From: an uncultured bacterium
GTDB taxonomy: Bacteria > Planctomycetota > Phycisphaerae > Phycisphaerales > SM1A02
DNA: 64,000 bases
Direction: 5' to 3'
NCBI GenBank assembly: GCA_903919715.1
Contig: CAIXJC010000012.1
Location: forward strand, 1-64,000
Under the pieces are notes generated by a model. That model was not told where the DNA came from. It worked only from the letters and a program-made list of their open reading frames with translations, and ran no database searches. The translations under genes were made by a program, and so were the position numbers. Positions within the stretch are counted from its first letter, which is position 1; each line of letters starts with the position of its first letter. Positions 1-64,000 of the stretch are shown here, piece after piece.

Positions 1-80
1 AAAAGTGTGGCGCTTTTTCGTTTTTTAGAGAAAGTCGCGTTATCACTCATAGGCTCGTTTCGCAGGAGGGTCCTCTGGTC

Positions 81-1211
81 ATGGCGAAGCGAAAATCAAT
101 CGACGGCGCGATCGTTCGGCGAGTTTCGTCCAAGCAATTTGTGCTCGCAGTTCGCTCTCCGCTGAGCTCGACGAGGCGTGCAGTTGGTGCGCCAAAGTCC
201 ACTGCGCTCTTGGGCGAGTTGCGCAAAATGATTTTGAAGGCTCGCCAAGGAGTCGCCCATGCAGTGGATGCAGGGCTCACCACACTTTATTGGCATATTG
301 GACGGCGGATTCATCAAGACATTCTGCAAAGTGAGCGAGGTGAATATGGAGAGCGAATTGTGGCTGTGCTCAGCGACAAGTTGGAATCGGAATTTGGAAG
401 AGGGTTTGGAACGCGAAATCTGTTTCGAATGATCAGATTTGCCGAGGTTTTCCCAGATGACAGGATTGTGTCCGCACTGCGGACACAATTGGGATGGACT
501 CATTTCAAGGCGATTATTCCGATGACGGATCCCATCAAACGTGACTTTTATTCGCAGTTGTGTCGAGTGGAGCGATGGAGCACTCGCACACTTGAGAAGA
601 AGATTGGGGCGATGCTTTTCGAACGAAGTGCGCTGTCGAAAAAGCCTGCGAAACTTGCTGCAATGGAACTGAAACAACTTCGCCTTCGTGACAAAGTCAC
701 TCCTGACATTGTCTTTCGTGATCCATATATTCTTGATTTCCTAGGTTTGAAAGACACCTATTCTGAAAAAGATGCGGAGTCTGCGATTCTGCGTGAAATG
801 GAATCGTTCATCCTTGAACTTGGCGTTGGATTTTGTTTTGTTGCACGGCAGCAGCGAATGCAAATTGATGACCGTGATTATTATCTCGATCTACTTTTTT
901 ATCATCGATCAATGCGACGATTGATTGCGATTGAATTGAAGATGGGTAAATTCGAAGCGGAAGATAAGGGGCAAATGGAGTTGTATCTCAGTTGGTTGCG
1001 AAAGCACGCATGCCAAACAGGCGAGGCCGCGCCGTTGGGAATGATTCTTTGTGCAGGGAAACGTGACGAACACATCGAACTTCTCGAACTGCAGAAGAGT
1101 GGGATACACGTTGCGAGTTACAAGTTGAATGTTTTGCCCAAAGAAAAAATTCAACGCAAATTTCGTCAAGCAGTCAGGCTTGTGCGATTGAAGAGTGAAA
1201 AGAATGCGTAA
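81..1211 (+). CDS. DUF1016 (YhcG-type) PD-(D/E)xK nuclease family protein
   Basis: Predicted nuclease of the DUF1016/YhcG family, 376 aa. The N-terminal half (about residues 40-200) is the helical domain with LYWHIGRRI and GFGTRNLFRM motifs. The C-terminal half is a PD-(D/E)xK fold: D270 in 'YYLDLLFYH' and E285-x-K287 in 'AIELKMGKF' form the expected active site, so it looks catalytically intact. An AGGAGG-type ribosome site lies about 11 bases upstream of the ATG. No toxin, methylase or integrase lies beside it inside the window, although the left side is cut off. The gene looks richer in A/T than its neighbours, which would fit horizontal transfer. Members of this family often occur near restriction or mobile loci, but the substrate is unknown. 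The family call is firm; the role is not. Confidence 0.88.
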   Translation: MAKRKSIDGAIVRRVSSKQFVLAVRSPLSSTRRAVGAPKSTALLGELRKMILKARQGVAHAVDAGLTTLYWHIGRRIHQDILQSERGEYGERIVAVLSDKLESEFGRGFGTRNLFRMIRFAEVFPDDRIVSALRTQLGWTHFKAIIPMTDPIKRDFYSQLCRVERWSTRTLEKKIGAMLFERSALSKKPAKLAAMELKQLRLRDKVTPDIVFRDPYILDFLGLKDTYSEKDAESAILREMESFILELGVGFCFVARQQRMQIDDRDYYLDLLFYHRSMRRLIAIELKMGKFEAEDKGQMELYLSWLRKHACQTGEAAPLGMILCAGKRDEHIELLELQKSGIHVASYKLNVLPKEKIQRKFRQAVRLVRLKSEKNA

Positions 1212-1306
1212 AGAGAATGCGCGAAGTGGCGTCTTGTGCAAAAAAATGACAGCAAGTGGTGGATTTCTGCCAGCAATCGACGGGGATTCGTAACACTCAC
1301 GTCTCC

Positions 1307-2104
1307 TTACTTCTCGCCAAACATAATTCCAGCCGCGGCAAGTTGTTGATCGACTTGCGGCGCCCATCCTCGGTTTGCCGCAGGACTCGCTGGGCTTGGA
1401 TGCAAAACTTTATGAACGCGCGGTGGAGCGGCGGCTGATGCGCGTGGCGGCATCGCATCGATGACTCGCTGCGCGCGCTCTGCCGCGAATGCGCCAAATC
1501 CAACGACATTTTCTGGTTCGAGCGCATCAATCGCAGCTGCGAGCGCTTCATCGCACGCACTCTCAAGCGCTCGAACACTCGCCGATCCTCGCCCGACACG
1601 CGGCAATTTATCTGGAGTGAGATTCGCTCCCGTCTCTGACATAAACGCAAGCGGGCACCAGTTCCATATAAATGCATGACGAAAGAATGCGTCGGCGGTA
1701 CCGAATCGTTCGCGCGCCCACGACCAGACGCGCGCGCCGCTGACTTCGCTGCGAGTGCACGCAAATCCTTCGACGGGTCGCTTGGGATGCATTCGCATCG
1801 GCGCACCGATTTGAACGGTGCGTTCATCGATACCGAGAAAGTCCCGCACAGAAGCGACCTCTCCAAACGGCACGCCAGTTTGCGCCATTCCAAACGGTCC
1901 CGGATTCATGCCGACGAAAAGGACGGTTGGACGCATTCGCGCTCGCGCAAGAAATGCACAGTGCGCGGACCATGCGTATTCGAGCGGGTTATATGTGAAC
2001 GCCACGGGTGCCCCGAATTTCATCTCGCCGCACTTGTGCGCAAGGGTCGCGGCCGCGTGTTGCAATGCTGCCTGCGATGATGATTTATTTTGACACCGTT
2101 TCAT
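1307..2104 (-). CDS. SMUG1-like uracil-DNA glycosylase
   Basis: Removes uracil (and in the family also oxidised pyrimidines) from DNA as the first step of base excision repair. The 265-aa product is the usual SMUG1 length. Motif I 'GMNPGPFGMAQTGVPFG' (residues 65-81) carries the catalytic-region Asn67, and motif II 'HPSPASP' near the C-terminus carries the conserved His. Both match single-strand-selective monofunctional glycosylases rather than Ung. The first Met at 2104 is used; a later Met ('MKFGAPV') is possible. A TAGATT hexamer at 2119-2124 could be its own -10, so the terminator at 2174-2219 need not lie in its transcript. It is read away from coaD. Confidence 0.85.
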   Translation of the reverse strand: MKRCQNKSSSQAALQHAAATLAHKCGEMKFGAPVAFTYNPLEYAWSAHCAFLARARMRPTVLFVGMNPGPFGMAQTGVPFGEVASVRDFLGIDERTVQIGAPMRMHPKRPVEGFACTRSEVSGARVWSWARERFGTADAFFRHAFIWNWCPLAFMSETGANLTPDKLPRVGRGSASVRALESACDEALAAAIDALEPENVVGFGAFAAERAQRVIDAMPPRASAAAPPRVHKVLHPSPASPAANRGWAPQVDQQLAAAGIMFGEK

Positions 2105-2173
2105 CCTGAATACACAGGAATCTAGCGGATCAGGCTTGCGCGCAATCGTGGATTATGGGGGATCAACCAGCGC

Positions 2174-2219
2174 AAAAATAAAAAGGCCCCGCTCGGGGAG
2201 GCAGATCCGATGCGGGGCC
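2174..2219 (-). terminator. Rho-independent terminator of a leftward transcript
   Basis: The arms GCGGGGCC (2212-2219) and GGCCCCGC (2185-2192) are perfectly complementary over 8 bp. They are followed on the minus strand by a TTTTTATTTTT tract (complement of 2174-2184). A tighter alternative hairpin, CCCC-GAGC-GGGG (2187-2198), ends at the same tract. It faces left, yet no protein gene on the minus strand ends here, so it terminates something else (see the RNA candidate). Confidence 0.8.
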
Positions 2220-2401
2220 GATCCAGGGTTGTTCGTACGTTTCACGAGACGCTCGCGATCCGTTTTCTACCTCCTCAGTCGTTCACTTCACCGACTGCAA
2301 CAGAAATATGGGATTCCCGCCTCGCCGTGCAAATGAAGTTTGCAAGTTTTTTCACTTTCCACGCCCCGTGCGGTGGGTCAGATCTGTGTGTCTCTATCTT
2401 T
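2174..2401 (-). ncRNA. Candidate structured small RNA, about 230 nt
   Basis: This 320-bp gap between the glycosylase and coaD starts has no convincing ORF but has the makings of an RNA gene on the minus strand. A TAGGGT hexamer (complement of 2408-2413) shares its TA with the coaD -10, and a strong terminator lies at 2174-2219. In between are several local hairpins: 2359-2376 (CCAC/GTGG), 2329-2343 (GCAAA/TTTGC), 2276-2281 with 2292-2297 (CAGTCG/CGACTG) and 2245-2255 (CGAG/CTCG). I searched by eye for SRP RNA, 6S, tmRNA and RNase P signature sequences and saw none. Alternatively it is a long 5' leader with an attenuator for the glycosylase gene. Existence is inferred, not proven. Confidence 0.45.
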
Positions 2402-2407
2402 ATGGAC

Positions 2408-2417
2408 ACCCTACACT
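2408..2417. promoter_or_regulatory. Divergent promoter with shared TA: coaD and the RNA candidate
   Basis: On the plus strand TACACT (2412-2417) ends 8 bases before the coaD ATG at 2426. On the minus strand TAGGGT (2413-2408) overlaps it at the TA step. No clear -35 is visible for either direction. Confidence 0.45.
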
Positions 2418-2425
2418 TGGCAACT

Positions 2426-2998
2426 ATGGCAGGCGTCACTTCACGACATCATTTAGCGATCTATCCAGGCTCATTCGATCCCGTGACTTTGGGGCATTTG
2501 GATGTTCTCAGTCGCGCGCGGCGGCTCTTTGACGAGGTCATTGTTGCGGTCGGCCGCAATCCCGATAAGCCAGATTTTTTCCCAGTCGAAGAACGCGTGG
2601 CGTTGCTCGAACCGCTGATTGAAGAAATCATGCGGCGCGAGCCAGATGCAGCGCGCGTCACGATTGCGACCTATACGGGTTTGACCGTCGACTTCGCGCG
2701 GTCGCGCAATGCGTCTGGAATTATTCGAGGCATTCGCAATGTGACTGACCTTGCGTCGGAGTGCCAACTCGCAATCACAAATCGCCAAGTCGCAGGAATC
2801 GAAACTGTATTCGTCGTGACGGGCGAGGCTTTTGCGTTTCTTTCTTCAAGCCTCATTCGTCAGATCGCTGCGTTTGGCGGATCGATGGAAAAACTCAAGC
2901 CGTTCGTTCCGCCGAATGTTGCCAGTGCGATCGGCGAAAAAATGAGCGATCCCAATCATTCCCTCGCTCGTTTGGCGTTGGAGACTCAGGCCGACTGA
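2426..2998 (+). CDS. coaD: Phosphopantetheine adenylyltransferase
   Basis: Transfers AMP from ATP to 4'-phosphopantetheine to give dephospho-CoA, the fourth step of CoA synthesis, in the cytoplasm. The nucleotidyltransferase motif 'YPGSFDPVTLGH' sits at residues 13-24, including the (T/H)xGH signature. The C-terminal 'SSSLIRQIAAFGG' matches the family's substrate-binding helix. The product is 190 aa from this start, a little above the usual 160. The open frame extends upstream to 2210, but that part resembles no CoaD sequence and overlaps the divergent promoter. An ATG at 2402 is also possible. The TACACT hexamer 8 bases upstream and the absence of a ribosome site favour a leaderless start at 2426. 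Confidence 0.95.
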   Translation: MAGVTSRHHLAIYPGSFDPVTLGHLDVLSRARRLFDEVIVAVGRNPDKPDFFPVEERVALLEPLIEEIMRREPDAARVTIATYTGLTVDFARSRNASGIIRGIRNVTDLASECQLAITNRQVAGIETVFVVTGEAFAFLSSSLIRQIAAFGGSMEKLKPFVPPNVASAIGEKMSDPNHSLARLALETQAD

Positions 2999-3035
2999 TT
3001 TTCACGACGATCAGCAATCACTCGCAGAGAACAAT

Positions 3036-3770
3036 ATGTTGCAATTTCGTGTCATCTCTATCGGAACACTCGGTGCTCATCCTCTTTGGAATGAAAAGGG
3101 AGCTGTCCGCGAGGCGCACTCAACGACCACGCTCATCGAGTCTGGCCCGCGCAAGATCATCGTCGATCCATCGCTGCCTCCGCAGATTCTTCAGCCGCGA
3201 ATGCATTCGCGAACGGGAGTGAAGTGCGAAGAGATCACCGACGTCTTTTTGACCAGTAAGAATCCTGGCCAATACCGAGGCATCACGCTTTTCCCAAACG
3301 CAACATGGTGGATGGCAGCAGCAGATCGTGAAGCACTCGCCGCAGTCAGCGAAGAAGTCGAGCGATTCGCGGAGGTCGACGAGATGCAATCAAGCGATCC
3401 TAAGACGCGCGGCGTGATCGACTTCGTTAAGACATCGCTCGAAGTTGGACGACGTGTGAAGGATGCTCCTGATCGACTCGCAGACGGAGTCGATCTCTTT
3501 CCACTTCCAGGAGTGACTGCGGGAACTGCGGGATTGCTCTTGTCGATTCCATCATCGACCATTCTGATTACAGGCGATGCCATCGTGACCGAAGAGCACC
3601 TCGCGCAAGGGCGCATCACGACTCCATGCGAAGACATGGAACGCGCGCAGGAATCGTTCCGTGAGGCAGTCGAAATCGCGGATGTCTTCGTGCTTGGTCG
3701 GGATAATGTTGTGTTTAATCCACTGCGCGGTTCGTTTGGAAGATTCATGAGTCAATCAACGCAGGGATAA
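3036..3770 (+). CDS. Metallo-beta-lactamase-fold-like protein lacking the metal ligands
   Basis: The 244-aa protein follows the metallo-beta-lactamase plan: an N-terminal strand region with 'STTTLIESGPRKIIVDPSLPP' spacing, a central 'TDVFLTSKNPGQYRG' where HxHxDH should be, 'LPLPGVTAGTAGLLL' in place of the usual PGHTPGS histidine loop, and 'ILITGDAIV', which keeps the Asp. A late 'FVLGRDN' replaces the last GH motif. All the metal-binding histidines therefore appear to be substituted, suggesting a binding or scaffold role rather than hydrolysis. It lies 37 bp downstream of coaD on the same strand and upstream of panB; a link to pantothenate/CoA metabolism is only suggested by position. The fold call is an inference from motif order. 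Confidence 0.6.
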   Translation: MLQFRVISIGTLGAHPLWNEKGAVREAHSTTTLIESGPRKIIVDPSLPPQILQPRMHSRTGVKCEEITDVFLTSKNPGQYRGITLFPNATWWMAAADREALAAVSEEVERFAEVDEMQSSDPKTRGVIDFVKTSLEVGRRVKDAPDRLADGVDLFPLPGVTAGTAGLLLSIPSSTILITGDAIVTEEHLAQGRITTPCEDMERAQESFREAVEIADVFVLGRDNVVFNPLRGSFGRFMSQSTQG

Positions 3771-3845
3771 AATTCACTCGGTCGGTTGAACTATTCTCTT
3801 TCACGCTTCTGGCTAGAAACACCACTCAATCATCGGATTCATCAA

Positions 3846-4862
3846 ATGACTACTGACTCGAATGAAAAGAACCAAGGTCTTCAGAACCAAGGTCTTCAGA
3901 ACCAAGGTCTTCAGAACCAAGGCCTTCAGAACAAGACGCTCGGCCAAGTTGCCGCAGGAGCAGCAGGCGAAAGTGAAGCCGCGACGACACGCACTTCTTT
4001 CACGCTGCGCAGCTTGCTGAAGATGGTGCGAGGCGGCGAAAAATTTGCATGCTTGACCTGTTATGACGCGACGACTGCACGTTGGTTGCAAGCGGCGGGA
4101 TTGCATGTGCTGCTTGTGGGTGACACCGCAGGCGAAGTGATTCTTGGATTTCCAAACACGATGCACACGCCGCTGGATTTTCTTGTCGCGTTGACGGCTG
4201 GTGTGAAGCGCGGCGCGCCTGCAACGCTCGTCATGGCGGATATGCCATTCATGAGTTACCAAGCCGACGATGCGGAGGCGATTCGCAACGCTGGGCGATT
4301 CATGACCGAAGGGCTTGCAGATCTTGTGAAGCTTGAAGTCGATCGTTCATTCGCAGGATTAGTTGCCAAGATGAGTCGTGCAGGAATTCCTGTTGTCGCT
4401 CACATCGGATCGCGACCGCAACACGTGAAGATGCACGGTGGGTATTACGCCGCAGGCAAGAGTGCAGACACTGCAGTCGCATTGCTTGATGACGCTCGTG
4501 CGATGGTTGAAGCGGGCGCGACGATGTTGCTGATCGAAGCGGCGCCTGCAGAAGTCGCAGAACAAATCGTGCGGGAATCGACTGTGCCGGTGATCGGTTG
4601 TGGCGCAGGATCGTCTTGTCATGGCCAAGTTGTTGTCTTGCAAGATCTGCTTGGAATGAGCACGTGGCAGCCTGCGTTCGCGTTGCCAACGGCTCAAATC
4701 GGCGGACAAATTATGGCCGCAGCCAAAGTCTGGATGGACCGTGTGAAGTCGGGACAACTCGGCGAACATCCATATGTGATGAACGATACGCAGCGCACAG
4801 TGTTTCACGAGACGTTGAAGCGCCGCGATGTTTCGCATGAACGGGTCGAGCCCAAGCAATGA
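3846..4862 (+). CDS. panB: 3-methyl-2-oxobutanoate hydroxymethyltransferase
   Basis: Makes ketopantoate from 2-oxoisovalerate and 5,10-methylene-THF, the first committed step to pantothenate and CoA. The family blocks are present: 'CYDATTARWLQAAG', 'VGDTAGEVILGFPNT', 'VMADMPFMSYQ', 'VKLEVDRSFAG', 'VVAHIGSRPQHVKMHGGY' and 'IGCGAGSSCHGQVVVLQDLLG'. The start at 3846 adds an N-terminal stretch of about 50 residues containing four NQGLQ repeats before the conserved domain; the frame is open to 3786. The C-terminus overlaps the start of the protease gene by four bases. Being near coaD places two steps of one pathway together. The repeat-bearing N-terminus is atypical for PanB. Confidence 0.93.
   Translation: MTTDSNEKNQGLQNQGLQNQGLQNQGLQNKTLGQVAAGAAGESEAATTRTSFTLRSLLKMVRGGEKFACLTCYDATTARWLQAAGLHVLLVGDTAGEVILGFPNTMHTPLDFLVALTAGVKRGAPATLVMADMPFMSYQADDAEAIRNAGRFMTEGLADLVKLEVDRSFAGLVAKMSRAGIPVVAHIGSRPQHVKMHGGYYAAGKSADTAVALLDDARAMVEAGATMLLIEAAPAEVAEQIVRESTVPVIGCGAGSSCHGQVVVLQDLLGMSTWQPAFALPTAQIGGQIMAAAKVWMDRVKSGQLGEHPYVMNDTQRTVFHETLKRRDVSHERVEPKQ
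3870..3929 (+). repeat. 15-bp in-frame tandem repeat, four copies
   Basis: The unit AACCAAGGTCTTCAG is repeated four times; the last copy has GGCCTTCAG. Each copy encodes Asn-Gln-Gly-Leu-Gln in the panB frame. Near-identity at the DNA level points to recent slippage. Confidence 0.9.
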
Positions 4863-6340
4863 AAATCCAAACGCTGTTGCCAGCAACCATTGTGGCAATC
4901 GCAGCCGTGGTCGTGCTGATCGCAACTCCTCAAGCCGTTCGTAGTGTGGTCAAGACGAAAGCAGAAGCAGAACTTGTCGCTGCGAAGGGGAGGTTGACTC
5001 ACACCAATGCGCTTGAAGAAGTGAATCAGGCGACGCGCGATATCGCCACAATCGTCGAGCCGTCTGTTCTCTCCCTGAGCGCATCTGGATCGCAGTCGGC
5101 GCGCGGCGGAGGTCGGCCATTTCTCAATACTGGTTCTGGATGGATTTATGACGTGTATGGCCACATCGTGACGAACGGTCATGTTGTTGATGGCGCAGAT
5201 CGAATCGACGTGCAGTTGCATACGGGACAGATTGTGCAGGCGCAGTTGATCGGACTTGATCTGAAAACGGATATCGCAGTGCTGAGAATCGAAGCTGATG
5301 ATTTGACGCCAGCTCAACGTTCAATCGACATTCCAACGCAAGGCGACATGGTGTTTGCATTTGGATCTCCATTTGATTTTCGTTTTTCGATGAGTGCTGG
5401 CATTGTTTCTGGAATCGGTCGCAGCGCAGGACTTTCGGATGTGGATTATGAAAATTTCATCCAAGTTGATGCAGCGATCAATCCTGGTAATTCTGGCGGA
5501 CCTCTGACAGATATTTATGGACGTGTGATTGGAATGAATACGGCGATCGCGACTGGTCGCGGAAGCACGCTTGGACAGGGTCAATTCGGTGGAATCGGCC
5601 TCGCAATTCCAATGGACATCATCGAATTCGTGGTGGGGCAATTGATCGAAACGGGAGAAGTCGCCAAAGGTTTTTCGGGCGTTGCGGTTCAGCCGGTCAA
5701 TTCAATCTTGCCGCCACAAATGCGCGATCCAATTTATCGCTGCATCGTGGAGCATTACAACGCCGATGGTGCGGTCATCTCGCGGATCACAGCAGGCAGT
5801 CCTGCGGAGCGCGCGGGCCTGAAGTTGGGTGATGTGATCACTTCGATTGATGGCGTGCGAGTGACTGATGCGGACAAGGTTCCGTCGATCATTGGCACGC
5901 GACGGCCGGGACAAACTGTGGTCTTCCAAGTCTGGCGGGCGGTTCCCGATCAAGGTCGCGGGGAAGAGATGAAGTTCAATGTGGAGTTGATCCAGCGAGA
6001 TCCACAGGTGGAAGCGGCGGACATCGCCGACATCCTGCGAAATTATGGATTTGCGACTTTGGCGACCAGCACGCAGGAGTCGTGCGCTGCGCTCACCGTT
6101 GCGCACCGCCGCGGCGTGTTGGTTGGAGCGGTCACTCCCAATTCGAAATTGGCTGAAATGGTCCCCGCTGGGTCGATCATTGTTGCCGTGGGCGGTCAAT
6201 CAGTTGGAACGCTCGAAGACTTTTATGTGCGGTTGGCGCGCGGTGCGGTTTCGCGGCGTGGAATCGGTCGTGCCAGTGCAATCTTGACCATCGCTCTTCC
6301 CTCAGGCACGCTGAGCGAGTTTGATATACCACTCCGCTAA
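4859..6340 (+). CDS. HtrA/DegP-like serine protease with PDZ domains
   Basis: Envelope protease/chaperone of the S1C family, 493 aa. Residues 5-25 form one hydrophobic segment (signal anchor or uncleaved signal). The trypsin-like domain carries the full triad: His108 in 'TNGHVVDGA', Asp138 in 'KTDIAVL' and Ser212 in 'NPGNSGGPL'. A PDZ domain begins near residue 265, with a typical '[20 protein letters not shown]' turn, and a second PDZ-like region follows near 385-490 ('[18 protein letters not shown]'). The start overlaps the panB stop as ATGA, implying translational coupling. The likely role is turnover of misfolded envelope proteins. Confidence 0.92.
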
Positions 6341-6344
6341 TTCC

Positions 6345-7181
6345 ATGACAAAGCCACTCCTCGAAGTTCAAGATCTCAACGTGCACTTTCCCGTGCGGCG
6401 CGGAATTTTTCAGCGGATCGTTGATCATCGGCGCGCCGTGGACGGCGTGAGTTTTTCGATCATGCCTGGCGAGACGCTCGGACTTGTCGGCGAGTCTGGT
6501 TGTGGAAAGACCACCGTCGGCCGTGCGATATTGCGTCTGATTCCAGCGACGAGCGGGAGCGTTCACTTTGATGGCATTGATGTCTTCGCTCAAGGCGCGA
6601 CAAGTCTGCGGAAACTTCGGCGGCAGATGCAGATCATCTTTCAAGATCCAGGTGGTTCGCTCAATCCGCGAATGCGCGTCGGGCGAATTATTGGCGAGCC
6701 ACTCGAAGTCCACGGCATCGTGCCGAAGGATCAGATTCGAGAGCGCGTTGGCAAGTTGCTTGAGCGCTGCGGACTTTGGCGCGGCGCCGCCGATCGGTAC
6801 CCACACGAATTTTCTGGCGGACAGAAACAGCGCATTGGTATCGCACGCGCACTTGCGCTCGAGCCGCGGCTGATCGTCTGTGACGAACCGACCAGTGCGC
6901 TCGATGTTTCGATTCAGAGTCAGGTGTTGAATCTTCTTGCTGATTTGCAGGAAGAATTCAAGCTTTCGTATCTGTTCATCAGCCACGATATGGCGGTCAT
7001 TCATCACGCATGTCAACGAATCGTCGTGATGTGGAATGGCAAGATCGTCGAGCAAGGGACTCGCGAAGAAATTATTTACGCGCCGAAGCATCCTTATACG
7101 CAGGCGCTTTTGTCTGCGGTTCCGGAAGCGGATCCGATGCGGCGCAAGAATCGTGTTCGACTCGAAGGGATGCGGATGTGA
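6345..7181 (+). CDS. Oligopeptide/dipeptide-type ABC transporter ATP-binding protein
   Basis: ATPase subunit of the DppF/OppF type, 278 aa. Walker A 'GESGCGKT' is at residues 49-56, followed by Q-loop '[14 protein letters not shown]', signature '[15 protein letters not shown]', Walker B '[12 protein letters not shown]' and H-loop 'FISHDMAV'. The C-terminal extension '[16 protein letters not shown]' is diagnostic of the peptide/nickel subfamily. No permease or binding-protein gene is in the window, so its partners are elsewhere. The frame is open to 6321, but the ATG at 6345, just after the protease stop, fits the family N-terminus. Confidence 0.92.
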
Positions 7182-7717
7182 CGACGGCACCAATCGAGTC
7201 ACGCAAGGCTGCGAAATTCCTCTTCTTCTTTTTTATCCTGCTTGCAGTTGGGACATTCGCATGGGGATTTTTTGTTGCCGAGAAAGTTCGAGCACGTGCG
7301 CGGCAAGTCGACGGCGCATTGCGGTCGGTCGCATGGGCGTGCTTGTGTTATTCCCAGCCAACATCCCAGCCAACCTCTCAGCAAACCTCTTTGGCGAGCG
7401 ATCATCTCTGGCCCGATTCCGATGCGTCATTGATCGCTTCGACAGGAGCTTGGAGTCGCGAAACAATCGAATCGCCAGGTGCGCAGTGGCCAGCGACGCG
7501 AGAAGCGGCGTTGGCTGGCACGGTTGCTCCTGCCAATGCTGCCGAAGCGTTGGCGATTGTGGGCGTCGAATTCTCGAAAGATCCGCATGATTGTCCGCAC
7601 ATTACTGCGCTCGGAAATCCCAGCGGATTGGATACTCTAGAAGTTGTAAACGCTTGGTTGACCGAGTACGCAAAGGCACAGTTTTCCCGTTCGCTTCCCG
7701 CTCCAATCCAGAAATAA
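7178..7717 (+). CDS. Small membrane-anchored protein of unknown function
   Basis: I do not recognise this protein. From a GTG start that overlaps the transporter ATPase stop it is 179 aa. Residues 12-33 form a single transmembrane segment, led by a basic N-terminus (ESRKAAK), so the rest is probably outside the cytoplasm. After the membrane segment comes a short Q-P-T-S repeat ('[13 protein letters not shown]') encoded by near-identical 12-base units, then a soluble part of about 100 residues with no motif I can name. An ATG start at 7010 inside the ATPase gene is also open but would give an unlikely charged leader. It is followed after one base by thyX. Confidence 0.6.
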
Positions 7718-7718
7718 T

Positions 7719-8684
7719 ATGAGTTCCCAGCCGATGACCCAGCCGACAAATCAGCCGATGAATGCCACCATGTCGAATCCCAACACAATCGCGCGAGTGA
7801 TGCCAGAAACGCCGATGTTTGATGTGATGGAAGGCGCCGCGCGCATTGAAAAGCGCGTGCTCGATCACGGATTTGTTGCTCTCATCGATTGTATGCCGCG
7901 GATGGCGCCAGTTGGAAAGACTGCGGATTTTTCGATTGTGCAATCAGCGCGTGTTTCGTATGGCGAAGGCACGAAGCAGGTGAATGAAGATCGCGGGCTC
8001 GTGCGATATTTGCTGCGGCATCGTCACACGACACCGTTTGAAATGGTCGAGTTCAAATTTCATATTGCGATGCCGATGTTTGTTGCGCGACAATGGATTC
8101 GCCATCGCACGGCAAACGTCAATGAATACAGCGCGCGCTATTCAATCGTCCCAGATCGTTTTTATCGCCCGTCGCTCGAATCTGTTCGTGCGCAGAGTGG
8201 ATCGAATCGCCAAGGCGGTGAAGGTCTCGTCGATGCTGGAACTGCTGAAGAATTCCTGGTGATGCTCGATCGCGCAGAAGGGCTTTATAAAGATTATTTA
8301 GGCCTCACCGAAAAGGGTGTGGCGCGAGAATTGGCGCGAGCTGCGCTTCCCGTCTCGGTTTATACGGAGTGGTACTGGAAGTGCGATTTGCACAATCTTT
8401 TTCACTTCCTTTCGCTGAGAATGGATCCGCATGCGCAGTATGAAATCCGCGTTTTCGCCGATGCAATGTATGAATTATTGAAGCCGATCGTGCCGATTTC
8501 ATGCGAGGCGTTCGAGGATTATCGACTCGGCGCAATGCATTTGACGAAGCTCGAAATTGAATCGATTAAGTCTGGCAAGCCGCTCGCCACCACCAACAAG
8601 CGCGAACTTGCCGAGTTCGAGACCAAGTGTGCGCAGTTGGGGATCGTGATGCCAGTTGGTTCGCCTGCGAAGTCGCCGGCTTGA
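7719..8684 (+). CDS. thyX: FAD-dependent thymidylate synthase
   Basis: Converts dUMP to dTMP using methylene-THF, NADPH and FAD. The ThyX signature 'RHRTANVNEYSARY' lies at residues 128-141, preceded by 'LRHRHTTPFEMVEFKF' for flavin and folate binding; a C-terminal 'LSLRMDPHAQYEIR' block completes the family. The 321-aa product is longer than typical ThyX, partly because of a Q/P/M/N-rich N-terminus ('QPMTQPTNQPMN'), so translation may begin at a later Met. No thyA is visible nearby. Expression is probably coupled to the preceding gene. Confidence 0.96.
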   Translation: MSSQPMTQPTNQPMNATMSNPNTIARVMPETPMFDVMEGAARIEKRVLDHGFVALIDCMPRMAPVGKTADFSIVQSARVSYGEGTKQVNEDRGLVRYLLRHRHTTPFEMVEFKFHIAMPMFVARQWIRHRTANVNEYSARYSIVPDRFYRPSLESVRAQSGSNRQGGEGLVDAGTAEEFLVMLDRAEGLYKDYLGLTEKGVARELARAALPVSVYTEWYWKCDLHNLFHFLSLRMDPHAQYEIRVFADAMYELLKPIVPISCEAFEDYRLGAMHLTKLEIESIKSGKPLATTNKRELAEFETKCAQLGIVMPVGSPAKSPA

Positions 8685-8685
8685 T

Positions 8686-9159
8686 TCAATAGCGCGCGTC
8701 TTCAGGGACAACGGCGACCAGTCCAACGAGCGGGCTCGTTTCATCGCGCTGGATTTGCACGAAGATCAACGGAGTCGGTGCGCGTGTTCGCCAGAATCCG
8801 CCCGGTTGAGGGCATTGGCCCCACACATCGCGGAACTTGTCGATTCGCAGTTCGACCGTTTCTCCTGCCAAGAGTTGCGAGACATGTTGCATAAATCGGC
8901 GGTTCACCCAGATATCGATTTCGCGATAATCCGTGGCAGTCGCGTTGATGATTTGGAGGACCGTTTCCTTGGGTACCGCCTGAATTTGAACCACTTCAGA
9001 TTGCAAAAGCGTCTCGGGATAGACCCGAGTCGCGAGCGCAGGGTCGTAGAGAGGTGCGTTGCAAGCGCCAAGCACCATCGCTGCGGCGCCGACCGAAATG
9101 AAGGCGCGAAAGGAGAGCAGGGAAGCGGTCAATTGTGAGATGGATCTGCCGTACATCAT
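8686..9159 (-). CDS. Putative lipoprotein
   Basis: The product is 157 aa. A basic N-terminus and a hydrophobic stretch end in the lipobox 'MVLGAC', so Cys would be lipidated after cleavage by signal peptidase II. The mature part (about 125 residues) contains 'RVYPETLLQSEVVQIQ', 'IDIWVNRRFMQHV' and 'VWGQCPQPGGFWRT' and looks like a beta-rich domain; I do not know its function. The frame extends by three codons to a TTG at 9168, but the ATG at 9159 is preceded by TACACT with an 8-base gap. It is read away from the dihydrouridine synthase gene and ends one base after thyX. Confidence 0.75.
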   Translation of the reverse strand: MMYGRSISQLTASLLSFRAFISVGAAAMVLGACNAPLYDPALATRVYPETLLQSEVVQIQAVPKETVLQIINATATDYREIDIWVNRRFMQHVSQLLAGETVELRIDKFRDVWGQCPQPGGFWRTRAPTPLIFVQIQRDETSPLVGLVAVVPEDARY

Positions 9160-9167
9160 TCGTCCCA

Positions 9168-9192
9168 AGTGTATGAGATTGCTCCGTAGACT
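9168..9192. promoter_or_regulatory. Divergent -10 elements for the lipoprotein and dus genes
   Basis: The minus strand has TACACT (9173-9168), 8 bases before the lipoprotein ATG. The plus strand has TAGACT (9187-9192), 7 bases before the dus ATG. No clear -35 is visible. Confidence 0.4.
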
Positions 9193-9199
9193 TTGGGCT

Positions 9200-10315
9200 A
9201 TGAGCGTCGAACTGAATCCAAGTCAATTGCCTCCGCGAAACCTCTCGCGTTCCCCTGCGGAAACCGCGAAATTGACTCGTGTCGATCCGAGAGTTCAGGC
9301 GCTCTTGCCGAAATTCGATGCGCCGTTTTTCCAGGCCGGGCTTGCGGGGTACTCCGATGGCGCAATGCGATTGATTGCGCGGCGACATGGTTGTCCGTTT
9401 TGCGTGACCGAGGCGTTACTTGATCGCACCCTCCTCAATGGCGGCAAGGGAAAGATTCGCGAGGATCCAGATCTGATTGCCACCGAATGCGGGATGGGTG
9501 AAGTCGCTGACAATGTCGCGGCGACGGTCGATGATCATCCGTTGGCGGGTCAGATCATGGGATCTAAAGCGGACGAGATGGCGCGTGCCGCCGACATCAT
9601 CGTCACGATGGGTCACGATGTTGTCGATGTCAATCTCGCTTGTCCTGTCAAAAAGATCAGCGCGAACAATCGTGGCGGCCACTTCTTGGCTCACCCGCGG
9701 GAGGCGATCGACATTCTGCGCGCCGTGGCCGAAGCGGTCGGAGGTCGGGTGCCTTGTACAGTCAAACTGCGACGTGCGTATGACGACACTTCCGAGATGG
9801 CTACAAACTTTGAGCGCATCTTCGACGCCGCGTATGAATGCGGATATGCGTGGACGACGGTGCATTGCCGTACGGTTGAGCAGAAATATCTGGGGCCAGG
9901 CCGCTGGGAATTTCTGTCGGATTTGACGAAGCGACATCCAGACCGAATCATTTTTGGGTCGGGCGATGTATGGACCGTTCAAGACATCTTTGCAATGATG
10001 GATCAGTGCGGTGTGAGCGGTGTGAGCGTTGCGCGCGGGTGCATCGGAAATCCCTGGATTTTCAGGCAAGCGCGCGAAATGATGGCGGGCGGTGAACCAA
10101 CGCCACCAACGATTGCTGAACAAAGATCTGCGTTGCTCGAACATTTTGAACTTGCAAAGTTTCTCTATGGCGACAACGCAACTGGAAGGCGTATGCGCAA
10201 ATTTGGAATCAAGTTTGCGGCGCATCATCCCCAGTCCAATGTGGTGAAGGGCGAGTTTGTTCGCTGTGAGAATTCAGCGCAGTGGCGAGCGGTGATCGAT
10301 CAGTTCTATCAATGA
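9200..10315 (+). CDS. dus: tRNA-dihydrouridine synthase family protein
   Basis: FMN enzyme that reduces specific uridines in tRNA D-loops with NADPH. The TIM-barrel blocks are present: 'AGYSDGAMRLIARRHG' at the N-terminus, 'QIMGSKADEMARAADI', the catalytic-cysteine loop 'VNLACPVKKI', 'TVKLRRAYDD' and the phosphate-binding 'GVSVARGCIGNPWIF'. At 371 aa it is close to DusB in size; the subgroup cannot be settled by eye. An upstream extension to 9059 is open but runs antisense to the lipoprotein gene, so the ATG at 9200 is preferred. The last 7 bases overlap the end of the FG-GAP gene, tail to tail. Confidence 0.9.
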   Translation: MSVELNPSQLPPRNLSRSPAETAKLTRVDPRVQALLPKFDAPFFQAGLAGYSDGAMRLIARRHGCPFCVTEALLDRTLLNGGKGKIREDPDLIATECGMGEVADNVAATVDDHPLAGQIMGSKADEMARAADIIVTMGHDVVDVNLACPVKKISANNRGGHFLAHPREAIDILRAVAEAVGGRVPCTVKLRRAYDDTSEMATNFERIFDAAYECGYAWTTVHCRTVEQKYLGPGRWEFLSDLTKRHPDRIIFGSGDVWTVQDIFAMMDQCGVSGVSVARGCIGNPWIFRQAREMMAGGEPTPPTIAEQRSALLEHFELAKFLYGDNATGRRMRKFGIKFAAHHPQSNVVKGEFVRCENSAQWRAVIDQFYQ

Positions 10316-11868
10316 GTGGTTGGCTCGAAATAATCTTTTGCTGATTGTGTGCTTTGCAATGTGTTGCTCTCCTCAAGCGCAGGTCTTTGAGGGGTCGTCT
10401 GCGGCCAGTAAACATGTGCGGCACCAGGCCCCGCTGGCATATCGGGATTGCCACTGCGACCGGCTACAAGAAATGGGATCGCTGATCGCAATTCGGCGCC
10501 GTCAATTGGTTGCGCACAACCCAGTGCAACTCGAAAGCCGTCATGCACATCGAACGAAGCATCGGGTGCGGTGATGCGAGCAACAAGTTGAGCGCCAGTG
10601 TTCCACGGAATCTCACCATGGCTGGCATGGTCTGCGGGTTGGAACAAATAGACAGCGCCGCTGCCTTCTCCCTCAGTGTGTTCATTGCCAGCGGCAAGTG
10701 GATTGCAGGATTCTGACGCACCCACGGCGAGTATTCCTCTGCGAATAGACAGTGATATTCCGAACGCTTCGGGCCGGTATGGCAATGCTCCGCACCACGG
10801 TTGCGGCGAAGTCAGCGCAAAGAGTGGGCGACAATCGTCGGTCGCACCTTCAGTGTGGTTCCGTCCAAACAAATGCACGACTCCTGCGTGGGCTGGGAAT
10901 GGCAGAGAATGGGTGGGAGTCTCGCGTGGTGCGCCGACGGCAATGATGTCGGAGGCAATTGCGACACTCATCCCAAACCATGCGCCTTCTTGCGGGCTCG
11001 GCGCGTCCATGCGCCCAGCGTGTCGCCATCCGTTGTATTTGAGATTTTTTTCGAGGCGAAAAATATCTGCGCGGCCGCTGCCATATCCAAAGCCGCTGAA
11101 ACTTGGTGAGCCAACGACGATCGTGTCTCCGCGTATTGCAATGCTCGTTCCAAAGCGCATGCCTGCGGCGGGAGTGGGCAGTGCGAGCTCGCTCTCGAAG
11201 ATCCATGATTCGCCGCGGCGAACGAAGACGTCAGCGCGGCCCGCCGCAAATTCCGCCTCATTGTGATCTGGCGATCCAACCACAATGCGTGCGCCGTCCG
11301 TGGCGACAACAGATCCAAAGTGTGCCGAAGTTTCAGGTCGTGGCGATTCGAGTGTTGCCCAGAGTTGCCAGTGCGCACCGTTCGTTTCATGCGGTGCCAC
11401 AGACCGTGGTGCATATATATAGACCCGCCCCATCTGAAAGTTTTCTGGCCATTTGCCAGACTCCTTGAGAGTTCCGTCTTCATTCGGTGCGCCGATGCAC
11501 AACGTGGTCGCGGCGGCGTCGAATGCGACTGCTTGCCCAAACGCGGTGTTGGTGCGCGCTGCTGGATGGCTGACAATCTCTCGCAGTGCCAGCGAATTCG
11601 CAGTGCAGTTCCAAATCGCCACAGCACCTGCATCGACGCCGACATCTCCGTCGCGCCCACCGCCCACCGCAATACAACCAGTTTCGCTGGCAGCGACGGC
11701 GGCGCCGATTCCAATGGGCAGCATCCGCTGAGGCGCATCGAGGCGTGCGCGATGTTGCCAAGACTGATCACTGACTGCGTTCGCATTCATCGCCAACGCC
11801 ATCACGGCCATTGCGGCTATCCCCGCAATTCCAACCCGCATTGCCCATCGATCCCATTCGCTTTGCAT
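10309..11868 (-). CDS. Secreted FG-GAP (integrin-like beta-propeller) repeat protein
   Basis: Secreted protein of 519 aa. A basic start and the hydrophobic stretch 'VGIAGIAAMAVMALAM' end in 'NANA', a likely signal-peptidase I site. The mature part consists of FG-GAP blades with repeating 'FG.SVA..G..IVVGSP' patterns: 'HFGSVVATDGARIVVGSP', 'RFGTSIAIRGDTIVVGSP' and 'WFGMSVAIASDIIAVGAP'. About seven blades are expected. The start at 11868 has an AAAGGA ribosome site about 9 bases upstream and is preferred over an upstream in-frame start at 11922. Such proteins bind partners at the cell surface or are exported; no enzyme motif is visible. Confidence 0.85.
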   Translation of the reverse strand: MQSEWDRWAMRVGIAGIAAMAVMALAMNANAVSDQSWQHRARLDAPQRMLPIGIGAAVAASETGCIAVGGGRDGDVGVDAGAVAIWNCTANSLALREIVSHPAARTNTAFGQAVAFDAAATTLCIGAPNEDGTLKESGKWPENFQMGRVYIYAPRSVAPHETNGAHWQLWATLESPRPETSAHFGSVVATDGARIVVGSPDHNEAEFAAGRADVFVRRGESWIFESELALPTPAAGMRFGTSIAIRGDTIVVGSPSFSGFGYGSGRADIFRLEKNLKYNGWRHAGRMDAPSPQEGAWFGMSVAIASDIIAVGAPRETPTHSLPFPAHAGVVHLFGRNHTEGATDDCRPLFALTSPQPWCGALPYRPEAFGISLSIRRGILAVGASESCNPLAAGNEHTEGEGSGAVYLFQPADHASHGEIPWNTGAQLVARITAPDASFDVHDGFRVALGCAQPIDGAELRSAIPFLVAGRSGNPDMPAGPGAAHVYWPQTTPQRPALEESNTLQSTQSAKDYFEPTTH

Positions 11869-12052
11869 GTTCGATTTCCTTTCGAACGGGGACAGTAATG
11901 TCCCGCTAGGGGCCAATCGCAATTCATGCCCATTTTTCTTGCAAATTGTTTTAGGGCTATTTTAAGGCTATTTGTGCTGATTTTTTGCGTTTTACACATT
12001 CGATAGCGCGCACTACTGCGCAGTACGCAGCCGACAATAGTGCACGCAATCA

Positions 12053-12077
12053 CAGCGCCGCTTGCGAAGCGTCGCTG
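12053..12077. other. Stem-loop between the rnr 3' end and the FG-GAP gene
   Basis: CAGCG and CGCTG arms enclose an inner GCTT/AAGC pair with a 3-base loop and a two-base internal mismatch. It lies 25 bases past the rnr stop (in the direction of transcription). No T tract follows, so it could be an RNA 3' end stabiliser or a weak terminator. The 180 bases between these genes hold nothing else that I recognise. Confidence 0.3.
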
Positions 12078-12101
12078 AATTGGCAAACTCCGCAACTCAA
12101 C

Positions 12102-14498
12102 TCATGATCCGCGCTTACCTCGGCGACCTTGCTTGAATCCCTTCTTATGTCCGCGCTCGGTGCGTGGCGCACCACGGCCTCCGACGAATCCACGGTCGCG
12201 CTTGCCGCGAATTTCGCCGTCTTCGCCCTTGATCTCACTTGCCTTGCGAAGAGATTTCACTAATCGCAATTCCATTTGCCGAGTCCCAAGATTGATTTCC
12301 GCAATCTGGACTTCAACGGGATCGCCGACGCCGAGGCTCGCGCCACTGCGCGCTGAAGTCATTCGTCCCGTTGTCTCGCTTCGTGTCCATTTGTCGCCAC
12401 TGCCGCCGCCGATCTCGCGCAGACGAATCATTCCATCTGCGAGGAATCGATCAAGCATCACAAAGACTCCGCCGCCGCCTGGAGAAACGCCAGTGACCAC
12501 ACCCGTAAGTGTTTTCGACAGGAAATTATCCAACAAGAATTGCAGCACGAGGAAAGTTCGCAGTTCGCGCTCGGCGCGCTCCGCATTTACTTCGGTCTCG
12601 CTGCAATGCGAACCGCATTCGACGAGTGATTCCGCATTCTCCACGCGGGGATCGGTGCGCATTTGATCGAGCAGTGCGCGCCGTTGCTTGCCACCCGGCG
12701 GTGTCCGTCCGTTGTCGGTCAATTCAGTCCACGCTTCGAGCATTCGGTGAGTGACGAGATCTGGATAGCGTCTGATCGGACTTGTGAAATGCAGGTAATG
12801 CTCGCTGGCAAGTGCAAAGTGGCCGATGAGAGCAGGGGCATACACCGCCTTCGCCATCGATCGCAAGACGGCGAAGTGAATCGCGCGTTCGCTTTCTGTT
12901 CCGCGCACCGAATCGAGCAACGCTTGCAGATCTTTACGCGTTGGCGTTTCTGGCAGTCGAATTTTTGCAGTTCGTGCATACATGCGAAGCTCTTCGACAT
13001 CATGGAACGCTGGCTCGGGATGGATTCGTCGCAGTGCGGGAATCGCCAGCGACGCGAAGAGTCTCGCCACCGCTTCGTTTGCTTCGACCATGAACATTTC
13101 GATCAACTTGTGGGTGAACGCATCATCTTCAGGTTCGACGTCCTTCACTCGGCCGTTGTCGTCATAAATCAATTCTGATTCGGGAAGGCTGAGCACGATC
13201 ATTCCATCTTTCAGTCTGCGAGTGCGCAGGATTTGCGCAAGTTTGGCTGACATCCGCAGTTCTTCAACAAGCGCTTCATCGATCGGGGTTTCGGTCTTCG
13301 CATTCTTGCGAGCGGCAGCCATGTCGCCGTCGATGACTCCTTGAGCCTCTAAATAGGTCAATCGTTTGCGTGATCGAATGACGGTCGACGCATATCGCTC
13401 GTACAGAACGCGGCCGTTCTTATCGAAGGTCACCCATGCTGTCTTTGTGAATCGTGCGACGCCTTCTTGCAGCGAACAAACGCCATTGGAGAGTGTCTCG
13501 GGAAGCATCGGTATGACGCGGCGTGGGAGATATGCGCTATTTCCTCGAGCGCGCGCTTCGATATCGAGTGCGCCGCCTCGTGGAACGAAGGCAGCAACGT
13601 CGGCAATATGCACTGCAAGCGTCCACTCTTCTTTTGTTTCATCGAACGAGATTGAGATCGCATCATCGAAGTCGCGTGCATCTGGCGGATCAATCGTGAA
13701 GACGGACGTTGCGGTCAAGTCTTCGCGACCTTCCCATGGACCTTCACGGTGCGCCTCAAAATTTCGCGCGGCTTCAGCTGCTTCGTCAAGGACGTCTTGT
13801 GGGAACTCGTCGTGGAGGTCATATGTCACCATGACCGATCTCGTTTCGACATCTGCTTCGCCTGCTGTGCCGAGTCGCTGAGTGATGACACCTTCAGCTC
13901 GTGATCGCTGATCTGGAAAGCGAGTGATTTCGACGATGACCTTATCGCCAACCTTTGCGTCCTTTGCACCTGGATCGCGTACGACGATTGGTTCAGTCAA
14001 ACTTCGTCCATCGGGAACAACGATCCAACCACGACCTTCTTGTTCAAGGCGGCCTGCGAATCGAGTTTGTTTCCGTTCAAGAATTTCCAGCACACGTCCA
14101 ACGGGTCGAGCATCAGGAGAACGATCCCAATCTTTGCCGCGCCGTATAACCGCCACGCGCACGCGATCGCCAGAAATTGCACCGCCCGTATCGCTCTGCG
14201 CAACAAACAAATCGCCTTCACGGCTCGGGACGTCGGGAATCAAATATCCATCACCCTTGCCACGTGCATTGATGCGAATGCGTCCGATGGTCTCGTCTTT
14301 GAAGCGAGTCAGTCGGACGATGTCTTCGTTGCTGATATCGATGAAATCTTCGGTTGCGAGTGCGTCCAGTGTCGCGCGGAATTCAGGAGTTTGATCCTCG
14401 AGAATGCGCATCTGGCGCTCGAGTTCGCGGGATCGGACGGGCTGGTAGCCGTTATGTCCAAGGTGATTGAGAATTTGATGACGGAATGCTTCGCTCAT
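12102..14498 (-). CDS. rnr: Ribonuclease R (RNase II family 3'-5' exoribonuclease)
   Basis: Degrades structured RNA from the 3' end. The 798-aa protein has an N-terminal winged-helix region, cold-shock-like OB domains (about 70-210), the RNB catalytic domain with the metal-binding cluster 'TIDPPDARDFDDAIS' (D270, D273, D276, D278, D279), 'HYLHFTSPIRRYPDLVTHR', and a C-terminal S1 domain ('TGVVTGVSPGGGGVFVMLD'). The last 40 residues are a Gly/Lys/Arg-rich tail, as in many RNase R enzymes, likely for RNA binding. The start overlaps the stop of the FmdB-like gene by 4 bases, so the two are coupled, placing RNA decay at the end of the chaperone operon. Confidence 0.95.
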   Translation of the reverse strand: MSEAFRHQILNHLGHNGYQPVRSRELERQMRILEDQTPEFRATLDALATEDFIDISNEDIVRLTRFKDETIGRIRINARGKGDGYLIPDVPSREGDLFVAQSDTGGAISGDRVRVAVIRRGKDWDRSPDARPVGRVLEILERKQTRFAGRLEQEGRGWIVVPDGRSLTEPIVVRDPGAKDAKVGDKVIVEITRFPDQRSRAEGVITQRLGTAGEADVETRSVMVTYDLHDEFPQDVLDEAAEAARNFEAHREGPWEGREDLTATSVFTIDPPDARDFDDAISISFDETKEEWTLAVHIADVAAFVPRGGALDIEARARGNSAYLPRRVIPMLPETLSNGVCSLQEGVARFTKTAWVTFDKNGRVLYERYASTVIRSRKRLTYLEAQGVIDGDMAAARKNAKTETPIDEALVEELRMSAKLAQILRTRRLKDGMIVLSLPESELIYDDNGRVKDVEPEDDAFTHKLIEMFMVEANEAVARLFASLAIPALRRIHPEPAFHDVEELRMYARTAKIRLPETPTRKDLQALLDSVRGTESERAIHFAVLRSMAKAVYAPALIGHFALASEHYLHFTSPIRRYPDLVTHRMLEAWTELTDNGRTPPGGKQRRALLDQMRTDPRVENAESLVECGSHCSETEVNAERAERELRTFLVLQFLLDNFLSKTLTGVVTGVSPGGGGVFVMLDRFLADGMIRLREIGGGSGDKWTRSETTGRMTSARSGASLGVGDPVEVQIAEINLGTRQMELRLVKSLRKASEIKGEDGEIRGKRDRGFVGGRGAPRTERGHKKGFKQGRRGKRGS

Positions 14499-15061
14499 TT
14501 ACTTTTTGTCTTTCGTGCCGGCTTCGATGCGCGGCGTGGAGCCACTGCGGATTTTTCCGCAGATGGTCTCGCGAGTTGTTTGAGATTTCCGACACCACGA
14601 CCTTCGCGGGCGGATTTCTTTTCTTGTTTGTCTTTTGGAATCGCGTTCGCTTCCTTGGGCGACTGCGCTTTTGATTCACTGATTGTTGATGCTGTTGATG
14701 GTTTGTCTGTCACTTTGCCTGCGGATTTGTCCGCAGATTTGTCGGTCGGCTTGTCCGTCGTTTTTCCCGCTTGGCCAGCTTGGCTGTCGGTTGGCTTCGC
14801 ACTTTCAGCGGGCTTGCTCTGGGATTCACTTTTCTGGGATTCCGTCTTCTCGGCTTCCTCGGCCTTGCGATACGAATCGCTTCGGTAATCCGTTTCATAA
14901 AATCCGCCACCCTTAAAGAGAACGCCTGCGCCGATGCCGATCTTTCGTTCAACACGTCTGCGCTTGCACTTGGGGCACACTCGCACGGGTGAAGAAGTAA
15001 TCGGCTGGAATCGCTCGAATTCGTGCCGGCATGCGCGGCAGACATATTCATACGTCGGCAT
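14495..15061 (-). CDS. FmdB-like zinc-ribbon protein with a long low-complexity tail
   Basis: The first 55 residues are the FmdB/CxxC regulatory domain: 'MPTYEYVCRACRHEFE' and 'CPKCKRRRVERKIG' give the two CxxC zinc pairs, followed by 'GGGFYETDY'. After residue 65 comes about 120 residues of Lys/Ser/Thr/Glu/Asp-rich sequence with PTDK/SADK repeats, ending in a basic 'RRASKPARKTKSK'. At 188 aa it is about twice the usual length. The family is widespread but poorly understood. The gene lies 3 bp after grpE and overlaps rnr by 4 bp, so it is expressed with stress genes; a nucleic-acid role is plausible from the zinc ribbon and basic end. Confidence 0.8.
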   Translation of the reverse strand: MPTYEYVCRACRHEFERFQPITSSPVRVCPKCKRRRVERKIGIGAGVLFKGGGFYETDYRSDSYRKAEEAEKTESQKSESQSKPAESAKPTDSQAGQAGKTTDKPTDKSADKSAGKVTDKPSTASTISESKAQSPKEANAIPKDKQEKKSAREGRGVGNLKQLARPSAEKSAVAPRRASKPARKTKSK

Positions 15062-15064
15062 GTA

Positions 15065-15622
15065 TCAGGCGTCCGGCTTTGGAGTAATCGCGACCTTTGC
15101 GGATCGCAGAGGGACATCGCCGAAGCGATATCCCGCTTGCAGGCATTGAGCGACGCGTCCTGGGGCGATCTTGTCCGCGCTCTGCTGCATCACCGCTTCA
15201 TGGAATGTCGGATTGAATTCCTCGCCTGGCGTTGGATCGATGCGTTCGATACCGCACTGGCCGAGCGCCTTCAGCAATTCGCTTCGGATGAGGTTGACCG
15301 CATCCGCCAACTTGTTCGCATCGAGTGAGCGTAAATCATGACCGAGCGCAAGATCCATGTTTTCAAGAACTGGAACGATCGCACGAGCGACATGTGTGAC
15401 GCCGTGATCTCGTGCGCGCATTTCATTTTCGCGTGATCGTCGTTGAAAATTCTGATAGTCCGCGAGCACACGCAGATAGGACTGTTGTTTTTCTTCGATC
15501 TGTTTATGAAGCTCAGCGAGGATGGCCATTTCTCCCTGCGGCGCACTTCCGTGCGTGGCATGATCGTTCGGCGCTTCTCCCATCGGCTGTTCTGGAGATG
15601 GATGTTTTGGTTCAGTCGTCAT
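15065..15622 (-). CDS. grpE: Nucleotide exchange factor GrpE
   Basis: Exchanges ADP for ATP on DnaK. The 185-aa product has an acidic, flexible N-terminus (about 30 residues), a long coiled-coil helix ('EEKQQSYLRVLADYQNFQRR') and the C-terminal beta domain with 'PTPGEEFNPTFHEAV' and 'LQAGYRFGDVPLRSAKVAI'. This matches GrpE in length and order. It follows dnaJ by 15 bp. No dnaK gene is in the window, so its main partner is encoded elsewhere. Confidence 0.95.
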   Translation of the reverse strand: MTTEPKHPSPEQPMGEAPNDHATHGSAPQGEMAILAELHKQIEEKQQSYLRVLADYQNFQRRSRENEMRARDHGVTHVARAIVPVLENMDLALGHDLRSLDANKLADAVNLIRSELLKALGQCGIERIDPTPGEEFNPTFHEAVMQQSADKIAPGRVAQCLQAGYRFGDVPLRSAKVAITPKPDA

Positions 15623-15637
15623 TGAGTGTTTCGCCTT

Positions 15638-16798
15638 TCAACTTCCTGAAATCGTGTCCTTGATTTTCTTCCACACACCCTTACCCGCTGGCCGAAGTTC
15701 CTCATCAGGATTCGTCTGGGTCTTCGCGAACTGCTCCAAGAGATCTCGCTGTGCCGCAGTGATCTTATTCGGAACTTCAATACAGACGCTCACGCGCAAA
15801 TCTCCGCGCACTTTCGGTGATCGCAAGTGGGGAAGTCCCGCCCCTTCGATGGTGAGAACCTCTCCGTGCGATGTTCCTCGCGGAATTTCAAGAGGGCGCT
15901 TCCCATCAAGAGTTTCGATCGAGGTCATTCCGCCCATCACTGCCAGTGGGAAGCTGATATCGCGCGTTGTCACCAAATCATCTTCGACGCGCTCAAAGGC
16001 ATCGTGCTCGTTGACTGCAACCACGACATGCAGATCTCCTCGAGGGCCTTTGCCCGCAGGATCGGCTTCAATCGGCGGTGGTTCTCCTTCGCTCGAAATA
16101 CGGATCACTTGTCCGTGAGAGATGCCAGCAGGAATCTTCACGTTGAGATTTCGTCGCTTGGGAACCCGTCCCGCACCTCTGCACTCTGCACAGAATTCTG
16201 TAATCACCGTGCCGCGCCCGCGGCAGTTTGGGCACGTGGTGACCATGCGAAACATTCCGCCGAGTCCTTGCTGCGCAACTTGGCCACCTCCGCCGCATGT
16301 TGGACATTTGATTGGCTTCGTGCCTGGCTTCGCGCCAGAGCCTTCGCATGAAGTGCAAACATCGCGCCGCGTGAAGGCGACTTCGACATCCTTGCCGTTG
16401 AGGACATCGAGCAGTTCGATTTCGACGCTTGTTTCGAGGTCGTATCCACGGACTGGACCACGTCGGCCGCCGCGCGATCCACCTCCACCTCCGCCGCCAC
16501 CAAATATGTCATTGAATATCGAGAAAATATCGTCCGGACGCATCCGCGAAAAATCATGTCCAGGCGTTTGTCGCAATCCCGCATGTCCGTATTGGTCATA
16601 GAGGGCTTTGCGTTCTGCATCGGAAAGCACTTCGTATGCCTCGGCGCAGACCTTGAATTCGGTTTCGGCCTTGGGGTCGCCAGGGTTTCGATCTGGATGC
16701 CATTTCATAGCCATCCGTCGATAGGCGCGTTTGATTTCGTCGCCGTTGGCGGTCCGCTCGATGGAGAGAATTTCGTAATAGTCGCGTTCGACGGGCAC
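15638..16798 (-). CDS. dnaJ: Chaperone protein DnaJ
   Basis: Type I J-protein that delivers substrates to DnaK and stimulates its ATPase. The J domain (residues 5-70) includes 'HPDRNP'; a Gly-rich linker ('GGGGGGGSRGG') follows; then the zinc domain with four CxxCxGxG-like motifs ('CTSCEGSG', 'CPTCGGGG', 'CPNCRGRG', 'CAECRGAG') and the two C-terminal substrate domains. A GTG at 16798 gives the standard 'PVERDYYEIL' beginning (386 aa); a TTG at 16810 is also open. It is the first gene after the terminator at 16851-16899, so it probably has its own promoter. Confidence 0.96.
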   Translation of the reverse strand: MPVERDYYEILSIERTANGDEIKRAYRRMAMKWHPDRNPGDPKAETEFKVCAEAYEVLSDAERKALYDQYGHAGLRQTPGHDFSRMRPDDIFSIFNDIFGGGGGGGGSRGGRRGPVRGYDLETSVEIELLDVLNGKDVEVAFTRRDVCTSCEGSGAKPGTKPIKCPTCGGGGQVAQQGLGGMFRMVTTCPNCRGRGTVITEFCAECRGAGRVPKRRNLNVKIPAGISHGQVIRISSEGEPPPIEADPAGKGPRGDLHVVVAVNEHDAFERVEDDLVTTRDISFPLAVMGGMTSIETLDGKRPLEIPRGTSHGEVLTIEGAGLPHLRSPKVRGDLRVSVCIEVPNKITAAQRDLLEQFAKTQTNPDEELRPAGKGVWKKIKDTISGS

Positions 16799-16850
16799 GT
16801 TGAATCTCAATTAGAGGAAGTGTGAGAGAAGAACCAAACAAAAGTCCAAA

Positions 16851-16899
16851 CGAAAAACGGAGGACCGAAGAACCGTGGGGCGTTCTGCGATCCTCCGTT
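16851..16899 (-). terminator. Terminator after the second groEL of the chaperonin cluster
   Basis: Nine-base arms AACGGAGGA (16856-16864) and TCCTCCGTT (16891-16899) enclose an inner AGAAC/GTTCT stem. On the minus strand the hairpin is followed by T residues, with another short T run a few bases on. It separates the groEL-groES-groEL unit from dnaJ-grpE-fmdB-rnr. Confidence 0.8.
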
Positions 16900-16914
16900 G
16901 TCTTTTCGAATGAA

Positions 16915-18528
16915 TCAGGAGATCGCCCCTTCGGTTGGAGCGGTCTCATCTTTGAGCTCAGTGACGAGAACGTCAGTCGTCAACATGAGGCCTGCAATGC
17001 TTGCCGCATTTTCAATCGCGGTCTTGGCGACAAGCGCTGGATCGATAATGCCAGCCTTGATCAAGTCTTCGTATTCGCCAGTGGACGCATTGAAGCCGAA
17101 TGATCCCTTGCCTTCGAGAATGTGTTCGACAACGACGTCTCCATCGATGCCATAGTTCGTAGCGATTTGCCAGGTTGGACGACGAAGCGCTTCCGCCACG
17201 ATGTCATAACCGAACACCTCGTCACCCTTTGCATTCTTACGGGCGGAATGAATTGCTGCGATTGCGCGCAGGTATGCGACGCCTCCGCCAGCCACATAGC
17301 CCTCTTTGGCTGCTGCTCGAGTTGCATGAAGAGCATCGTCGACGCGATCTTTCTTTTCCTTCATGGAAACTTCAGTCGCTGCGCCGACATGGACAATCGC
17401 CACGCCGCCGGTCAGCTTCGCCAAACGTTCCATGAACTTCTCGCGGTCATAATCCGAGGTCGACTTTTCGTGTTGCGAACGAATCTGTGCGACTCGGTCA
17501 GCGATCGCTGCCTTCTTGCCAGCGCCTTCGATGATCGTGCACTCGTCTTTGGTCACGACAACTCGTCGAGCCGTTCCGAGTTCGGAGAGTTCGACGTCGG
17601 CAAGATTGCGGCCGATGTCTTCTGCGAAGAAAACGCCACCAGTCAATGTTGCGATGTCGCCAAGCATGGCCTTGCGACGATCTCCAAATCCTGGAGCCTT
17701 CACTGCGCAGATCTGTAGAACGCCGCGAAGGCGATTGACGACGAGCGCTGCGAGTGCTTCATTTTCGACTTCTTCTGCGATGACCAACAAAGGCTTCGAC
17801 GAAGTTGCGATCTTGTTGAGCAGAGGAAGGAAATCAACCAGATTGGAGATCTTCTTCTCATAAATCAGCACGTACGCATTTTCAAGAACGCATTCTGCTT
17901 TCTTTGCATCGGTCATGAAGTATGGCGAGAGATAGCCCTTGTCGAAACACATACCTTCGACATAGTCCAGCGTTGTGTCTGCCGTCTTGCCTTCTTCGAT
18001 TTCAACAACGCCATTCGCGCCAACTTTATGGATCGCTTCCGCAATCAGATCGCCGATTTCGCTGTCGTGATTCGCACTGACTGTCGCGACCTTTGCGAGA
18101 TCCTCTTTGCCCTTGCACTTCGTGGAAGCGGAGGTGATGAAATCTCCCGCAGCTTTGGCGGCTGCGTTGATGCCGCGTTGAATCGCAACGGCGTTCGCTC
18201 CGGTGGCGACAAACTTCAGTCCGCCATTGAAGATGGCAGCTGCAAGAACGGTTGCTGCAGTCGTTCCATCACCCGCAACATCTGCGGTCTTTTTAGCGAC
18301 TTGCGCAACGAGCTTCGCTCCCATGTTCTGGAATGGCTCCGAGAGTTCGACTTCCTTGGCGACGCTGACGCCGTCCTTGGTGACCGATGGACTGCCGAAG
18401 GACTTTTGCACAATCACATTGCGTCCTGAAGGACCCATGGTGACAGCGACAGCCTTGGCGATTTGATCGACTCCGCGCTTGAGTTCTGAGTGCGCAGCGG
18501 TTGAGAATTTCATTTGCTTACTGGACAT
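16915..18528 (-). CDS. groEL: Chaperonin GroEL, copy without a GGM tail
   Basis: 60-kDa chaperonin subunit, 537 aa. The ATPase residues are present: 'AGDGTTAATVLAAAI' (GDGTT loop) and '[16 protein letters not shown]' with the catalytic Asp region. The apical peptide- and GroES-binding segment keeps the classical 'YLSPYF' (Tyr199/Tyr203 in E. coli numbering). The C-terminus ends in 'DETAPTEGAIS' and lacks the Gly-Gly-Met repeats that normally line the cavity floor. A GGAG site lies 9 bases before the ATG. It is the last gene of the groEL-groES-groEL unit. Without the tail it may be a specialised paralog. Confidence 0.95.
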   Translation of the reverse strand: MSSKQMKFSTAAHSELKRGVDQIAKAVAVTMGPSGRNVIVQKSFGSPSVTKDGVSVAKEVELSEPFQNMGAKLVAQVAKKTADVAGDGTTAATVLAAAIFNGGLKFVATGANAVAIQRGINAAAKAAGDFITSASTKCKGKEDLAKVATVSANHDSEIGDLIAEAIHKVGANGVVEIEEGKTADTTLDYVEGMCFDKGYLSPYFMTDAKKAECVLENAYVLIYEKKISNLVDFLPLLNKIATSSKPLLVIAEEVENEALAALVVNRLRGVLQICAVKAPGFGDRRKAMLGDIATLTGGVFFAEDIGRNLADVELSELGTARRVVVTKDECTIIEGAGKKAAIADRVAQIRSQHEKSTSDYDREKFMERLAKLTGGVAIVHVGAATEVSMKEKKDRVDDALHATRAAAKEGYVAGGGVAYLRAIAAIHSARKNAKGDEVFGYDIVAEALRRPTWQIATNYGIDGDVVVEHILEGKGSFGFNASTGEYEDLIKAGIIDPALVAKTAIENAASIAGLMLTTDVLVTELKDETAPTEGAIS

Positions 18529-18563
18529 AGTTTGGACTCCTGCCTGATTGATGAATTGTTGGA

Positions 18564-18857
18564 TCAGCCGTCAATGACGCCGAGCAGTTCGCTTTCGCGA
18601 ATGATGAGATGAGTCACGTTCTTGATTTCAATTTCGGTTCCCGAGTACTTGCCGTACACGACCGTGTCGCCCTTGCGAACGGTTGGAACAAGCCGCGTTC
18701 CGTTCTCCAGCAACTTGCCTGGTCCGACGGTGATGACTTTGCCCTTCATCGGTTTTTCCTTCGCCGATTCTGGCAAGAAAATACCTGATGCGGTCTTGGT
18801 CTCTGCGTCGAGTGGTTTAACGACGATGCGGTCTTCGAGTGGTCGAACATTGCTCAT
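18564..18857 (-). CDS. groES: Co-chaperonin GroES
   Basis: 10-kDa lid of the GroEL chamber, 97 aa, standard length. 'VRPLEDRIVVKPLD' opens the beta-barrel, the mobile loop is 'ETKTASGIFLPESAKEKP' and the roof/C-terminal strand is 'KYSGTEIEIKNVTHLIIRES'. The hydrophobic IFLP of the mobile loop that docks on GroEL is intact. A GGAG ribosome site precedes the ATG. It sits between two groEL genes, so either could be its partner. Confidence 0.97.
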   Translation of the reverse strand: MSNVRPLEDRIVVKPLDAETKTASGIFLPESAKEKPMKGKVITVGPGKLLENGTRLVPTVRKGDTVVYGKYSGTEIEIKNVTHLIIRESELLGVIDG

Positions 18858-18939
18858 GTGTGAATCTCCGTAGGTGAAAAGTGAATAAGTTGAAAGTGAA
18901 TTGAATTAGAAAAACGATGTTGAAAAATGTTGTTGCGGA

Positions 18940-20646
18940 TCAGAAGTCCATGCCACCCATGCCACCCATGCCACCCATGCCGCCCATGCCACCCATGCCA
19001 CCCATGCCGCCCATTCCGCCGCCATGATCGTGACCATGGCCGCCCTTGGCTTCTTCCTTTGGCTTAGGAGATTCGGTGATTGTTGAATCGGTGACCAAGA
19101 GAAGTCCTGCAACGCTCGCTGCATTCTGCAATGCGGATCGATCGACCTTGGCTGGTGTGATGACGCCTTGCTTCATCAGATCGCCGTAGGTTCTCGTGAG
19201 AGCATTGAAGCCTTCGCTACCCTTCATCTGAGCGACCTTTGTTACGACAACGGTGCCGCGCTCGCCCGCGTTCTCTGCGATTGTTCGCAGTGGAACGACG
19301 AGTGCTTCTGCGACGGTATCGACGCCGAACACTTCATCGCCTGTGCATTCTGCGCGAACCTTCTTCAGGTTTGGAATTGCACGGATGAATGAAAGTCCGC
19401 CGCCAGCGACAACTCCTTCAGCAACCGCAGCACGCGTCGCATGCAATGCATCTTCAACGCGACTCTTCTTTTCTTTCAATTCGGTTTCGCTGCTTGCTCC
19501 GACTTTGATCTGCGCAATTCCACCAGCGAGTTTCGCCAAGCGTTCTTGCAACTTCTCGCGGTCGTATTCGGAATCAGTTCGTTCGATCTCGCTGCGAATC
19601 TGTGTGCAGCGACCTTGAATGGTCTTGGTGCTTCCTGCGCCTTCGATGATCGTCGTGTTGTCCGCATCGACGGTGATCTTCTTCGCTTGACCGAGTTGCG
19701 AAATCGCAACCTTGTCTAAATCGATGCCGAGATCTTTCATGATCGCAGTTCCACCGGTGAGGATCGCAAGATCTTCCAACATTGCCTTACGGCGATCGCC
19801 GTAGCCAGGAGCCTTGACTGCGCACACATTCAGAACGCCACGCATCTTGTTGATGACGAGTGTGCTGAGCGCTTCGCCAGTGACATCTTCAGCGATAATG
19901 ATGAGTGGCTTCTTGGATTCCATAACCTTCTCAAGGAAGGGGACCAGTTTCGTAACCGAGTCGATCTTGTCTTCGAAGATGAGAACGAGGGCTTTGCTGA
20001 ACTCAACCGACATCGCTTCGGTGTCTGTGACGAAGTTCGCACTCAGGTATCCGCGATCGAAGCGCATTCCTTCGACGACATCAACAATCGTCTCGCGACC
20101 CTTGCCTTCTTCGACAGTAATGACGCCATCCTTGCCGACCTTCTCGAACGCTTCAGCCATAATCGTTCCGACTTCAATGTCGTTGTTCGCACTGATCGTT
20201 GCGACATTCTTAATGCCACCATCGATATTGCCAACAGGCTTCGACATCGATGCGATTGTTTCGGTGACGGAGGTCACTGCCTTGCGCATTCCGCGAACAA
20301 TGGCATTGGCATCAGCGCCAGCAGCGATGTACTTCAGGCCGCTGCGGAAGAGCGCTTCGGCGAGCACGGTGGCCGTGGTTGTCCCGTCTCCTGCATCGTC
20401 AGAGGTCTTCGAAGCGGCTTCCTTGACCAGCTTCGCTCCCATGTTTTCGATCTTGTTGCGAAGTTCGATCTCTTCGGCGACGGTCACGCCGTCTTTGGTC
20501 ACGGATGGACCGCCCCAACTCTTGTCGAGTACCGCGTTGCGACCACGTGGTCCAAGCGTGCTCTTGACGGCAGCAGCGAGTTTTTCAACTCCGGCGAGAA
20601 GTTGCTTGCGGGCTTGGGTATCGAATGTAAGGTCCTTAACGGCCAT
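18940..20646 (-). CDS. groEL: Chaperonin GroEL, copy with His-rich and GGM tail
   Basis: GroEL subunit, 568 aa. ATPase blocks '[16 protein letters not shown]' and '[16 protein letters not shown]' are intact. In the apical domain the segment is 'YLSANF' rather than 'YLSPYF', so the position of E. coli Tyr203, important for substrate and GroES binding, is Asn. The C-terminus carries '[10 protein letters not shown]' followed by seven GGM-type repeats. It is the first gene of the leftward unit, with a GGAG site before the ATG. About 250 bases of non-coding DNA lie upstream; I see no CIRCE element in it. The differences from the other copy suggest divided client ranges. Confidence 0.95.
18949..19018 (-). 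repeat. 9-bp tandem repeats encoding the GroEL Gly-Gly-Met tail
   Basis: A near-perfect array of nine-base units (CCATGCCAC/CCATGCCGC on the plus strand) encodes the Gly-Gly-Met repeats at the end of groEL. The length may vary between strains by slippage without breaking the frame. Confidence 0.85.
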
Positions 20647-20904
20647 GGTGTTCTCCAGCTGTGAGGTTCGGGTCTGTTACAAGAAGAATGAGTCTTGATG
20701 ATTCAAAGAGTCTGCGAGTCAATCTTGACGAACTCGAGTGCCTGAAAGGGCGACTCGGGAGAGCGGCAAGGTCGACGACAGAGCAAAGCACGTGCCATGA
20801 TTTATGGCGGCGGTCAATTCGGATGTCGCGGTCAAGTGTGGTCGGTGTGATCAGAATCGACAGCCGACGCTGGAATATGCCAAAGCGGCAGAGGGGAATG
20901 AGGG

Positions 20905-21822
20905 CTAATTAGATGATTCGCCAGAACTCATTGGTCCTATAACCTTCACGATGTCTTCTAAATGTGGTGGAGGATTGGACAAAATTCGGTAAATCCAGAC
21001 AAAGTTCATAAGTAGATAGGCGGCGCCCATTAATAGGAGTCCTCCCGTCACAAATGAAACAATACGGCTGGTGATCGCAAGGTCTGGATATCCCAGTCCT
21101 GGAAGTACAGACGCTCCAAACGACGAAACCAACGATATTGCGCCAGCGACAACCATCGTGTCGAGCGACTGCCGAGCAATTCCTGCGTTGCGGAATCGGC
21201 GGCATCGGCGGCCCAGCGTCGTGGCATATTTGTTCAGCCCAGATGCGGCAATGACGGCTCCAACCATCTCAATAGCGAGGGCGATAAACCAGAGGCCTTC
21301 GTTGGAGAGTCGGGACATTGCCTGCAAATCAAACAGGACTCCCAAGAGGGAGAGGGATGCAGCTGCGAACCAGATCGCGACTCCGACTCGCAGCACTCGA
21401 CCCGAATTTCCTGTTTCGAGGCAGAGAATTGGATCGTCCCGCCGAGTGAGTTGAATCGATCCGAAACCGATCAGGAGCACTCCAAAAAATGACAAACTGA
21501 CCGCAAATTGGTCGCCCAAGCCTCCATTCGTGGGCAGTTTGGCGTTCCCAAGTTCGGCGACTCCGCGGATGATCATCGGGGCCGTTACTCCGACGAGCCA
21601 GATCATGATCCCAGCGCCGATTGCTACGAGGGCTCGGGCGATCCGCCGCGCATGTCGCGGACGCGCAATTGCTTGCGACGGCATGTCGAGCGTTTCAACC
21701 AGCGTGTGCATCACCAGCGTGCCGCATTCTGGGCAATTTCCGTTGACCGGTTGGCCGCGCAAGACATATGTGCAGCCAATGCAACGTAGGTCATGAGTCA
21801 CTGCGGTCAGCGATGAAGACAT
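20905..21822 (-). CDS. Zinc-ribbon integral membrane protein, unknown function
   Basis: The 305-aa product starts with a zinc ribbon: 'CIGCTYVLRG' and 'CPECG' (residues 14-34) supply four cysteines. Several hydrophobic segments follow (roughly six), for example 'IMIWLVGVTAPMIIRG', 'FAVSLSFFGVLLIGFG' and 'VVAGAISLVSSFGASVL'. This plan, a short zinc ribbon joined to a membrane domain, is one I associate with planctomycetes; the role is unknown. The start has TACGCT 6 bases upstream, overlapping the MoxR promoter. The 258 bases between this gene's stop and the groEL start hold no gene I can support. Confidence 0.65.
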   Translation of the reverse strand: MSSSLTAVTHDLRCIGCTYVLRGQPVNGNCPECGTLVMHTLVETLDMPSQAIARPRHARRIARALVAIGAGIMIWLVGVTAPMIIRGVAELGNAKLPTNGGLGDQFAVSLSFFGVLLIGFGSIQLTRRDDPILCLETGNSGRVLRVGVAIWFAAASLSLLGVLFDLQAMSRLSNEGLWFIALAIEMVGAVIAASGLNKYATTLGRRCRRFRNAGIARQSLDTMVVAGAISLVSSFGASVLPGLGYPDLAITSRIVSFVTGGLLLMGAAYLLMNFVWIYRILSNPPPHLEDIVKVIGPMSSGESSN

Positions 21823-21828
21823 GCGTCG

Positions 21829-21838
21829 AGCGTATCCT
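21829..21838. promoter_or_regulatory. Shared-TA divergent promoter (zinc-ribbon protein / MoxR)
   Basis: In AGCGTATCCT the plus-strand TATCCT (21833-21838) ends 7 bases before the MoxR ATG. The minus-strand TACGCT (21834-21829) ends 6 bases before the other start. The two hexamers share the TA step. Confidence 0.5.
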
Positions 21839-21845
21839 CGAACCT

Positions 21846-22772
21846 ATGAACAAGATCGCTGCACTGAAAGCGAATATTGCCTCGGTGTACATGGGCAATG
21901 GCGGTGCGATCGATCGGATCATTGTTTGCTTATTGGCTCGAGGTCACGTCTTGATCGAAGATGTTCCTGGCGTCGGCAAGACCGTGTTAGCCCAGGCGTT
22001 GGCGCGGAGCGTGCACTGCGTATTCGGTCGAATCCAGTGCACTCCTGATCTTCTGCCGTCGGACATTACTGGAGTCGGAATGTTCGACCGGGAGTCTGGG
22101 CTCGTGACATTTCGTCGCGGACCAATCTTCGCAAACATTGTGCTGGCTGATGAAATTAATCGCGCAACTCCTCGGACGCAGTCCGCACTCTTGGAAGCGA
22201 TGGGAGAAGGAACGGTGACGGCGGAGGGGGAAATCCATCCGCTGCCCAATCCTTTCATGGTTATTGCAACGCAGAATCCCAATGAATTTGAAGGGACATA
22301 CTTGCTGCCTGAAAATCAGTTGGATCGATTTCTCATGCGCATCGGATTGGGATATCCAGCGGCAGTCGACGAGTCGCACATTATTCATCGGCAGCCCGCA
22401 AGAAATGCGCTTCAGACAATGCAGCACGTCATGGACAGCGATGACGTTCTGGCATTGCAGCGTGAAGTCGACGCGGTGCGAATCGATCAGTCTTTGGTGG
22501 ATTACATCATCGCTATCGCACATGCGACGCGGCAGCATCCGCAATTGCAATTCGGAGTGAGTCCGCGGGGAGCGTTGGCGCTTGCGCAGTCAGCACGGGC
22601 AACAGCGCGCTGCGCCGAACGAAGTTTCGTGGTTCCAGAAGACATCGTGGAAAATGTCATCGCAGTCTGCGCGCACCGCATCGTGGCTCGGGCTTCTGGG
22701 TCGATTGATGCATCGGCGATGGCCGTTCGCATTCTGACGGAATTGCTTGCCAGCGTGCCGATTCCTGCGTGA
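21846..22772 (+). CDS. MoxR-family AAA+ ATPase
   Basis: AAA+ chaperone-like ATPase, 308 aa from this start. Walker A 'DVPGVGKT' ends at residue 46, Walker B is 'VLADEINRATP', sensor 1 is 'ATQNPNEFEGTYLLPENQLDRF', and the C-terminal lid has 'GVSPRGALALAQSARA', typical of MoxR. MoxR proteins usually act with DUF58 and transglutaminase-domain proteins encoded beside them. Here that set (47.9-51.2 kb) lies 26 kb away, so the module appears split. An in-frame ATG at 21813 would overlap the divergent gene; the TATCCT element favours 21846. Confidence 0.92.
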   Translation: MNKIAALKANIASVYMGNGGAIDRIIVCLLARGHVLIEDVPGVGKTVLAQALARSVHCVFGRIQCTPDLLPSDITGVGMFDRESGLVTFRRGPIFANIVLADEINRATPRTQSALLEAMGEGTVTAEGEIHPLPNPFMVIATQNPNEFEGTYLLPENQLDRFLMRIGLGYPAAVDESHIIHRQPARNALQTMQHVMDSDDVLALQREVDAVRIDQSLVDYIIAIAHATRQHPQLQFGVSPRGALALAQSARATARCAERSFVVPEDIVENVIAVCAHRIVARASGSIDASAMAVRILTELLASVPIPA

Positions 22773-22794
22773 GCGTTACAACCCTGCGTGAGCG

Positions 22795-23367
22795 TTACAG
22801 CAATGAGAGTGAAGGTTTCATGTTGCCAACGGCGCGCCATGTGATCCCAACGATTCGCCAAACGCCATCTGGTTCGCGAGTGACTTCGAATTGCCAGCGG
22901 GTCGCAACGGCACCATAACTAGAAGCAGTTTGAGTTCGACAACTCAGGTCGGCTGTTGCAGAATCGTCGGACGTTGTTGCGGCGGTCAGCGAAGTGATGG
23001 AGTTGGATTCAATGCGGTGGCGCGTTGCAAACGAATCGAATGCGATGTCGATGCGTGATCGATCCTCGCCTGGTTGTTCGGCTGTTCCCATGTGAATTGT
23101 TGCGTGAATAGAAAAGCAGGCCTTGGCGCCAGCAGGATTTCCAGCGACCGCTGCGGCGACAAGTTTTTCAACAACGGTGATCGCATGGTCAGCCGGAGTG
23201 GTTGAGAACCATGCAATTGCGATCGTCACGGTGATCCCCAGTAGCGGCGCAGCTGCGCTGAGGAGCCACTTGACCGAGCCCCGCCGAAGCCCAATCACAA
23301 TTAGGAGGGCGGCAACCGTTGCCAGAATGAGTCCGACCGCCCAACGATGTTCAAGAAAATTATTCAC
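22795..23367 (-). CDS. Membrane protein with an NTF2-like outer domain (hypothetical)
   Basis: The 190-aa product from a GTG start has two transmembrane segments near the N-terminus ('VGLILATVAALLIVIGL' and 'LLGITVTIAIAWFS') and then a soluble domain of about 130 residues. That domain begins with a helix ('ITVVEKLVAAAVAGNPAGAK') and ends with 'WQFEVTREPDGVWRIVGITW', a layout like NTF2/SnoaL-type ligand-binding folds. I cannot name a function. It converges on the MoxR gene and diverges from the LON-domain gene. Confidence 0.6.
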   Translation of the reverse strand: MNNFLEHRWAVGLILATVAALLIVIGLRRGSVKWLLSAAAPLLGITVTIAIAWFSTTPADHAITVVEKLVAAAVAGNPAGAKACFSIHATIHMGTAEQPGEDRSRIDIAFDSFATRHRIESNSITSLTAATTSDDSATADLSCRTQTASSYGAVATRWQFEVTREPDGVWRIVGITWRAVGNMKPSLSLL

Positions 23368-23376
23368 GCGGGCGTC

Positions 23377-23392
23377 AGCATAGGAATAAGAT
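23377..23392. promoter_or_regulatory. Divergent -10 elements (membrane protein / LON-domain protein)
   Basis: Minus strand: TATGCT (23382-23377), 9 bases before the GTG at 23367. Plus strand: TAAGAT (23387-23392), 9 bases before the ATG at 23402. The two hexamers are only four bases apart. Confidence 0.35.
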
Positions 23393-23401
23393 CAGCCCGC
23401 A

Positions 23402-24136
23402 ATGTCGGAGATGATCTCGATTAATTTCTCAGAACCCGTGGCGCTCTTTCCGCTGCCTGGAGTTGTGCTTCTTCCCCATACTGCATTGCCGCTGCATGTT
23501 TTCGAGCCTCGGTATCGCCAGATGATCCGCCATGCCCTTGGTTATACGAATGGTCATTCCCAGGAGGATTCCACTTCTTCGGGCATCCGTCCGATCGCAA
23601 TCGCATCGATCAGTCCATCCGCCAAGATGTCGCAGCGTAATCCGCCACTTCGAAGCGTTGTGTGCGTTGCGCACATCGTTGAGCATCGTGCGCTGCCAGA
23701 CGGTCGTTTCGACGTCGTCGTTCAGGGACTCTGTCGCGCATCGATCGATCGACTTGATGAGCCAGAAGGGAATCGGTTGTATCGCGAGGCGATCTTGCGC
23801 CCGATCGAAGACCCAACAGTCGCTGTGCCAGGACTGAGAAAAATGCGCAAAGAAATGCGAACGCTTCTCTCGGGCTCGCGCTTCCAGCGCATGCAAAGTG
23901 CGCGTGCAGTTCTCTCGTGGATCAAGCGCAAAGAACTGTCGCATCAAGGTGCAATCGAACTCGTGGCGTTCGCTCTCGTCAAAGATGAGGAGTTGCGATA
24001 TCAGATTCTTTCTCAGAGCGATGCGATCGAACGCGCGAAGATCATTTGGGCTGATCTGCACAAGACGGATCGATTTATCGCTCGGGCCGAGCTTCAGTTG
24101 GGGAAAGAAGCTCCGCGCGGCGTCACTTGGAATTGA
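23402..24136 (+). CDS. LON peptidase substrate-binding (N-terminal) domain protein
   Basis: A stand-alone LON-N domain, 244 aa, with no ATPase or protease part. 'VALFPLPGVVLLPHTALPLHVFEPRYRQMIRHAL' spacing (residues 13-46) is the family hallmark, followed by 'VVCVAHIVEHRALPDGRFDVVVQGLCRASI' in the typical beta-barrel and a helical C-terminal part. Such short forms are common and may bind unfolded proteins or act as adaptors. The gene has no obvious operon partner. Confidence 0.88.
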   Translation: MSEMISINFSEPVALFPLPGVVLLPHTALPLHVFEPRYRQMIRHALGYTNGHSQEDSTSSGIRPIAIASISPSAKMSQRNPPLRSVVCVAHIVEHRALPDGRFDVVVQGLCRASIDRLDEPEGNRLYREAILRPIEDPTVAVPGLRKMRKEMRTLLSGSRFQRMQSARAVLSWIKRKELSHQGAIELVAFALVKDEELRYQILSQSDAIERAKIIWADLHKTDRFIARAELQLGKEAPRGVTWN

Positions 24137-24166
24137 CGGACGAGGTTGGTTCTGTGTGAGATCCGC

Positions 24167-24172
24167 TACGAT
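24167..24172 (+). promoter_or_regulatory. -10 element for the GT2 gene
   Basis: TACGAT ends 6 bases before the ATG at 24179. No ribosome site is present between them. Confidence 0.35.
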
Positions 24173-24178
24173 CAACTT

Positions 24179-25018
24179 ATGGATTCGCCTTCGAATGTAA
24201 GACAATCGCCGAATTTGCCGCGGATTGTCATGATCGTGCCGTGCTATAACGAGGCGAGACGTTTGCCGAAAAAGAAATTTCTCGATTTTCGAATGGACAA
24301 TTTCGATTTGCGGTTTCTGTTCGTCAATGACGGCAGTTCCGATGAAACGCAAAGCGTGCTTGAAACAATGTGCGCACAAGCGCCCGAACGACTGATGTCG
24401 CTCCGTTTGATGCGCAATGTCGGCAAGGCCGAAGCTGTTCGTCAAGGGATGCTGCATGGGTTGAGAGACAATCCGGATTTCGTTGGCTTCTGGGACGCGG
24501 ATCTCGCAACATCACTGGAGGAGTTGCCAAGATTCTGTGGGGCATTTGAGATGAATCCCGCGATCGAATTGGTGATGGGTTCGCGCATTCGATTGCTTGG
24601 GCGAACCATTGAACGCAATGCGGCGAGGCACTACATCGGTCGAATTTTTGCAACCGCTGCATCAATCGCTTTGCGTATGCCCGTATACGACACGCAGTGC
24701 GGCGCAAAGTTGTTCAGGCGAACGCCCGAAATCGTCACGCTATTCGCGCAGAAATTTATTTCGAAGTGGACTTTCGATGTTGAGATTCTTGCGCGACTTG
24801 CCGCTTCAAATTGTGCGCGAGGCGTCCCCGCCGAGAGTGGGATTTTCGAATTGCCACTGGCGATGTGGCGGGACGTGCACGGGTCGAAAGTAAAACTCAT
24901 CGATGGGATTCGCGCTCATATTGACATCGTCCGCATCGGATGGACATATCGGCGCAGCGGAACGTCTGCACAAGCACGAACTGCGGCGAGTGGACTGCAG
25001 ATTCCCTCAGCGAACTGA
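24179..25018 (+). CDS. Family 2 glycosyltransferase, polyprenyl-phosphate sugar synthase type
   Basis: GT-A fold glycosyltransferase, 279 aa. 'IVMIVPCYNEARRL' starts the fold, 'FVNDGSSDET' binds the nucleotide sugar, and 'GFWDADLATSLEELP' carries the DxD-like metal motif. The sequence resembles dolichol/polyprenyl-phosphate hexose synthases, without the C-terminal membrane segments of some. The gene converges on a GT39-type membrane transferase, which would use polyprenyl-phosphate sugars as donors, so the two could act in sequence. The tails overlap by 12 bases. The frame is open to 24146. Confidence 0.85.
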   Translation: MDSPSNVRQSPNLPRIVMIVPCYNEARRLPKKKFLDFRMDNFDLRFLFVNDGSSDETQSVLETMCAQAPERLMSLRLMRNVGKAEAVRQGMLHGLRDNPDFVGFWDADLATSLEELPRFCGAFEMNPAIELVMGSRIRLLGRTIERNAARHYIGRIFATAASIALRMPVYDTQCGAKLFRRTPEIVTLFAQKFISKWTFDVEILARLAASNCARGVPAESGIFELPLAMWRDVHGSKVKLIDGIRAHIDIVRIGWTYRRSGTSAQARTAASGLQIPSAN

Positions 25019-26845
25019 GGGAGGGAATTGCACAATTGCCCAACCTCGAAAGTCGGTCCGCTGTGCCGGAGCAGTGATTTCGGATATCTCCATCAGCCTG
25101 TCGACTGCTGCGGTTTCAGCGGCGATCACAACACTGCCATGAGTTCGCGCATCGGCGAGAGTCTGCGCGAAACTTGCGGTTGCAATAATGCGCGCGTCGT
25201 CTTCGGGAATCGAAAGTCCGTTGACAAATTCACGCGGGCTGGCCACGATCAGAAAATCGTTGCGATCTAAGAACCAAGCACACGCGTGCGCCAGTTTCTG
25301 ATCGCACATCAAGGTCGATGCGTTCTTGATGATTCCGCGCTGGGAGGTCAATGTCGGACACGTGTTGATGAGATCGTTGACTATGGCATCTGGAAAGAGC
25401 AACCCAAATGATGCGAGCGCCGCAACGGGAGAGAGACCCATCCACATCACCCTGTGCGGTCCAGCCGTCGTGCGCTGTGAAATCCAATCTCCAATTCCCC
25501 ATAGAGCAAGCACTGACCCAAGAATTGCGGCATGAATGTGCGGTGACTCGAGCCACGCTCGGCCGAGGACTTCAGCGGAATGATCGCCAGCAATCGCGAG
25601 CGACATCGAACAAGCACCGAGCAGAATTAATACTGCCGCGAGAATCAACGCTCCTCGGCTACGAGGAGCAGAGTGTTGGGATTTAAATCCTGCCAAGAGC
25701 CCACTGACAATCAGCCAGGCGATTGGTGGAAAGAGTGGCAGGGAATACGTCGGCAGCTTTCCGCTGCTCGCAGATAGAAAAAGAAGAGGTCCGATCACGG
25801 CGCAGAGTGCAAATCGAATTCCGCTTTGTGTTCGAGCAAGCGCTGGCCACCAACGGACGGACATCGGCGCAGCGACGAGCCAAGGAATAGATCCCAGTGG
25901 AACCACGAGTAAATAGAGTGCCCATGATTCGTGTTGCTGATTCGTTCCAGTTCCCGCAAATCGTTGAATGTGCTCGTGAATGATGAACCGATACCAAAAA
26001 CCAGGTTCGGATTGAGTGACGGCAATTGCCCAGGGCAGTACCACGAATGCGCCAACGAACAGTGGAATCCAAGGGAGTACGAACAAATCTCGCCCGCGAC
26101 GTTCCCATAGAAGCCACGGCACAATCATCATCGCTGGGAAAACCAACGCCAGAAGTCCTTTCGTCATGAATGCGAAGCCCATCATGATGCCCGCAATGAC
26201 CAGCCATGCAACCCGTTTTTTCCCTGGCTGGTATGTGGCGCCAACGAAGAGTGCACTGCCCGTTGCAATCACAAGGCCGGCAATGGGAGCATCCAAGATC
26301 GCAATGCTCGCACCAATGGCTGGCAGCGCCATTGTGATCGACGCAAGCGCGACAAGCGCACCGAGCATGTTGGAGTCATTGCGAGAAGTTCCAGCGATGA
26401 TCGCACCACGTCGAGCCGCAATTCCCATCGCAAGAGCAGCAAGTCCGCCGCTGATCGCTGCAGGTAGGCGAATCGCAAACGCATTGTGCCCAAATATCTC
26501 GATCGCCAGTGCCATCATCCAGTACACGAACGGTGGTTTTTCATAAAAGTGGAAGCCACTCATGCGTAGCGACATCCAGTTGCCGCTCTCGACCATTTGT
26601 GCGGCAATACTGCCGTAGCGCGTTTCATCAGCGGTCAGCACTGGCCGAGAACCAACAAAGAGCAGATTGACGCAAATGAATGCGATCAGTGCAGCGAAGA
26701 ATGCTTTGCGAAAACTCAAGGTGAACAGCATAGGTAGGGCTTGCGAGACTTGCTCGAAGATGAACATCGAGGATTGTTCGAGTCGTGGCGTGCTTGACGG
26801 GCAAGCGAGGAGCTCCGATGAAGAAAGGATGATTTGCGCCGTCAT
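25007..26845 (-). CDS. GT39/ArnT-like membrane glycosyltransferase
   Basis: Polytopic GT-C transferase of the PMT/ArnT group. 'RPVLTADETRYGSIAAQMVESGNW' in the first outer loop has the catalytic-type Asp-Glu pair, and 'FHFYEKPPFVYWMMALAIEIFG' is the classic second motif. About 11-13 hydrophobic segments follow up to residue 500, then a soluble C-terminal domain. It is predicted to move a sugar from a lipid carrier to lipid A-like glycolipid or protein outside the cytoplasm. Start choice is uncertain: 26845 (612 aa) is favoured by the shared promoter; 26767 (586 aa) would remove a polar leader. The open frame to 26998 overlaps the EVE gene. Confidence 0.85.
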   Translation of the reverse strand: MTAQIILSSSELLACPSSTPRLEQSSMFIFEQVSQALPMLFTLSFRKAFFAALIAFICVNLLFVGSRPVLTADETRYGSIAAQMVESGNWMSLRMSGFHFYEKPPFVYWMMALAIEIFGHNAFAIRLPAAISGGLAALAMGIAARRGAIIAGTSRNDSNMLGALVALASITMALPAIGASIAILDAPIAGLVIATGSALFVGATYQPGKKRVAWLVIAGIMMGFAFMTKGLLALVFPAMMIVPWLLWERRGRDLFVLPWIPLFVGAFVVLPWAIAVTQSEPGFWYRFIIHEHIQRFAGTGTNQQHESWALYLLVVPLGSIPWLVAAPMSVRWWPALARTQSGIRFALCAVIGPLLFLSASSGKLPTYSLPLFPPIAWLIVSGLLAGFKSQHSAPRSRGALILAAVLILLGACSMSLAIAGDHSAEVLGRAWLESPHIHAAILGSVLALWGIGDWISQRTTAGPHRVMWMGLSPVAALASFGLLFPDAIVNDLINTCPTLTSQRGIIKNASTLMCDQKLAHACAWFLDRNDFLIVASPREFVNGLSIPEDDARIIATASFAQTLADARTHGSVVIAAETAAVDRLMEISEITAPAQRTDFRGWAIVQFPPSVR

Positions 26846-26854
26846 GCTTTCGAG

Positions 26855-26864
26855 TTCGTATCCT
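26855..26864. promoter_or_regulatory. Shared-TA divergent promoter (GT39 / EVE protein)
   Basis: In TTCGTATCCT the plus TATCCT (26859-26864) ends 6 bases before the EVE ATG. The minus TACGAA (26860-26855) ends 9 bases before the ATG at 26845; its last base is not the usual T. Confidence 0.4.
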
Positions 26865-26870
26865 CTGCGC

Positions 26871-27374
26871 ATGGCGAAACAAGCGGCGATTGCAAAGGAC
26901 GTCACCACGCGCTGCTGGTTGATGAAATCTGAGCCATCGGTGTACGGCATTGCCGATCTTGCCCGCGATCGGCGCACACTCTGGGAAGGCGTCCGCAATT
27001 ATCAGGCGCGGAATTTCATGCGAGAAATGTCAGTGGGAGATCACGTTCTCTTTTATCACTCGAATAGCAATCCCACGGGGATTGTCGGTGTGGCGCGGGT
27101 TCGCACCGCTGCGAAGGGTGATCCGACGCAGTTTGATCCACGCAGCGAGTACTTCGATGAAGCAGCCAAGAGGGAGGATCCTCGCTGGTCTGCGGTTGAG
27201 GTGGAATTCGAATCGAAGTTTGCTGGCGCGCTGACGCTTGATGATTTGCGCTCAGAGCGCGCGCTCGCGAACATGATGATTCTTCGCAAAGGAAATCGAC
27301 TCTCTGTGACTCCAGTGGCTGCAAGCGAATTCGCGGCAATCGTTGCGCTCGCACGGAGCGTGGCGAAGCGATGA
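26871..27374 (+). CDS. EVE domain protein
   Basis: A 167-aa single-domain EVE (PUA-like) protein. Landmarks are 'WLMKSEPSVYGI', 'WEGVRNYQARNFMREMSVGD', 'FYHSNSNPTGIVGVARV' and 'DPRWSAVEVEF'. EVE domains bind modified bases in DNA or RNA, and some act in restriction or in RNA quality control. Here it stands alone, overlapping the HAD hydrolase gene by 4 bases, so no nuclease partner is visible. The start at 26871 matches the family N-terminus; an upstream extension to 26667 is antisense to the GT39 gene. Confidence 0.92.
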   Translation: MAKQAAIAKDVTTRCWLMKSEPSVYGIADLARDRRTLWEGVRNYQARNFMREMSVGDHVLFYHSNSNPTGIVGVARVRTAAKGDPTQFDPRSEYFDEAAKREDPRWSAVEVEFESKFAGALTLDDLRSERALANMMILRKGNRLSVTPVAASEFAAIVALARSVAKR

Positions 27375-28081
27375 CGACACGCGGCGTTGTCATCTTTGAT
27401 ATTGACGGCACGCTGACTCGGACCAACGGAGTTGACGAAGAATGTTTCGCACTAGCGGTGCGTGATGTTCTGGGAGTGACAGGGATTTCAACAGACTGGA
27501 GTTCGTATCGCCACTCGACGGACACCGGAATACTTCACGAGATCATCCAAACCCAGTGCAAACGGGCTCCGACTGGGCGAGAACTTCGAGCCGTACGTGC
27601 AAGGTTTATAGAACTCGTTCATGATCGGAGTGAGAGTGATACGGAAGGTTGGGAAGAAATTGCTGGAGCTCGAGAGATATTGAGTGAACTCCCATCAATG
27701 GGTTGGACTCTTGCGGTGGCAACTGGAGGATGGGGTCCATCGGCACTGCGCAAACTGCAACGCGTCGATATTTGCGTTGCTGGACTCGCCTTTGCTTGTG
27801 CCGATCACGCCTTCGGCCGCTTGGACATCATTCGCTGGGCGCTGCGAAGTGCGGTCGGCATCACAAAATCCTCTACTATTCCTGTGGTCTATGTTGGAGA
27901 TGGAGTGTGGGATATTGATGCAGCACGGTCTGGCGGGTACGGTTTCGTAGGAATTGGTCACGGTGAGCGCGCGTCGCGTCTCACTGCTGCGGGATCTCAG
28001 GTGGTCATGTCGGATTATCTGGATCGGTCACGGTTCGAGCAGGCGCTCATAGCAGCGTGCTCGCAGCATGAAAGGCGCTGA
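27371..28081 (+). CDS. HAD-superfamily hydrolase
   Basis: Phosphatase-like enzyme, 236 aa. Motif I 'FDIDGTLTRTNG' carries the nucleophile and acid/base aspartates, motif II lies near 'LAVATGGWG' (Thr), and motif IV 'VYVGDGVWDIDAA' holds the metal-binding acids. A helical cap (about residues 20-90) places it in the phosphoglycolate-phosphatase-like group; the substrate is unknown. It is translationally coupled to the EVE gene (ATGA overlap) and followed closely by LemA. Confidence 0.88.
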   Translation: MTTRGVVIFDIDGTLTRTNGVDEECFALAVRDVLGVTGISTDWSSYRHSTDTGILHEIIQTQCKRAPTGRELRAVRARFIELVHDRSESDTEGWEEIAGAREILSELPSMGWTLAVATGGWGPSALRKLQRVDICVAGLAFACADHAFGRLDIIRWALRSAVGITKSSTIPVVYVGDGVWDIDAARSGGYGFVGIGHGERASRLTAAGSQVVMSDYLDRSRFEQALIAACSQHERR

Positions 28082-28100
28082 GCGCCGAAGGAGTTTCGAT

Positions 28101-28679
28101 ATGGGTGGAGCAATTTTCGCGGGACTTGGTCTTGTTGTGCTGATCATTGTCATTTTGCTGATCATCATTGGCTTCTATGTCATGGGCGTCTATAACGGAT
28201 TACAACGATTGCGCGTCGCAACTGAAAGTGCGCTCAGCGGAATTGATGTGCAGTTGAAGCGTCGCCACGATCTCGTTCCAAATCTTGTGAACACTGTGCA
28301 GGGATACGCATCGCACGAAAAGGGGACACTCGAGGCTGTCATCAAGGCGCGCGCGTCAGCGATGCAGGCGGGAACGGTCTCCGAAAAATCTGCAGCGGAA
28401 GGTCAGCTCACTGGTGCGCTCGGGCGACTGATGGCGATTGCAGAGGCTTATCCAGATCTCAAGGCGAATCAAAATTTCCTGCAGTTGCAGGGCGAATTGT
28501 CGAACCTTGAAAACGGAATTTCGCACTCACGCGGCAATTACAACGGATCGGCGCAGGGATTCAATGCGACGCTCGCACAATTCCCAGCAAACATCATTGG
28601 CGGAATCTTCAGCTTCAAGGCGTTTGATTTCTTCAAAGCCGACGAAGCAGATCGAGCAGTTCCAGCAGTCAAGTTCTGA
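28101..28679 (+). CDS. LemA family protein
   Basis: Membrane-anchored protein of 192 aa. One long hydrophobic segment (residues 4-30) is followed by 'YNGLQRLRVATESALSGIDVQLKRRHDLVPNLV', the LemA hallmark, then helical bundle sequence with 'ENGISHSRGNYNGSAQGFN' near the end. The start at 28101 has an AAGGAG site (28088-28093) with good spacing, so I prefer it to an in-frame start at 28068. LemA's role is not well defined; it often accompanies peptidases or TPM-domain genes, absent here. Confidence 0.92.
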   Translation: MGGAIFAGLGLVVLIIVILLIIIGFYVMGVYNGLQRLRVATESALSGIDVQLKRRHDLVPNLVNTVQGYASHEKGTLEAVIKARASAMQAGTVSEKSAAEGQLTGALGRLMAIAEAYPDLKANQNFLQLQGELSNLENGISHSRGNYNGSAQGFNATLAQFPANIIGGIFSFKAFDFFKADEADRAVPAVKF

Positions 28680-28689
28680 ATTACACGAC

Positions 28690-28710
28690 GCGCTGCGAGT
28701 CACGCAGCGC
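28690..28710. other. Perfect 8-bp inverted repeat between lemA-like gene and ruvB
   Basis: GCGCTGCG (28690-28697) and CGCAGCGC (28703-28710) pair perfectly around a 5-base loop. No T tract follows on either strand, so it is more likely an operator or an mRNA-stabilising hairpin than an intrinsic terminator. Confidence 0.5.
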
Positions 28711-28726
28711 AAACCTAAAGGCACGG

Positions 28727-29782
28727 ATGGCCAAAGAACGAATTGTTTCCGCGACAGAGCAGACTTCCGACGAAGAAATCGTCTCGCCATCAATTCGACC
28801 GAGGTCGCTTGGGGAATATGTCGGGCAAAGTGCGCTGAAGGAGCGGCTCGATATCGCACTGCGCGCTGCGCGACAACGCAATAAACCGATGGAGCATGTG
28901 CTTCTTCATGGGCCGCCGGGACTTGGGAAGACCACACTTGCGTTCGTAATCGCAGCAGAACTCGGATCGCACGCATCTGTGACGAGTGGTCCTGCGCTCA
29001 CCAAGGCGGGCGATCTCGTTGGAACGCTGACGCGCATGCAGGACCGTGATGTTCTTTTTATCGACGAAATCCATCGTCTGCCCGCCGCGGTTGAGGAGTA
29101 CATCTATCCCGCAATGGAGGATTACCGAATCGATTTCACGGTGGATTCGGGAATGCACGCCAAAGTTGTCACGATCAATTTGAAGGCATTCACGTTGATC
29201 GGTGCGACGACGCGCCCAGGATTGTTGACGCAGGCGCTGAGGACACGCTTCGGCATCACGCACCATCTCGGTTTCTATCCACAGTCTGATTTGCTGGCAA
29301 TTCTTTCGCGGGCCTGCGGCATCATGGATGTCGGTCGAGTTGGTCCTGCGGCGTTGAACATGATCGCTTCACGCAGTCGAGGCACGCCGCGTGTGGCGCT
29401 GCGACTTCTGCGACGAGTGCACGACTTCGCAATTGTTCGCGGCGATGGCAAGATTGCTGAAGCGACTGTCGATGCAGCGTTGCAGCTGGAATCAGTTGAT
29501 GCACTTGGGCTCGATGCGCTCGATCGAAGTTATTTGCGCACTCTTGCTACGGTCTACGAAGGTGGACCGGTTGGAGTCGAAGCACTCGCAGCGACGATCG
29601 GGGAAGACGGCGGAACTCTTGAAGATGTCGTTGAGCCATTCTTGTTGCAATCTGGATTCGTTGCGCGAACTCGCCAAGGTCGACGGATCACACGCGCAGG
29701 CGCTGATCACATTGGTGTTGCATTTCGTGGCGAGCGCGCAAGTGAAACTGACGAGGGTCTTCCACCGCTCTTTGGCGGTTAA
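28727..29782 (+). CDS. ruvB: Holliday junction branch migration ATPase RuvB
   Basis: Motor of the RuvAB branch-migration complex, 351 aa, normal length. Walker A 'GPPGLGKT' is at residues 62-69, Walker B 'VLFIDEIHRL', sensor 1 'IGATTRPGLLTQALRTRFG' with the arginine-finger region, and the C-terminal winged helix contains 'GGPVGVEALAATIGED'. An AAAGG run a few bases before the ATG may serve as a ribosome site. No ruvA or ruvC lies in the window. Confidence 0.96.
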   Translation: MAKERIVSATEQTSDEEIVSPSIRPRSLGEYVGQSALKERLDIALRAARQRNKPMEHVLLHGPPGLGKTTLAFVIAAELGSHASVTSGPALTKAGDLVGTLTRMQDRDVLFIDEIHRLPAAVEEYIYPAMEDYRIDFTVDSGMHAKVVTINLKAFTLIGATTRPGLLTQALRTRFGITHHLGFYPQSDLLAILSRACGIMDVGRVGPAALNMIASRSRGTPRVALRLLRRVHDFAIVRGDGKIAEATVDAALQLESVDALGLDALDRSYLRTLATVYEGGPVGVEALAATIGEDGGTLEDVVEPFLLQSGFVARTRQGRRITRAGADHIGVAFRGERASETDEGLPPLFGG

Positions 29783-29787
29783 TTAGG

Positions 29788-29834
29788 GCGGTTGACGGGG
29801 GGCGCTGATGGGGGCGGTCGCTCAAATCAACCGC
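29788..29834. other. Inverted repeat between the convergent ruvB and LptD-like genes
   Basis: GCGGTTGA (29788-29795) and TCAACCGC (29827-29834) can pair across a 31-base G-rich loop. It lies in the 67-bp gap between two converging genes. No T tract follows, so a terminator role is only suggested by position. Confidence 0.3.
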
Positions 29835-29849
29835 AAACAAACAGAACGA

Positions 29850-32800
29850 TTACTGCCCGAGGCCTGGGAGCCCGCCGCCTTGACCATTTGGTGCCATCGA
29901 CATTCCGCCACCGCCTGCTCCTGGAATCTGAATCGAAGCAAAGAAAGTGGTGTTGTCGACGATCTGGTTGTACGACGCACCAATCGAGAGAAAGAAATCG
30001 GGGAATGTTCTCGTCAGGCCAATTGTTGCGGCTCGAAAATTGGATTCAACCAAGTCGTATTGAGGGCTCAATGTAAATGAGTACTTCTTGGAGATTTGGT
30101 ACGCCACTCCACCTTGAACAAACTCGTCAGCTGGATACAGCCCGCTCGCATCAAACGTGTTGACGTATCGATACTCCAAGTAGAACTTCACATCAGGTGA
30201 TTGCTGAATACTGCCGCCGACTGTTCCGCGTCCTAAATCGTTGAGTCCGAAACTGTTGACTGAATTGCCACGATCTTGCAAGAGATAAACGCCTTGGCCA
30301 TAGAGCGCGAGCGCGTCGCTGACTTGCATGGTGCTGCTGGCGTAAATGTGATCTCCCCACTGCGAGTATTCGGGCCGCCACGAATAGAAAGTGGGCATTG
30401 GCGATTGCGAGTACCTCAACCCGTACGGATCCGAAACGGTTTCAGTCGATTGCAGCGAGTCGTTCTGGTTGTCAATCACCGCTCCCACAGTCAGCACGAC
30501 CCAATCAACGGATCTCCAATTCCCTGGTCCGCCACGCATTGTCTGAAATTTGTTGGTGACGCCCACCTGCGCAACTGCGGCGCCCGAAACCGCTTCGACT
30601 TCCTGGTCATAGACTGGCGTATCCAGGACGCTCTCTGAATCCCATCCGTACCAAAGCATTGCGGTGGGTTGAATGACATGGTGCAGCCGATTGAGATCGA
30701 GGAACGAACTGCGGACGGAGTTGTAATTTGAAGTGAACTCCGAGGAAAAACGACTGCCGCCGCCAAGGAGCGCTCGATAGTCAGAACTGTCTGCGGTGTA
30801 ATCGTCAAAGTTGTTTAAAACGTAGCCAGTCGCTTGGCCATGTGCGAACGGAACAATCTTGACTGGTCCTACGGCGAGCGGCAGCGCAACTTCCTGCCGC
30901 GTATAGAGACGTGCTCGCACGAGATCGTCATACCCCGCATTGTTATATGCGTCGCGAATATTTTGATTCGATTCGAAGTCGGTGTTTGTCGAGAACGCAC
31001 GCGCATTGATTCCCAAGTCCGTTGGCGTTCCCGATTGAACTTGCAATCGCATCATGTTCGCCGAGTAATTCTGCGTCCAAGTCAACCGGTCGCCGAAGAG
31101 CGACTCGCCATATCGCTGATATGCCAACTCCGGAAGTTTGTCGACGGAATAGGGGCGCGACGCAATCATGTACGCATTGCTGAGAAAGTCGTTGGGGTTG
31201 TATTTCAGGAGGAGCGAGAGCGAGTTATTACCGCTTTGCCAATTCATGTATCCGCTGGATTCGTATTCGCGTCGCTGAAGGTAATCATTCCAGCGAAAGA
31301 CCGAGACATAGTTCTGGTCGCTGAAGACAGAGAGTTGCGCATCAAGCGTGACATCGCTGGCGAGGTCGCGCTTCCAATCAGCCTGCAATTCGCCGCGATA
31401 TTGGATCGGGCTGGTCACAATTCCACCCGAGGCCGTTTGCTCCTCGTTGAGGAAATCGTCGTAACCCATCGCTTTGAAATTGCCAGTTCCACCAAAGACT
31501 TCAGCTTGGGCCTTCACTCCAAGACCGACTGCATTCTTGGTGTAGGCCTCCTGCACGAGCGTCACTTCCGAAAGTGGTTCGGGTTTGTCGGCGCCGATGA
31601 GATCAAAGAGATCCCACTCCGATTTAATTACTGTCCCTTGATACTCCTGAAATCCGACATTGACACTTTTTAGCGGAATCTGATTTGGCGAGCCAGCAAT
31701 CGAAGGCCAATAGAAGAAGGGCACTCCACTTGCACGCAACGTCGCATCGCTTCCAGTCATGTAAGAACCGCCGCCTGATTCTTCCGAATTTTGCGTAATC
31801 GTCAGTCGTTGAACGCCGACGGATAAGTGTGGAGTAAAGAATTCGCTGGTCGAGACACGGGCATTTTGCGCAGTGAATTCTTTGGCGGCAAGTTGTCGCA
31901 TCTCGTCGGCGCGTGCGTACGCCAAGATTCCAACGCGTGTCTTCGTACGCATGATCGCATCCATGACAACAGCTTGATTGCGAACGAGGTCGTAATAAAT
32001 GCGTCGGCCTCGCAATGTGTATTGAAAGTCCGTTGCGACGACATCGCCTTCGAGATAAATGCCCGTCACATCCTTCGCGTCAATGATTCCAGCATCGGTC
32101 GATGGTGTTGCATTCCGTTTTGGCGACAGGAAGATAACTGCACGATCTGCGGAGAGTTGAAGCTCTTTCACGGGACCGATGCCGGGAGGGCTGCTGTAAT
32201 CCACTCGTACGGAATCCGAAAGCATCACGCAATCGTCTTTCGTTTCGATTGTTGTGTTGCGTGCAGAGAATGAAATGGTTCCATTTGGCGCAAAGATTTC
32301 GATTTCATTCGTAGAAGTTGGAAGTGTCGTCACTGCTGGCGCGGGTTCAGCTGGTGGGGGTTGAACCGGTGCGCCAACAACGAGCGGTGGCTCGAGAGGG
32401 ACGGTCGGCGAATCAAGTTGCGGCCGTGATCGAAGGAGCGCTCCTCGTGCGACTGAGTCCAAGTATTTCTGAACTCGAGCTGTCGCTTGTCGCAGTATCG
32501 GATTGGTTGGAGGAGCGTGGTCCTCACGCATCGTGATGGACAATCTGACTTCGCCTCGAGTGCTGCCGGTCACCAAGAGGTCACTGCCGCTTGCTCCCAA
32601 GCCAGCGCGCCGCATTGGTTCGTCGGCTTCTGGGAAATACACGGCGATCTGATTAATCAATCCATCGCTACTTGGAATGCGATTGATCCAAATGACCGCG
32701 TTCTTGCTGGAGAAGTAATACCCGCCGAACTTCACTCGGACATCGCCTTCGATTTGAAGCCGCTTTGTATCGTCAGCGTCCCACGCCCATCCGCGAACGC

Positions 32801-33014
32801 CGTCGATGATGATGTCTGTGGCGACTGGTTCAGTTGGGAGGACGAATCCGCCGAGGGACTCACCGGTAATAGGAACATCTCGAAGTTCCTGTGCACGGCT
32901 CTCCACCGAGAGAAGCATGATCGATGTGATGCAGAGAAGGAAGTGCAACACGCGATATGCACCGTGGCCGACGACGCGAGTGGGGCAGGAATTTCTCGAA
33001 GGCACGGATCGCAT
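29850..33014 (-). CDS. LptD/OstA-like outer-membrane protein
   Basis: Large outer-membrane candidate, about 1054 aa. A signal peptide ('VLHFLLCITSIMLL') ends near 'SRAQE'. The N-terminal third contains OstA-type periplasmic segments ('EGDVRVKFGGYYFSSKNAVIW', 'LEGDVVATDFQYTLRGRRIYYD'). From about residue 420 the sequence is rich in alternating aromatic/polar strands ('GELQADWKRDLASDVTLDAQLSVF', 'KFYLEYRYVNTFDASGLYPADEFVQGGV'), as in the LptD barrel. The last strand ('TTFFASIQIP') is followed by a Gly-rich tail of about 24 residues, which is unusual because barrel proteins normally end at the last strand. A GTG at 33077 with an AAGGA site is an alternative start, overlapping the UbiA gene. The role, lipid or LPS insertion, is inferred. 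Confidence 0.75.
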   Translation of the reverse strand: MRSVPSRNSCPTRVVGHGAYRVLHFLLCITSIMLLSVESRAQELRDVPITGESLGGFVLPTEPVATDIIIDGVRGWAWDADDTKRLQIEGDVRVKFGGYYFSSKNAVIWINRIPSSDGLINQIAVYFPEADEPMRRAGLGASGSDLLVTGSTRGEVRLSITMREDHAPPTNPILRQATARVQKYLDSVARGALLRSRPQLDSPTVPLEPPLVVGAPVQPPPAEPAPAVTTLPTSTNEIEIFAPNGTISFSARNTTIETKDDCVMLSDSVRVDYSSPPGIGPVKELQLSADRAVIFLSPKRNATPSTDAGIIDAKDVTGIYLEGDVVATDFQYTLRGRRIYYDLVRNQAVVMDAIMRTKTRVGILAYARADEMRQLAAKEFTAQNARVSTSEFFTPHLSVGVQRLTITQNSEESGGGSYMTGSDATLRASGVPFFYWPSIAGSPNQIPLKSVNVGFQEYQGTVIKSEWDLFDLIGADKPEPLSEVTLVQEAYTKNAVGLGVKAQAEVFGGTGNFKAMGYDDFLNEEQTASGGIVTSPIQYRGELQADWKRDLASDVTLDAQLSVFSDQNYVSVFRWNDYLQRREYESSGYMNWQSGNNSLSLLLKYNPNDFLSNAYMIASRPYSVDKLPELAYQRYGESLFGDRLTWTQNYSANMMRLQVQSGTPTDLGINARAFSTNTDFESNQNIRDAYNNAGYDDLVRARLYTRQEVALPLAVGPVKIVPFAHGQATGYVLNNFDDYTADSSDYRALLGGGSRFSSEFTSNYNSVRSSFLDLNRLHHVIQPTAMLWYGWDSESVLDTPVYDQEVEAVSGAAVAQVGVTNKFQTMRGGPGNWRSVDWVVLTVGAVIDNQNDSLQSTETVSDPYGLRYSQSPMPTFYSWRPEYSQWGDHIYASSTMQVSDALALYGQGVYLLQDRGNSVNSFGLNDLGRGTVGGSIQQSPDVKFYLEYRYVNTFDASGLYPADEFVQGGVAYQISKKYSFTLSPQYDLVESNFRAATIGLTRTFPDFFLSIGASYNQIVDNTTFFASIQIPGAGGGGMSMAPNGQGGGLPGLGQ

Positions 33015-33039
33015 CTGCGGCGGATGGTACGAAGAGTTT

Positions 33040-34014
33040 TTAGCCTCGGTATGCGATCGGTTGGTCGGTGGAACCACCCAATTCCTTGAGGAGTGTCATC
33101 GCGCCGAATCCAACTCCCGCGACGGCGAGAGCGATGATCGCCCACCAGTTTTCTCCCCACGAAAAGAGCCAGGCTGCGGCGTAGAGGGACTGCCAAAGCG
33201 CACCGTAACGAGCGACCTTTTCCGCAGCAATGACTGGAGATTGCGCGCGTTTCATCTTGCGCAGGACGACGGGGACGAAGGCGGCGATGGCAATGGCAGG
33301 CACGATCGGGCCGTACCACGGTGTCGATTCGGGCCAGAATGAACCTGAGGATTTCGAGATTCCAAAGCCGATCATGCACGCGCTACAGATGAACCATCCG
33401 GAGATCAGCATCCAGAGAGCACGCTTGGAGAGCGCTGGTCGCTTTGCTTGAACGAAATGCATGATGGTCGCAACGCCAGTTGCATGAGTCATCGCCAACC
33501 ACGCAGGCAGTGTGAATGTGAATTGATCGTTGGGGATGAGCATGTTGCCCGCATGGAGCACGCCGATGGTGAGTAGCCCAACTCCAGGAATGTGCTTGGC
33601 TGTGGCGTTATAGAAGAGTGTTCCACCAGCGATCAAGAGCGCAATGAACAATGCGCCTGAGCCGAATGAGAGAACGCCGACGAGTGCTAAGAGAAGAGAT
33701 GCAAGTGCAACTGTAAATGCTTGGGCGGCTCCAATCTCGCCAGCTGCAATCGGGCGATTGGGGCTGAAAATTCGGTCGTGTTTGGCGTCGAGGAGGTCAT
33801 TCAGCGCAGCGGCAAACGAAAACAGTCCAACCGCTGTGACCGCCGAACAGACCAGTGCCTGTGCGAGCGGCATCGTTGCCACCGGCATGTAGTGATATTC
33901 ATCGCGACTTCGCGACAAGATAACGATCAGCCATAGGTCGGTGATCGCTCCAAATGCCATGGAAAGTCGGGTTAATTCGACCGCAGAAACTACTTTCTTT
34001 GATACGCCAAGCAC
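33040..34014 (-). CDS. UbiA-family prenyltransferase
   Basis: Integral membrane prenyltransferase, 324 aa, GTG start, 8-9 hydrophobic segments. The first polyprenyl-pyrophosphate motif is 'NDLLDAKHD' (N72, D73, D76, D80), followed by 'PNRPIAAGEI' as in UbiA relatives. The second Asp-rich motif is weaker ('YNATAKHIPG'). The aromatic or sugar acceptor cannot be told from sequence. TAGCCT lies 6 bases before the start and shares its TA with the ribH promoter. The stop is 25 bp from the LptD-like start, so the two may be one unit. Confidence 0.82.
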   Translation of the reverse strand: MLGVSKKVVSAVELTRLSMAFGAITDLWLIVILSRSRDEYHYMPVATMPLAQALVCSAVTAVGLFSFAAALNDLLDAKHDRIFSPNRPIAAGEIGAAQAFTVALASLLLALVGVLSFGSGALFIALLIAGGTLFYNATAKHIPGVGLLTIGVLHAGNMLIPNDQFTFTLPAWLAMTHATGVATIMHFVQAKRPALSKRALWMLISGWFICSACMIGFGISKSSGSFWPESTPWYGPIVPAIAIAAFVPVVLRKMKRAQSPVIAAEKVARYGALWQSLYAAAWLFSWGENWWAIIALAVAGVGFGAMTLLKELGGSTDQPIAYRG

Positions 34015-34020
34015 GAGCGG

Positions 34021-34030
34021 AGGCTACCAT
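34021..34030. promoter_or_regulatory. Shared-TA divergent promoter (UbiA family / ribH)
   Basis: In AGGCTACCAT the minus-strand TAGCCT (34026-34021) ends 6 bases before the GTG at 34014. The plus-strand TACCAT (34025-34030) ends 10 bases before the ATG at 34041. Confidence 0.45.
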
Positions 34031-34040
34031 TCCGATCCGA

Positions 34041-34559
34041 ATGAAATCCGCCAATACAGATAATGCAATGCATCAAAGTGCAATCGATTCTCGCGGAATG
34101 CGAATTGCGATCGTCGAGAGTTCCTATCACCACGACATCTGCGTTGCTCTTGCTCGAGGCGCAGTTGATGCGTTCACGCAAGCGGGTGGTGACTCCCAGA
34201 ATCTCGTTCATGTTCATGCGCCAGGTTCGTATGAGCTTGTCGCAATTTCGTTAGCGCTTGCCGAACGATCCGACATTGACGCAGTCGTGGCTTTGGGTTG
34301 CGTCTTGACTGGCGAGACGAGTCATGACCGTTATCTCTGCGATGCGGTTGCGCATGGCTTGATGGATGTGACGATTCGGACGGGAAAGCCAGTTGCATTT
34401 GGCTTGCTCACCTGCATCACGATCGAGCAAGCTCGAGCGCGAGCTGGCGGAAGTAAAGGAAACAAAGGAATCGAAGCGATGCATGCAGCGATTGCAGCAA
34501 CGCGAACGATTCAAGGGATACGCAAGAGCCAGGATGTTGTTGCGGGAGCCCACCGATGA
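34041..34559 (+). CDS. ribH: 6,7-dimethyl-8-ribityllumazine synthase
   Basis: Penultimate enzyme of riboflavin synthesis. 'RIAIVESSYHHDI' opens the fold, 'HAPGSYELVAISLAL' binds substrate, and 'AVVALGCVLTGETSHDRYLCDAVAHGLM' carries the active-site His region; 'PVAFGLLTCITIEQA' follows. The product is 172 aa from this start, with a short non-conserved N-terminus; Met at 34068 or 34098 are alternatives. The stop overlaps the nusB start by 4 bases. The ribH-nusB pairing is common in bacteria. Confidence 0.95.
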   Translation: MKSANTDNAMHQSAIDSRGMRIAIVESSYHHDICVALARGAVDAFTQAGGDSQNLVHVHAPGSYELVAISLALAERSDIDAVVALGCVLTGETSHDRYLCDAVAHGLMDVTIRTGKPVAFGLLTCITIEQARARAGGSKGNKGIEAMHAAIAATRTIQGIRKSQDVVAGAHR

Positions 34560-35044
34560 CTGTTGCGCATGAACAAAGATGCTGTGCGCTTCAAGCGATG
34601 TTTCAGTTCGATCTCAGTGGCGCCATTGATCTGCCGCTTTTGCGTGAGTCATTTGAGTCTCGTGCGCGCGAGGCGCGCAGTGCAGATCCCATCGAGAGCG
34701 AATGCGATTTCACATTACCCGCCGTTGCTGCAGGTTTGACACTTGCTGAAAAGGCGTGGGCAACCCGCGAAGAGGCAGATCAGGTCATTCGCGACCTCGC
34801 TCCAGAGTGGCCAACGCATCGCCAGCCAAATATTGACCGCAATATTCTCAGATTGGGTTATTGGGAGATCAAGCACGGCTCGATTCCACATGCTGTGGCG
34901 ATCAACGAAGCGGTCGAATTGGCGAAGGAATACAGCACCGAGAAGAGTTCGGCGTTCATCAACGGTGTGTTGGATCGAATCGCCAATCCCGTTGCGGTCG
35001 AAGTTGCAGTTGTGGAACCATCTGCCACGACCGGCGACGAATAA
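34556..35044 (+). CDS. nusB: Transcription antitermination factor NusB
   Basis: Binds boxA RNA with NusE (S10) in rRNA antitermination. The 162-aa all-helical protein has the family blocks 'CCALQAMFQFDLSG' at the N-terminus and 'NIDRNILRLGYWEIKHGSIPHAVAINEAVELAKEYSTEKSSAFINGVLDRIA' (read as adjoining segments, residues 91-140), the most conserved part of NusB. It is translationally coupled to ribH and followed 17 bp later by ftsY. Confidence 0.95.
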   Translation: MTVAHEQRCCALQAMFQFDLSGAIDLPLLRESFESRAREARSADPIESECDFTLPAVAAGLTLAEKAWATREEADQVIRDLAPEWPTHRQPNIDRNILRLGYWEIKHGSIPHAVAINEAVELAKEYSTEKSSAFINGVLDRIANPVAVEVAVVEPSATTGDE

Positions 35045-35061
35045 TTAGGAGTGCGGGCAGC

Positions 35062-36012
35062 ATGTTCTTCAAGTCAGCGATCGAAGCGGTTCGGCGGGGA
35101 CTTCTCCGCACGGCTTCCGCCGTGGGAGCGGGACTTCGCAGTGTGTTGCACGGTCGGCGACTCGATGACGCGTTGATTGACGAGGTCGAGGCGCAATTGA
35201 TTTCTGCTGATGTAGGTGTGCGAGCGGCAAGAGAGCTTGTGGAATCCTTGCGCACAGAGTTTCGTTCGGGTCGAGTTGAGCGCGGGGAAGATGCGCTCGA
35301 ACATCTCAAACGGCGAATGAAGGAACGGCTCGCTCCACCTGCTGGAATGACACTTGAAATCGCCGCAACAACTGCGAAGCCAGCAGTTGTGTTGGTCGTC
35401 GGTGTCAATGGAGTTGGCAAGACCACGAGCGTCGCGAAGATCGCACATTCAATTCGAGCATCAGGTCGCACCGTGCTTCTTGCCGCCGCCGATACATATC
35501 GCGCAGGAGCTGTGGCACAATTAGCAGTGTGGGCTGAACGGCTTGGTGTCGACATCATTCGTGGTGCGCCTGGCGGTGATCCTGCAGCGGTTGCATTCGA
35601 TGCCGCGGAAGCAGCCATGACACGAGGCGTTGACGTCTTGCTTGTTGATACGGCGGGGCGCTTACATAACGAAGAGAATCTCATGCGCCAATTGGTGAAA
35701 ATTCGCGATGTGCTTCGTCGTCGGATTCCTGGCGCGCCACATGAAACACTCCTTGTGCTCGATGCCACGAGTGGTCAAAATGCACTTGTGCAAGCTGCGG
35801 CGTTTCGAAAAGCCGTGGACATCACAGGCATCTTTCTGGCGAAGATGGATGGAACAGCGCGTGGTGGCGTGGCCATCGCAATTCATGATGCGCTAGGAGT
35901 GCCAGTGAAGCTGATCGGTGTCGGAGAGACACCCGAAGATGTTCAGCCGTTTGATGCCGATCGATTCATCGATGCGGTCTTCTCGGTTCATGGGGCTACC
36001 ATCCCAACATGA
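35062..36012 (+). CDS. ftsY: Signal recognition particle receptor FtsY
   Basis: SRP receptor GTPase at the membrane, 316 aa, so a short form without the long acidic A domain. The N domain spans residues 1-95, and the G domain has P-loop 'GVNGVGKTTSVAK' (114-126), 'AAADTYRAGAVAQL', 'DTAGRLHNEENLM' and the closing loop 'GVGETPEDVQPFD'. The base-recognition motif reads AKMD instead of the usual TKLD. The ATG at 35062 has a TAGGAG site (35046-35051); the open frame upstream runs within nusB. The C-terminus overlaps the pseudopilin gene by 4 bases. Confidence 0.96.
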   Translation: MFFKSAIEAVRRGLLRTASAVGAGLRSVLHGRRLDDALIDEVEAQLISADVGVRAARELVESLRTEFRSGRVERGEDALEHLKRRMKERLAPPAGMTLEIAATTAKPAVVLVVGVNGVGKTTSVAKIAHSIRASGRTVLLAAADTYRAGAVAQLAVWAERLGVDIIRGAPGGDPAAVAFDAAEAAMTRGVDVLLVDTAGRLHNEENLMRQLVKIRDVLRRRIPGAPHETLLVLDATSGQNALVQAAAFRKAVDITGIFLAKMDGTARGGVAIAIHDALGVPVKLIGVGETPEDVQPFDADRFIDAVFSVHGATIPT

Positions 36013-36641
36013 CCGTCCGCGCACGAGGATTCACGCTGATTGAGATGATCGTGGTGATATCAATCATCACGCTCTTGACTGGACTACTCATGCCAGCGTT
36101 CAAGATGGTCAAGCGCGAGTCGCACAATACGAATTGTCTCAGCAATCTCCGCCAAGTTTTTACCGCATGGCAGACCTATCAGACTGCGAACAAGGGGGTC
36201 ATGCCGATGTGCGAATTTCTGCCCGTGGTGACGCCGCAGGCAATAGAAGGCGGACTGCCAAATTTGCTTTCAAAGTTGATGCCAGCAGACGATCGCGCTT
36301 GGCTGTGTCCGGCGGATGAGGATCCCGACTCGACGTCGACGGGGACGAGCTATACCTATCTCCCTGGTCTGTTGCGCTTCACTCCGCAGGTTCAAATGGA
36401 GGTCCTGCAAGTGTTGTTAAATTTGACTCCAACAACCAGCCAACGGCAACGCGATGTCATTCGATTACAGACGGAGTCCAAGTTGGTCGTCAAGCTGTTT
36501 GAAAATGACACGAAGGGACTTTTTCCGATTCTGATGGACAGCGCAGATCGCCACCCTGGGACTCGCGTTCCGCGCAACGGGGTTTATTTGGATGGAGCAG
36601 CGCGTGCGGTCAAAGTTGAGCAGTCGGTGGCGGCGGACTGA
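36009..36641 (+). CDS. Type II secretion/type IV pilin-like (pseudopilin) protein
   Basis: The 210-aa product has a prepilin signature: 'RARGFTLIEMIVVISIITLLTGLLMPAF', with cleavage expected after Gly, Glu at +5 and a hydrophobic helix. The mature part has 'NCLSNLRQVFTAWQTYQTANKG', close to planctomycete DUF1559-like pseudopilins, and ends with 'VYLDGAARAVKVEQ' where an HxxDG-type end would be. Unlike the related protein at 58.0 kb it lacks a clear 'FADGH' motif. It is translationally coupled to ftsY. Confidence 0.85.
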   Translation: MTVRARGFTLIEMIVVISIITLLTGLLMPAFKMVKRESHNTNCLSNLRQVFTAWQTYQTANKGVMPMCEFLPVVTPQAIEGGLPNLLSKLMPADDRAWLCPADEDPDSTSTGTSYTYLPGLLRFTPQVQMEVLQVLLNLTPTTSQRQRDVIRLQTESKLVVKLFENDTKGLFPILMDSADRHPGTRVPRNGVYLDGAARAVKVEQSVAAD

Positions 36642-36674
36642 TGCGAAAGCACGCAAGAGTAAAGTAGCGACCAT

Positions 36675-37388
36675 ATGGCATTCATCGACTTTCACGAACT
36701 CAAATACACGCTGCGCAATCGCAGTCGCGAATTGATCCGTGCGGCGATGATTCTGGCACTTTTGTTGTTTCTATCTGGTGGAGTGTGGTGGTGGGTTTCA
36801 GTTCGTTGGCGACCGCCGCCGTCCATTTTTGATACGCCTGTGAACGACGTGCTTGCGTACTTGGCGATGGATGATTTCAACGAGTTGCCGCTTGATCAAC
36901 GAATGAAGTTCCTTCTCGAACTGAGTAACCGCTTTCGAGGGATGGAATCATCGGACAGCGCAGCGATGGCTGGGTTCTTCGCAGGATTGACTGGGCCGTT
37001 TCGCAAGCAAATGACGCAAAACTTTCGCATCTTGGCGCGTGACATTCTTGTGCAAGGTGCGTCTGGATATTTCGATGTATCGCCGAGTGATCAAGGGAAG
37101 TACATCGATGATTGGGTCGTGAATTGGACGAAGATGGGAGAGAAGATCACGACTGGCAAGGAGAGCGAGCGTTCGGACAAGGAGCGGATCGAGCGAATCA
37201 AATCCCAGTCAGAGCGCAACGAGGAACGAATGAAAGAGAACAAGGTCCCGTCACTTGATGAGGATGGTGCGCTTGGATTCATGAGCATTTGGCAGAAGGA
37301 AGTTGAAGTGACTGCGAGCCCGAAGCAGCAGGGTCAAATTTCGCGATTTCTTCAGGACGTTCGTAAGCGCTACTCCAATGCATTCTGA
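36675..37388 (+). CDS. Membrane-anchored protein with a charged C-terminal helix, unknown
   Basis: I do not recognise this family. Of 237 aa, residues 20-42 ('MILALLLFLSGGVWWWVSV') are a single transmembrane segment. The outer part includes 'LAYLAMDDFNELPLDQRMKFLLELSNRFRG', then a highly charged helical stretch ('KESERSDKERIERIKSQSE') of about 45 residues that could form a coiled coil. The stop lies inside the hrpB start (11-base overlap), so translation of the two is linked. The position between a pseudopilin and hrpB gives no functional clue. Confidence 0.6.
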   Translation: MAFIDFHELKYTLRNRSRELIRAAMILALLLFLSGGVWWWVSVRWRPPPSIFDTPVNDVLAYLAMDDFNELPLDQRMKFLLELSNRFRGMESSDSAAMAGFFAGLTGPFRKQMTQNFRILARDILVQGASGYFDVSPSDQGKYIDDWVVNWTKMGEKITTGKESERSDKERIERIKSQSERNEERMKENKVPSLDEDGALGFMSIWQKEVEVTASPKQQGQISRFLQDVRKRYSNAF

Positions 37389-39912
37389 GCCTGGGCTCTC
37401 ACCGACCGATTCGCTCCCGATCAACGCATTCGCGCAGGAAATCGTCCAGAGGATTTCCAAGGATCGACGTTTGGTTCTCGTCGCAGAAACTGGTTCTGGG
37501 AAAACCACACAGGTCCCTCAAATATTGCTGAAATCAGGCATTGCCGGTGACGGGCGAATCGTGGTTCTCCAGCCTCGGCGTTTGGCCGCACGGGCCGTTG
37601 CGCGCAGAGTTGCCTTTGAAATGGGAGAGCGCGAGGGCGGACTCGTTGGGTATCGAACACGGTACGAGCGAGTCGAAAGCGCGCAAACAAAAATCCTCTT
37701 TATGACAGATGGTCTCTTTGTCCGATTGGCGCAGGGGACATCTGATCTCAAGGGAATCAACGTTGTCGTGCTGGACGAATTTCACGAGCGAGGAATTTCG
37801 ACTGATCTCGCTGCCGGAATGGTGCGTCGTTTGCAATCACAGCGTCGCCCCGACTTGCGAATCGCGATCATGAGTGCAACGCTGGACGCCGCTCGACTTG
37901 CGGAAGTGTTTGGCGTTGCGCCTCTTTCAGTTCCTGGCCGAGTGCATCCGGTCGACATTCGATTCGTCGGTGATGGTCGAGCGGATGAAGATGTCGTCGA
38001 GCGCGCCGCAACCGTAGTGGTTCAAGCAGTTGAAGGTCTCGCGGGCGACGGATTAGTTTTTATGCCAGGCCGCAAGGAAATTCAGCGCACGATTGAAGTA
38101 CTTCAAGCACGATTGCCTTCGGGATCGTTCGATGTTCTTGCACTTCACGGCGGGCAGTCACCCGACGAGCAGGATCGTGCGCTCAATCCATCGAGTCGCA
38201 GAAAGATCGTCGTCGCGACAAACGTCGCAGAAACGAGTCTCACGATCCCAGGCGTCCGATTTGTTGTCGACAGTGGTTTGGCTCGAGTGCATCGATTCGA
38301 TCCACTGCGCGATCTCAACGCATTGAAGTTGGAGCCGATCAGTCAAGCGAGCGCTCGTCAACGCGCTGGTCGCGCTGGTCGTACTGCGCCTGGAATCTGC
38401 ATTCGATTGTGGAGCGAAGCGTCGCACGCACGTCGTCCTGCATTTGATTCGCCAGAAATTCATCGGATCGATTTATCTGAGGCACTGCTTGGTTTGTCAG
38501 TCATCGGTGAGAGTGATCCGACTCAATTTCCGTGGATCGACGCGCCAGATTCGATGGCGATGGATCGTGCGCACCGCGTCCTTGTCGGATGCGGCGCGTT
38601 TGATACGAAAGGTCGGATCACGGCGGATGGTCGTGCGATGGCAAAGATTCCTGCTCATCCGAGGTTGGCGCGCGCACTGCTCGAAGGTGCGCGTCGTGGA
38701 TGCGCCGACCGTGCAGGTCTCTGGGCAGCACTTTTGTCGGAGCGCGATCCGTTTGACCGCGAGAGCGCGGAAACATTGCGTCGGCACTTGGAGTCTGGAG
38801 ACCGCTCGAGCGACCTTGTTGCACGCGAGCGGATGTTCGCTGCCTGGCGAGCTGGTCGTGCGAGTCGTGGATTCATCGATTCCGATGCGGTGCGGGAAAT
38901 GACTCGCGCCGCTGATCATCTTGCGCAAGCCGCGCGCCGCGCCGTCGGAGATGAGCATGATCGCGGATCATCTTCCCCTCATTCTGACGAGGCAATCGCT
39001 GAGTCATTTATGCTTGGTTTTCCAGATCGAATCGCATGGCGGCTTGATCGGCATCGACCGCACGCTGCCATGGCTGGTCGGCGCAAAGTTGCGATCGATA
39101 AACGAAGTCTTCACGATGGATCCGGACCACTGTTGGCATTTGAGGTTCGCCAAAGCGGGGGGGGCGATACCGCAGAGACGACGCTTTCGATGACCGTTGC
39201 GCTCGAGCGCACGTGGCTTGAATCAACGCTTCCGCATCGCTTCACGAATCGAGTGGAAGATCGATGGGAGGCGTCATCACAGTCCGTCGAAGAAATCGAA
39301 GAGACTTTGTTTGACGAGACAGTAATCGATCGCACGGTGCGTCCAACGCGAAACTTGGTGGCGGCATCCGAGATGATCGCATTGCGGATGATCGAGGATG
39401 GATTGCGACCTGATGATTGGGAGGAGCAGATCGTTCCGTGGATTGAACGAACGCGATGGGTTGCGGAAACATTTCCGCAGCGCGGACTCTTGATGTATGC
39501 CGATGATGATCTTCGGATCCTCTTCGCGGAGATGGCTACTGGCGCGGCGCGTTGGAGTCAGGTTCGTTCTCGTCACGGACTTGATGTGTTTCTCAGTGCG
39601 CTGTCGTATGAAGATCAAACATTCGTCCAACAAATGGCACCCGCAGACATTCGCCTGCCGAGCGGATTCCGAATGAAGCTGTCATACGAAACGGGACAGC
39701 CTCCTCGAGGGAGCGCAAAGATTCAGGATTTTTATGGACTTGCGGAGACTCCATGCGTCGCATCTGGACGAACGCCAATTCGTTTGGAGATTCTCGGGCC
39801 CAATCGCCGGCCGCTTCAAGTAACGGCTGATTTAGCGGGATTTTGGCGTGGTTTGTATCCAGAGATCCGCAATGAGCTTCGCCGACGCTATCCACGCCAT
39901 GAGTGGAGATAG
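37378..39912 (+). CDS. hrpB: ATP-dependent helicase HrpB
   Basis: DExH-box helicase of the HrpB branch, 844 aa. Walker A 'AETGSGKTTQVP' is near residues 37-48, motif II is 'VVLDEFHERG' (DEFH) near 131, motif III 'SATLDAARL', motif VI 'QRAGRAGRTAPG', followed by the helicase-associated domain and the HrpB C-terminal region ('GFRMKLSYETGQPPRGSAKIQDFYGL' in parts, 'LEILGPNRRPLQVTADLAGFW'). Substrate RNA is unknown. It contains a run of eight G residues (39157-39164) that keeps the frame. Confidence 0.94.
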   Translation: MHSEPGLSPTDSLPINAFAQEIVQRISKDRRLVLVAETGSGKTTQVPQILLKSGIAGDGRIVVLQPRRLAARAVARRVAFEMGEREGGLVGYRTRYERVESAQTKILFMTDGLFVRLAQGTSDLKGINVVVLDEFHERGISTDLAAGMVRRLQSQRRPDLRIAIMSATLDAARLAEVFGVAPLSVPGRVHPVDIRFVGDGRADEDVVERAATVVVQAVEGLAGDGLVFMPGRKEIQRTIEVLQARLPSGSFDVLALHGGQSPDEQDRALNPSSRRKIVVATNVAETSLTIPGVRFVVDSGLARVHRFDPLRDLNALKLEPISQASARQRAGRAGRTAPGICIRLWSEASHARRPAFDSPEIHRIDLSEALLGLSVIGESDPTQFPWIDAPDSMAMDRAHRVLVGCGAFDTKGRITADGRAMAKIPAHPRLARALLEGARRGCADRAGLWAALLSERDPFDRESAETLRRHLESGDRSSDLVARERMFAAWRAGRASRGFIDSDAVREMTRAADHLAQAARRAVGDEHDRGSSSPHSDEAIAESFMLGFPDRIAWRLDRHRPHAAMAGRRKVAIDKRSLHDGSGPLLAFEVRQSGGGDTAETTLSMTVALERTWLESTLPHRFTNRVEDRWEASSQSVEEIEETLFDETVIDRTVRPTRNLVAASEMIALRMIEDGLRPDDWEEQIVPWIERTRWVAETFPQRGLLMYADDDLRILFAEMATGAARWSQVRSRHGLDVFLSALSYEDQTFVQQMAPADIRLPSGFRMKLSYETGQPPRGSAKIQDFYGLAETPCVASGRTPIRLEILGPNRRPLQVTADLAGFWRGLYPEIRNELRRRYPRHEWR

Positions 39913-39955
39913 CGACGCACGTCGCTCGCACATTGCATTTCCGATGACACTTCAG

Positions 39956-40741
39956 TTATTCGAGATTGTCGATTCCCAGTGCGGCGTCGCCCTGAAGATG
40001 CCGTCGCGGATGGACACCTTGGCGAATGCCCTCTTCTTGGGTGATCGGTGGATCCGAAGCGAAGCGTGGCAACTTCGGCGCCCACGGTTGCCTGCCTGAG
40101 TACACACTATGAACAATGTCGACCGCTTCAAGGACATCATCGGTGACGCGGAAGAGATCAAAATCTTCTGCCGAAATTGTTCCGTGCTCTTCGGCAAGCG
40201 TTGTGCGCATCCAGTCCAGCAGCGGCTGCCAGAATTTTTTGCCAATCAGCACGACTGGAAATGGGACGATCTTTAAAGTTTGAATCAACGTCAGTGATTC
40301 AAAGAGTTCGTCCATCGTTCCGAAGCCACCAGGAAAGATTATGAAGCCACGAGCATGCTTGACGAACATCACCTTGCGAACGAAAAAATATCGAAAGGTC
40401 AGTTCGATGCTTTGGTATGGATTCGGGCGTTGCTCAAATGGCAAAGAGATGTTCAGTCCAACAGAAACGCCCTTCGCTTCCATCGCTCCCTTGTTGGCCG
40501 CCTCCATAATTCCAGGTCCGCCGCCGGTGATGACCGCAAACCCTCTCTCGACCAACAACTTTCCGCATTCGACCGCTTGGATGAACTCTTGCTTCTCCGG
40601 CCGAGTGCGGGCGGAGCCAAAAACAGCGACCGCAGGGCCAACTCGGACCATGGTGTCGGTCGCGTCAACGAATTCACTCATGATCCGAAGGGTGCGCCAA
40701 GCCTCATGTTGCAACGCATCTTTGATGTGTTTTGATTTCAT
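39956..40741 (-). CDS. LOG-family (TIGR00730-type) Rossmann-fold protein
   Basis: The product is 261 aa. The family signature is present: 'VFGSARTRPE', 'VITGGGPGIMEAANKGA' and 'FIIFPGGFGTMDELFE' (PGGxGTxxE). LOG proteins hydrolyse nucleoside 5'-monophosphates to base and ribose phosphate; plant members release cytokinins, bacterial roles are mostly unproven. An in-frame start at 40762 would cross the divergent promoter; the ATG at 40741 is preferred. It is convergent with hrpB (43-bp gap; a small AGCGAC/GTCGCT hairpin lies there at 39911-39926). Confidence 0.88.
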   Translation of the reverse strand: MKSKHIKDALQHEAWRTLRIMSEFVDATDTMVRVGPAVAVFGSARTRPEKQEFIQAVECGKLLVERGFAVITGGGPGIMEAANKGAMEAKGVSVGLNISLPFEQRPNPYQSIELTFRYFFVRKVMFVKHARGFIIFPGGFGTMDELFESLTLIQTLKIVPFPVVLIGKKFWQPLLDWMRTTLAEEHGTISAEDFDLFRVTDDVLEAVDIVHSVYSGRQPWAPKLPRFASDPPITQEEGIRQGVHPRRHLQGDAALGIDNLE

Positions 40742-40749
40742 TGCGTAGA

Positions 40750-40759
40750 GGACTACACT
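40750..40759. promoter_or_regulatory. Shared-TA divergent promoter (LOG family / folC)
   Basis: In GGACTACACT the plus TACACT (40754-40759) ends 9 bases before the folC ATG and has TTGATT 16 bases upstream (40732-40737) as a possible -35. The minus TAGTCC (40755-40750) ends 8 bases before the ATG at 40741. Confidence 0.45.
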
Positions 40760-40768
40760 CAAAGTCCT

Positions 40769-42403
40769 ATGAATAGCAAGCCACTCGGTCGGACAGGTGC
40801 CCGCTCTCCCTCTTTAACGAAAGGTGATTCGAAGATTTCGAAGGTCCCCTCGAAGGCCGAACGGCCAGTTTCGGCCTCGGTGAAAGCCCCAGCCAAGGTT
40901 GCAGCGAAGGTTGCGCCGAAGGTTGTGGCGAAGGTTGAGGCGAAGGTTGAGGCGAAGGCTTCAGCAAAGGCACCGCCGAAAGTGGCAGCAGCCAAGGCTC
41001 CTCCCGTCGCGGCCGAGGCAGTTCGCCCCGCAAAGATCGACATCAATGGTTACCAAGCTGCGCTGAAGTGGCTTGCGGAACGCCCAGACATCGAACGCAT
41101 GCGCGTTGTGAAGTACGACGACGGAACGTTCCGACTCGATCGAATGCGAGCATTGCTTGCCGCCATGGGAAATCCGCACGAAGCGATCAAGACTGTGCAT
41201 GTCGCAGGAACGGTTGGAAAAGGCTCGACGTGTGCGATGATTTCGCACATGCTGACGGAGTGTGGTTACACGGTCGGTGTCTACACCAGTCCCCATTTCG
41301 TCGATTTGCGCGAGCGCATTTCCATCGGCAATCGAATGATCACAAAGCCTGCGATGGTCGAGATGGCGAAGAAAGTTCAAGCAGCTGCGGCGAAGGCCAA
41401 AGTCGAGCCGACGTTCTTCGAAGCCATGACCGCAATTGCGTTCAAATATTTTGCGGATGAAGCAGTTGATATCGCAGTGGTCGAAGTTGGCCTGGGTGGT
41501 CGCTTGGATTCAACCAATGTGTTGACCCCGATCGTGACGGTTGTCACAACAATCGACTTTGATCACACTCGAATTCTTGGCGACACGCTGCCGAAGATCG
41601 CTCGCGAAAAGGCGGGGATTTTCAAGCGCGGAGTTCCAGCAATCGTGTTTGATGCGCAGCCTGAAGTCAACCGCGCATTTATCGAGGCTGCAGAACGCGT
41701 TGGAGCAGAACTGAAAATTGTGAACAAAGACATCGAGTTTTCCAGCCGATTCTGCACATCTCCCGAGCTCGGGCCGCATACGCGCGTTTGTTATTACACA
41801 AAGCAGTCTCGAATCGAGCATCTGCCGGTGCCGCTTCCTGGAGAGCATCAGGCGAGCAATTGCGGACTCGCACTCGCAGCTGTCGAATGCGTGCGCGCTG
41901 CCGGATTCAACTGCCCAGAAAATCTCGTCACGGGCGGTTTGGCCAAGACGAAGATCATGGGTCGGATGGATCTCATCAGCGATCGGCCTCGGGTCTTGGT
42001 TGACGGAGCGCACAATCCAGCGAGTCTCAATTCGCTTATGCGCTGTGTCGGAGCACATGTTCCATACGACAGCATGGTGTGCGTCTTCGGTTGCTGCCAA
42101 GACAAAGATGTTGGCGAGATGCTCGATCGATTGAATCTTGGCGCAGACAAAGTGATTTTCACGCGTGCCGCCGGTAATCCACGCGCTGCCGATCCATATG
42201 AATTGCAGAAACTCTTCCAAGAGCGAAGTGGCAAGATGAGTCAGGTCGCTCTGACGGTTGGTGAAGCAATTCAGCAAGCCCTTCGAGCGACGAGTCAAGA
42301 TGACTTGGTCTGTGTCACAGGCAGTTTCTATGTCGTGGGCGATGCGATGAAGTACGTCAGCGAACAGTCCCAATTCCAAAGTCGTCGACCGCAGTCAGCC
42401 TGA
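40769..42403 (+). CDS. folC: Folylpolyglutamate/dihydrofolate synthase with Lys/Ala-rich N-terminal extension
   Basis: Adds glutamate to dihydropteroate and/or folates (Mur ligase fold). P-loop 'GTVGKGSTC' lies near residue 147, then 'YTSPHFVDLRERISIG', 'VVEVGLGGRLDSTNV', 'TTIDFDHTRILGDTLPKIAREKAGIFKRG' (in two blocks) and 'VDGAHNPASLNSLM'. At 544 aa it is about 100 residues longer than usual. The excess is an N-terminal extension of about 90 residues made of Lys, Ala, Val and Pro, similar in composition to histone H1 tails. The ATG at 40769 follows the promoter directly, so the extension is probably translated. Confidence 0.93.
   Translation: MNSKPLGRTGARSPSLTKGDSKISKVPSKAERPVSASVKAPAKVAAKVAPKVVAKVEAKVEAKASAKAPPKVAAAKAPPVAAEAVRPAKIDINGYQAALKWLAERPDIERMRVVKYDDGTFRLDRMRALLAAMGNPHEAIKTVHVAGTVGKGSTCAMISHMLTECGYTVGVYTSPHFVDLRERISIGNRMITKPAMVEMAKKVQAAAAKAKVEPTFFEAMTAIAFKYFADEAVDIAVVEVGLGGRLDSTNVLTPIVTVVTTIDFDHTRILGDTLPKIAREKAGIFKRGVPAIVFDAQPEVNRAFIEAAERVGAELKIVNKDIEFSSRFCTSPELGPHTRVCYYTKQSRIEHLPVPLPGEHQASNCGLALAAVECVRAAGFNCPENLVTGGLAKTKIMGRMDLISDRPRVLVDGAHNPASLNSLMRCVGAHVPYDSMVCVFGCCQDKDVGEMLDRLNLGADKVIFTRAAGNPRAADPYELQKLFQERSGKMSQVALTVGEAIQQALRATSQDDLVCVTGSFYVVGDAMKYVSEQSQFQSRRPQSA
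40892..40970 (+). repeat. Degenerate 12-bp in-frame repeats in folC
   Basis: Units close to GCGAAGGTTGNG recur about six times and encode the KVAA/KVAP/KVEA pattern of the FolC extension. Copies differ by a few bases. Confidence 0.7.
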
Positions 42404-42425
42404 AACCTCGCAACATCCCGATTTA

Positions 42426-42446
42426 GAAGGACCGTGGCTATCCTTC
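42426..42446 (+). other. Hairpin in front of leuS
   Basis: GAAGGA (42426-42431) and TCCTTC (42441-42446) pair around 9 bases. It overlaps a TATCCT hexamer (42439-42444) located 12 bases before the leuS ATG. No T tract and no T-box features are seen. Confidence 0.35.
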
Positions 42447-42456
42447 GGGGTTTCCT

Positions 42457-45276
42457 ATGGCTGATTTCGAAACACCTCATCGATACGACGCGCACCGTGC
42501 GGGAGATATCGAGACGCACTGGCAGGCGAAGTGGATCGCCGATGATGCGTTTCGCGCGCCGAATCCGGGAGATCCTGGATTCGATGCGACGCGTCCGAAG
42601 TACTACATCTTGGATATGTTTCCATATCCGTCTGGAGCGGGCCTGCATGTCGGGCATCCAGAGGGATACACCGCAACCGACATCTTGACGCGATACAAGT
42701 TGATGCGCGGATTCAACGTGCTCCACCCGATGGGATGGGATGCGTTTGGATTGCCTGCGGAGCAGTATGCAGTGCAGACTGGCGTGCATCCCGCGATTAC
42801 GACGCGTACGGCGATTGATGCGTTTCGACGTCAGTTGCAACGTTTGGGATTTCGTTATGACTGGTCGCGTGAGTTTGGAACGATCGATCCTGATTATTAC
42901 CGCTGGACTCAGTCGATTTGGTTGCGCGCATATCGGTCGTATTACGACGCATCGACCGGAAGAGCTCGTCCGATTGCTGAGCTTGAATCGAAGATTGAGA
43001 AAGAAGATCGTGTCATTTCGTTCACGGTCGATGTCGGCGACGGCAAATCGCAGCAGAGCGAACAGAAGTGGTCAGCATGCACGCCGCTTCAGCAGCAATC
43101 GCATTTGGATACACATCGCCTCGCATATCTGGGCGTTCAAACAGTGAATTGGTGCCCAGCGCTTGGGACCGTTCTTGCAAATGAAGAAATTATTGATGGC
43201 CGCAGTGAACGAGGCGGCCATCCGGTGTTTCGCATGCCGCTTCGACAGTGGATGTTCCGCATCACGGCGTATGCGCAGCGATTGTTGGACGATCTCGATC
43301 TTGTGGAGTGGCCAGAATCCACGCGTGCCATGCAGGCTGCGTGGATTGGACGCAGCGAAGGAGCCGAGGTTCGTTTCGCAGTTGAAGAGTTCGGCGATCT
43401 CACGGTTTTTACGACCCGCCCCGACACGCTCTTTGGTGCGACATACATGGTGGTTGCGCCTGAGCATCCATTGATTGCGTGGACGCTTGCTCGTGGCGAG
43501 CGGAAGGATCTGTCTCAGTATGTGGAATGGTCCCGCAATCGATCGGATATCGATCGTCAAGCGGAGAGCCGTGAAAAAACAGGTGTATCGCTGGGGATTT
43601 CTGCTCGAAATCCGGCGACAGGCGAGTTGATTCCAGTGTGGACTGCGGACTATGTACTGATGGCGTATGGAACGGGCGCAATCATGGCGGTGCCAGCTCA
43701 TGACGAGCGAGACTTCGCATTCGCGAAGCGATTCGAATTGCCGATTCGGTGTGTCGTCGCAGCGATCGACGCAAGTGCATGGACTGGGGAGCGCGCTACC
43801 TCTGAACCAGGCATCGCATGCAATTCAAAGAATGATCGAATATCAATCGATGGTCTCTCGACGAGTGATGCCACGGCCAAGATCATCGAGTGGCTTCATT
43901 CCTGTGGGCGCGGTCTTCGCCGTGTGAATTTTCGATTGCGCGATTGGCTCTTCAGTCGGCAGCGATATTGGGGTGAACCATTCCCGATCGTTTTCGATGA
44001 ACGAGGCATGCACTTTCCCGTCGCCGAATCCGCGCTGCCCGTGCAGTTGCCATCGTTGGCGGATTACGCACCGGTCCAGAGCGATCACCCCGTGCCGCCT
44101 TTGGGCAAAGCGAAGGAGTGGGTTCACACAACAGCTGGTGAAGCTGGTGTCGATCCTTCGATGCTTGCGCCCTCGACGCCCGTACGCCGAGAAATCAACA
44201 CGATGCCTGGATGGGCTGGTTCATGTTGGTATTACCTTCGTTACTGCGATCCGAAGAATTCGTCGCGCTTTGTTGGCAAAGATGCGGAACGCTATTGGAT
44301 GGGTGACCGTGGCGTAGATCTGTATATCGGCGGTGCTGAGCATGCGGTTCTTCATTTGCTCTATGCACGCTTCTGGCACAAGATGCTGTTTGACCTCGGG
44401 GAAGTCGGAACTCCCGAGCCGTTTGCGAAACTTTTTCATCAAGGGATGATCACGAGTTTTGCTTTCGAACGCGCCGATGGATCATTGATCCCAACCGACG
44501 GAGTGCGGGAGGAAGCTGGAACGTGGCGAGAGATTGGCACGAACGAACTCGTCACACGCGTGATCGCCAAGATGTCCAAGAGCCTCAAGAATGTCGTGAC
44601 GCCAGATGAGGTCGTCGAAGAATATGGCGCAGACACGCTGCGGCTCTATGAGATGTATATGGGGCCACTCGCCGATTCGAAGCCGTGGAATACGCGTGAT
44701 ATTGCTGGCGTTTTTCGGTTCTTGCAACGAGTCTGGCGGCTCGCTGTCGATGAACGAACTGGTGCGGTGCTCTTTGCGCGCGAAGCGAATCCTGATATCG
44801 AACGCCAGTTGCATCGGACAATTCATAAAGTTGCTCAGGATATTGAGCGGCTGGCGATGAATACTGCGATTGCTGCGTTGATCGAACTTGTCAATGTTGC
44901 GACTCGTCCGACGCAGATGAAAGATCCGTCAGATGGCGGATTGACTGTCGATCAGATGCGTCGCTTTCTCTGCGCGCTCGCGCCATTCGCTCCGCACATT
45001 GCTGAGGAACTCTGGCACCGAATCGGCGAGTCCTCCAGTGTGGCTTCAGCATCGTGGCCGGTGGTTGATGAGAAGCAATTGGTCGATGACATGCTTGAGT
45101 TACCCGTGCAAATTCAAGGAAAAGTGCGGGCGCGAGTCGCCGTTCCAAGCGGCGCAGATGCGGCAGAAATCGAAAAGATCGTCTTGGCAGACCGAAAGGT
45201 TCAAGAGCTTCTCGAGGGACGCACTCCCAAGAAGGTCATCGTTGTGCCCAAGCGCATGATTAATTTGCTGGTGTGA
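42457..45276 (+). CDS. leuS: Leucyl-tRNA synthetase
   Basis: Class I synthetase charging tRNA-Leu, 939 aa. The HIGH motif is 'HVGH' (residues 64-67) in 'PYPSGAGLHVGHPEGY'. The CP1 editing domain has 'TTRPDTLFGATYMVVAPEH' and 'GTGAIMAVPAHDERD'. 'MPGWAGSCWYYLRY' and 'KMSKS' (about residue 706) complete the catalytic site; an anticodon-binding helical domain and a short C-terminal domain follow. The only tRNA gene in the window is also a tRNA-Leu, 10 kb away; this is probably coincidence. The 3' end overlaps the next, opposite-strand gene by 17 bases. Confidence 0.97.
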   Translation: MADFETPHRYDAHRAGDIETHWQAKWIADDAFRAPNPGDPGFDATRPKYYILDMFPYPSGAGLHVGHPEGYTATDILTRYKLMRGFNVLHPMGWDAFGLPAEQYAVQTGVHPAITTRTAIDAFRRQLQRLGFRYDWSREFGTIDPDYYRWTQSIWLRAYRSYYDASTGRARPIAELESKIEKEDRVISFTVDVGDGKSQQSEQKWSACTPLQQQSHLDTHRLAYLGVQTVNWCPALGTVLANEEIIDGRSERGGHPVFRMPLRQWMFRITAYAQRLLDDLDLVEWPESTRAMQAAWIGRSEGAEVRFAVEEFGDLTVFTTRPDTLFGATYMVVAPEHPLIAWTLARGERKDLSQYVEWSRNRSDIDRQAESREKTGVSLGISARNPATGELIPVWTADYVLMAYGTGAIMAVPAHDERDFAFAKRFELPIRCVVAAIDASAWTGERATSEPGIACNSKNDRISIDGLSTSDATAKIIEWLHSCGRGLRRVNFRLRDWLFSRQRYWGEPFPIVFDERGMHFPVAESALPVQLPSLADYAPVQSDHPVPPLGKAKEWVHTTAGEAGVDPSMLAPSTPVRREINTMPGWAGSCWYYLRYCDPKNSSRFVGKDAERYWMGDRGVDLYIGGAEHAVLHLLYARFWHKMLFDLGEVGTPEPFAKLFHQGMITSFAFERADGSLIPTDGVREEAGTWREIGTNELVTRVIAKMSKSLKNVVTPDEVVEEYGADTLRLYEMYMGPLADSKPWNTRDIAGVFRFLQRVWRLAVDERTGAVLFAREANPDIERQLHRTIHKVAQDIERLAMNTAIAALIELVNVATRPTQMKDPSDGGLTVDQMRRFLCALAPFAPHIAEELWHRIGESSSVASASWPVVDEKQLVDDMLELPVQIQGKVRARVAVPSGADAAEIEKIVLADRKVQELLEGRTPKKVIVVPKRMINLLV

Positions 45277-46054
45277 TCACGCCCTGCGAAGTCAGCATCG
45301 ACAGAGATGCGCCAATCAATACCAACAACAGAAGCAGCGCACTGCCAGCGAGGAATTGCACGATCGCTGCGACCCACGAGTTCCCAATGACCGCGCCTCG
45401 ACTCGCCGCGGTCGTCACTGGTAGTGGGTCGATCTGCGGAAACATCAGCATTGTTGGTCCCAAGAGAACGATGACGCCAAGCGCCCCTCGCCCGATGCCA
45501 CGCTCGAGAGGAAGCATCGATGCTGGAGCGATCATGGCGACAACGAAGAGGAGTGTCGCAATCGCGAGCCACCACAAAACTTGCGCGGCCATGATTTTCG
45601 AGCACAAGACATTTGCCCCAGCACGTTGCATTGATCGACCTTGCTCATCGAATCCGCGCTCCCACGTCAGTGGCAAGATCAGGAAGCGCATCAAGAGCAT
45701 GGCGCCTGTGATTGCGAATACTGATGCAAGGCACCTTGCCACTGGAATTGGTGCGCTGGCGTAGGGGCCGATGCTGAATTCCTTTCCTCCGATTGTGGCA
45801 ATGAGGTGCTCGCCCGCTGCGCCGATGCGCATTGAGGAGATTTCAGACCATGAGAGTCGCACGCCATCAGCGTCGAGATGGATCAGTCCTCCAAACCAGA
45901 CAAAAAGAGTGAGGAGAGTCGTCCATCCGATCATCTTGAAGGCAAATGCGTTGTTCGATGTGCCTGCGGCCGTCGGATCAACGCTCCGCCATCGCTGAGG
46001 AGACGGGGAAAAGAGCGCGACTGAAAAGATGGTTGGATTCATTCGGTATTCCAT
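45260..46054 (-). CDS. Multi-pass membrane protein, unknown function
   Basis: The 264-aa product has about five hydrophobic segments ('IGWTTLLTLFVWFGGLI', 'VFAITGAMLLMRFLILPL', 'VLWWLAIATLLFVVAMIA', 'GALGVIVLLGPTMLMF', 'VAAIVQFLAGSALLLLLVLIG'). Between the first two is a small soluble part with 'LHLDADGVRLSWSEISSM'-like sequence. I do not recognise a family. The open frame continues to 46513, but that part is antisense to the next gene and low in hydrophobicity; ATGs at 46054 or 46042 are the likely starts. The gene is divergent from the DUF2314-like gene. Confidence 0.6.
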   Translation of the reverse strand: MEYRMNPTIFSVALFSPSPQRWRSVDPTAAGTSNNAFAFKMIGWTTLLTLFVWFGGLIHLDADGVRLSWSEISSMRIGAAGEHLIATIGGKEFSIGPYASAPIPVARCLASVFAITGAMLLMRFLILPLTWERGFDEQGRSMQRAGANVLCSKIMAAQVLWWLAIATLLFVVAMIAPASMLPLERGIGRGALGVIVLLGPTMLMFPQIDPLPVTTAASRGAVIGNSWVAAIVQFLAGSALLLLLVLIGASLSMLTSQGVITPAN

Positions 46055-46075
46055 CGGTTTGACTATTCTCCACGC

Positions 46076-46081
46076 TAGCGT
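46076..46081 (+). promoter_or_regulatory. -10 element for the DUF2314-like/DUF58 operon
   Basis: TAGCGT ends 7 bases before the ATG at 46089. A TTGACT at 46059-46064 is too close to pair with it as a -35. Confidence 0.3.
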
Positions 46082-46088
46082 AGTACCG

Positions 46089-47456
46089 ATGCCTGAAGAC
46101 GATTCCGATACAGATTCAGTAGGTGGCTGGAATGTCGAACCGCAGGAGAGCGGGTTTGTTGCATTCTGGCCGCATGAAGAAGCATTGACTGGTGCCGAAT
46201 TTGCCACTGCGGTTTCCGCATGGGTTGGGGCGACAGCGCCAATCGAGCCAATCGAGACCGACGACGATGCGATCTGGGCCTTTGGGGTGCAGATTCCAGG
46301 CGTCGAATCTGGATTTGTGATTTGGTGCGAACCCGCTCGGGAGTTGTCGGAGCGCGATCGAAGCCAGATCGGCGAAGAGGCATCACGCTGCCCGTGGGTC
46401 ATCCGCCTGCAAACGATTCTTTCCATTGAGGAACCCGCCGAAGAATATTTTATGAGTGTTGGGATGCTTGGTGGCGCTCTTCCAGATGTCGTTGCAATCT
46501 TGGATGTGATCACTGGAGAGGTCTACCCGCGTCAACGAATCGACCGAGATTTTCTCGCCGAAGATGCGGGGCCAATTGAGCGACTGCTGTGGAGGCTTGG
46601 CAGATACGAGGCTCTGCCCGATGGCGATCAGAATTTAGTTCTGCTCGGAACGCACGGGCTTGCACGGTGCGGCATTCCAGAATTGGAGATGTCGGAAGTG
46701 CCGAACGAACTCGCTGAATCGGCCGCTGTCTTGTTGCACACGATGGCAGGTCTCTTATTGGAAAACGATATGCCAGAGCCTGGCGAGATTATTGAAGTCG
46801 GTGATGAATTGTCAGTCGTCCTGCAACCTATTGCAGTTGTTTCAGAATTCATCGCTGACGGTTCGGCGGGTTCGGAGCCGTGGCGGGTTCAAGCGCGTGC
46901 GCATGGCTTGAGTGAATTCGCTTTGGCGCGCGCGGCAATTTGCGCTTCTCAAACGGTCGGACGTTTCCGCCCACTCTGGGTCTGGCCACGCGAAGTCGTC
47001 GAACGTATTGCGGGTGGCAATGCAGTTCTGTACATGACTCAGCACAGCGTTCGTTCGACTGAACGTCGGGCTCGATCCACATGGGGATTGTTTGCAACGG
47101 CGTTCGCAAGCCTGACTCGTACGGGCAATCCGCAGTGGCAGCAAATCGCACGAACTGGATTCACGGTTCAAGCTCCAGTGCCAGGTTCCAACGAGCCTCG
47201 CATCGAGCAGTCATGGTTCGCAGTCGAGCGAATTGATCACGAATCGCTCACGATCAGGGTGGTCGATCGTCCGATCACCCGACCTGATTTGGATCCTGGG
47301 TCGCAGTTAACGATTTCGACGACGGCCGTCACCGATTGGCGAGTGGAAATCGGCGGAGAGATTTATGACCCCGATGATGTTGACGCACTCTTGGTCGCTG
47401 TCGATCGTGTGCGGGGTGTGGATGACGATTCTTCTAAGTCGGAGGCTCCAACGTGA
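46089..47456 (+). CDS. Hypothetical protein with a DUF2314-like C-terminus
   Basis: Acidic soluble protein, 455 aa. The last 100 residues ('QSWFAVERIDHESLTIRVVDRP', 'LDPGSQLTISTTAVTDWRVE') resemble the DUF2314 pattern, in which a short beta domain ends in a DW motif; the N-terminal 300 residues are not recognised. This similarity is tentative. No signal peptide or membrane segment is seen. It is the first of four overlapping genes that end with the transglutaminase, and the stop overlaps the next start (GTGA). The frame is also open upstream to 46029. Confidence 0.6.
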   Translation: MPEDDSDTDSVGGWNVEPQESGFVAFWPHEEALTGAEFATAVSAWVGATAPIEPIETDDDAIWAFGVQIPGVESGFVIWCEPARELSERDRSQIGEEASRCPWVIRLQTILSIEEPAEEYFMSVGMLGGALPDVVAILDVITGEVYPRQRIDRDFLAEDAGPIERLLWRLGRYEALPDGDQNLVLLGTHGLARCGIPELEMSEVPNELAESAAVLLHTMAGLLLENDMPEPGEIIEVGDELSVVLQPIAVVSEFIADGSAGSEPWRVQARAHGLSEFALARAAICASQTVGRFRPLWVWPREVVERIAGGNAVLYMTQHSVRSTERRARSTWGLFATAFASLTRTGNPQWQQIARTGFTVQAPVPGSNEPRIEQSWFAVERIDHESLTIRVVDRPITRPDLDPGSQLTISTTAVTDWRVEIGGEIYDPDDVDALLVAVDRVRGVDDDSSKSEAPT

Positions 47457-47872
47457 ACGCATCTGATGAAAATATGCGCTTGGTGACGGTTCATTTAGCG
47501 ACGAGTGATTTTGAAGCGCAAACTATCGCGGCCATTCTGCGCGACCGAGAAATCGATGTCGCGGTCTTTAGCGCCGCGATTCAGGCATTTGGACTTGATG
47601 GGGCAGGAAGCAGAATGCTCGGCGGCATTCCCGTGCAGGTGCGTGCGCAAGACCTTGAACGCGCTCAGGCTGCGCTGCGCGCGAATAAATTTCTTGCGGA
47701 TAGCGTCGACTGGGATTCGGTCGATGTCGGCGAGGAAGACGAAGCCGCCAAACAACTTGCCCGTGGAGGCATGGAGACAACTGTCGGGCAATTCATGGTT
47801 CGCGGAGGTCGGATCGCGGCCGTGATTATCGTCGTGCTGAGCGTGGCAACCTGGCTCGCGCGGTGCGGCTGA
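47453..47872 (+). CDS. DUF2007-like protein with a C-terminal membrane anchor
   Basis: The 139-aa product from a GTG start. Residues 8-80 match the DUF2007 (putative signal-transducing) plan: 'LVTVHLATSDFEAQTIAAILRDREID', then 'GGIPVQVRAQDLERAQAAL'. A hydrophobic C-terminal segment ('AAVIIVVLSVATWLA') should anchor it as a tail-anchored protein. It overlaps both neighbours, so it is made together with the DUF58 protein. The function of this domain is unknown. Confidence 0.75.
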   Translation: MNASDENMRLVTVHLATSDFEAQTIAAILRDREIDVAVFSAAIQAFGLDGAGSRMLGGIPVQVRAQDLERAQAALRANKFLADSVDWDSVDVGEEDEAAKQLARGGMETTVGQFMVRGGRIAAVIIVVLSVATWLARCG

Positions 47873-48975
47873 TGATTGGTCGTCGGCGTTATCACCTGCA
47901 TTTGCCCGGTGTTATTTTCGTGGCGTTAACTGTGTTGATTGGTGCCGCAACCTCGCAGCGGCGCGGAAATCTCCTGGTGTGGGTTTTCGCTTCAATGCTT
48001 GCGTGGATCATTGTTTCTGGAATCATCTCTGGCGGCATGATGATGGCCGTGCGAATGCGGCGTATCGCTCCGCGCAGTGGGCGGGTGGGCGAACCACTCA
48101 TCATTCGATACGAAGTCACGTGCGAGTCTCGCTTCTGGCCGATCTTCGATCTTCGCATCAACGAGCAGATTCCAGGAAAATGGAAGTCGGCATATTTGAT
48201 GCACTGTCGCCGCGGCGAATCAATTACTGTTGAAGGGGAATTGCTGCCAGAAGTACGAGGTCGATTGCTGCTTCGGCGCTCTCGTTGTTTGAGCGGATTT
48301 CCGTTCGGGCTGATCATGAAGTCGGTCGAGTTTTTGCAAGACTCTGAAGTTCTCATTCATCCCAAGGTGTCCAAGTTGCATCCGCAGGCGCTGCGTCGCT
48401 TGCTCATCGCACGAGGTGATGAAGGTCGCCGCATGAATTCCGCTCGAGGCGGCGGCGATGAATTTCACGGGCTGCGCGACTATCGCCCCGGCGATTCGCT
48501 GCGAAGCGTGGCGTGGCGTCGGAGTGCCTCGCTTCCAGAATTGGTTGTCGTAGATCGATCCGCTCCAATTCCATGGCGGCTGGCGATTGCGCTTGACCTT
48601 CGGATCACCGAGCCAGCGCAAACCCGTGATGCGGAAGAACAGGCAATTGCCATGACGGCGAGCCTTCTTCATCACGCAGAGCAATCGGGTTGGGAAATCT
48701 CTCTTGAAGTACTCGGGTGTGCCGCGATTGACGTGCCGATGCGCCGTGGCGGTCGCCATGTCAATCAGATTCTTGATGCTCTTGCGGCGGTCGACCTCGA
48801 TGCCCCTCGATCGGTCAATGGTGCACAGCATGAAGTGCGCCGAGGAATCGATTTGATTATTTATCCCGGACCGATTCATTCTGGAACGCCCCGTTCGTAC
48901 GGTCATTTGGATCACTGCGTTGCCATCTCCGCGACATCGATCGCAGCGACATGCGGAGATTCCTCCAATGGGTGA
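47872..48975 (+). CDS. DUF58 domain protein (VWA-like, MoxR-associated type)
   Basis: The 367-aa membrane protein has two N-terminal hydrophobic segments ('LPGVIFVALTVLIGAAT', 'LLVWVFASMLAWIIVSGI') and a DUF58 core with 'GGGDEFHGLRDYRPGDSLRSVAWRRSA' (in parts) and 'ELVVVDRS'. DUF58 proteins normally work with MoxR ATPases and a transglutaminase; here the transglutaminase overlaps by 8 bases and MoxR is at 21.8 kb. The ATG at 47872 overlaps the previous stop by one base; an in-frame GTG at 47863 is possible. Confidence 0.9.
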   Translation: MIGRRRYHLHLPGVIFVALTVLIGAATSQRRGNLLVWVFASMLAWIIVSGIISGGMMMAVRMRRIAPRSGRVGEPLIIRYEVTCESRFWPIFDLRINEQIPGKWKSAYLMHCRRGESITVEGELLPEVRGRLLLRRSRCLSGFPFGLIMKSVEFLQDSEVLIHPKVSKLHPQALRRLLIARGDEGRRMNSARGGGDEFHGLRDYRPGDSLRSVAWRRSASLPELVVVDRSAPIPWRLAIALDLRITEPAQTRDAEEQAIAMTASLLHHAEQSGWEISLEVLGCAAIDVPMRRGGRHVNQILDALAAVDLDAPRSVNGAQHEVRRGIDLIIYPGPIHSGTPRSYGHLDHCVAISATSIAATCGDSSNG

Positions 48976-51223
48976 TTGGCAAAGCGTGCGTCGCCATAAT
49001 TTAGGATTTGCACTTCTTGCCCTCGCCGCATTCGCCGTCAGCGAGCGAAGCATCGTTCTCCTCGCAACTGTGTTTTTAACGACTCTTGCGAGTTGGGTCA
49101 TCACTGGGGGCTGGCGTCGACGAATGCTGCCAGCGTGGGCAGTTGGGCTCTTGCTTTTCGTCGCATTTGCAATTGGGTTTGGACGGGTCTATCCCACGCC
49201 AGACCCATCAGATATTCCTTCAGTCATCGGCATTGTCGTGTCCTTTGTGATCGTCATTCGCATGTACGCACGACGGTCAATTGGCGATGAACGGCAGATT
49301 CTGATGCTCTCGAGTGTCCTTGTTGTTGCAGCAGCACTTCAAAGCAGCGATTTACTCGTCGGTCTCTTGGTGTTGGGGGCAACACTGATGGCGGTCAACT
49401 GCATCGTGCGATTTCGGTTGGCGGCGAATGCGAAAGATGGAACGCCAGTGAATGTGGACAGCGGCCGAGTTTTTGTGCGGGAATCTCTCGTCCAGCGCAG
49501 GGGGGCTTCGCAGGATTTGAAAAGAACAATACGCATCGCGTTCGTGTTTGTGCTCGTGATGACATCTGCAATTTTCCTGTTCCTGCCGCGGAATCCTCAG
49601 CCAACTGGCGCTCTCTTTGGCATGGCTGGATCGGGTCAGTTGGAATTTCCAAATCATATTTCGCTCATGTCGCCGCAGCGCTTGTCGCCGTCGGAAAAGG
49701 AACTTCTCTCCGTTGCGTGGCTTGGGCCAGATGGAAATCCTCCGCCGAATGTTCAAGTGCTTCGTTTGCGTGGCGCCATCTTGGATCGTTACGACGTCGG
49801 TGCGGCAGAGTGGTTTTCACGCAGGATGGCGAGCGAACGATTCGTGATCGTCGAAGGCGGCAAATATCAATCGCTCGCAAATTCGCCGATCGATGAGCGA
49901 ATGAATACATTCACAATGCGAGTTGAATTTCGTGGCTTGTACTCGGATGTTGTGTTGAGTCCATGGGCGCCAATCAGCATCGCAGGTCTCACGTCGCAGG
50001 TCTACGTTTTTTCTCCAGCGACGCTCGCAGTACGAACTCTTGATCTTGAATCTGCGGGCGTCATTACTGGATATGACTTGCGTGTCCAACCGTTTGCGTC
50101 GGAGTCGACGCTTGAGTCGTTGCAAGGGGAGCCAGTACGGCTTCCGCCAATCGCTACTTTTCCTGTCCAGGCCGTTCGGGATGCCGCGCAGAGAATTGCG
50201 GCGGAAACAGATTTGGATTCAACAATCGCAAGCCAGGACCCAGCAGCGAGGTGGGCGCGGAATCTTCGCCTCGCAAGAATTTTCGAGCGCGAGCTGACTA
50301 GCGAACGTTTCAGTTACACCATGGATCTTCGTTCATTCATCCGACGCGATGGGCGCGATCCGATCGATTTGTTTCTCAACGAATATCGCTTTGGTCACTG
50401 CGAATATTTCGCGAGTGGATTGTGTGCTCTGTGCCAATCGGTCGGAGTCGATGCCAGAATCGTCGTTGGATTTCTCGTCGATGAATATGACAAGTCTTCG
50501 CAGCGTTACACCGTTCGAGAATCGGATGGACACGCTTGGGTCGAAGTGCGCACTGGCGAATATCAGTGGACGATGATTGATCCGACGCCGGTCGGCAACA
50601 TCTCTGCGACTCCGCCAGAGGATGAATCCTGGGCGCAAATCTTTTGGTTGCTGTCTGCACCCCTCGAGTCCTTGTGGCGAGACCAAGTTGCGCAATTCGA
50701 TGCACGCGCTCAAAACGCATTGGCTCAACAGGCAAATACATGGATTCGTGACGTGATGCGGTCGGGATGGACTTCGATAGAACAGACGGCCCGAAACGCT
50801 GGAGAGTCCTCGCGACTTGGGGCATACGGGATTGTCTGGATTGGATCAGTCGCCATGACGATTGCGCTCTCCTTTGCGGCGGCGTTCATCGGCTATCGCA
50901 GGTGGCGACGGGCTCAACGCGCATTGGGAGTCACGCGCCTCGGTCGCGCACGTGCTCGGGTCGCAATGCGCGATGGCGCATTCTATGTCGATGCGCTTGA
51001 CTTACTTGATCAGGGTGGAATGCGGCGTCCGACGAATCTCCCGCTGCGATCATTTGCGGTTCGGGTCGCAAGCGAGCATGCTCGGGCGGGAGAGATTTTT
51101 TCTGAAATCGTAGAGAGGTTTTACGCAGTTCGATTCGGCGGTCAGCGGCCCGATTCACGCAGGCGTGCGGACGACCACAGCCTGGTCGTTCAATTGCGGC
51201 AGGCATTGTTTGCGACTCGGTAG
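48968..51223 (+). CDS. TgpA-like transglutaminase-domain membrane protein
   Basis: The 751-aa protein starts with about six to seven membrane segments (residues 12-230), followed by an outer domain containing the transglutaminase core: catalytic Cys in 'FGHCEYFASGLCALC' (about 477), His in 'SDGHAWVEV' and Asp in 'WTMIDPTP'. Another membrane segment ('IVWIGSVAMTIALSFAAAFIG') precedes a cytoplasmic tail with DUF4129-like sequence. Known relatives are essential envelope proteins in some bacteria. The start at 48968 overlaps the DUF58 stop. Confidence 0.9.
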   Translation: MGDWQSVRRHNLGFALLALAAFAVSERSIVLLATVFLTTLASWVITGGWRRRMLPAWAVGLLLFVAFAIGFGRVYPTPDPSDIPSVIGIVVSFVIVIRMYARRSIGDERQILMLSSVLVVAAALQSSDLLVGLLVLGATLMAVNCIVRFRLAANAKDGTPVNVDSGRVFVRESLVQRRGASQDLKRTIRIAFVFVLVMTSAIFLFLPRNPQPTGALFGMAGSGQLEFPNHISLMSPQRLSPSEKELLSVAWLGPDGNPPPNVQVLRLRGAILDRYDVGAAEWFSRRMASERFVIVEGGKYQSLANSPIDERMNTFTMRVEFRGLYSDVVLSPWAPISIAGLTSQVYVFSPATLAVRTLDLESAGVITGYDLRVQPFASESTLESLQGEPVRLPPIATFPVQAVRDAAQRIAAETDLDSTIASQDPAARWARNLRLARIFERELTSERFSYTMDLRSFIRRDGRDPIDLFLNEYRFGHCEYFASGLCALCQSVGVDARIVVGFLVDEYDKSSQRYTVRESDGHAWVEVRTGEYQWTMIDPTPVGNISATPPEDESWAQIFWLLSAPLESLWRDQVAQFDARAQNALAQQANTWIRDVMRSGWTSIEQTARNAGESSRLGAYGIVWIGSVAMTIALSFAAAFIGYRRWRRAQRALGVTRLGRARARVAMRDGAFYVDALDLLDQGGMRRPTNLPLRSFAVRVASEHARAGEIFSEIVERFYAVRFGGQRPDSRRRADDHSLVVQLRQALFATR

Positions 51224-51273
51224 TCCTGCGGAGTGATCGGATCCGCACGCGCAAAAATGCTCGCTGCATGCAG

Positions 51274-51279
51274 TAGTAT
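51274..51279 (+). promoter_or_regulatory. -10 element for the PilZ gene
   Basis: TAGTAT ends 8 bases before the ATG at 51288, with no ribosome site between them. Confidence 0.35.
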
Positions 51280-51287
51280 GGCTCTCA

Positions 51288-52178
51288 ATGCCAGCATCAA
51301 GATCCCGAACGTCCGAGTGGAAGCGAAGTATGCAACAGGTCTTTGAGCGAGGCGGGACGCTTGAAATTTCTGTTGCCCAACCCAGTACGCCCAATGCTCC
51401 TTCGCTTGACGCACATCCAACGATCGATCCCCACGAATCCGCAGGCTCGTCCGATCTTGTGTGGCGGCTCAAGATTGTTTCGCTTGAAGAAGAATCGGTA
51501 TTAGTTGAGGCGCCCGTCGCTCTTGGTCAAACATTTCGAATTGATGATGGGATGGCACTCGTCGGCGCAATAACAATTGGACAGAACCGCTGGAAATTTC
51601 GCACGCGAAAGATTTCGGATGAACGTCCTGCGGGATCTCGAGGCGCTTGTATGCGGCTGGAATTGCCCGATCACGTTGAGCGTTGCCTTCGCCGATTCGT
51701 GCGCTTCGAAGCTGCAGAATTACAGTTGCCGAGTGTTTCGATGTGGCCACTTCTCGACCCCAGAACGATCGTGGCAGCGGAAGTGGCGAATGAAGAAGCG
51801 TTTCGAGCGTTCGTCGAATCAAAGCCCTTGCCGAATGTCATCGCGCCGATGCCTGTCGTGGGGCCAAAGTTTGTTGCAACACTGATGAACGTGGGCGGCG
51901 GTGGAGTTGGACTACGGGTTGATCCACAAGATTCTGCAGTTCTGGGACGACACCGAATTTTCTGGCTCGAGATTCCGCTCGGTCGCGATCATCCCGTGCC
52001 TATTGTTGTGACTGGCAAAGTCGTACACACGCACTTGGATAGTTCTCAGCGAACATACATCGGCGTATCATTCGACTTCACATTTCGTTTGGCTCACCAG
52101 CAGGTCGTGGTCGAGCAAATTCACAGGTCGATGAAACAAGCACAGATTCAACCGGATCAAATTCAAAAGGAGTCATAA
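51288..52178 (+). CDS. PilZ/YcgR-like domain protein (probable c-di-GMP binder)
   Basis: The 296-aa soluble protein has an N-terminal YcgR-like barrel (about 50-135) and a C-terminal PilZ domain. The c-di-GMP switch 'RRFVRFEAAELQLPS' supplies the RxxxR motif near residue 135-139. The second motif is 'LMNVGGGGVGLRV', where DxSxxG is expected; the Ser is replaced by Gly, so binding may be altered. 'YIGVSFDF' ends the barrel. It sits with the HD-GYP gene (58.9 kb) in the same window, so both ends of c-di-GMP signalling are present. The next gene has an AAGGAG site and is probably co-transcribed. Confidence 0.75.
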   Translation: MPASRSRTSEWKRSMQQVFERGGTLEISVAQPSTPNAPSLDAHPTIDPHESAGSSDLVWRLKIVSLEEESVLVEAPVALGQTFRIDDGMALVGAITIGQNRWKFRTRKISDERPAGSRGACMRLELPDHVERCLRRFVRFEAAELQLPSVSMWPLLDPRTIVAAEVANEEAFRAFVESKPLPNVIAPMPVVGPKFVATLMNVGGGGVGLRVDPQDSAVLGRHRIFWLEIPLGRDHPVPIVVTGKVVHTHLDSSQRTYIGVSFDFTFRLAHQQVVVEQIHRSMKQAQIQPDQIQKES

Positions 52179-52181
52179 AAT

Positions 52182-52994
52182 ATGTCACTTGTCTCAACCA
52201 ACCCAATTCTTGCTGACAGCGCACTTTCGGGGGCGATCAGTCAATCTGCAGGCGCTGCTGGAACATGCACAGTTTCGGGAGTGATCAATAAGACGGCAGG
52301 ATGCGTGCTGCTTGCCGCACTTTCTGGCGCGATCGCTGTGCCAGTTACGAAGAATTTTCCAGCGGCGATGTGGATCGCCTTCTTCGTTTCGATGGCAGTT
52401 TCCATCGCATCGATCTTTCTCGTTCGTCGCTCGCCTCGAATGGCAGCATCGATCACTGTCCTCTATGCAGTCTCGCAAGGATTCATGCTTGGCGCACTTG
52501 GCATGTTGCTCGAGGGAATCCTGACTGCGAATAAAATTTCCGTTCCTGGAGGAATCGCACTTCAAGCTTTCGTCATTGTGGTTGGACTGATGCTTGCGAT
52601 GCTCACGCTCTTTCGATTTGGGATTCTCAAGGGCGGCGCAATGTTTCAGTCGGTGTTGTCGGTTGTCACCCTTGGAATCTTCTTCATGTTCCTCATCTCG
52701 ATGGTCATGAGTCTGTTCGGTGCAAATCTTTCATGGCTGTCATTGGGGTCTGCGAGTGGCGGCGGCAACGCTGCGATGATTGGACTTGGAATCAATCTCG
52801 TCGTGCTGATTGTGGCAGCGCTCTGGTTGATCGTCGATTTTCGTCAGGTTCAAGATGCGGTTCTTGCTGGAGCGCCCGCATCCGCTGAGTGGTATCTGAC
52901 ATTTGGCTTGGTCGTCACGCTCGCGTGGATCTATCTCGAAGCGCTGAAGTTGGTCTTCCGAATCGCGATGATCTTCGGCGGAAGTCGGAAGTAA
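52182..52994 (+). CDS. Bax inhibitor-1/YccA family membrane protein
   Basis: Seven-segment membrane protein of the BI-1/YccA group, 270 aa. Hydrophobic helices start at about residue 42 ('LLAALSGAIAVPVTKNFPAAMWIAFFVSMAVSIASIF' in two), followed by 'AVSQGFMLGALGMLLEG', a family signature, and 'IVDFRQVQDAVLAGAPASAEWYLTFGLVVTLAWIYLEALKL' (read in two blocks) with the conserved Asp residues near the C-terminus. The AAGGAG site at 52167-52172 lies in the end of the PilZ gene. Members modulate calcium leak or membrane proteases. Confidence 0.92.
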   Translation: MSLVSTNPILADSALSGAISQSAGAAGTCTVSGVINKTAGCVLLAALSGAIAVPVTKNFPAAMWIAFFVSMAVSIASIFLVRRSPRMAASITVLYAVSQGFMLGALGMLLEGILTANKISVPGGIALQAFVIVVGLMLAMLTLFRFGILKGGAMFQSVLSVVTLGIFFMFLISMVMSLFGANLSWLSLGSASGGGNAAMIGLGINLVVLIVAALWLIVDFRQVQDAVLAGAPASAEWYLTFGLVVTLAWIYLEALKLVFRIAMIFGGSRK

Positions 52995-53003
52995 GTCGCC
53001 GCG

Positions 53004-53288
53004 TCAATATTCTGTCGCGCCAAACATTCCAAAGTCGTCGCCCTCAACATCTGCTTCGGCGGTATCGGCGAGGTCGGTTTCGAAGTCAATTCCAGCTTCG
53101 ATTTTAAAAATCAGATGAGCCGTGTATGACATCTCGACTGGATGGTCGTGCCCGAATCGTCGAGCAACAGTTCGGAAGATGTCAGTTACTTTGGGGGCAA
53201 CGCACTCGATGATCCTTCGATCTCCGTTGTCTCGAAAGAGCGCGTAGTAGCCGTCGCCGAGATAGTCCACTGATAGGTCGCCGTCCAT
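53004..53288 (-). CDS. Small acidic protein, unknown function
   Basis: The 94-aa product is rich in Asp and Glu, with 'GDGYYALFRDNGDRRIIECVAPKVTDIFRT' (in parts) and a very acidic C-terminus. It matches no family I know. It is believable as a gene because it has a strong AAGGAGG site 6 bases before the ATG, and a TACATT -10-like hexamer (53316-53311) with a 22-base leader. It converges on the Bax-inhibitor gene. Confidence 0.65.
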   Translation of the reverse strand: MDGDLSVDYLGDGYYALFRDNGDRRIIECVAPKVTDIFRTVARRFGHDHPVEMSYTAHLIFKIEAGIDFETDLADTAEADVEGDDFGMFGATEY

Positions 53289-53345
53289 GGTCGATCCTCC
53301 TTAAGGGGTGAATGTACAAAACCTTCGGGAGAATCACTGCTGTGG

Positions 53346-54158
53346 CTAAAATTTTTCTGTTGTCAATCGTTCGCGCGCCTCGCGGAAGGTCGCCTCTTGC
53401 TCGTCGAGTCGGAGCTTCACGGCGTTCAGCTGCGCTTCGGCTTCTCGGCGTGCATCTCGACTCGCTCGACCAAACGCGGGGTGCTCCAAGAGTTGCTCCA
53501 GTTCGAGCGCCATGATGAGCGCCATCGTTTCGGCGTCGATGCTCGGCTCGCTCGTGCTCAATGCCGCGCTGTCGAGTCCATCAAGTTCAGTTCGGTATTT
53601 GTCAGCAATTGCGGAGCGTTCGGAGTCGTTTGCGAACAGGAGAAGCGCCTCGCGTGTGCGATTTCTACGGTCGGCAATCTGGTCCTCAAGTCTCTCTGCT
53701 GCAGCGACTTGTGATTCAACGCCAATTTCAGAATGTGGGCGTGTGGGAACATGAAAAGGCTGCTCGGGTTGCGCCGACGAGTGCGTCAAAGACTGGCAAT
53801 ACCACCTGCTGAGGGAATGAGCATCTCGCAATCGACGAAGCGCAGTCGAGATTGGAGCTGTGCCTCCATGGACCGCGGAATTTCCATCTCGGCGAATAGC
53901 GTGCATGTTGTCGGCTTCGTGTCGCGGAAGGATGCCGGAGCGCTCGAGTTCGCCGAGAGTCATGCCGAGCTCGGCAGGCATCGCATTCCCGAGCGTGACT
54001 CGAGCAAGGGTTGCGGCCATCATTTCAACCATCAGTCGCAGTTTGAACAAGCATGCTTCCGGGTCGGAATGAACATAATTCTCGGCCTGCTTGCCAAGTT
54101 TGGAGAGGCGCCGATCGAGTGCTTCTAGAAAGCCGAAGTTTGAAGAGAGTTCTTCCAT
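53346..54158 (-). CDS. DUF4145 (HsdR-N-like) stand-alone protein
   Basis: The 270-aa protein begins with the DUF4145 plan found at the N-terminus of type I restriction HsdR-like helicases: 'FLEALDRRLSKLGKQAENYVHSDPEACLFKLRLMVE' and 'RRDGNSAVHGGTAP' (in parts). The remaining 140 residues are charged helices with coiled-coil character ending in 'FREARERLTTEKF'. No helicase follows: 58 bp further on is an unrelated small gene. It may therefore be a stand-alone sensor domain rather than a truncated HsdR. It follows the TerB-like gene by 3 bases. Confidence 0.7.
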   Translation of the reverse strand: MEELSSNFGFLEALDRRLSKLGKQAENYVHSDPEACLFKLRLMVEMMAATLARVTLGNAMPAELGMTLGELERSGILPRHEADNMHAIRRDGNSAVHGGTAPISTALRRLRDAHSLSRWYCQSLTHSSAQPEQPFHVPTRPHSEIGVESQVAAAERLEDQIADRRNRTREALLLFANDSERSAIADKYRTELDGLDSAALSTSEPSIDAETMALIMALELEQLLEHPAFGRASRDARREAEAQLNAVKLRLDEQEATFREARERLTTEKF

Positions 54159-54161
54159 TGC

Positions 54162-54578
54162 TTAAGAGGATCTGGTGACAGGGTGAAGCATGTCGGTCAG
54201 AATGCGCGCTCCCAGGCAGCACTCCTCGACTCGTTGAGTCGAAATTCGCATCGCATTGGCAAGGAGCGATGCCCACCGAACTTCCGCGGGATCCATTCGT
54301 CGATCGAGCAGAGCGATCATGAGAGCGCCCGTCAGAAACTTTTCCTGAGTTTCAGCGGGCAGGGCAGCGACCCCAACGAGGCAATCATTCAGCGAGAGTC
54401 GATTGATTCTTGCGGGTGACTTTCCTTCGATACATTCGTCTTCAGAGAGACCAAGAACAGCTTGAGCAAAGAGTCCCGCAGCGGACGGCTGCGTATCGCT
54501 CGCCTGAGCACCCGACGCTGCGGCCATCGCTCGCGCAGTCAGGAACCAAAGAGTCGCTCGCTGAATATCCTGCTCCAT
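54162..54578 (-). CDS. TerB-like helical protein (tentative)
   Basis: The 138-aa protein is helical throughout. 'LPAETQEKFLTGALMIALLDRRMDPAEVRWASLLANAMRIS' (in parts) has the pattern of TerB-like domains, in which an acidic helix pair is followed by 'D.R.DP.E'. It carries no signal peptide. The similarity is weak and is offered as a hypothesis. It lies 9 bp after the CoA-transferase gene and 3 bp before the DUF4145 gene, so the three are probably one operon. Confidence 0.5.
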   Translation of the reverse strand: MEQDIQRATLWFLTARAMAAASGAQASDTQPSAAGLFAQAVLGLSEDECIEGKSPARINRLSLNDCLVGVAALPAETQEKFLTGALMIALLDRRMDPAEVRWASLLANAMRISTQRVEECCLGARILTDMLHPVTRSS

Positions 54579-54587
54579 GGGAAGAGT

Positions 54588-55769
54588 TTAGTGGTTCTTC
54601 TGGGCTTTTCGATCGGCAAGTTCCGCGAGAATTGCATGGCGGTGTTGATCGAGGTCGGGGGCTGGACCACGCGAAGTTCGAGGTGTGACGGAACTCATCT
54701 TGATTGGGTTGCCTGGGACATGGGTTGTCCCGAGTGATGGATCATCGATTGGCACCAACATTCCCCGCGCCATGACCTGTGGCATCGCGACCATGTCAGC
54801 GATGGATTGGATCAATGCGCAGGGGACTTCGGCTTTGGTCAATTGATCGATCCATTCTTGCCCATTGCGGGTTGCCAGTACGCACGTCAAGTCGCGATCG
54901 AGCTCGTCAATATTTTCGACGCGCTTCGCATTTGTCGAGTAGTTCGGGTTGGTCGCCAAGTCGGGGCGACCGATTCCGCTGCAGAGTGCGGCGAAGAGCG
55001 CATCATTCCCAGCTGCAATCACGATCCACCTGTCGGCGCAGGCAAATGCTTGAAATGGCGCGATGGATGGATGGCGAGTCCCGCGTGGTGTTGGAACAAT
55101 GTTCGTCGCCGTGAATGTGGTGACGGCGGCTTCCAAGAATGCGATTTGGCAATCGAGCATGGCGATATCGATCAAACATCCTTCACCCGTGCGCGTTCGC
55201 TTGTGGAGTGCGGAGGTGATACCGAGTGCCATGTAGAGGCCGGCGACGAGATCGCCAATGGATGCGCCGACTCGCACGGGCGGCGAACCTGGATATCCAG
55301 TCAAACTCATGATGCCACTGAGGGCTTGCGCGATGATGTCGTACGAGGGGAGTGGCGACAGGGGTCCCGTCTTTCCGAAACCAGAAACTGCTCCATAAAT
55401 CAATCTCGGCCAACGATCATGCAGAAATTCCCAGCCATATCCAAGCCGTCCCATGACGAGCGGCGAGAAGTTTTCAACGAGCACGTCGGCGTCATCCAAG
55501 AGTGCTTCGAAAATCGCGCGGTCCTGGGAATTCTTCAGGTTCAGTGCGATGGATTCTTTGTCGCAGTTGACGCTCGCAAAGTAGAGGCTTTTTCCACTTT
55601 GAAATGGTCCGAATGTCCGCGAGTCGTCTCCCGTTCCTGGTCGTTCGACTTTGATGACGCGTGCGCCCAGAGACGCCAAGATTGACGTGGTGAATGGTGC
55701 CGACAAGACTCGGCCGAGATCAATGACGGTGATCGCTGCAAGTGGCGGTGATTGATCGACGGATGCCAT
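54588..55769 (-). CDS. Family III CoA-transferase (CaiB/BaiF type)
   Basis: Transfers CoA between carboxylic acids by way of an enzyme aspartyl-CoA. The 393-aa protein has 'VIDLGRVLSAPFTTSILASLGARVIKVERPG' (in parts), 'LVENFSPLVMGRLGYGWEFL', the catalytic Asp in 'GASIGDLVAG' (D173) and 'TGEGCLIDIAMLDCQ'. The acid substrate cannot be read from the sequence. The start is directly after a TATCCT -10 (6-base gap) and a 19-bp palindrome, so the gene is likely regulated. It heads the operon with the TerB-like and DUF4145 genes. Confidence 0.93.
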   Translation of the reverse strand: MASVDQSPPLAAITVIDLGRVLSAPFTTSILASLGARVIKVERPGTGDDSRTFGPFQSGKSLYFASVNCDKESIALNLKNSQDRAIFEALLDDADVLVENFSPLVMGRLGYGWEFLHDRWPRLIYGAVSGFGKTGPLSPLPSYDIIAQALSGIMSLTGYPGSPPVRVGASIGDLVAGLYMALGITSALHKRTRTGEGCLIDIAMLDCQIAFLEAAVTTFTATNIVPTPRGTRHPSIAPFQAFACADRWIVIAAGNDALFAALCSGIGRPDLATNPNYSTNAKRVENIDELDRDLTCVLATRNGQEWIDQLTKAEVPCALIQSIADMVAMPQVMARGMLVPIDDPSLGTTHVPGNPIKMSSVTPRTSRGPAPDLDQHRHAILAELADRKAQKNH

Positions 55770-55775
55770 TGGTTA

Positions 55776-55797
55776 AGGATAGATGCGCCGCATCTAT
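55776..55797 (-). promoter_or_regulatory. Promoter and palindromic operator of the CoA-transferase operon
   Basis: TATCCT (55781-55776) ends 6 bases before the ATG at 55769. A 19-base palindrome with 9-base arms ATAGATGCG / CGCATCTAT (55779-55797) overlaps its upstream end. A repressor bound there would block the -10. The palindrome lies 52 bp upstream of the tRNA gene on the other strand. Confidence 0.55.
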
Positions 55798-55849
55798 GCA
55801 TCGCGGTTTGGGATACTCTATTTGTTGATGATCGATTTGGACCGCGCAC

Positions 55850-55933
55850 AGGCCCGTGGCGGAATTGGCAGACGCAGCGGACTTAAAATCCGCAGAGTTA
55901 ACCCTCATCCGGGTTCAAGTCCCGGCGGGCCTA
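55850..55933 (+). tRNA. tRNA-Leu (anticodon TAA)
   Basis: The acceptor stem AGGCCCG (55850-55856) pairs perfectly with CGGGCCT (55926-55932); A55933 is the discriminator. The D arm is 'GCGGAATTGGCAGACGC', the anticodon stem GCGGA/TCCGC with loop CTTAAAA gives anticodon TAA, a long class II variable arm follows, and the T arm is CCGGG-TTCAAGT-CCCGG. CCA is not encoded. Confidence 0.97.
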
Positions 55934-56028
55934 TTGCATGTGACTCTTTGCAACGTTTATTCGTGGCGTTATTGGTCTTTCGATGGAGTGATGAGAAGTT
56001 TAGATGAACGAACGCATCGACTTCGTGG

Positions 56029-56034
56029 TAACTT
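56029..56034 (+). promoter_or_regulatory. -10 element for the CapD-like gene
   Basis: TAACTT ends 6 bases before the ATG at 56041. It also lies about 95 bases past the tRNA gene, so a tRNA transcript could read through. Confidence 0.3.
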
Positions 56035-56040
56035 TTTTCA

Positions 56041-57963
56041 ATGTTCCTGTTGATCGAACGGCTTCCACGTCGGGGGAAACAAATCGTTGCCATGATCGCC
56101 GACGCAGCGGTTCTGGGCTTTTCGGTATGGGCAGCCCTGGCGATTCGCCTTGAATCCCCTTGGCCAGATCTTCAGGGGCATTCGATGCTCCTCCTCGGTC
56201 TGGGAGCGATCGTCGTCGGACTTCCGTTCTGTTATGGATTTGGGCTTTATCGAGAAATCACACGGTATATCGGCATTCAATTTGCGATGCGAGTCGGGTA
56301 TGCGGTGACGGTCATCGCGCTGCTCTTGGCATTCGCGGCATTCATGAACGACCGTGCGCAAGGACTTCCGCGCTCCGCAATCTTAATTTTCTGGATGTTG
56401 GCGCTCCTGGGGATCGGCGGATTGCGTGGCATCGCTCGATACATGATTCGCAGAGGCTCGCAGGGAGCATGTTCGCGGACGCTTGTCTATGGCGCAGGTG
56501 ACGTGGGTGCGGGGTTGGTCTCGATGCTTGCGCAGGATCGACGGACGAAAATAGTTGGATTCATCGACGATGAACCTTCGCGGGTCGGGAGCGAAATCCG
56601 AAGTTTGCCAGTTTTTTCTGCGGCGAATATTTCCGACGTCGTGCGAGAAATGCGGGTCGATACCGTTCTTCTCGCATTGCCGGAATCGTCACGTCGTCGT
56701 CGGCGAGAGGTCTTTCAGGAATTAACCACCATGGGCGTTCGCGTGATGCTTGTTCCAACGCTGAAAGAAATTGCAGAGGGCACAGCTCAGACGGATGCGG
56801 TTCGCGTTATGAAAATCGAGGATCTTCTCGGCAGAGCGCCCGTCCAAGCGGTCGAGGAACTTCTCGCCCGCAATATCAGTGGAGCCAATGTCCTCGTGAC
56901 AGGCGCTGGAGGATCGATCGGTTCAGAAATCGCTCGTCAAATACTTCTGCTGGGGCCGCGGCGACTCGTGGTTTTGGATAACTGCGAATTCAATTTGTAC
57001 ACGGTCGAAAATGAATTGCGTCGGCTCGCTGGAACCTCAAGTGGGTTGCAGATCACAGCAGTTCTCGGTTCGGTCCTTGACCGTGTACGGCTCGAGCGGG
57101 TGATGTTGGAAAACACCATCGACACGGTCTTTCATGCGGCGGCATACAAGCATGTGCCAATTGTCGAAGCCAATGAAATTGAAGGCGTCAGCGTGAACGT
57201 ACTTGGAACGTTGCGTGCAGCTCAAGCGGCGCGGCGGCATGGTGTCTCATCATTCGTGCTGGTCTCCACAGATAAGGCGGTTCGGCCGACGAGTGTGATG
57301 GGTGCGAGCAAGCGCCTAGCCGAAAAATGCTTGCAGGCGCTCTCCGATTCGGACAGCAGATTGAAAGCTTCTACGAACGAGCGCGCAGTTTCCAAGCGAC
57401 CAACGCGTTTTACAATGGTTCGATTTGGAAACGTGTTGGGGTCGAGCGGATCCGTTGTGCCGCATTTCACCGATCAAATTCGGCGCGGTGGGCCTGTGAC
57501 GTTGACGCATCCCGATATCACGCGATACTTCATGACGATTCCCGAGGCGTCGTCGCTGGTGATTCAGGCGGGAGCGATGGGAAATGGTGGAGATGTCTTC
57601 GTGCTGGATATGGGAGAGCCAATTCGAATCATCGATCTTGCCCGAACGATGATTCGACTTGCTGGATACAGCGAAAAGGACGCAGACCAACCAGACGGCG
57701 ATATCGAAATCCAGATTACGGGCCTTCGCCCTGGCGAAAAGCTGTACGAAGAGTTGGTGATCGGTGACAATTGTGGACCGACCGAACACGTTGCGATCAT
57801 GCGAGCATCTGAGCGATTCATGCCTTGGGAAGAACTCGAATCGAGCCTTGAAGCACTCGAAGCCGCTATCGATCAGCACGATGTTGTCCGTGTGAGGTCA
57901 ATCCTGAAACACCTTGTTTCGGGTTATGGAAGCCAAGCGAGATCGAATCAATCGGGAACGTGA
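56041..57963 (+). CDS. CapD/FlaA1-like nucleoside-diphosphate-sugar dehydratase (membrane form)
   Basis: The 640-aa long-form UDP-sugar 4,6-dehydratase for surface polysaccharide synthesis. Four membrane segments (residues 12-140) are followed by a CoA-binding-like Rossmann domain ('RTLVYGAGDVGAGLVSML') and the catalytic SDR domain: 'VLVTGAGGSIGSEIARQILL', 'FHAAAYKHVPIVEANEIEGVSVNVLGT' (in parts), 'STDKAVRPTSVMGASKR' with the family's Thr-Asp-Lys and modified Tyr position, and 'FGNVLGSSGSVVPHF'. The long form usually acts on UDP-GlcNAc. No other polysaccharide genes lie beside it. Confidence 0.94.
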   Translation: MFLLIERLPRRGKQIVAMIADAAVLGFSVWAALAIRLESPWPDLQGHSMLLLGLGAIVVGLPFCYGFGLYREITRYIGIQFAMRVGYAVTVIALLLAFAAFMNDRAQGLPRSAILIFWMLALLGIGGLRGIARYMIRRGSQGACSRTLVYGAGDVGAGLVSMLAQDRRTKIVGFIDDEPSRVGSEIRSLPVFSAANISDVVREMRVDTVLLALPESSRRRRREVFQELTTMGVRVMLVPTLKEIAEGTAQTDAVRVMKIEDLLGRAPVQAVEELLARNISGANVLVTGAGGSIGSEIARQILLLGPRRLVVLDNCEFNLYTVENELRRLAGTSSGLQITAVLGSVLDRVRLERVMLENTIDTVFHAAAYKHVPIVEANEIEGVSVNVLGTLRAAQAARRHGVSSFVLVSTDKAVRPTSVMGASKRLAEKCLQALSDSDSRLKASTNERAVSKRPTRFTMVRFGNVLGSSGSVVPHFTDQIRRGGPVTLTHPDITRYFMTIPEASSLVIQAGAMGNGGDVFVLDMGEPIRIIDLARTMIRLAGYSEKDADQPDGDIEIQITGLRPGEKLYEELVIGDNCGPTEHVAIMRASERFMPWEELESSLEALEAAIDQHDVVRVRSILKHLVSGYGSQARSNQSGT

Positions 57964-57997
57964 GTTGGGTTTGGCTTGATTTTTCAGCATAAAACAA

Positions 57998-58025
57998 TGG
58001 ACATTTGTTCATGTTGCGATAAGAT
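57998..58025 (+). promoter_or_regulatory. Promoter of the pseudopilin gene
   Basis: TGGACA (57998-58003), a 16-base spacer and TAAGAT (58020-58025) form the most complete two-part promoter read in the window. The -10 ends 6 bases before the ATG at 58032, so the transcript would start at or near the start codon. Confidence 0.5.
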
Positions 58026-58031
58026 TTGGGA

Positions 58032-58856
58032 ATGAAGCGCCGCGTTCGATCTGGTTTTACTTTGGTCGAACTACTCATCGTCCTTGGCGTCATCGTTCTC
58101 CTAGTGGGGCTCTTAATGCCAGCCATCGGTATGGCTCGTCGGTCGAGCAATGCCGCCGCAAGCCAATCAAATTTGAAACAGTGGGGGGCGGCAACGATCA
58201 ACTACACAACCATTAACAAAGATCGATTGCCGTGGGAGGGGAAGCCCGCCAGCAGCGACATGGTCGAGAACCTGCTTCAGACAACATTTTGGGCGAACGC
58301 CGTTTCGGTACTCGTCGGCGAACGACCCTACAGCAAGTTGGTGGACAACGGCGTTGCGGGACTCGATGGGATTCCGCTGCCAGGGAGCCGATCTGTTTTT
58401 ATCGATCCTGGTGCCGATGCGGAGCCAGATGCGCCGTGGCAACTCGGTTCTGGAAAGGCGTTTTACTTCAATTATGTCCCGAATAGTCGCCTGAATGATT
58501 CAGTCGCTACGCCACTTCATGCACGATCCGAGGTGATCTCGATGCATCACATTGCGGATTCTGCAGCAACAGTCTTGATGATGGAGGCGCGGAGCACGAA
58601 CAAAGAAATCCCTGGTGCGGATCCGTACTCTGGGGCCGCACTTGATCTTTGCCAATCCGACTGGCACACATTTCCAAATCGCTACTTCGAAGGCGGGCAT
58701 GTCGTGTTTGCAGATGGTCACGTTTCTCATGTCCTCAATGATGTTGCAACGAGATCTTTTCAAGGGAGTCGGGATCCCATCCAATCTGGGGGGGATTGGA
58801 ACAAGCCGAAATTGATTTGGAATCCACAGGGGCCGGCAGGAAATGTCGCTCCATAA
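58032..58856 (+). CDS. Pseudopilin-type protein with H-x9-DG-like end
   Basis: The 274-aa product has a prepilin signal 'RSGFTLVELLIVLGVIVLLVGLLMPAI' (in parts), with cleavage after Gly and Glu at +5. 'NLKQWGAATINYTTINKDRLPW' follows, and 'FEGGHVVFADGHVSHVLND' near residue 232 is the planctomycete DUF1559 ending. This large planctomycete family is probably processed by a prepilin peptidase and placed at the envelope, but its job is unknown. A TTG start at 58026 is also open. It is followed after 43 bp by the HD-GYP gene, each with its own -10. Confidence 0.9.
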   Translation: MKRRVRSGFTLVELLIVLGVIVLLVGLLMPAIGMARRSSNAAASQSNLKQWGAATINYTTINKDRLPWEGKPASSDMVENLLQTTFWANAVSVLVGERPYSKLVDNGVAGLDGIPLPGSRSVFIDPGADAEPDAPWQLGSGKAFYFNYVPNSRLNDSVATPLHARSEVISMHHIADSAATVLMMEARSTNKEIPGADPYSGAALDLCQSDWHTFPNRYFEGGHVVFADGHVSHVLNDVATRSFQGSRDPIQSGGDWNKPKLIWNPQGPAGNVAP

Positions 58857-58887
58857 ATGTGTGTCGGCATGATTGTGCTCTCCATGC

Positions 58888-58893
58888 GATAAT
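58888..58893 (+). promoter_or_regulatory. -10 element for the FHA-GAF-HD-GYP gene
   Basis: GATAAT ends 6 bases before the ATG at 58900. It overlaps the short gap after the pseudopilin gene. Confidence 0.35.
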
Positions 58894-58899
58894 CCACCG

Positions 58900-60432
58900 A
58901 TGCCTTGGCACTTGATTGGTCGTTCGGTTGATGGCGAATTGGATGTGCCTTTGATGCCACCCAAAGTCGTCACGATTGGCCGCGATCTTGAATGCACAGT
59001 TCACCTTGTTCAACGGCAGGTCTCGCGGATTCACGCGGAGGTTCACTGGGCACTAGGGAGCGGTCGTGATCAAGGGCATTGGCGAGTTCGTGATTGCGGT
59101 TCGACATCTGGCACATTCTTGAATGGAGTCAAATTGACTCCGCACCGCGAAGTGCGGCTCTATCACGGCGATCTGCTCGAGATCCGACCTTGGGGATTTC
59201 AAGTGGAAAGCCCAGTCTCGGATAAGACGATGGGGGGAGCCGCTCAGACAATTGTTGAAGAACCAGAGAGCGAAGAGGAATTCGTCGCTCTTGCTGAAAT
59301 CCAGTCGCCCGAGAATCTCGCTCAAGGTTTACTCGTGCGGCTGCTCGCAGCGAGCGAAGATATCGCCAAAGCAAGTGATGAAGTCACCGTTGGCCATGCT
59401 GCAGTTGCATCGCTCGCTTCGGCAACAGGCTTTGCCAATGTCGCTTTCTTGCGCCCAGGTGGCGACCCTCATGTGATCGAAGTTGTCGCACAAACTGGTG
59501 CAATTTCTGGATCACGAGGTGAACTGCAAGTGAGTCGAAGTTTGCTCAAACGTGCGCGTAACGGAATCTATGTTCACCGCGGTGGAGCGGCTGGAGGGAC
59601 GCTTGCCGCAAGTTTGGAGTCGCTCGCAATCCGTCAGGCGATTTGTGTTCCAGTTGAATCGGGAACAATGTTTTTCGGATGGCTCTATTTGGATAACCGA
59701 ACGGGCGGCGGCTCGGAAGCGCATGAATTGGAAGTCGCGGGATTTGCCGCAGCGTTGGCACGGTTGTCTGGACTTTCTCTCTCCAATATCGCACGCGGTC
59801 GAATGCAACAAAGGTTCGACTTAGAGCAGCAGCAGATGTATAGCGGAATGATGCTCGCACTGATCCGAACGATCGATGCGAAGGATCCTTACACGAAAGG
59901 TCACTCGGATCGAGTGAGTGAATTCGCAGTGCTGTTGGCTCGCGCGGCTTCTCTTTCTCCAGAGCAGGTTGAGCAGGCACGAGTTTGTGGATTGGTTCAT
60001 GACATCGGAAAGATCGGGGTTCCTGAAGAAATCCTGCGCAAGCCGACTCACTTGGAGCCTCATGAATTCGCACGCATTCGGGAGCACCCAGCGGTGGGCT
60101 ATACGATTCTTCAAGATATTCCTCAGATGCGTGACCTCTTGCCTGGAGTCCTCGAGCACCACGAACGCTGGGATGGAACTGGCTATCCAAACAAGATTCA
60201 AGGCGACAAGATTTCGCAGCTCGGTCGTTTGCTCTGCATCGCGGACTGCTTTGATGCAATGACAAGCGCACGAGTCTATCGCCCTGCACGATCGATCCCA
60301 GAAGTTCGAGCAGAAATTGAACGATGCCTCGGGACACATTTCGATCCAACGCTTGGCGAAATATTTTTAACGATTCCAGAGACCGAACTGGCGTTGCGCA
60401 TAAGCACCGCGGGGGCGTTTCGTACTATTTAG
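58900..60432 (+). CDS. FHA-GAF-HD-GYP signalling protein (c-di-GMP phosphodiesterase type)
   Basis: Three-domain regulator, 510 aa. The FHA domain (about 5-95) has 'VVTIGRDLECTVHL', 'VSRIHAEV' and 'DCGSTSGTFLNG', all phosphothreonine-recognition residues. A GAF-like domain (about 145-300) follows. The HD-GYP domain (310-500) keeps 'GLVHDIGKIGVP', 'HHERWDGTGYP' and 'IADCFDAMTSARVYR', so it should bind metals and hydrolyse c-di-GMP. This links Ser/Thr phosphorylation, through FHA, to c-di-GMP turnover. An in-frame start at 58873 is possible; the ATG at 58900 fits both the promoter and the FHA start. Confidence 0.93.
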   Translation: MPWHLIGRSVDGELDVPLMPPKVVTIGRDLECTVHLVQRQVSRIHAEVHWALGSGRDQGHWRVRDCGSTSGTFLNGVKLTPHREVRLYHGDLLEIRPWGFQVESPVSDKTMGGAAQTIVEEPESEEEFVALAEIQSPENLAQGLLVRLLAASEDIAKASDEVTVGHAAVASLASATGFANVAFLRPGGDPHVIEVVAQTGAISGSRGELQVSRSLLKRARNGIYVHRGGAAGGTLAASLESLAIRQAICVPVESGTMFFGWLYLDNRTGGGSEAHELEVAGFAAALARLSGLSLSNIARGRMQQRFDLEQQQMYSGMMLALIRTIDAKDPYTKGHSDRVSEFAVLLARAASLSPEQVEQARVCGLVHDIGKIGVPEEILRKPTHLEPHEFARIREHPAVGYTILQDIPQMRDLLPGVLEHHERWDGTGYPNKIQGDKISQLGRLLCIADCFDAMTSARVYRPARSIPEVRAEIERCLGTHFDPTLGEIFLTIPETELALRISTAGAFRTI

Positions 60433-60450
60433 ATTCCGAACAGCCGGAGA

Positions 60451-61251
60451 TTATTTACGCCCGAAATCCGCAGGGTTTTCGCCGCGTGCGGATGTATCCC
60501 AGCGTGACATCATTGCAAACCATTTGGGTCGATTCGTCGATTCAAGCCACTTTCGCGCATCGTTCACCGCCGCCGCAAACGCCGCATCGCACTGTCCATT
60601 CACGTCGATCGTTGTGCGAATCTTGCCCGTGCGAAACCAACTGAGTGCGGTCTTCGAATCGCTCCAGAGTGTTATGCATTTCAACTCGCCGCGTTCGAGA
60701 CGTTGACATGCGTCGATGATTGCCAGGAATTCCCCAAGATTGTTGTGGCCGCGTTCATAGAGCGGACTGTGAAAGACCTCTTGCCAATGTCCCGCAGGGT
60801 TGAATACAACTCCGCGCCATTCGGTTGGTCCGATGAGCGCTCCTCCAAATTTCGAGCAATCGACGACCAATTCACCATCATTCCCTCGGACGTTTATTTT
60901 TCGTGCGGCGGATTTTGGGACAGATGCTCGCTCCGTCGAACTCGTCGCATCGAACCGCATCCCAGCAGCGCGCGAAGGATTGGCGGCAGTGACGTCATGC
61001 CCAGTTCCCTTGAGTGCTGCGGCAATCGCAGTCGCTGCGGTCCCTTGGGGCACAATGCTGATGTTGCCTTTCTTTCCCAAATGAATCTGAATCTTGCCAG
61101 AAATATGGGTTCCTTCGACGAGCACATCCAATCGACCCCATGACCCCTCATCGACAATCCGTACTTCGCCAATGAGAAAGCCAGCGTGCGCCAGCGGTCT
61201 TTCAATACGTTCGAGTTCGGCTCGTAGCTTCCGATCGATTTCACCGTTCAC
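60451..61251 (-). CDS. RNase H-like protein with a distinct N-terminal domain
   Basis: The 266-aa product from a GTG start. The C-terminal half has the RNase H fold catalytic set: D131 in 'VVDCSKFGG', E174 in 'NNLGEFLAI', D198 in 'LWSDSKTAL' and a late Asp in 'SRWDTSARGENPADFG'. The N-terminal 120 residues have no obvious hybrid-binding motif of RNase HI; 'IHLGKKGNISIVPQGTAATAIAAALKG' (in parts) is a small domain that may bind the substrate. The start overlaps the AI-2E gene by 11 bases. An open frame continues to 61365 inside that gene but is unlikely to be coding. Confidence 0.82.
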   Translation of the reverse strand: MNGEIDRKLRAELERIERPLAHAGFLIGEVRIVDEGSWGRLDVLVEGTHISGKIQIHLGKKGNISIVPQGTAATAIAAALKGTGHDVTAANPSRAAGMRFDATSSTERASVPKSAARKINVRGNDGELVVDCSKFGGALIGPTEWRGVVFNPAGHWQEVFHSPLYERGHNNLGEFLAIIDACQRLERGELKCITLWSDSKTALSWFRTGKIRTTIDVNGQCDAAFAAAVNDARKWLESTNRPKWFAMMSRWDTSARGENPADFGRK

Positions 61252-62296
61252 GAATGGACTCCGCAGAAGCTGGTCCGAGCAAGATTGATAGCCAACGGAG
61301 ATCGGTCGTGTGGTCGAAGAAAATTTTTGCCAGCATGGTGAGCGGAACCGCAAGCAATGTTCCAACTGATCCCAAGAGATATCCCCAGAACACCAGCGAG
61401 AGAAATACGGCGATCATGGAAAGCCCCAAGCGTTGCCCCATCAATTTTGGTTCGATGACATTTCCAATGATGACGTTGATCGCGGTGTAGACGCCGAGGG
61501 TGATTCCTGCGCTTCCTGGTCCGAGGATGACCCATGCGAGAAAAATCGCTGGGACTCCAGCAAGAATCGCTCCAAATACGGGCACGAAGTTCAGGACGAA
61601 CGAAAGTAAACCGAGCGCGAGCGGAAATGGAACTCCGATCCACCAGAGCGAGACCGCAACGAGCACGGCGGTCAGCAAACTTGTTTGCGTCTTCACGAAG
61701 AGATAAGTCGTCATGTCGTCCAAGACACGAATCCACGGTTTGATTGATGAGTCATCGATAGAAAATGCAATACGAATCTTTGCAGGCATGCTCGCCGCTT
61801 CGGCCAAGATGAAGCAGGTTGTAAGAAAGACGAAGACGCTATCTCGCAAGATTCCGGCGATGGCTCCCAGCATTGATCCAAGCATGTTCACCAGTGTGTC
61901 GGCATTCAAGATGCTCGCGATTGGTGCATCGGTGATGTTTAGCCCGTGTTGTTTGAACCATTCATTCGTCGTGAAGAATCGATCCTGTAATGCAGCGGTG
62001 TAGAACGGAAGGTGCTGCGAAAATGTTGTAACAGCGTCGGCGGCGATGACGCCTGCGATCAACAGTCCGCAAAGAACGACGCCCAAGACGGTCGTCGCAG
62101 CAAGCCATAATGGAGCACCTTTTCGCTGAAGCCCCATGATTGGGGGGAGCGCAACGGTTGAAATGAACAGTGCGGCGAGTGCGGGCACAAGGATGATCGC
62201 AGCAGTGCGCAATCCTGCACAGACAATCACGAATGCGGCAGAGACGACGAGAATATTCGCCCCTTGCCCCAAACGGGATGCGGTGTTGTCGGTCAA
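61241..62296 (-). CDS. AI-2E family transporter (PerM/TqsA type)
   Basis: The 351-aa membrane protein has about eight hydrophobic helices in the AI-2E arrangement: a first pair near residues 12-60, then 'LWLAATTVLGVVLCGLLIAGVIAAD', a periplasmic loop, and a C-terminal bundle with 'PLALGLLSFVLNFVPVFGAILAGVP' (in parts) and 'VYTAINVIIGNVIEPKLMGQRLGLSMI'. The family moves autoinducers or other small molecules or ions; substrates are not readable from sequence. It overlaps the DUF1080 gene (4 bases) and the RNase H-like gene. Confidence 0.9.
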   Translation of the reverse strand: MTDNTASRLGQGANILVVSAAFVIVCAGLRTAAIILVPALAALFISTVALPPIMGLQRKGAPLWLAATTVLGVVLCGLLIAGVIAADAVTTFSQHLPFYTAALQDRFFTTNEWFKQHGLNITDAPIASILNADTLVNMLGSMLGAIAGILRDSVFVFLTTCFILAEAASMPAKIRIAFSIDDSSIKPWIRVLDDMTTYLFVKTQTSLLTAVLVAVSLWWIGVPFPLALGLLSFVLNFVPVFGAILAGVPAIFLAWVILGPGSAGITLGVYTAINVIIGNVIEPKLMGQRLGLSMIAVFLSLVFWGYLLGSVGTLLAVPLTMLAKIFFDHTTDLRWLSILLGPASAESIRER

Positions 62297-62973
62297 TCCA
62301 ACTCCTGAATTCGAATGTTGGCGAATGAAACTTTGTCGCCGTGCCCCAGAAATCCAATGCGCCCACTCTGTCGGCGAAGGCCTGGATGATCTTTTCCGTC
62401 GATCGTCCCTTCGGTCGCAGGTTTTTCAATGTCTGCATCCACGATCTTGTGACCATTCAGTATCACTTCAATGTGCGATCCATTCGCGATGATTTCCTCT
62501 GAATTCCATTCTCCGACAGGCTTGAGGTGCTCGCGTTGGGCTGGGACGACGCCGTAGATCGAACCGTGAAATTGCCATGGCTTCAGATTGGCGTACTTGG
62601 GATCCGAGTTGTCGAGCACTTGAATCTCCATCCCAACGTAGGCCGGATCGCCTTCTTCTGGTGTTCGAACCCCGATGCCGTTGTTCGCTCCTGGTGTGAG
62701 TTGAAAATCAAACTTCAGATGAAAGTCTGCATAGTTCTTTGCTGTCAGCAAGTTTGTTCCATTTGGAAGGCAGGTGATTGCACTGTTTTCAACGGCATAG
62801 CCCTTGGTATCGCCAGTCCATCCACTGAGAGTCTTGCCATCAAAGATCGATACAAACCCTTTTTCTACAACGACGGTGGGTGGAGCCGCAATGGTTGGTG
62901 CAGGAACTGGAACTGGCGCAGCTTGTCCCATCGCAGCGGCAAGCGCGAGCGTTGAAAAGATAGGGGTTGTCAT
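62293..62973 (-). CDS. Secreted DUF1080 (3-keto-disaccharide hydrolase-like) protein
   Basis: The 226-aa secreted protein. A signal peptide ('FSTLALAAAMGQAAP') is followed by 'FVSIFDGKTLSGWTGD', the typical DUF1080 start, then 'FDFQLTPGANNGIGVRTP', 'VGMEIQVLDNSDPKYANLKP' and 'GRIGFLGHGDKVSFANIRI' (in parts), a concanavalin-like beta sandwich. Planctomycetes carry many of these, thought to act on keto-sugars from polysaccharide breakdown. It leads an operon with AI-2E and RNase H-like genes. It diverges from a PQQ sugar dehydrogenase gene. Confidence 0.92.
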   Translation of the reverse strand: MTTPIFSTLALAAAMGQAAPVPVPAPTIAAPPTVVVEKGFVSIFDGKTLSGWTGDTKGYAVENSAITCLPNGTNLLTAKNYADFHLKFDFQLTPGANNGIGVRTPEEGDPAYVGMEIQVLDNSDPKYANLKPWQFHGSIYGVVPAQREHLKPVGEWNSEEIIANGSHIEVILNGHKIVDADIEKPATEGTIDGKDHPGLRRQSGRIGFLGHGDKVSFANIRIQELD

Positions 62974-62979
62974 GGTTGC

Positions 62980-63029
62980 AGGATACGCCTACTCGATCGA
63001 GGGAGTGACAGCACGCAAGCGCCTATCCT
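62980..63029. promoter_or_regulatory. Back-to-back promoters (DUF1080 operon / sugar dehydrogenase)
   Basis: Minus TATCCT (62985-62980) ends 6 bases before the DUF1080 ATG. Plus TATCCT (63024-63029) ends 7 bases before the sugar dehydrogenase ATG. The two starts are 63 bases apart, and both hexamers are identical. Confidence 0.5.
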
Positions 63030-63036
63030 TCGGTCA

Positions 63037-64000
63037 ATGAATTTCGCAGCCTGCATCGTCTTGTCCTGTGCTTGTGTGAACGCATTCGCATCACTGACTT
63101 CTGTCAGTTCGTTGACTCCCGTGGCTCCCTTGCCAACGATGCCCGTTTCTCAAGCGGTCGCCACGCCGCCATCTGCTGGAGCGGCTGAGCTTGCGATACC
63201 CAAAGTTCAGATGCGCCGAGTTTGGCCGAAACTGAAATTGATTCGGCCCGTGCAAATTGTTGCACGACCAGATCGAGCTGATCGACTTTATGTTGTCGAG
63301 CAAGCTGGGCGCGTGATCGAGATTGATACGGCAGATCCAGACAACGAAGGACGTATTGTTCTGGACATCCGAGAGCCCGTCTTTGACAAGTTCAACGAGC
63401 AAGGACTCTTGTCGCTCGCCTTTCATCCAAAGTTTGCAGAGAATCACTTTGTTTATGTGTGGTACACGGCGCAGAAGAATGAAAAACAGTCGGACCGTGA
63501 AGTGCTTGCACGATTCACGGGAAACGATGATGGAACAATCGATCCCTCATCACAGTTGATTCTTTTAGAAATCCCGGATCCAGCATGGAATCACAACGGA
63601 GGAACAGTTCTCTTTGGACCAGACGGTTTTCTGTATGTATCGACTGGCGATGGTGGCGCTGGCAACGATCCATGGGGCAATGGTCAGAACACGAATTCAC
63701 TTCTCGCCGCAGTGCTCCGCCTCGATGTCGATCATCCGCCCGAAGGGAAAATGTATGGCATCCCATCCGACAATCCTTTCGCGGGAAAAGCGAGCTCGGC
63801 TCCAGAGATATTTGCGTACGGCCTTCGAAATGTCTGGCGAATGTCCTTCGATCGAAAAACTGGCGAACTCTATGCAGGTGATGTTGGACAGAACGCATGG
63901 GAAGAAGTTGACATCGTGACCAAGGGAGGCAATTTCGGTTGGCGTTGCCGTGAGGGGTTTCACCCGACCGAAGGCGTGGCTGACCGGAGTAACGCTGATC
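63037..64000 (+). CDS. PQQ-dependent sugar dehydrogenase (glucose/sorbosone type), cut by the window end
   Basis: The frame is open from the ATG at 63037 to the window edge, more than 320 codons. A signal peptide is likely (a hydrophobic start with 'SCACVNAFA'). 'QIVARPDRADRLYVVEQAGRV', 'NEQGLLSLAFHPKF', 'WNHNGGTVLFGPDGFLYVSTGDGG' (in parts), 'PEIFAYGLRNVWRMSFD' and 'GDVGQNAWEEVDIV' are the hallmarks of soluble PQQ glucose/sorbosone dehydrogenases. The C-terminal part is missing here. The divergent partner is a DUF1080 gene, which fits a shared role in sugar oxidation. Confidence 0.88.
   Translation, partial: MNFAACIVLSCACVNAFASLTSVSSLTPVAPLPTMPVSQAVATPPSAGAAELAIPKVQMRRVWPKLKLIRPVQIVARPDRADRLYVVEQAGRVIEIDTADPDNEGRIVLDIREPVFDKFNEQGLLSLAFHPKFAENHFVYVWYTAQKNEKQSDREVLARFTGNDDGTIDPSSQLILLEIPDPAWNHNGGTVLFGPDGFLYVSTGDGGAGNDPWGNGQNTNSLLAAVLRLDVDHPPEGKMYGIPSDNPFAGKASSAPEIFAYGLRNVWRMSFDRKTGELYAGDVGQNAWEEVDIVTKGGNFGWRCREGFHPTEGVADRSNAD

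Follow-up and report, generated by a model that had tools for sequence, protein, structure and literature searches.

A candidate conserved small RNA with an anti-Shine-Dalgarno-like loop, encoded near coaD in Phycisphaerales

We describe a well-supported candidate for a new conserved small RNA, encoded on the minus strand and divergent from coaD in the window (the whole 64,000-nt stretch of DNA that was analyzed; Table 1). The case for it, built on sequence comparison, combines conservation among relatives, covariation in a terminator hairpin, a fixed hairpin loop, enrichment of a promoter pattern upstream and independence from neighboring genes. We lean, with modest confidence, towards a stand-alone small RNA whose anti-Shine-Dalgarno (anti-SD) loop represses selected mRNAs in trans, a reading in which we infer transcription, the start site, mRNA pairing and repression. 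A first-pass annotation of the interval had suggested an undescribed structured RNA, and this suggestion gains support from the wide conservation, the compensatory changes, the lack of an Rfam match and the element's own upstream promoter pattern.

Table 1. Features of the candidate RNA and its neighbors, in window coordinates.
Feature	Position	Strand	Remark
Conserved core of the RNA	2173-2229	(-)	CCCUGGAUCGG, followed by the terminator hairpin (apical loop GCCUCC) and the U-tract
Hairpin H3 (terminator stem)	2185..2219	(-)	12/12 pairs with compensatory changes, n=53 sequences
Apical loop GCCUCC, anti-SD-like	2197..2202	(-)	unchanged in 53/53
Conserved single strand CCCUGGAUC	2220..2228	(-)	UGGAU 49/53, CUGGAUC 39/53
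U-tract UUUUUAUUUUU	2174..2184	(-)	read from sequence
Proposed transcript, ~120 nt	2176..2298	(-)	start predicted from promoter, end from U-tract
Hairpin H1 (CAGUCG/CGACUG, loop GUGAAGUGAA)	2276..2297	(-)	compensatory changes in 4/6 pairs, 13 genus sequences
AGGAGG, SD-like, between H1 and H2	2270..2275	(-)	genus comparison
Hairpin H2 (UCGCGAG/CUCGUGA)	2242..2258	(-)	compensatory changes in 3/5 counted pairs, 13 genus sequences
-35-like TTGCAC of the RNA's putative own promoter	2327..2332	(-)	pattern enrichment in relatives
-10-like CATATT	2305..2310	(-)	75 nt before element; aligned in genus
coaD, divergent neighbor	2426..2998	(+)	-10 TACACT at 2412-2417
Uracil-DNA glycosylase, downstream in close relatives only	1307..2104	(-)	Pfam UDG 2.6e-08

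An initial set of 30 loci had in common CCCUGGAUCGG or a near-identical sequence followed by a hairpin with a GCCUCC loop, with a U-tract in most. We then aligned 53 non-redundant sequences (alignment A3), after removal of near-duplicates (two differences or fewer) and of seven divergent matches (L076, L113, L122, L105, L111, L073 and L160). H3 was paired in 94.3% of cells in this alignment, which was fitted to the R1 structure and so favors it, and its covariation score was 0.348, compared with 0.197 in shuffles that leave relatedness in place (0/500 as high) and at most 0.137 in slid controls. Conservation of the hairpins in relatives had been set as a test by the first-pass annotation, and they proved to be conserved with compensatory changes; in an earlier set of 28 sequences, 5 of the 12 H3 pairs had already changed on both sides. 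The pair beside the bulge is unpaired in 28/53 sequences, and the first pair is G-U in 11/53, indicating that G-U pairs are tolerated. The most constant parts of the RNA are its unpaired segments, CUGGAUC and GCCUCC, the latter a complement of Shine-Dalgarno (SD) sites that is only six bases long and was itself contained in the models with which the 53 sequences were found. Among the seven divergent matches, L076 lacks GCCUCC and the other six retain it with a different flank; in four of these (L105, L111, L113 and L122), UGCAGAAG replaces UGGAUCGG.

The core is widespread in the order. A DNA search of 101 genomes gave some match in 58 at E<=0.1, including several short matches due to chance, and the better matches beyond the genus fell on the last ~57 nt. 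The R1 covariance model matched 111/201 order genomes at E<=0.01, at least four of which (G010, G045, G158 and G203), and probably G197 and G218 too, match only through a second RNA described below; 88 order genomes matched below 1e-5 by our own count of rows, and 90/201 were without a match at the R1 threshold used. A second model, R2, matched 53/397 class genomes at E<=0.001, including seven outside the order from three families, all of which carry GCCCUGGAUCG and GCCUCC (7/7). Across the phylum, R1 matched 24/392 genomes, of which 19 belong to the same order and five, all weak matches, do not, and R2 matched 18/392 at E<=1e-4, all of the same order; these large-scale scans used stricter filters that lose weak matches, and a missing match in them is not proof of absence. 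The five weak genomes (G275, G421, G447, G508 and G566), whose loci were rescored by R2 at 35.6, 23.9, 20.6, 27.8 and 30.9 bits, were not among the R2 phylum matches at E<=1e-4. Of these, G275 carries CCCUGGAACGG, and its hairpin lacks GCCUCC; we did not count it, and it is possibly a distant relative. Two matches of family f2 (L184 and L185) show a hairpin with GCCUCC and no flank. In one genome R1 matched twice with the same score, at sites separated by 3.5 kb (G214:C32:79347 and 82828).

Upstream of the element, the pattern TTGCnn-N16-18-nAnnnT occurred within 230 nt in 38/60 non-redundant relatives (the 53 of A3 plus L177-L183, with L184, L185 and L186-L191 outside the set), compared with 5.6 (sd 2.3, max 13) in 200 shuffles, which again leave relatedness in place. 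A stricter pattern with GAA before the -10 was present in 24/60 (0.7 in shuffles), and the classical TTG(A/C)-TA pattern in only 7/60 (1.3 in shuffles). In the window, conservation starts near 2332, and the boxes at 2332-2327 and 2310-2305 lead us to expect an RNA start near 2298 and an end near 2176. The predicted length, from promoter pattern and U-tract, is therefore about 120 nt in this genome, and not the roughly 230 nt first proposed; the box-to-element distance ranges from 18 to 175 nt among relatives, and the RNA may thus be shorter or longer in other lineages. The 228-nt stretch 2174-2401 folds only slightly better than shuffles (z -1.72; 11/200 as good), and the 123-nt proposed transcript, chosen after the comparison, performs better (z -2.84; 4/200 as good).

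The TAGGGT that had been put forward as the promoter of the longer RNA, overlapping the coaD -10, is indeed present on the minus strand (2413-2408), but is kept in only 6/14 close relatives. Immediately ahead of the coaD ATG, 13/14 have a TAnnnT box (in the one exception, L095, the coaD start is placed at another position), and the overlap is therefore more plausibly the coaD promoter seen from the opposite strand. Because only 8 nt separate the -10 TACACT from the ATG, coaD itself is probably leaderless. The strong intrinsic terminator noted earlier is present at 2219-2174 (-). A script requiring TTTTT and six or more T within 8 positions agreed that the window holds only one other clear U-tract terminator, at about 16857 (-), with strengths of -25.2 kcal/mol for the element, -23.8 for the other and -13.1 for the next best.

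The genes around the element vary. Among 80 coaD loci, 62 had an element match (one, L086, cut by a contig end) and 18 had none; two of the latter begin at coaD itself, leaving 16/78 informative misses. In 56 matching loci the element lies upstream of coaD on the opposite strand, and in six (L140, L143, L147, L151, L152 and L161) it lies beyond the gene after coaD. Counted from the element, coaD is within about 1.5 kb in 51/58 loci, partly from the same organisms as the 80. In the seven genomes outside the order, tblastn found no coaD in flanking stretches of ~2 kb at best (in two of the genomes, one side extends only a few hundred bases), and no glycosylase was found in the same limited stretches. 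The next gene is UDG, Thy1 or NDH2-type when it runs in the direction of the element, and aldehyde dehydrogenase, FabA-like or metallo-beta-lactamase when it faces it, with CMD in either direction; these names come from Pfam matches of only ten proteins, as automatic ORF picking in the GC-rich loci gave many spurious antisense ORFs. Since the downstream gene varies, the element does not depend on one neighbor, and the fixed co-oriented downstream gene of a cis leader or attenuator was not found. The link to coaD is common in the order but may not be required.

No Rfam 15 family matched the interval, either at the gathering cut-off or at E up to 10, where only chance snoRNA matches appeared, all on the opposite strand, and a scan of 20 diverse relatives gave no match. 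This agrees with the earlier reading by eye, which had seen no SRP, 6S, tmRNA or RNase P signature. The SRP RNA model (RF00169) did not match at the element, nor did those for tmRNA and RNase P RNA, which were applied to the element only; the SRP RNA of the genome lies elsewhere (G000:C57:11462-11558). The 6S RNA model (RF00013) matched neither the element nor any other place in its own genome, and its matches in 4/31 relatives, two of them over the cut-off, are on contigs other than that of the element. We found no description of such an RNA in the literature on planctomycete small RNAs and Phycisphaerae noncoding RNA covered by our search, which left subscription journals mostly outside. A 2017 survey reportedly contains 224 candidate RNAs.

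By its fixed anti-SD loop and variable stem, the candidate would belong with anti-SD-loop small RNAs, a generic kind and not a homologous family. The alphaproteobacterial alpha-r14/NfeR1 ('cuckoo') RNAs have an ultraconserved CCUCCUCCC in loops on divergent stems (PMC10746234); in both systems an anti-SD motif is fixed in an unpaired loop and the stems vary strongly. However, the alphaproteobacterial RNAs have three CCUCCUCCC loops (PMC10746234), whereas the planctomycete RNA has a single hairpin with a GCCUCC loop, that of the terminator, adds the conserved 5' flank CUGGAUC and belongs to another phylum. LhrC carries UCCC in loops and in its terminator loop and blocks an SD, and RNAIII, RsaE, SprD and FsrA are named in the same source as UCCC-motif sRNAs of low-GC Gram-positives (PMC4132741). 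These share with our candidate C-rich loops, including a terminator loop, theirs pairing with SD sites (PMC4132741), but differ in motif and phylum; for both groups, homology was judged through the Rfam scan alone. The Rhodopirellula-1 motif, one of 104 candidate RNAs, is also a candidate motif in Planctomycetes (and Proteobacteria); its status as an RNA is rated ambiguous and a cis-regulatory role probable, and it has no Rfam number (PMC2864571); we compared it by description only, and the two may be identical.

Because known RNAs of the same design block ribosome binding, we take trans repression by SD pairing as the most likely function. Leftward transcription of an RNA gene of about 120 nt would be driven by its own promoter (2332-2305), and the transcript would be ended by its own terminator hairpin. 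That hairpin would double as the business end, its stem drifting with compensatory changes and its GCCUCC loop staying fixed. The loop, helped by the single strand CCCUGGAUC, would base-pair at the ribosome-binding sites of selected mRNAs, blocking their translation, and the 5' hairpins, which vary by lineage, would probably stabilize the RNA or tune its targets.

Such an RNA would be expected to have few targets, as SD sites look scarce. With mechanically placed ORF starts, SD-like sites were found at 9/46 window ORFs, compared with 2/46 and 5/46 at two background positions, and a leaderless-type -10 box at 11/46, compared with 2 in the background. Low SD use is reported for the single planctomycete species studied in one paper (PMC5397173). 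A 6-mer complement of the loop occurred in one of the 46 window ORF start regions, and this instance is simply the element read on its opposite strand. With its fixed anti-SD loop and its conservation in several families of the class, the RNA would offer a concrete entry to planctomycete RNA regulation, and the persistence of an anti-SD RNA where few genes have an SD becomes a testable question.

The RNA could instead be a mimic of rRNA. CUGGAUC and the CCUCC of the loop repeat both halves of CUGGAUCACCUCC, the 16S rRNA 3' tail, which was present in 6/6 16S loci read from relatives (the 16S gene of the genome itself was not found). The RNA might then imitate the tail and titrate a tail-binding factor (e.g. 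Era) or its mRNA partners, an explanation we regard as unlikely. Among random 12-mers with 60% GC, 0.2% have a 7-mer in common with the tail, CUGGAUC is present in 39/53 elements, and Era recognizes GAUCA and the CCUCC of the tail (PMC10582724). Yet the likeness, although striking, was noticed only afterwards, the flank does not keep the second A of GAUCA, which the same review names as important for Era (PMC10582724), and the four divergent relatives with UGCAGAAG for UGGAUCGG retain GCCUCC. In its fuller form, a split mimic (CUGGAUC ... CCUCC) in a class where SD sites look scarce, competing with the tail of the ribosome either for a factor of assembly or initiation or for the minority of mRNAs that have an SD, the idea likewise has a small chance of being right.

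We find it similarly improbable that the element lacks a function in trans and is conserved as a transcription terminator or a 3'-UTR element. The window does contain a textbook terminator, and in several f6 genomes (L045, L049, L051, L055 and L074) the element lies closely 3' of a co-oriented ORF, so placed that it may there be a 3'-UTR-derived RNA; we take the C-terminus of these ORFs, judged by eye, to look like a PEP-CTERM sorting signal. However, a terminator needs neither a fixed loop nor a 5' flank, and here the stem changes freely and GCCUCC does not. The upstream promoter pattern in 38/60 relatives also argues against it, as does one group in which the hairpin is retained without a U-tract and a separate terminator lies downstream, from which we conclude that the hairpin is not kept merely to terminate.

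The 5' part of the RNA differs between lineages. The first-pass annotation had counted at least four local hairpins; local hairpins are present, and we count three in the proposed transcript, H1 and H2 with covariation in the genus and H3 with covariation across the order. H1 was paired in 94.8% of cells in 13 genus sequences and H2, the weaker, in 77%; by one of five measures, further pair types, the genus alignment was no better than shuffles (255/500). Between H1 and H2, GAGGAGG was present in 10/13 and GGAGG in 13/13 genus sequences. Pairing of the GCCUCC loop with such upstream GGAGG-like sequences was dropped as a proposal, since complement 5-mers were not enriched upstream of the 60 elements (34 vs 36 in shuffles); complements of the flank were not enriched either (42 vs 50), and the slight enrichment of SD-like 5-mers (56 vs 42; 7/200 shuffles as high) was too weak for us to draw on. 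A longer form of the RNA occurs in one group of coaD loci (16 aligned), where it has loops UAAGGGACUC (14/16) and CUGAGGAGC (12/16), a separate terminator and compensation in 23/45 pairs (0/500 shuffles as high). In one group (L129, L120, L123, L126, L127 and L114), GGGCCC hairpins follow one another along the 5' part and have G-rich loops, for example GAGCGGUGA.

The GGA-like loops of several lineages, among them the two of the longer group and GGAGGGA in L117, recall CsrB/RsmZ, and CsrA is encoded in 59/61 relatives. A CsrA-titrating role of the 5' hairpins is very unlikely as a general explanation, although a CsrA sponge in some lineages is possible. Over the 110 nt upstream of the 60 elements GGA was not enriched (126 vs 137, sd 9, in shuffles), ANGGA barely differed (30 vs 27), the many GGA loops of CsrB/RsmZ were not found, and in some forms only some 20 nt separate the promoter pattern from the element, leaving no room for such hairpins.

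An attenuator leader for the glycosylase gene, the alternative first suggested for the interval, is highly improbable: in the window the co-oriented gene does lie 69 nt beyond the U-tract, but it was found near the element in only 6/58 loci, all of the window's genus, and elsewhere the next gene is another one, often convergent. An inverted repeat acting as DNA is just as remote. Covariation alone cannot separate RNA from a DNA cruciform, but G-U pairs are tolerated at the first H3 pair, and a promoter pattern lies on one side of the repeat and a U-tract on the other.

Separately from the anti-SD-loop RNA, we observed a second, different short RNA candidate, consisting of CCCCCGGAAGGGCUCGGCGUGAGGCUUGCCUCCGCCGGGCC and a U-tract, at G000:C57:23494-23546 (L081 1501-1553) and in L198-L207. 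It had no Rfam match in L081. This candidate is nearly unchanged in 10/11 order genomes read, L203 differing in the hairpin, and has a TTGAC about 40-60 nt upstream in 8/11.
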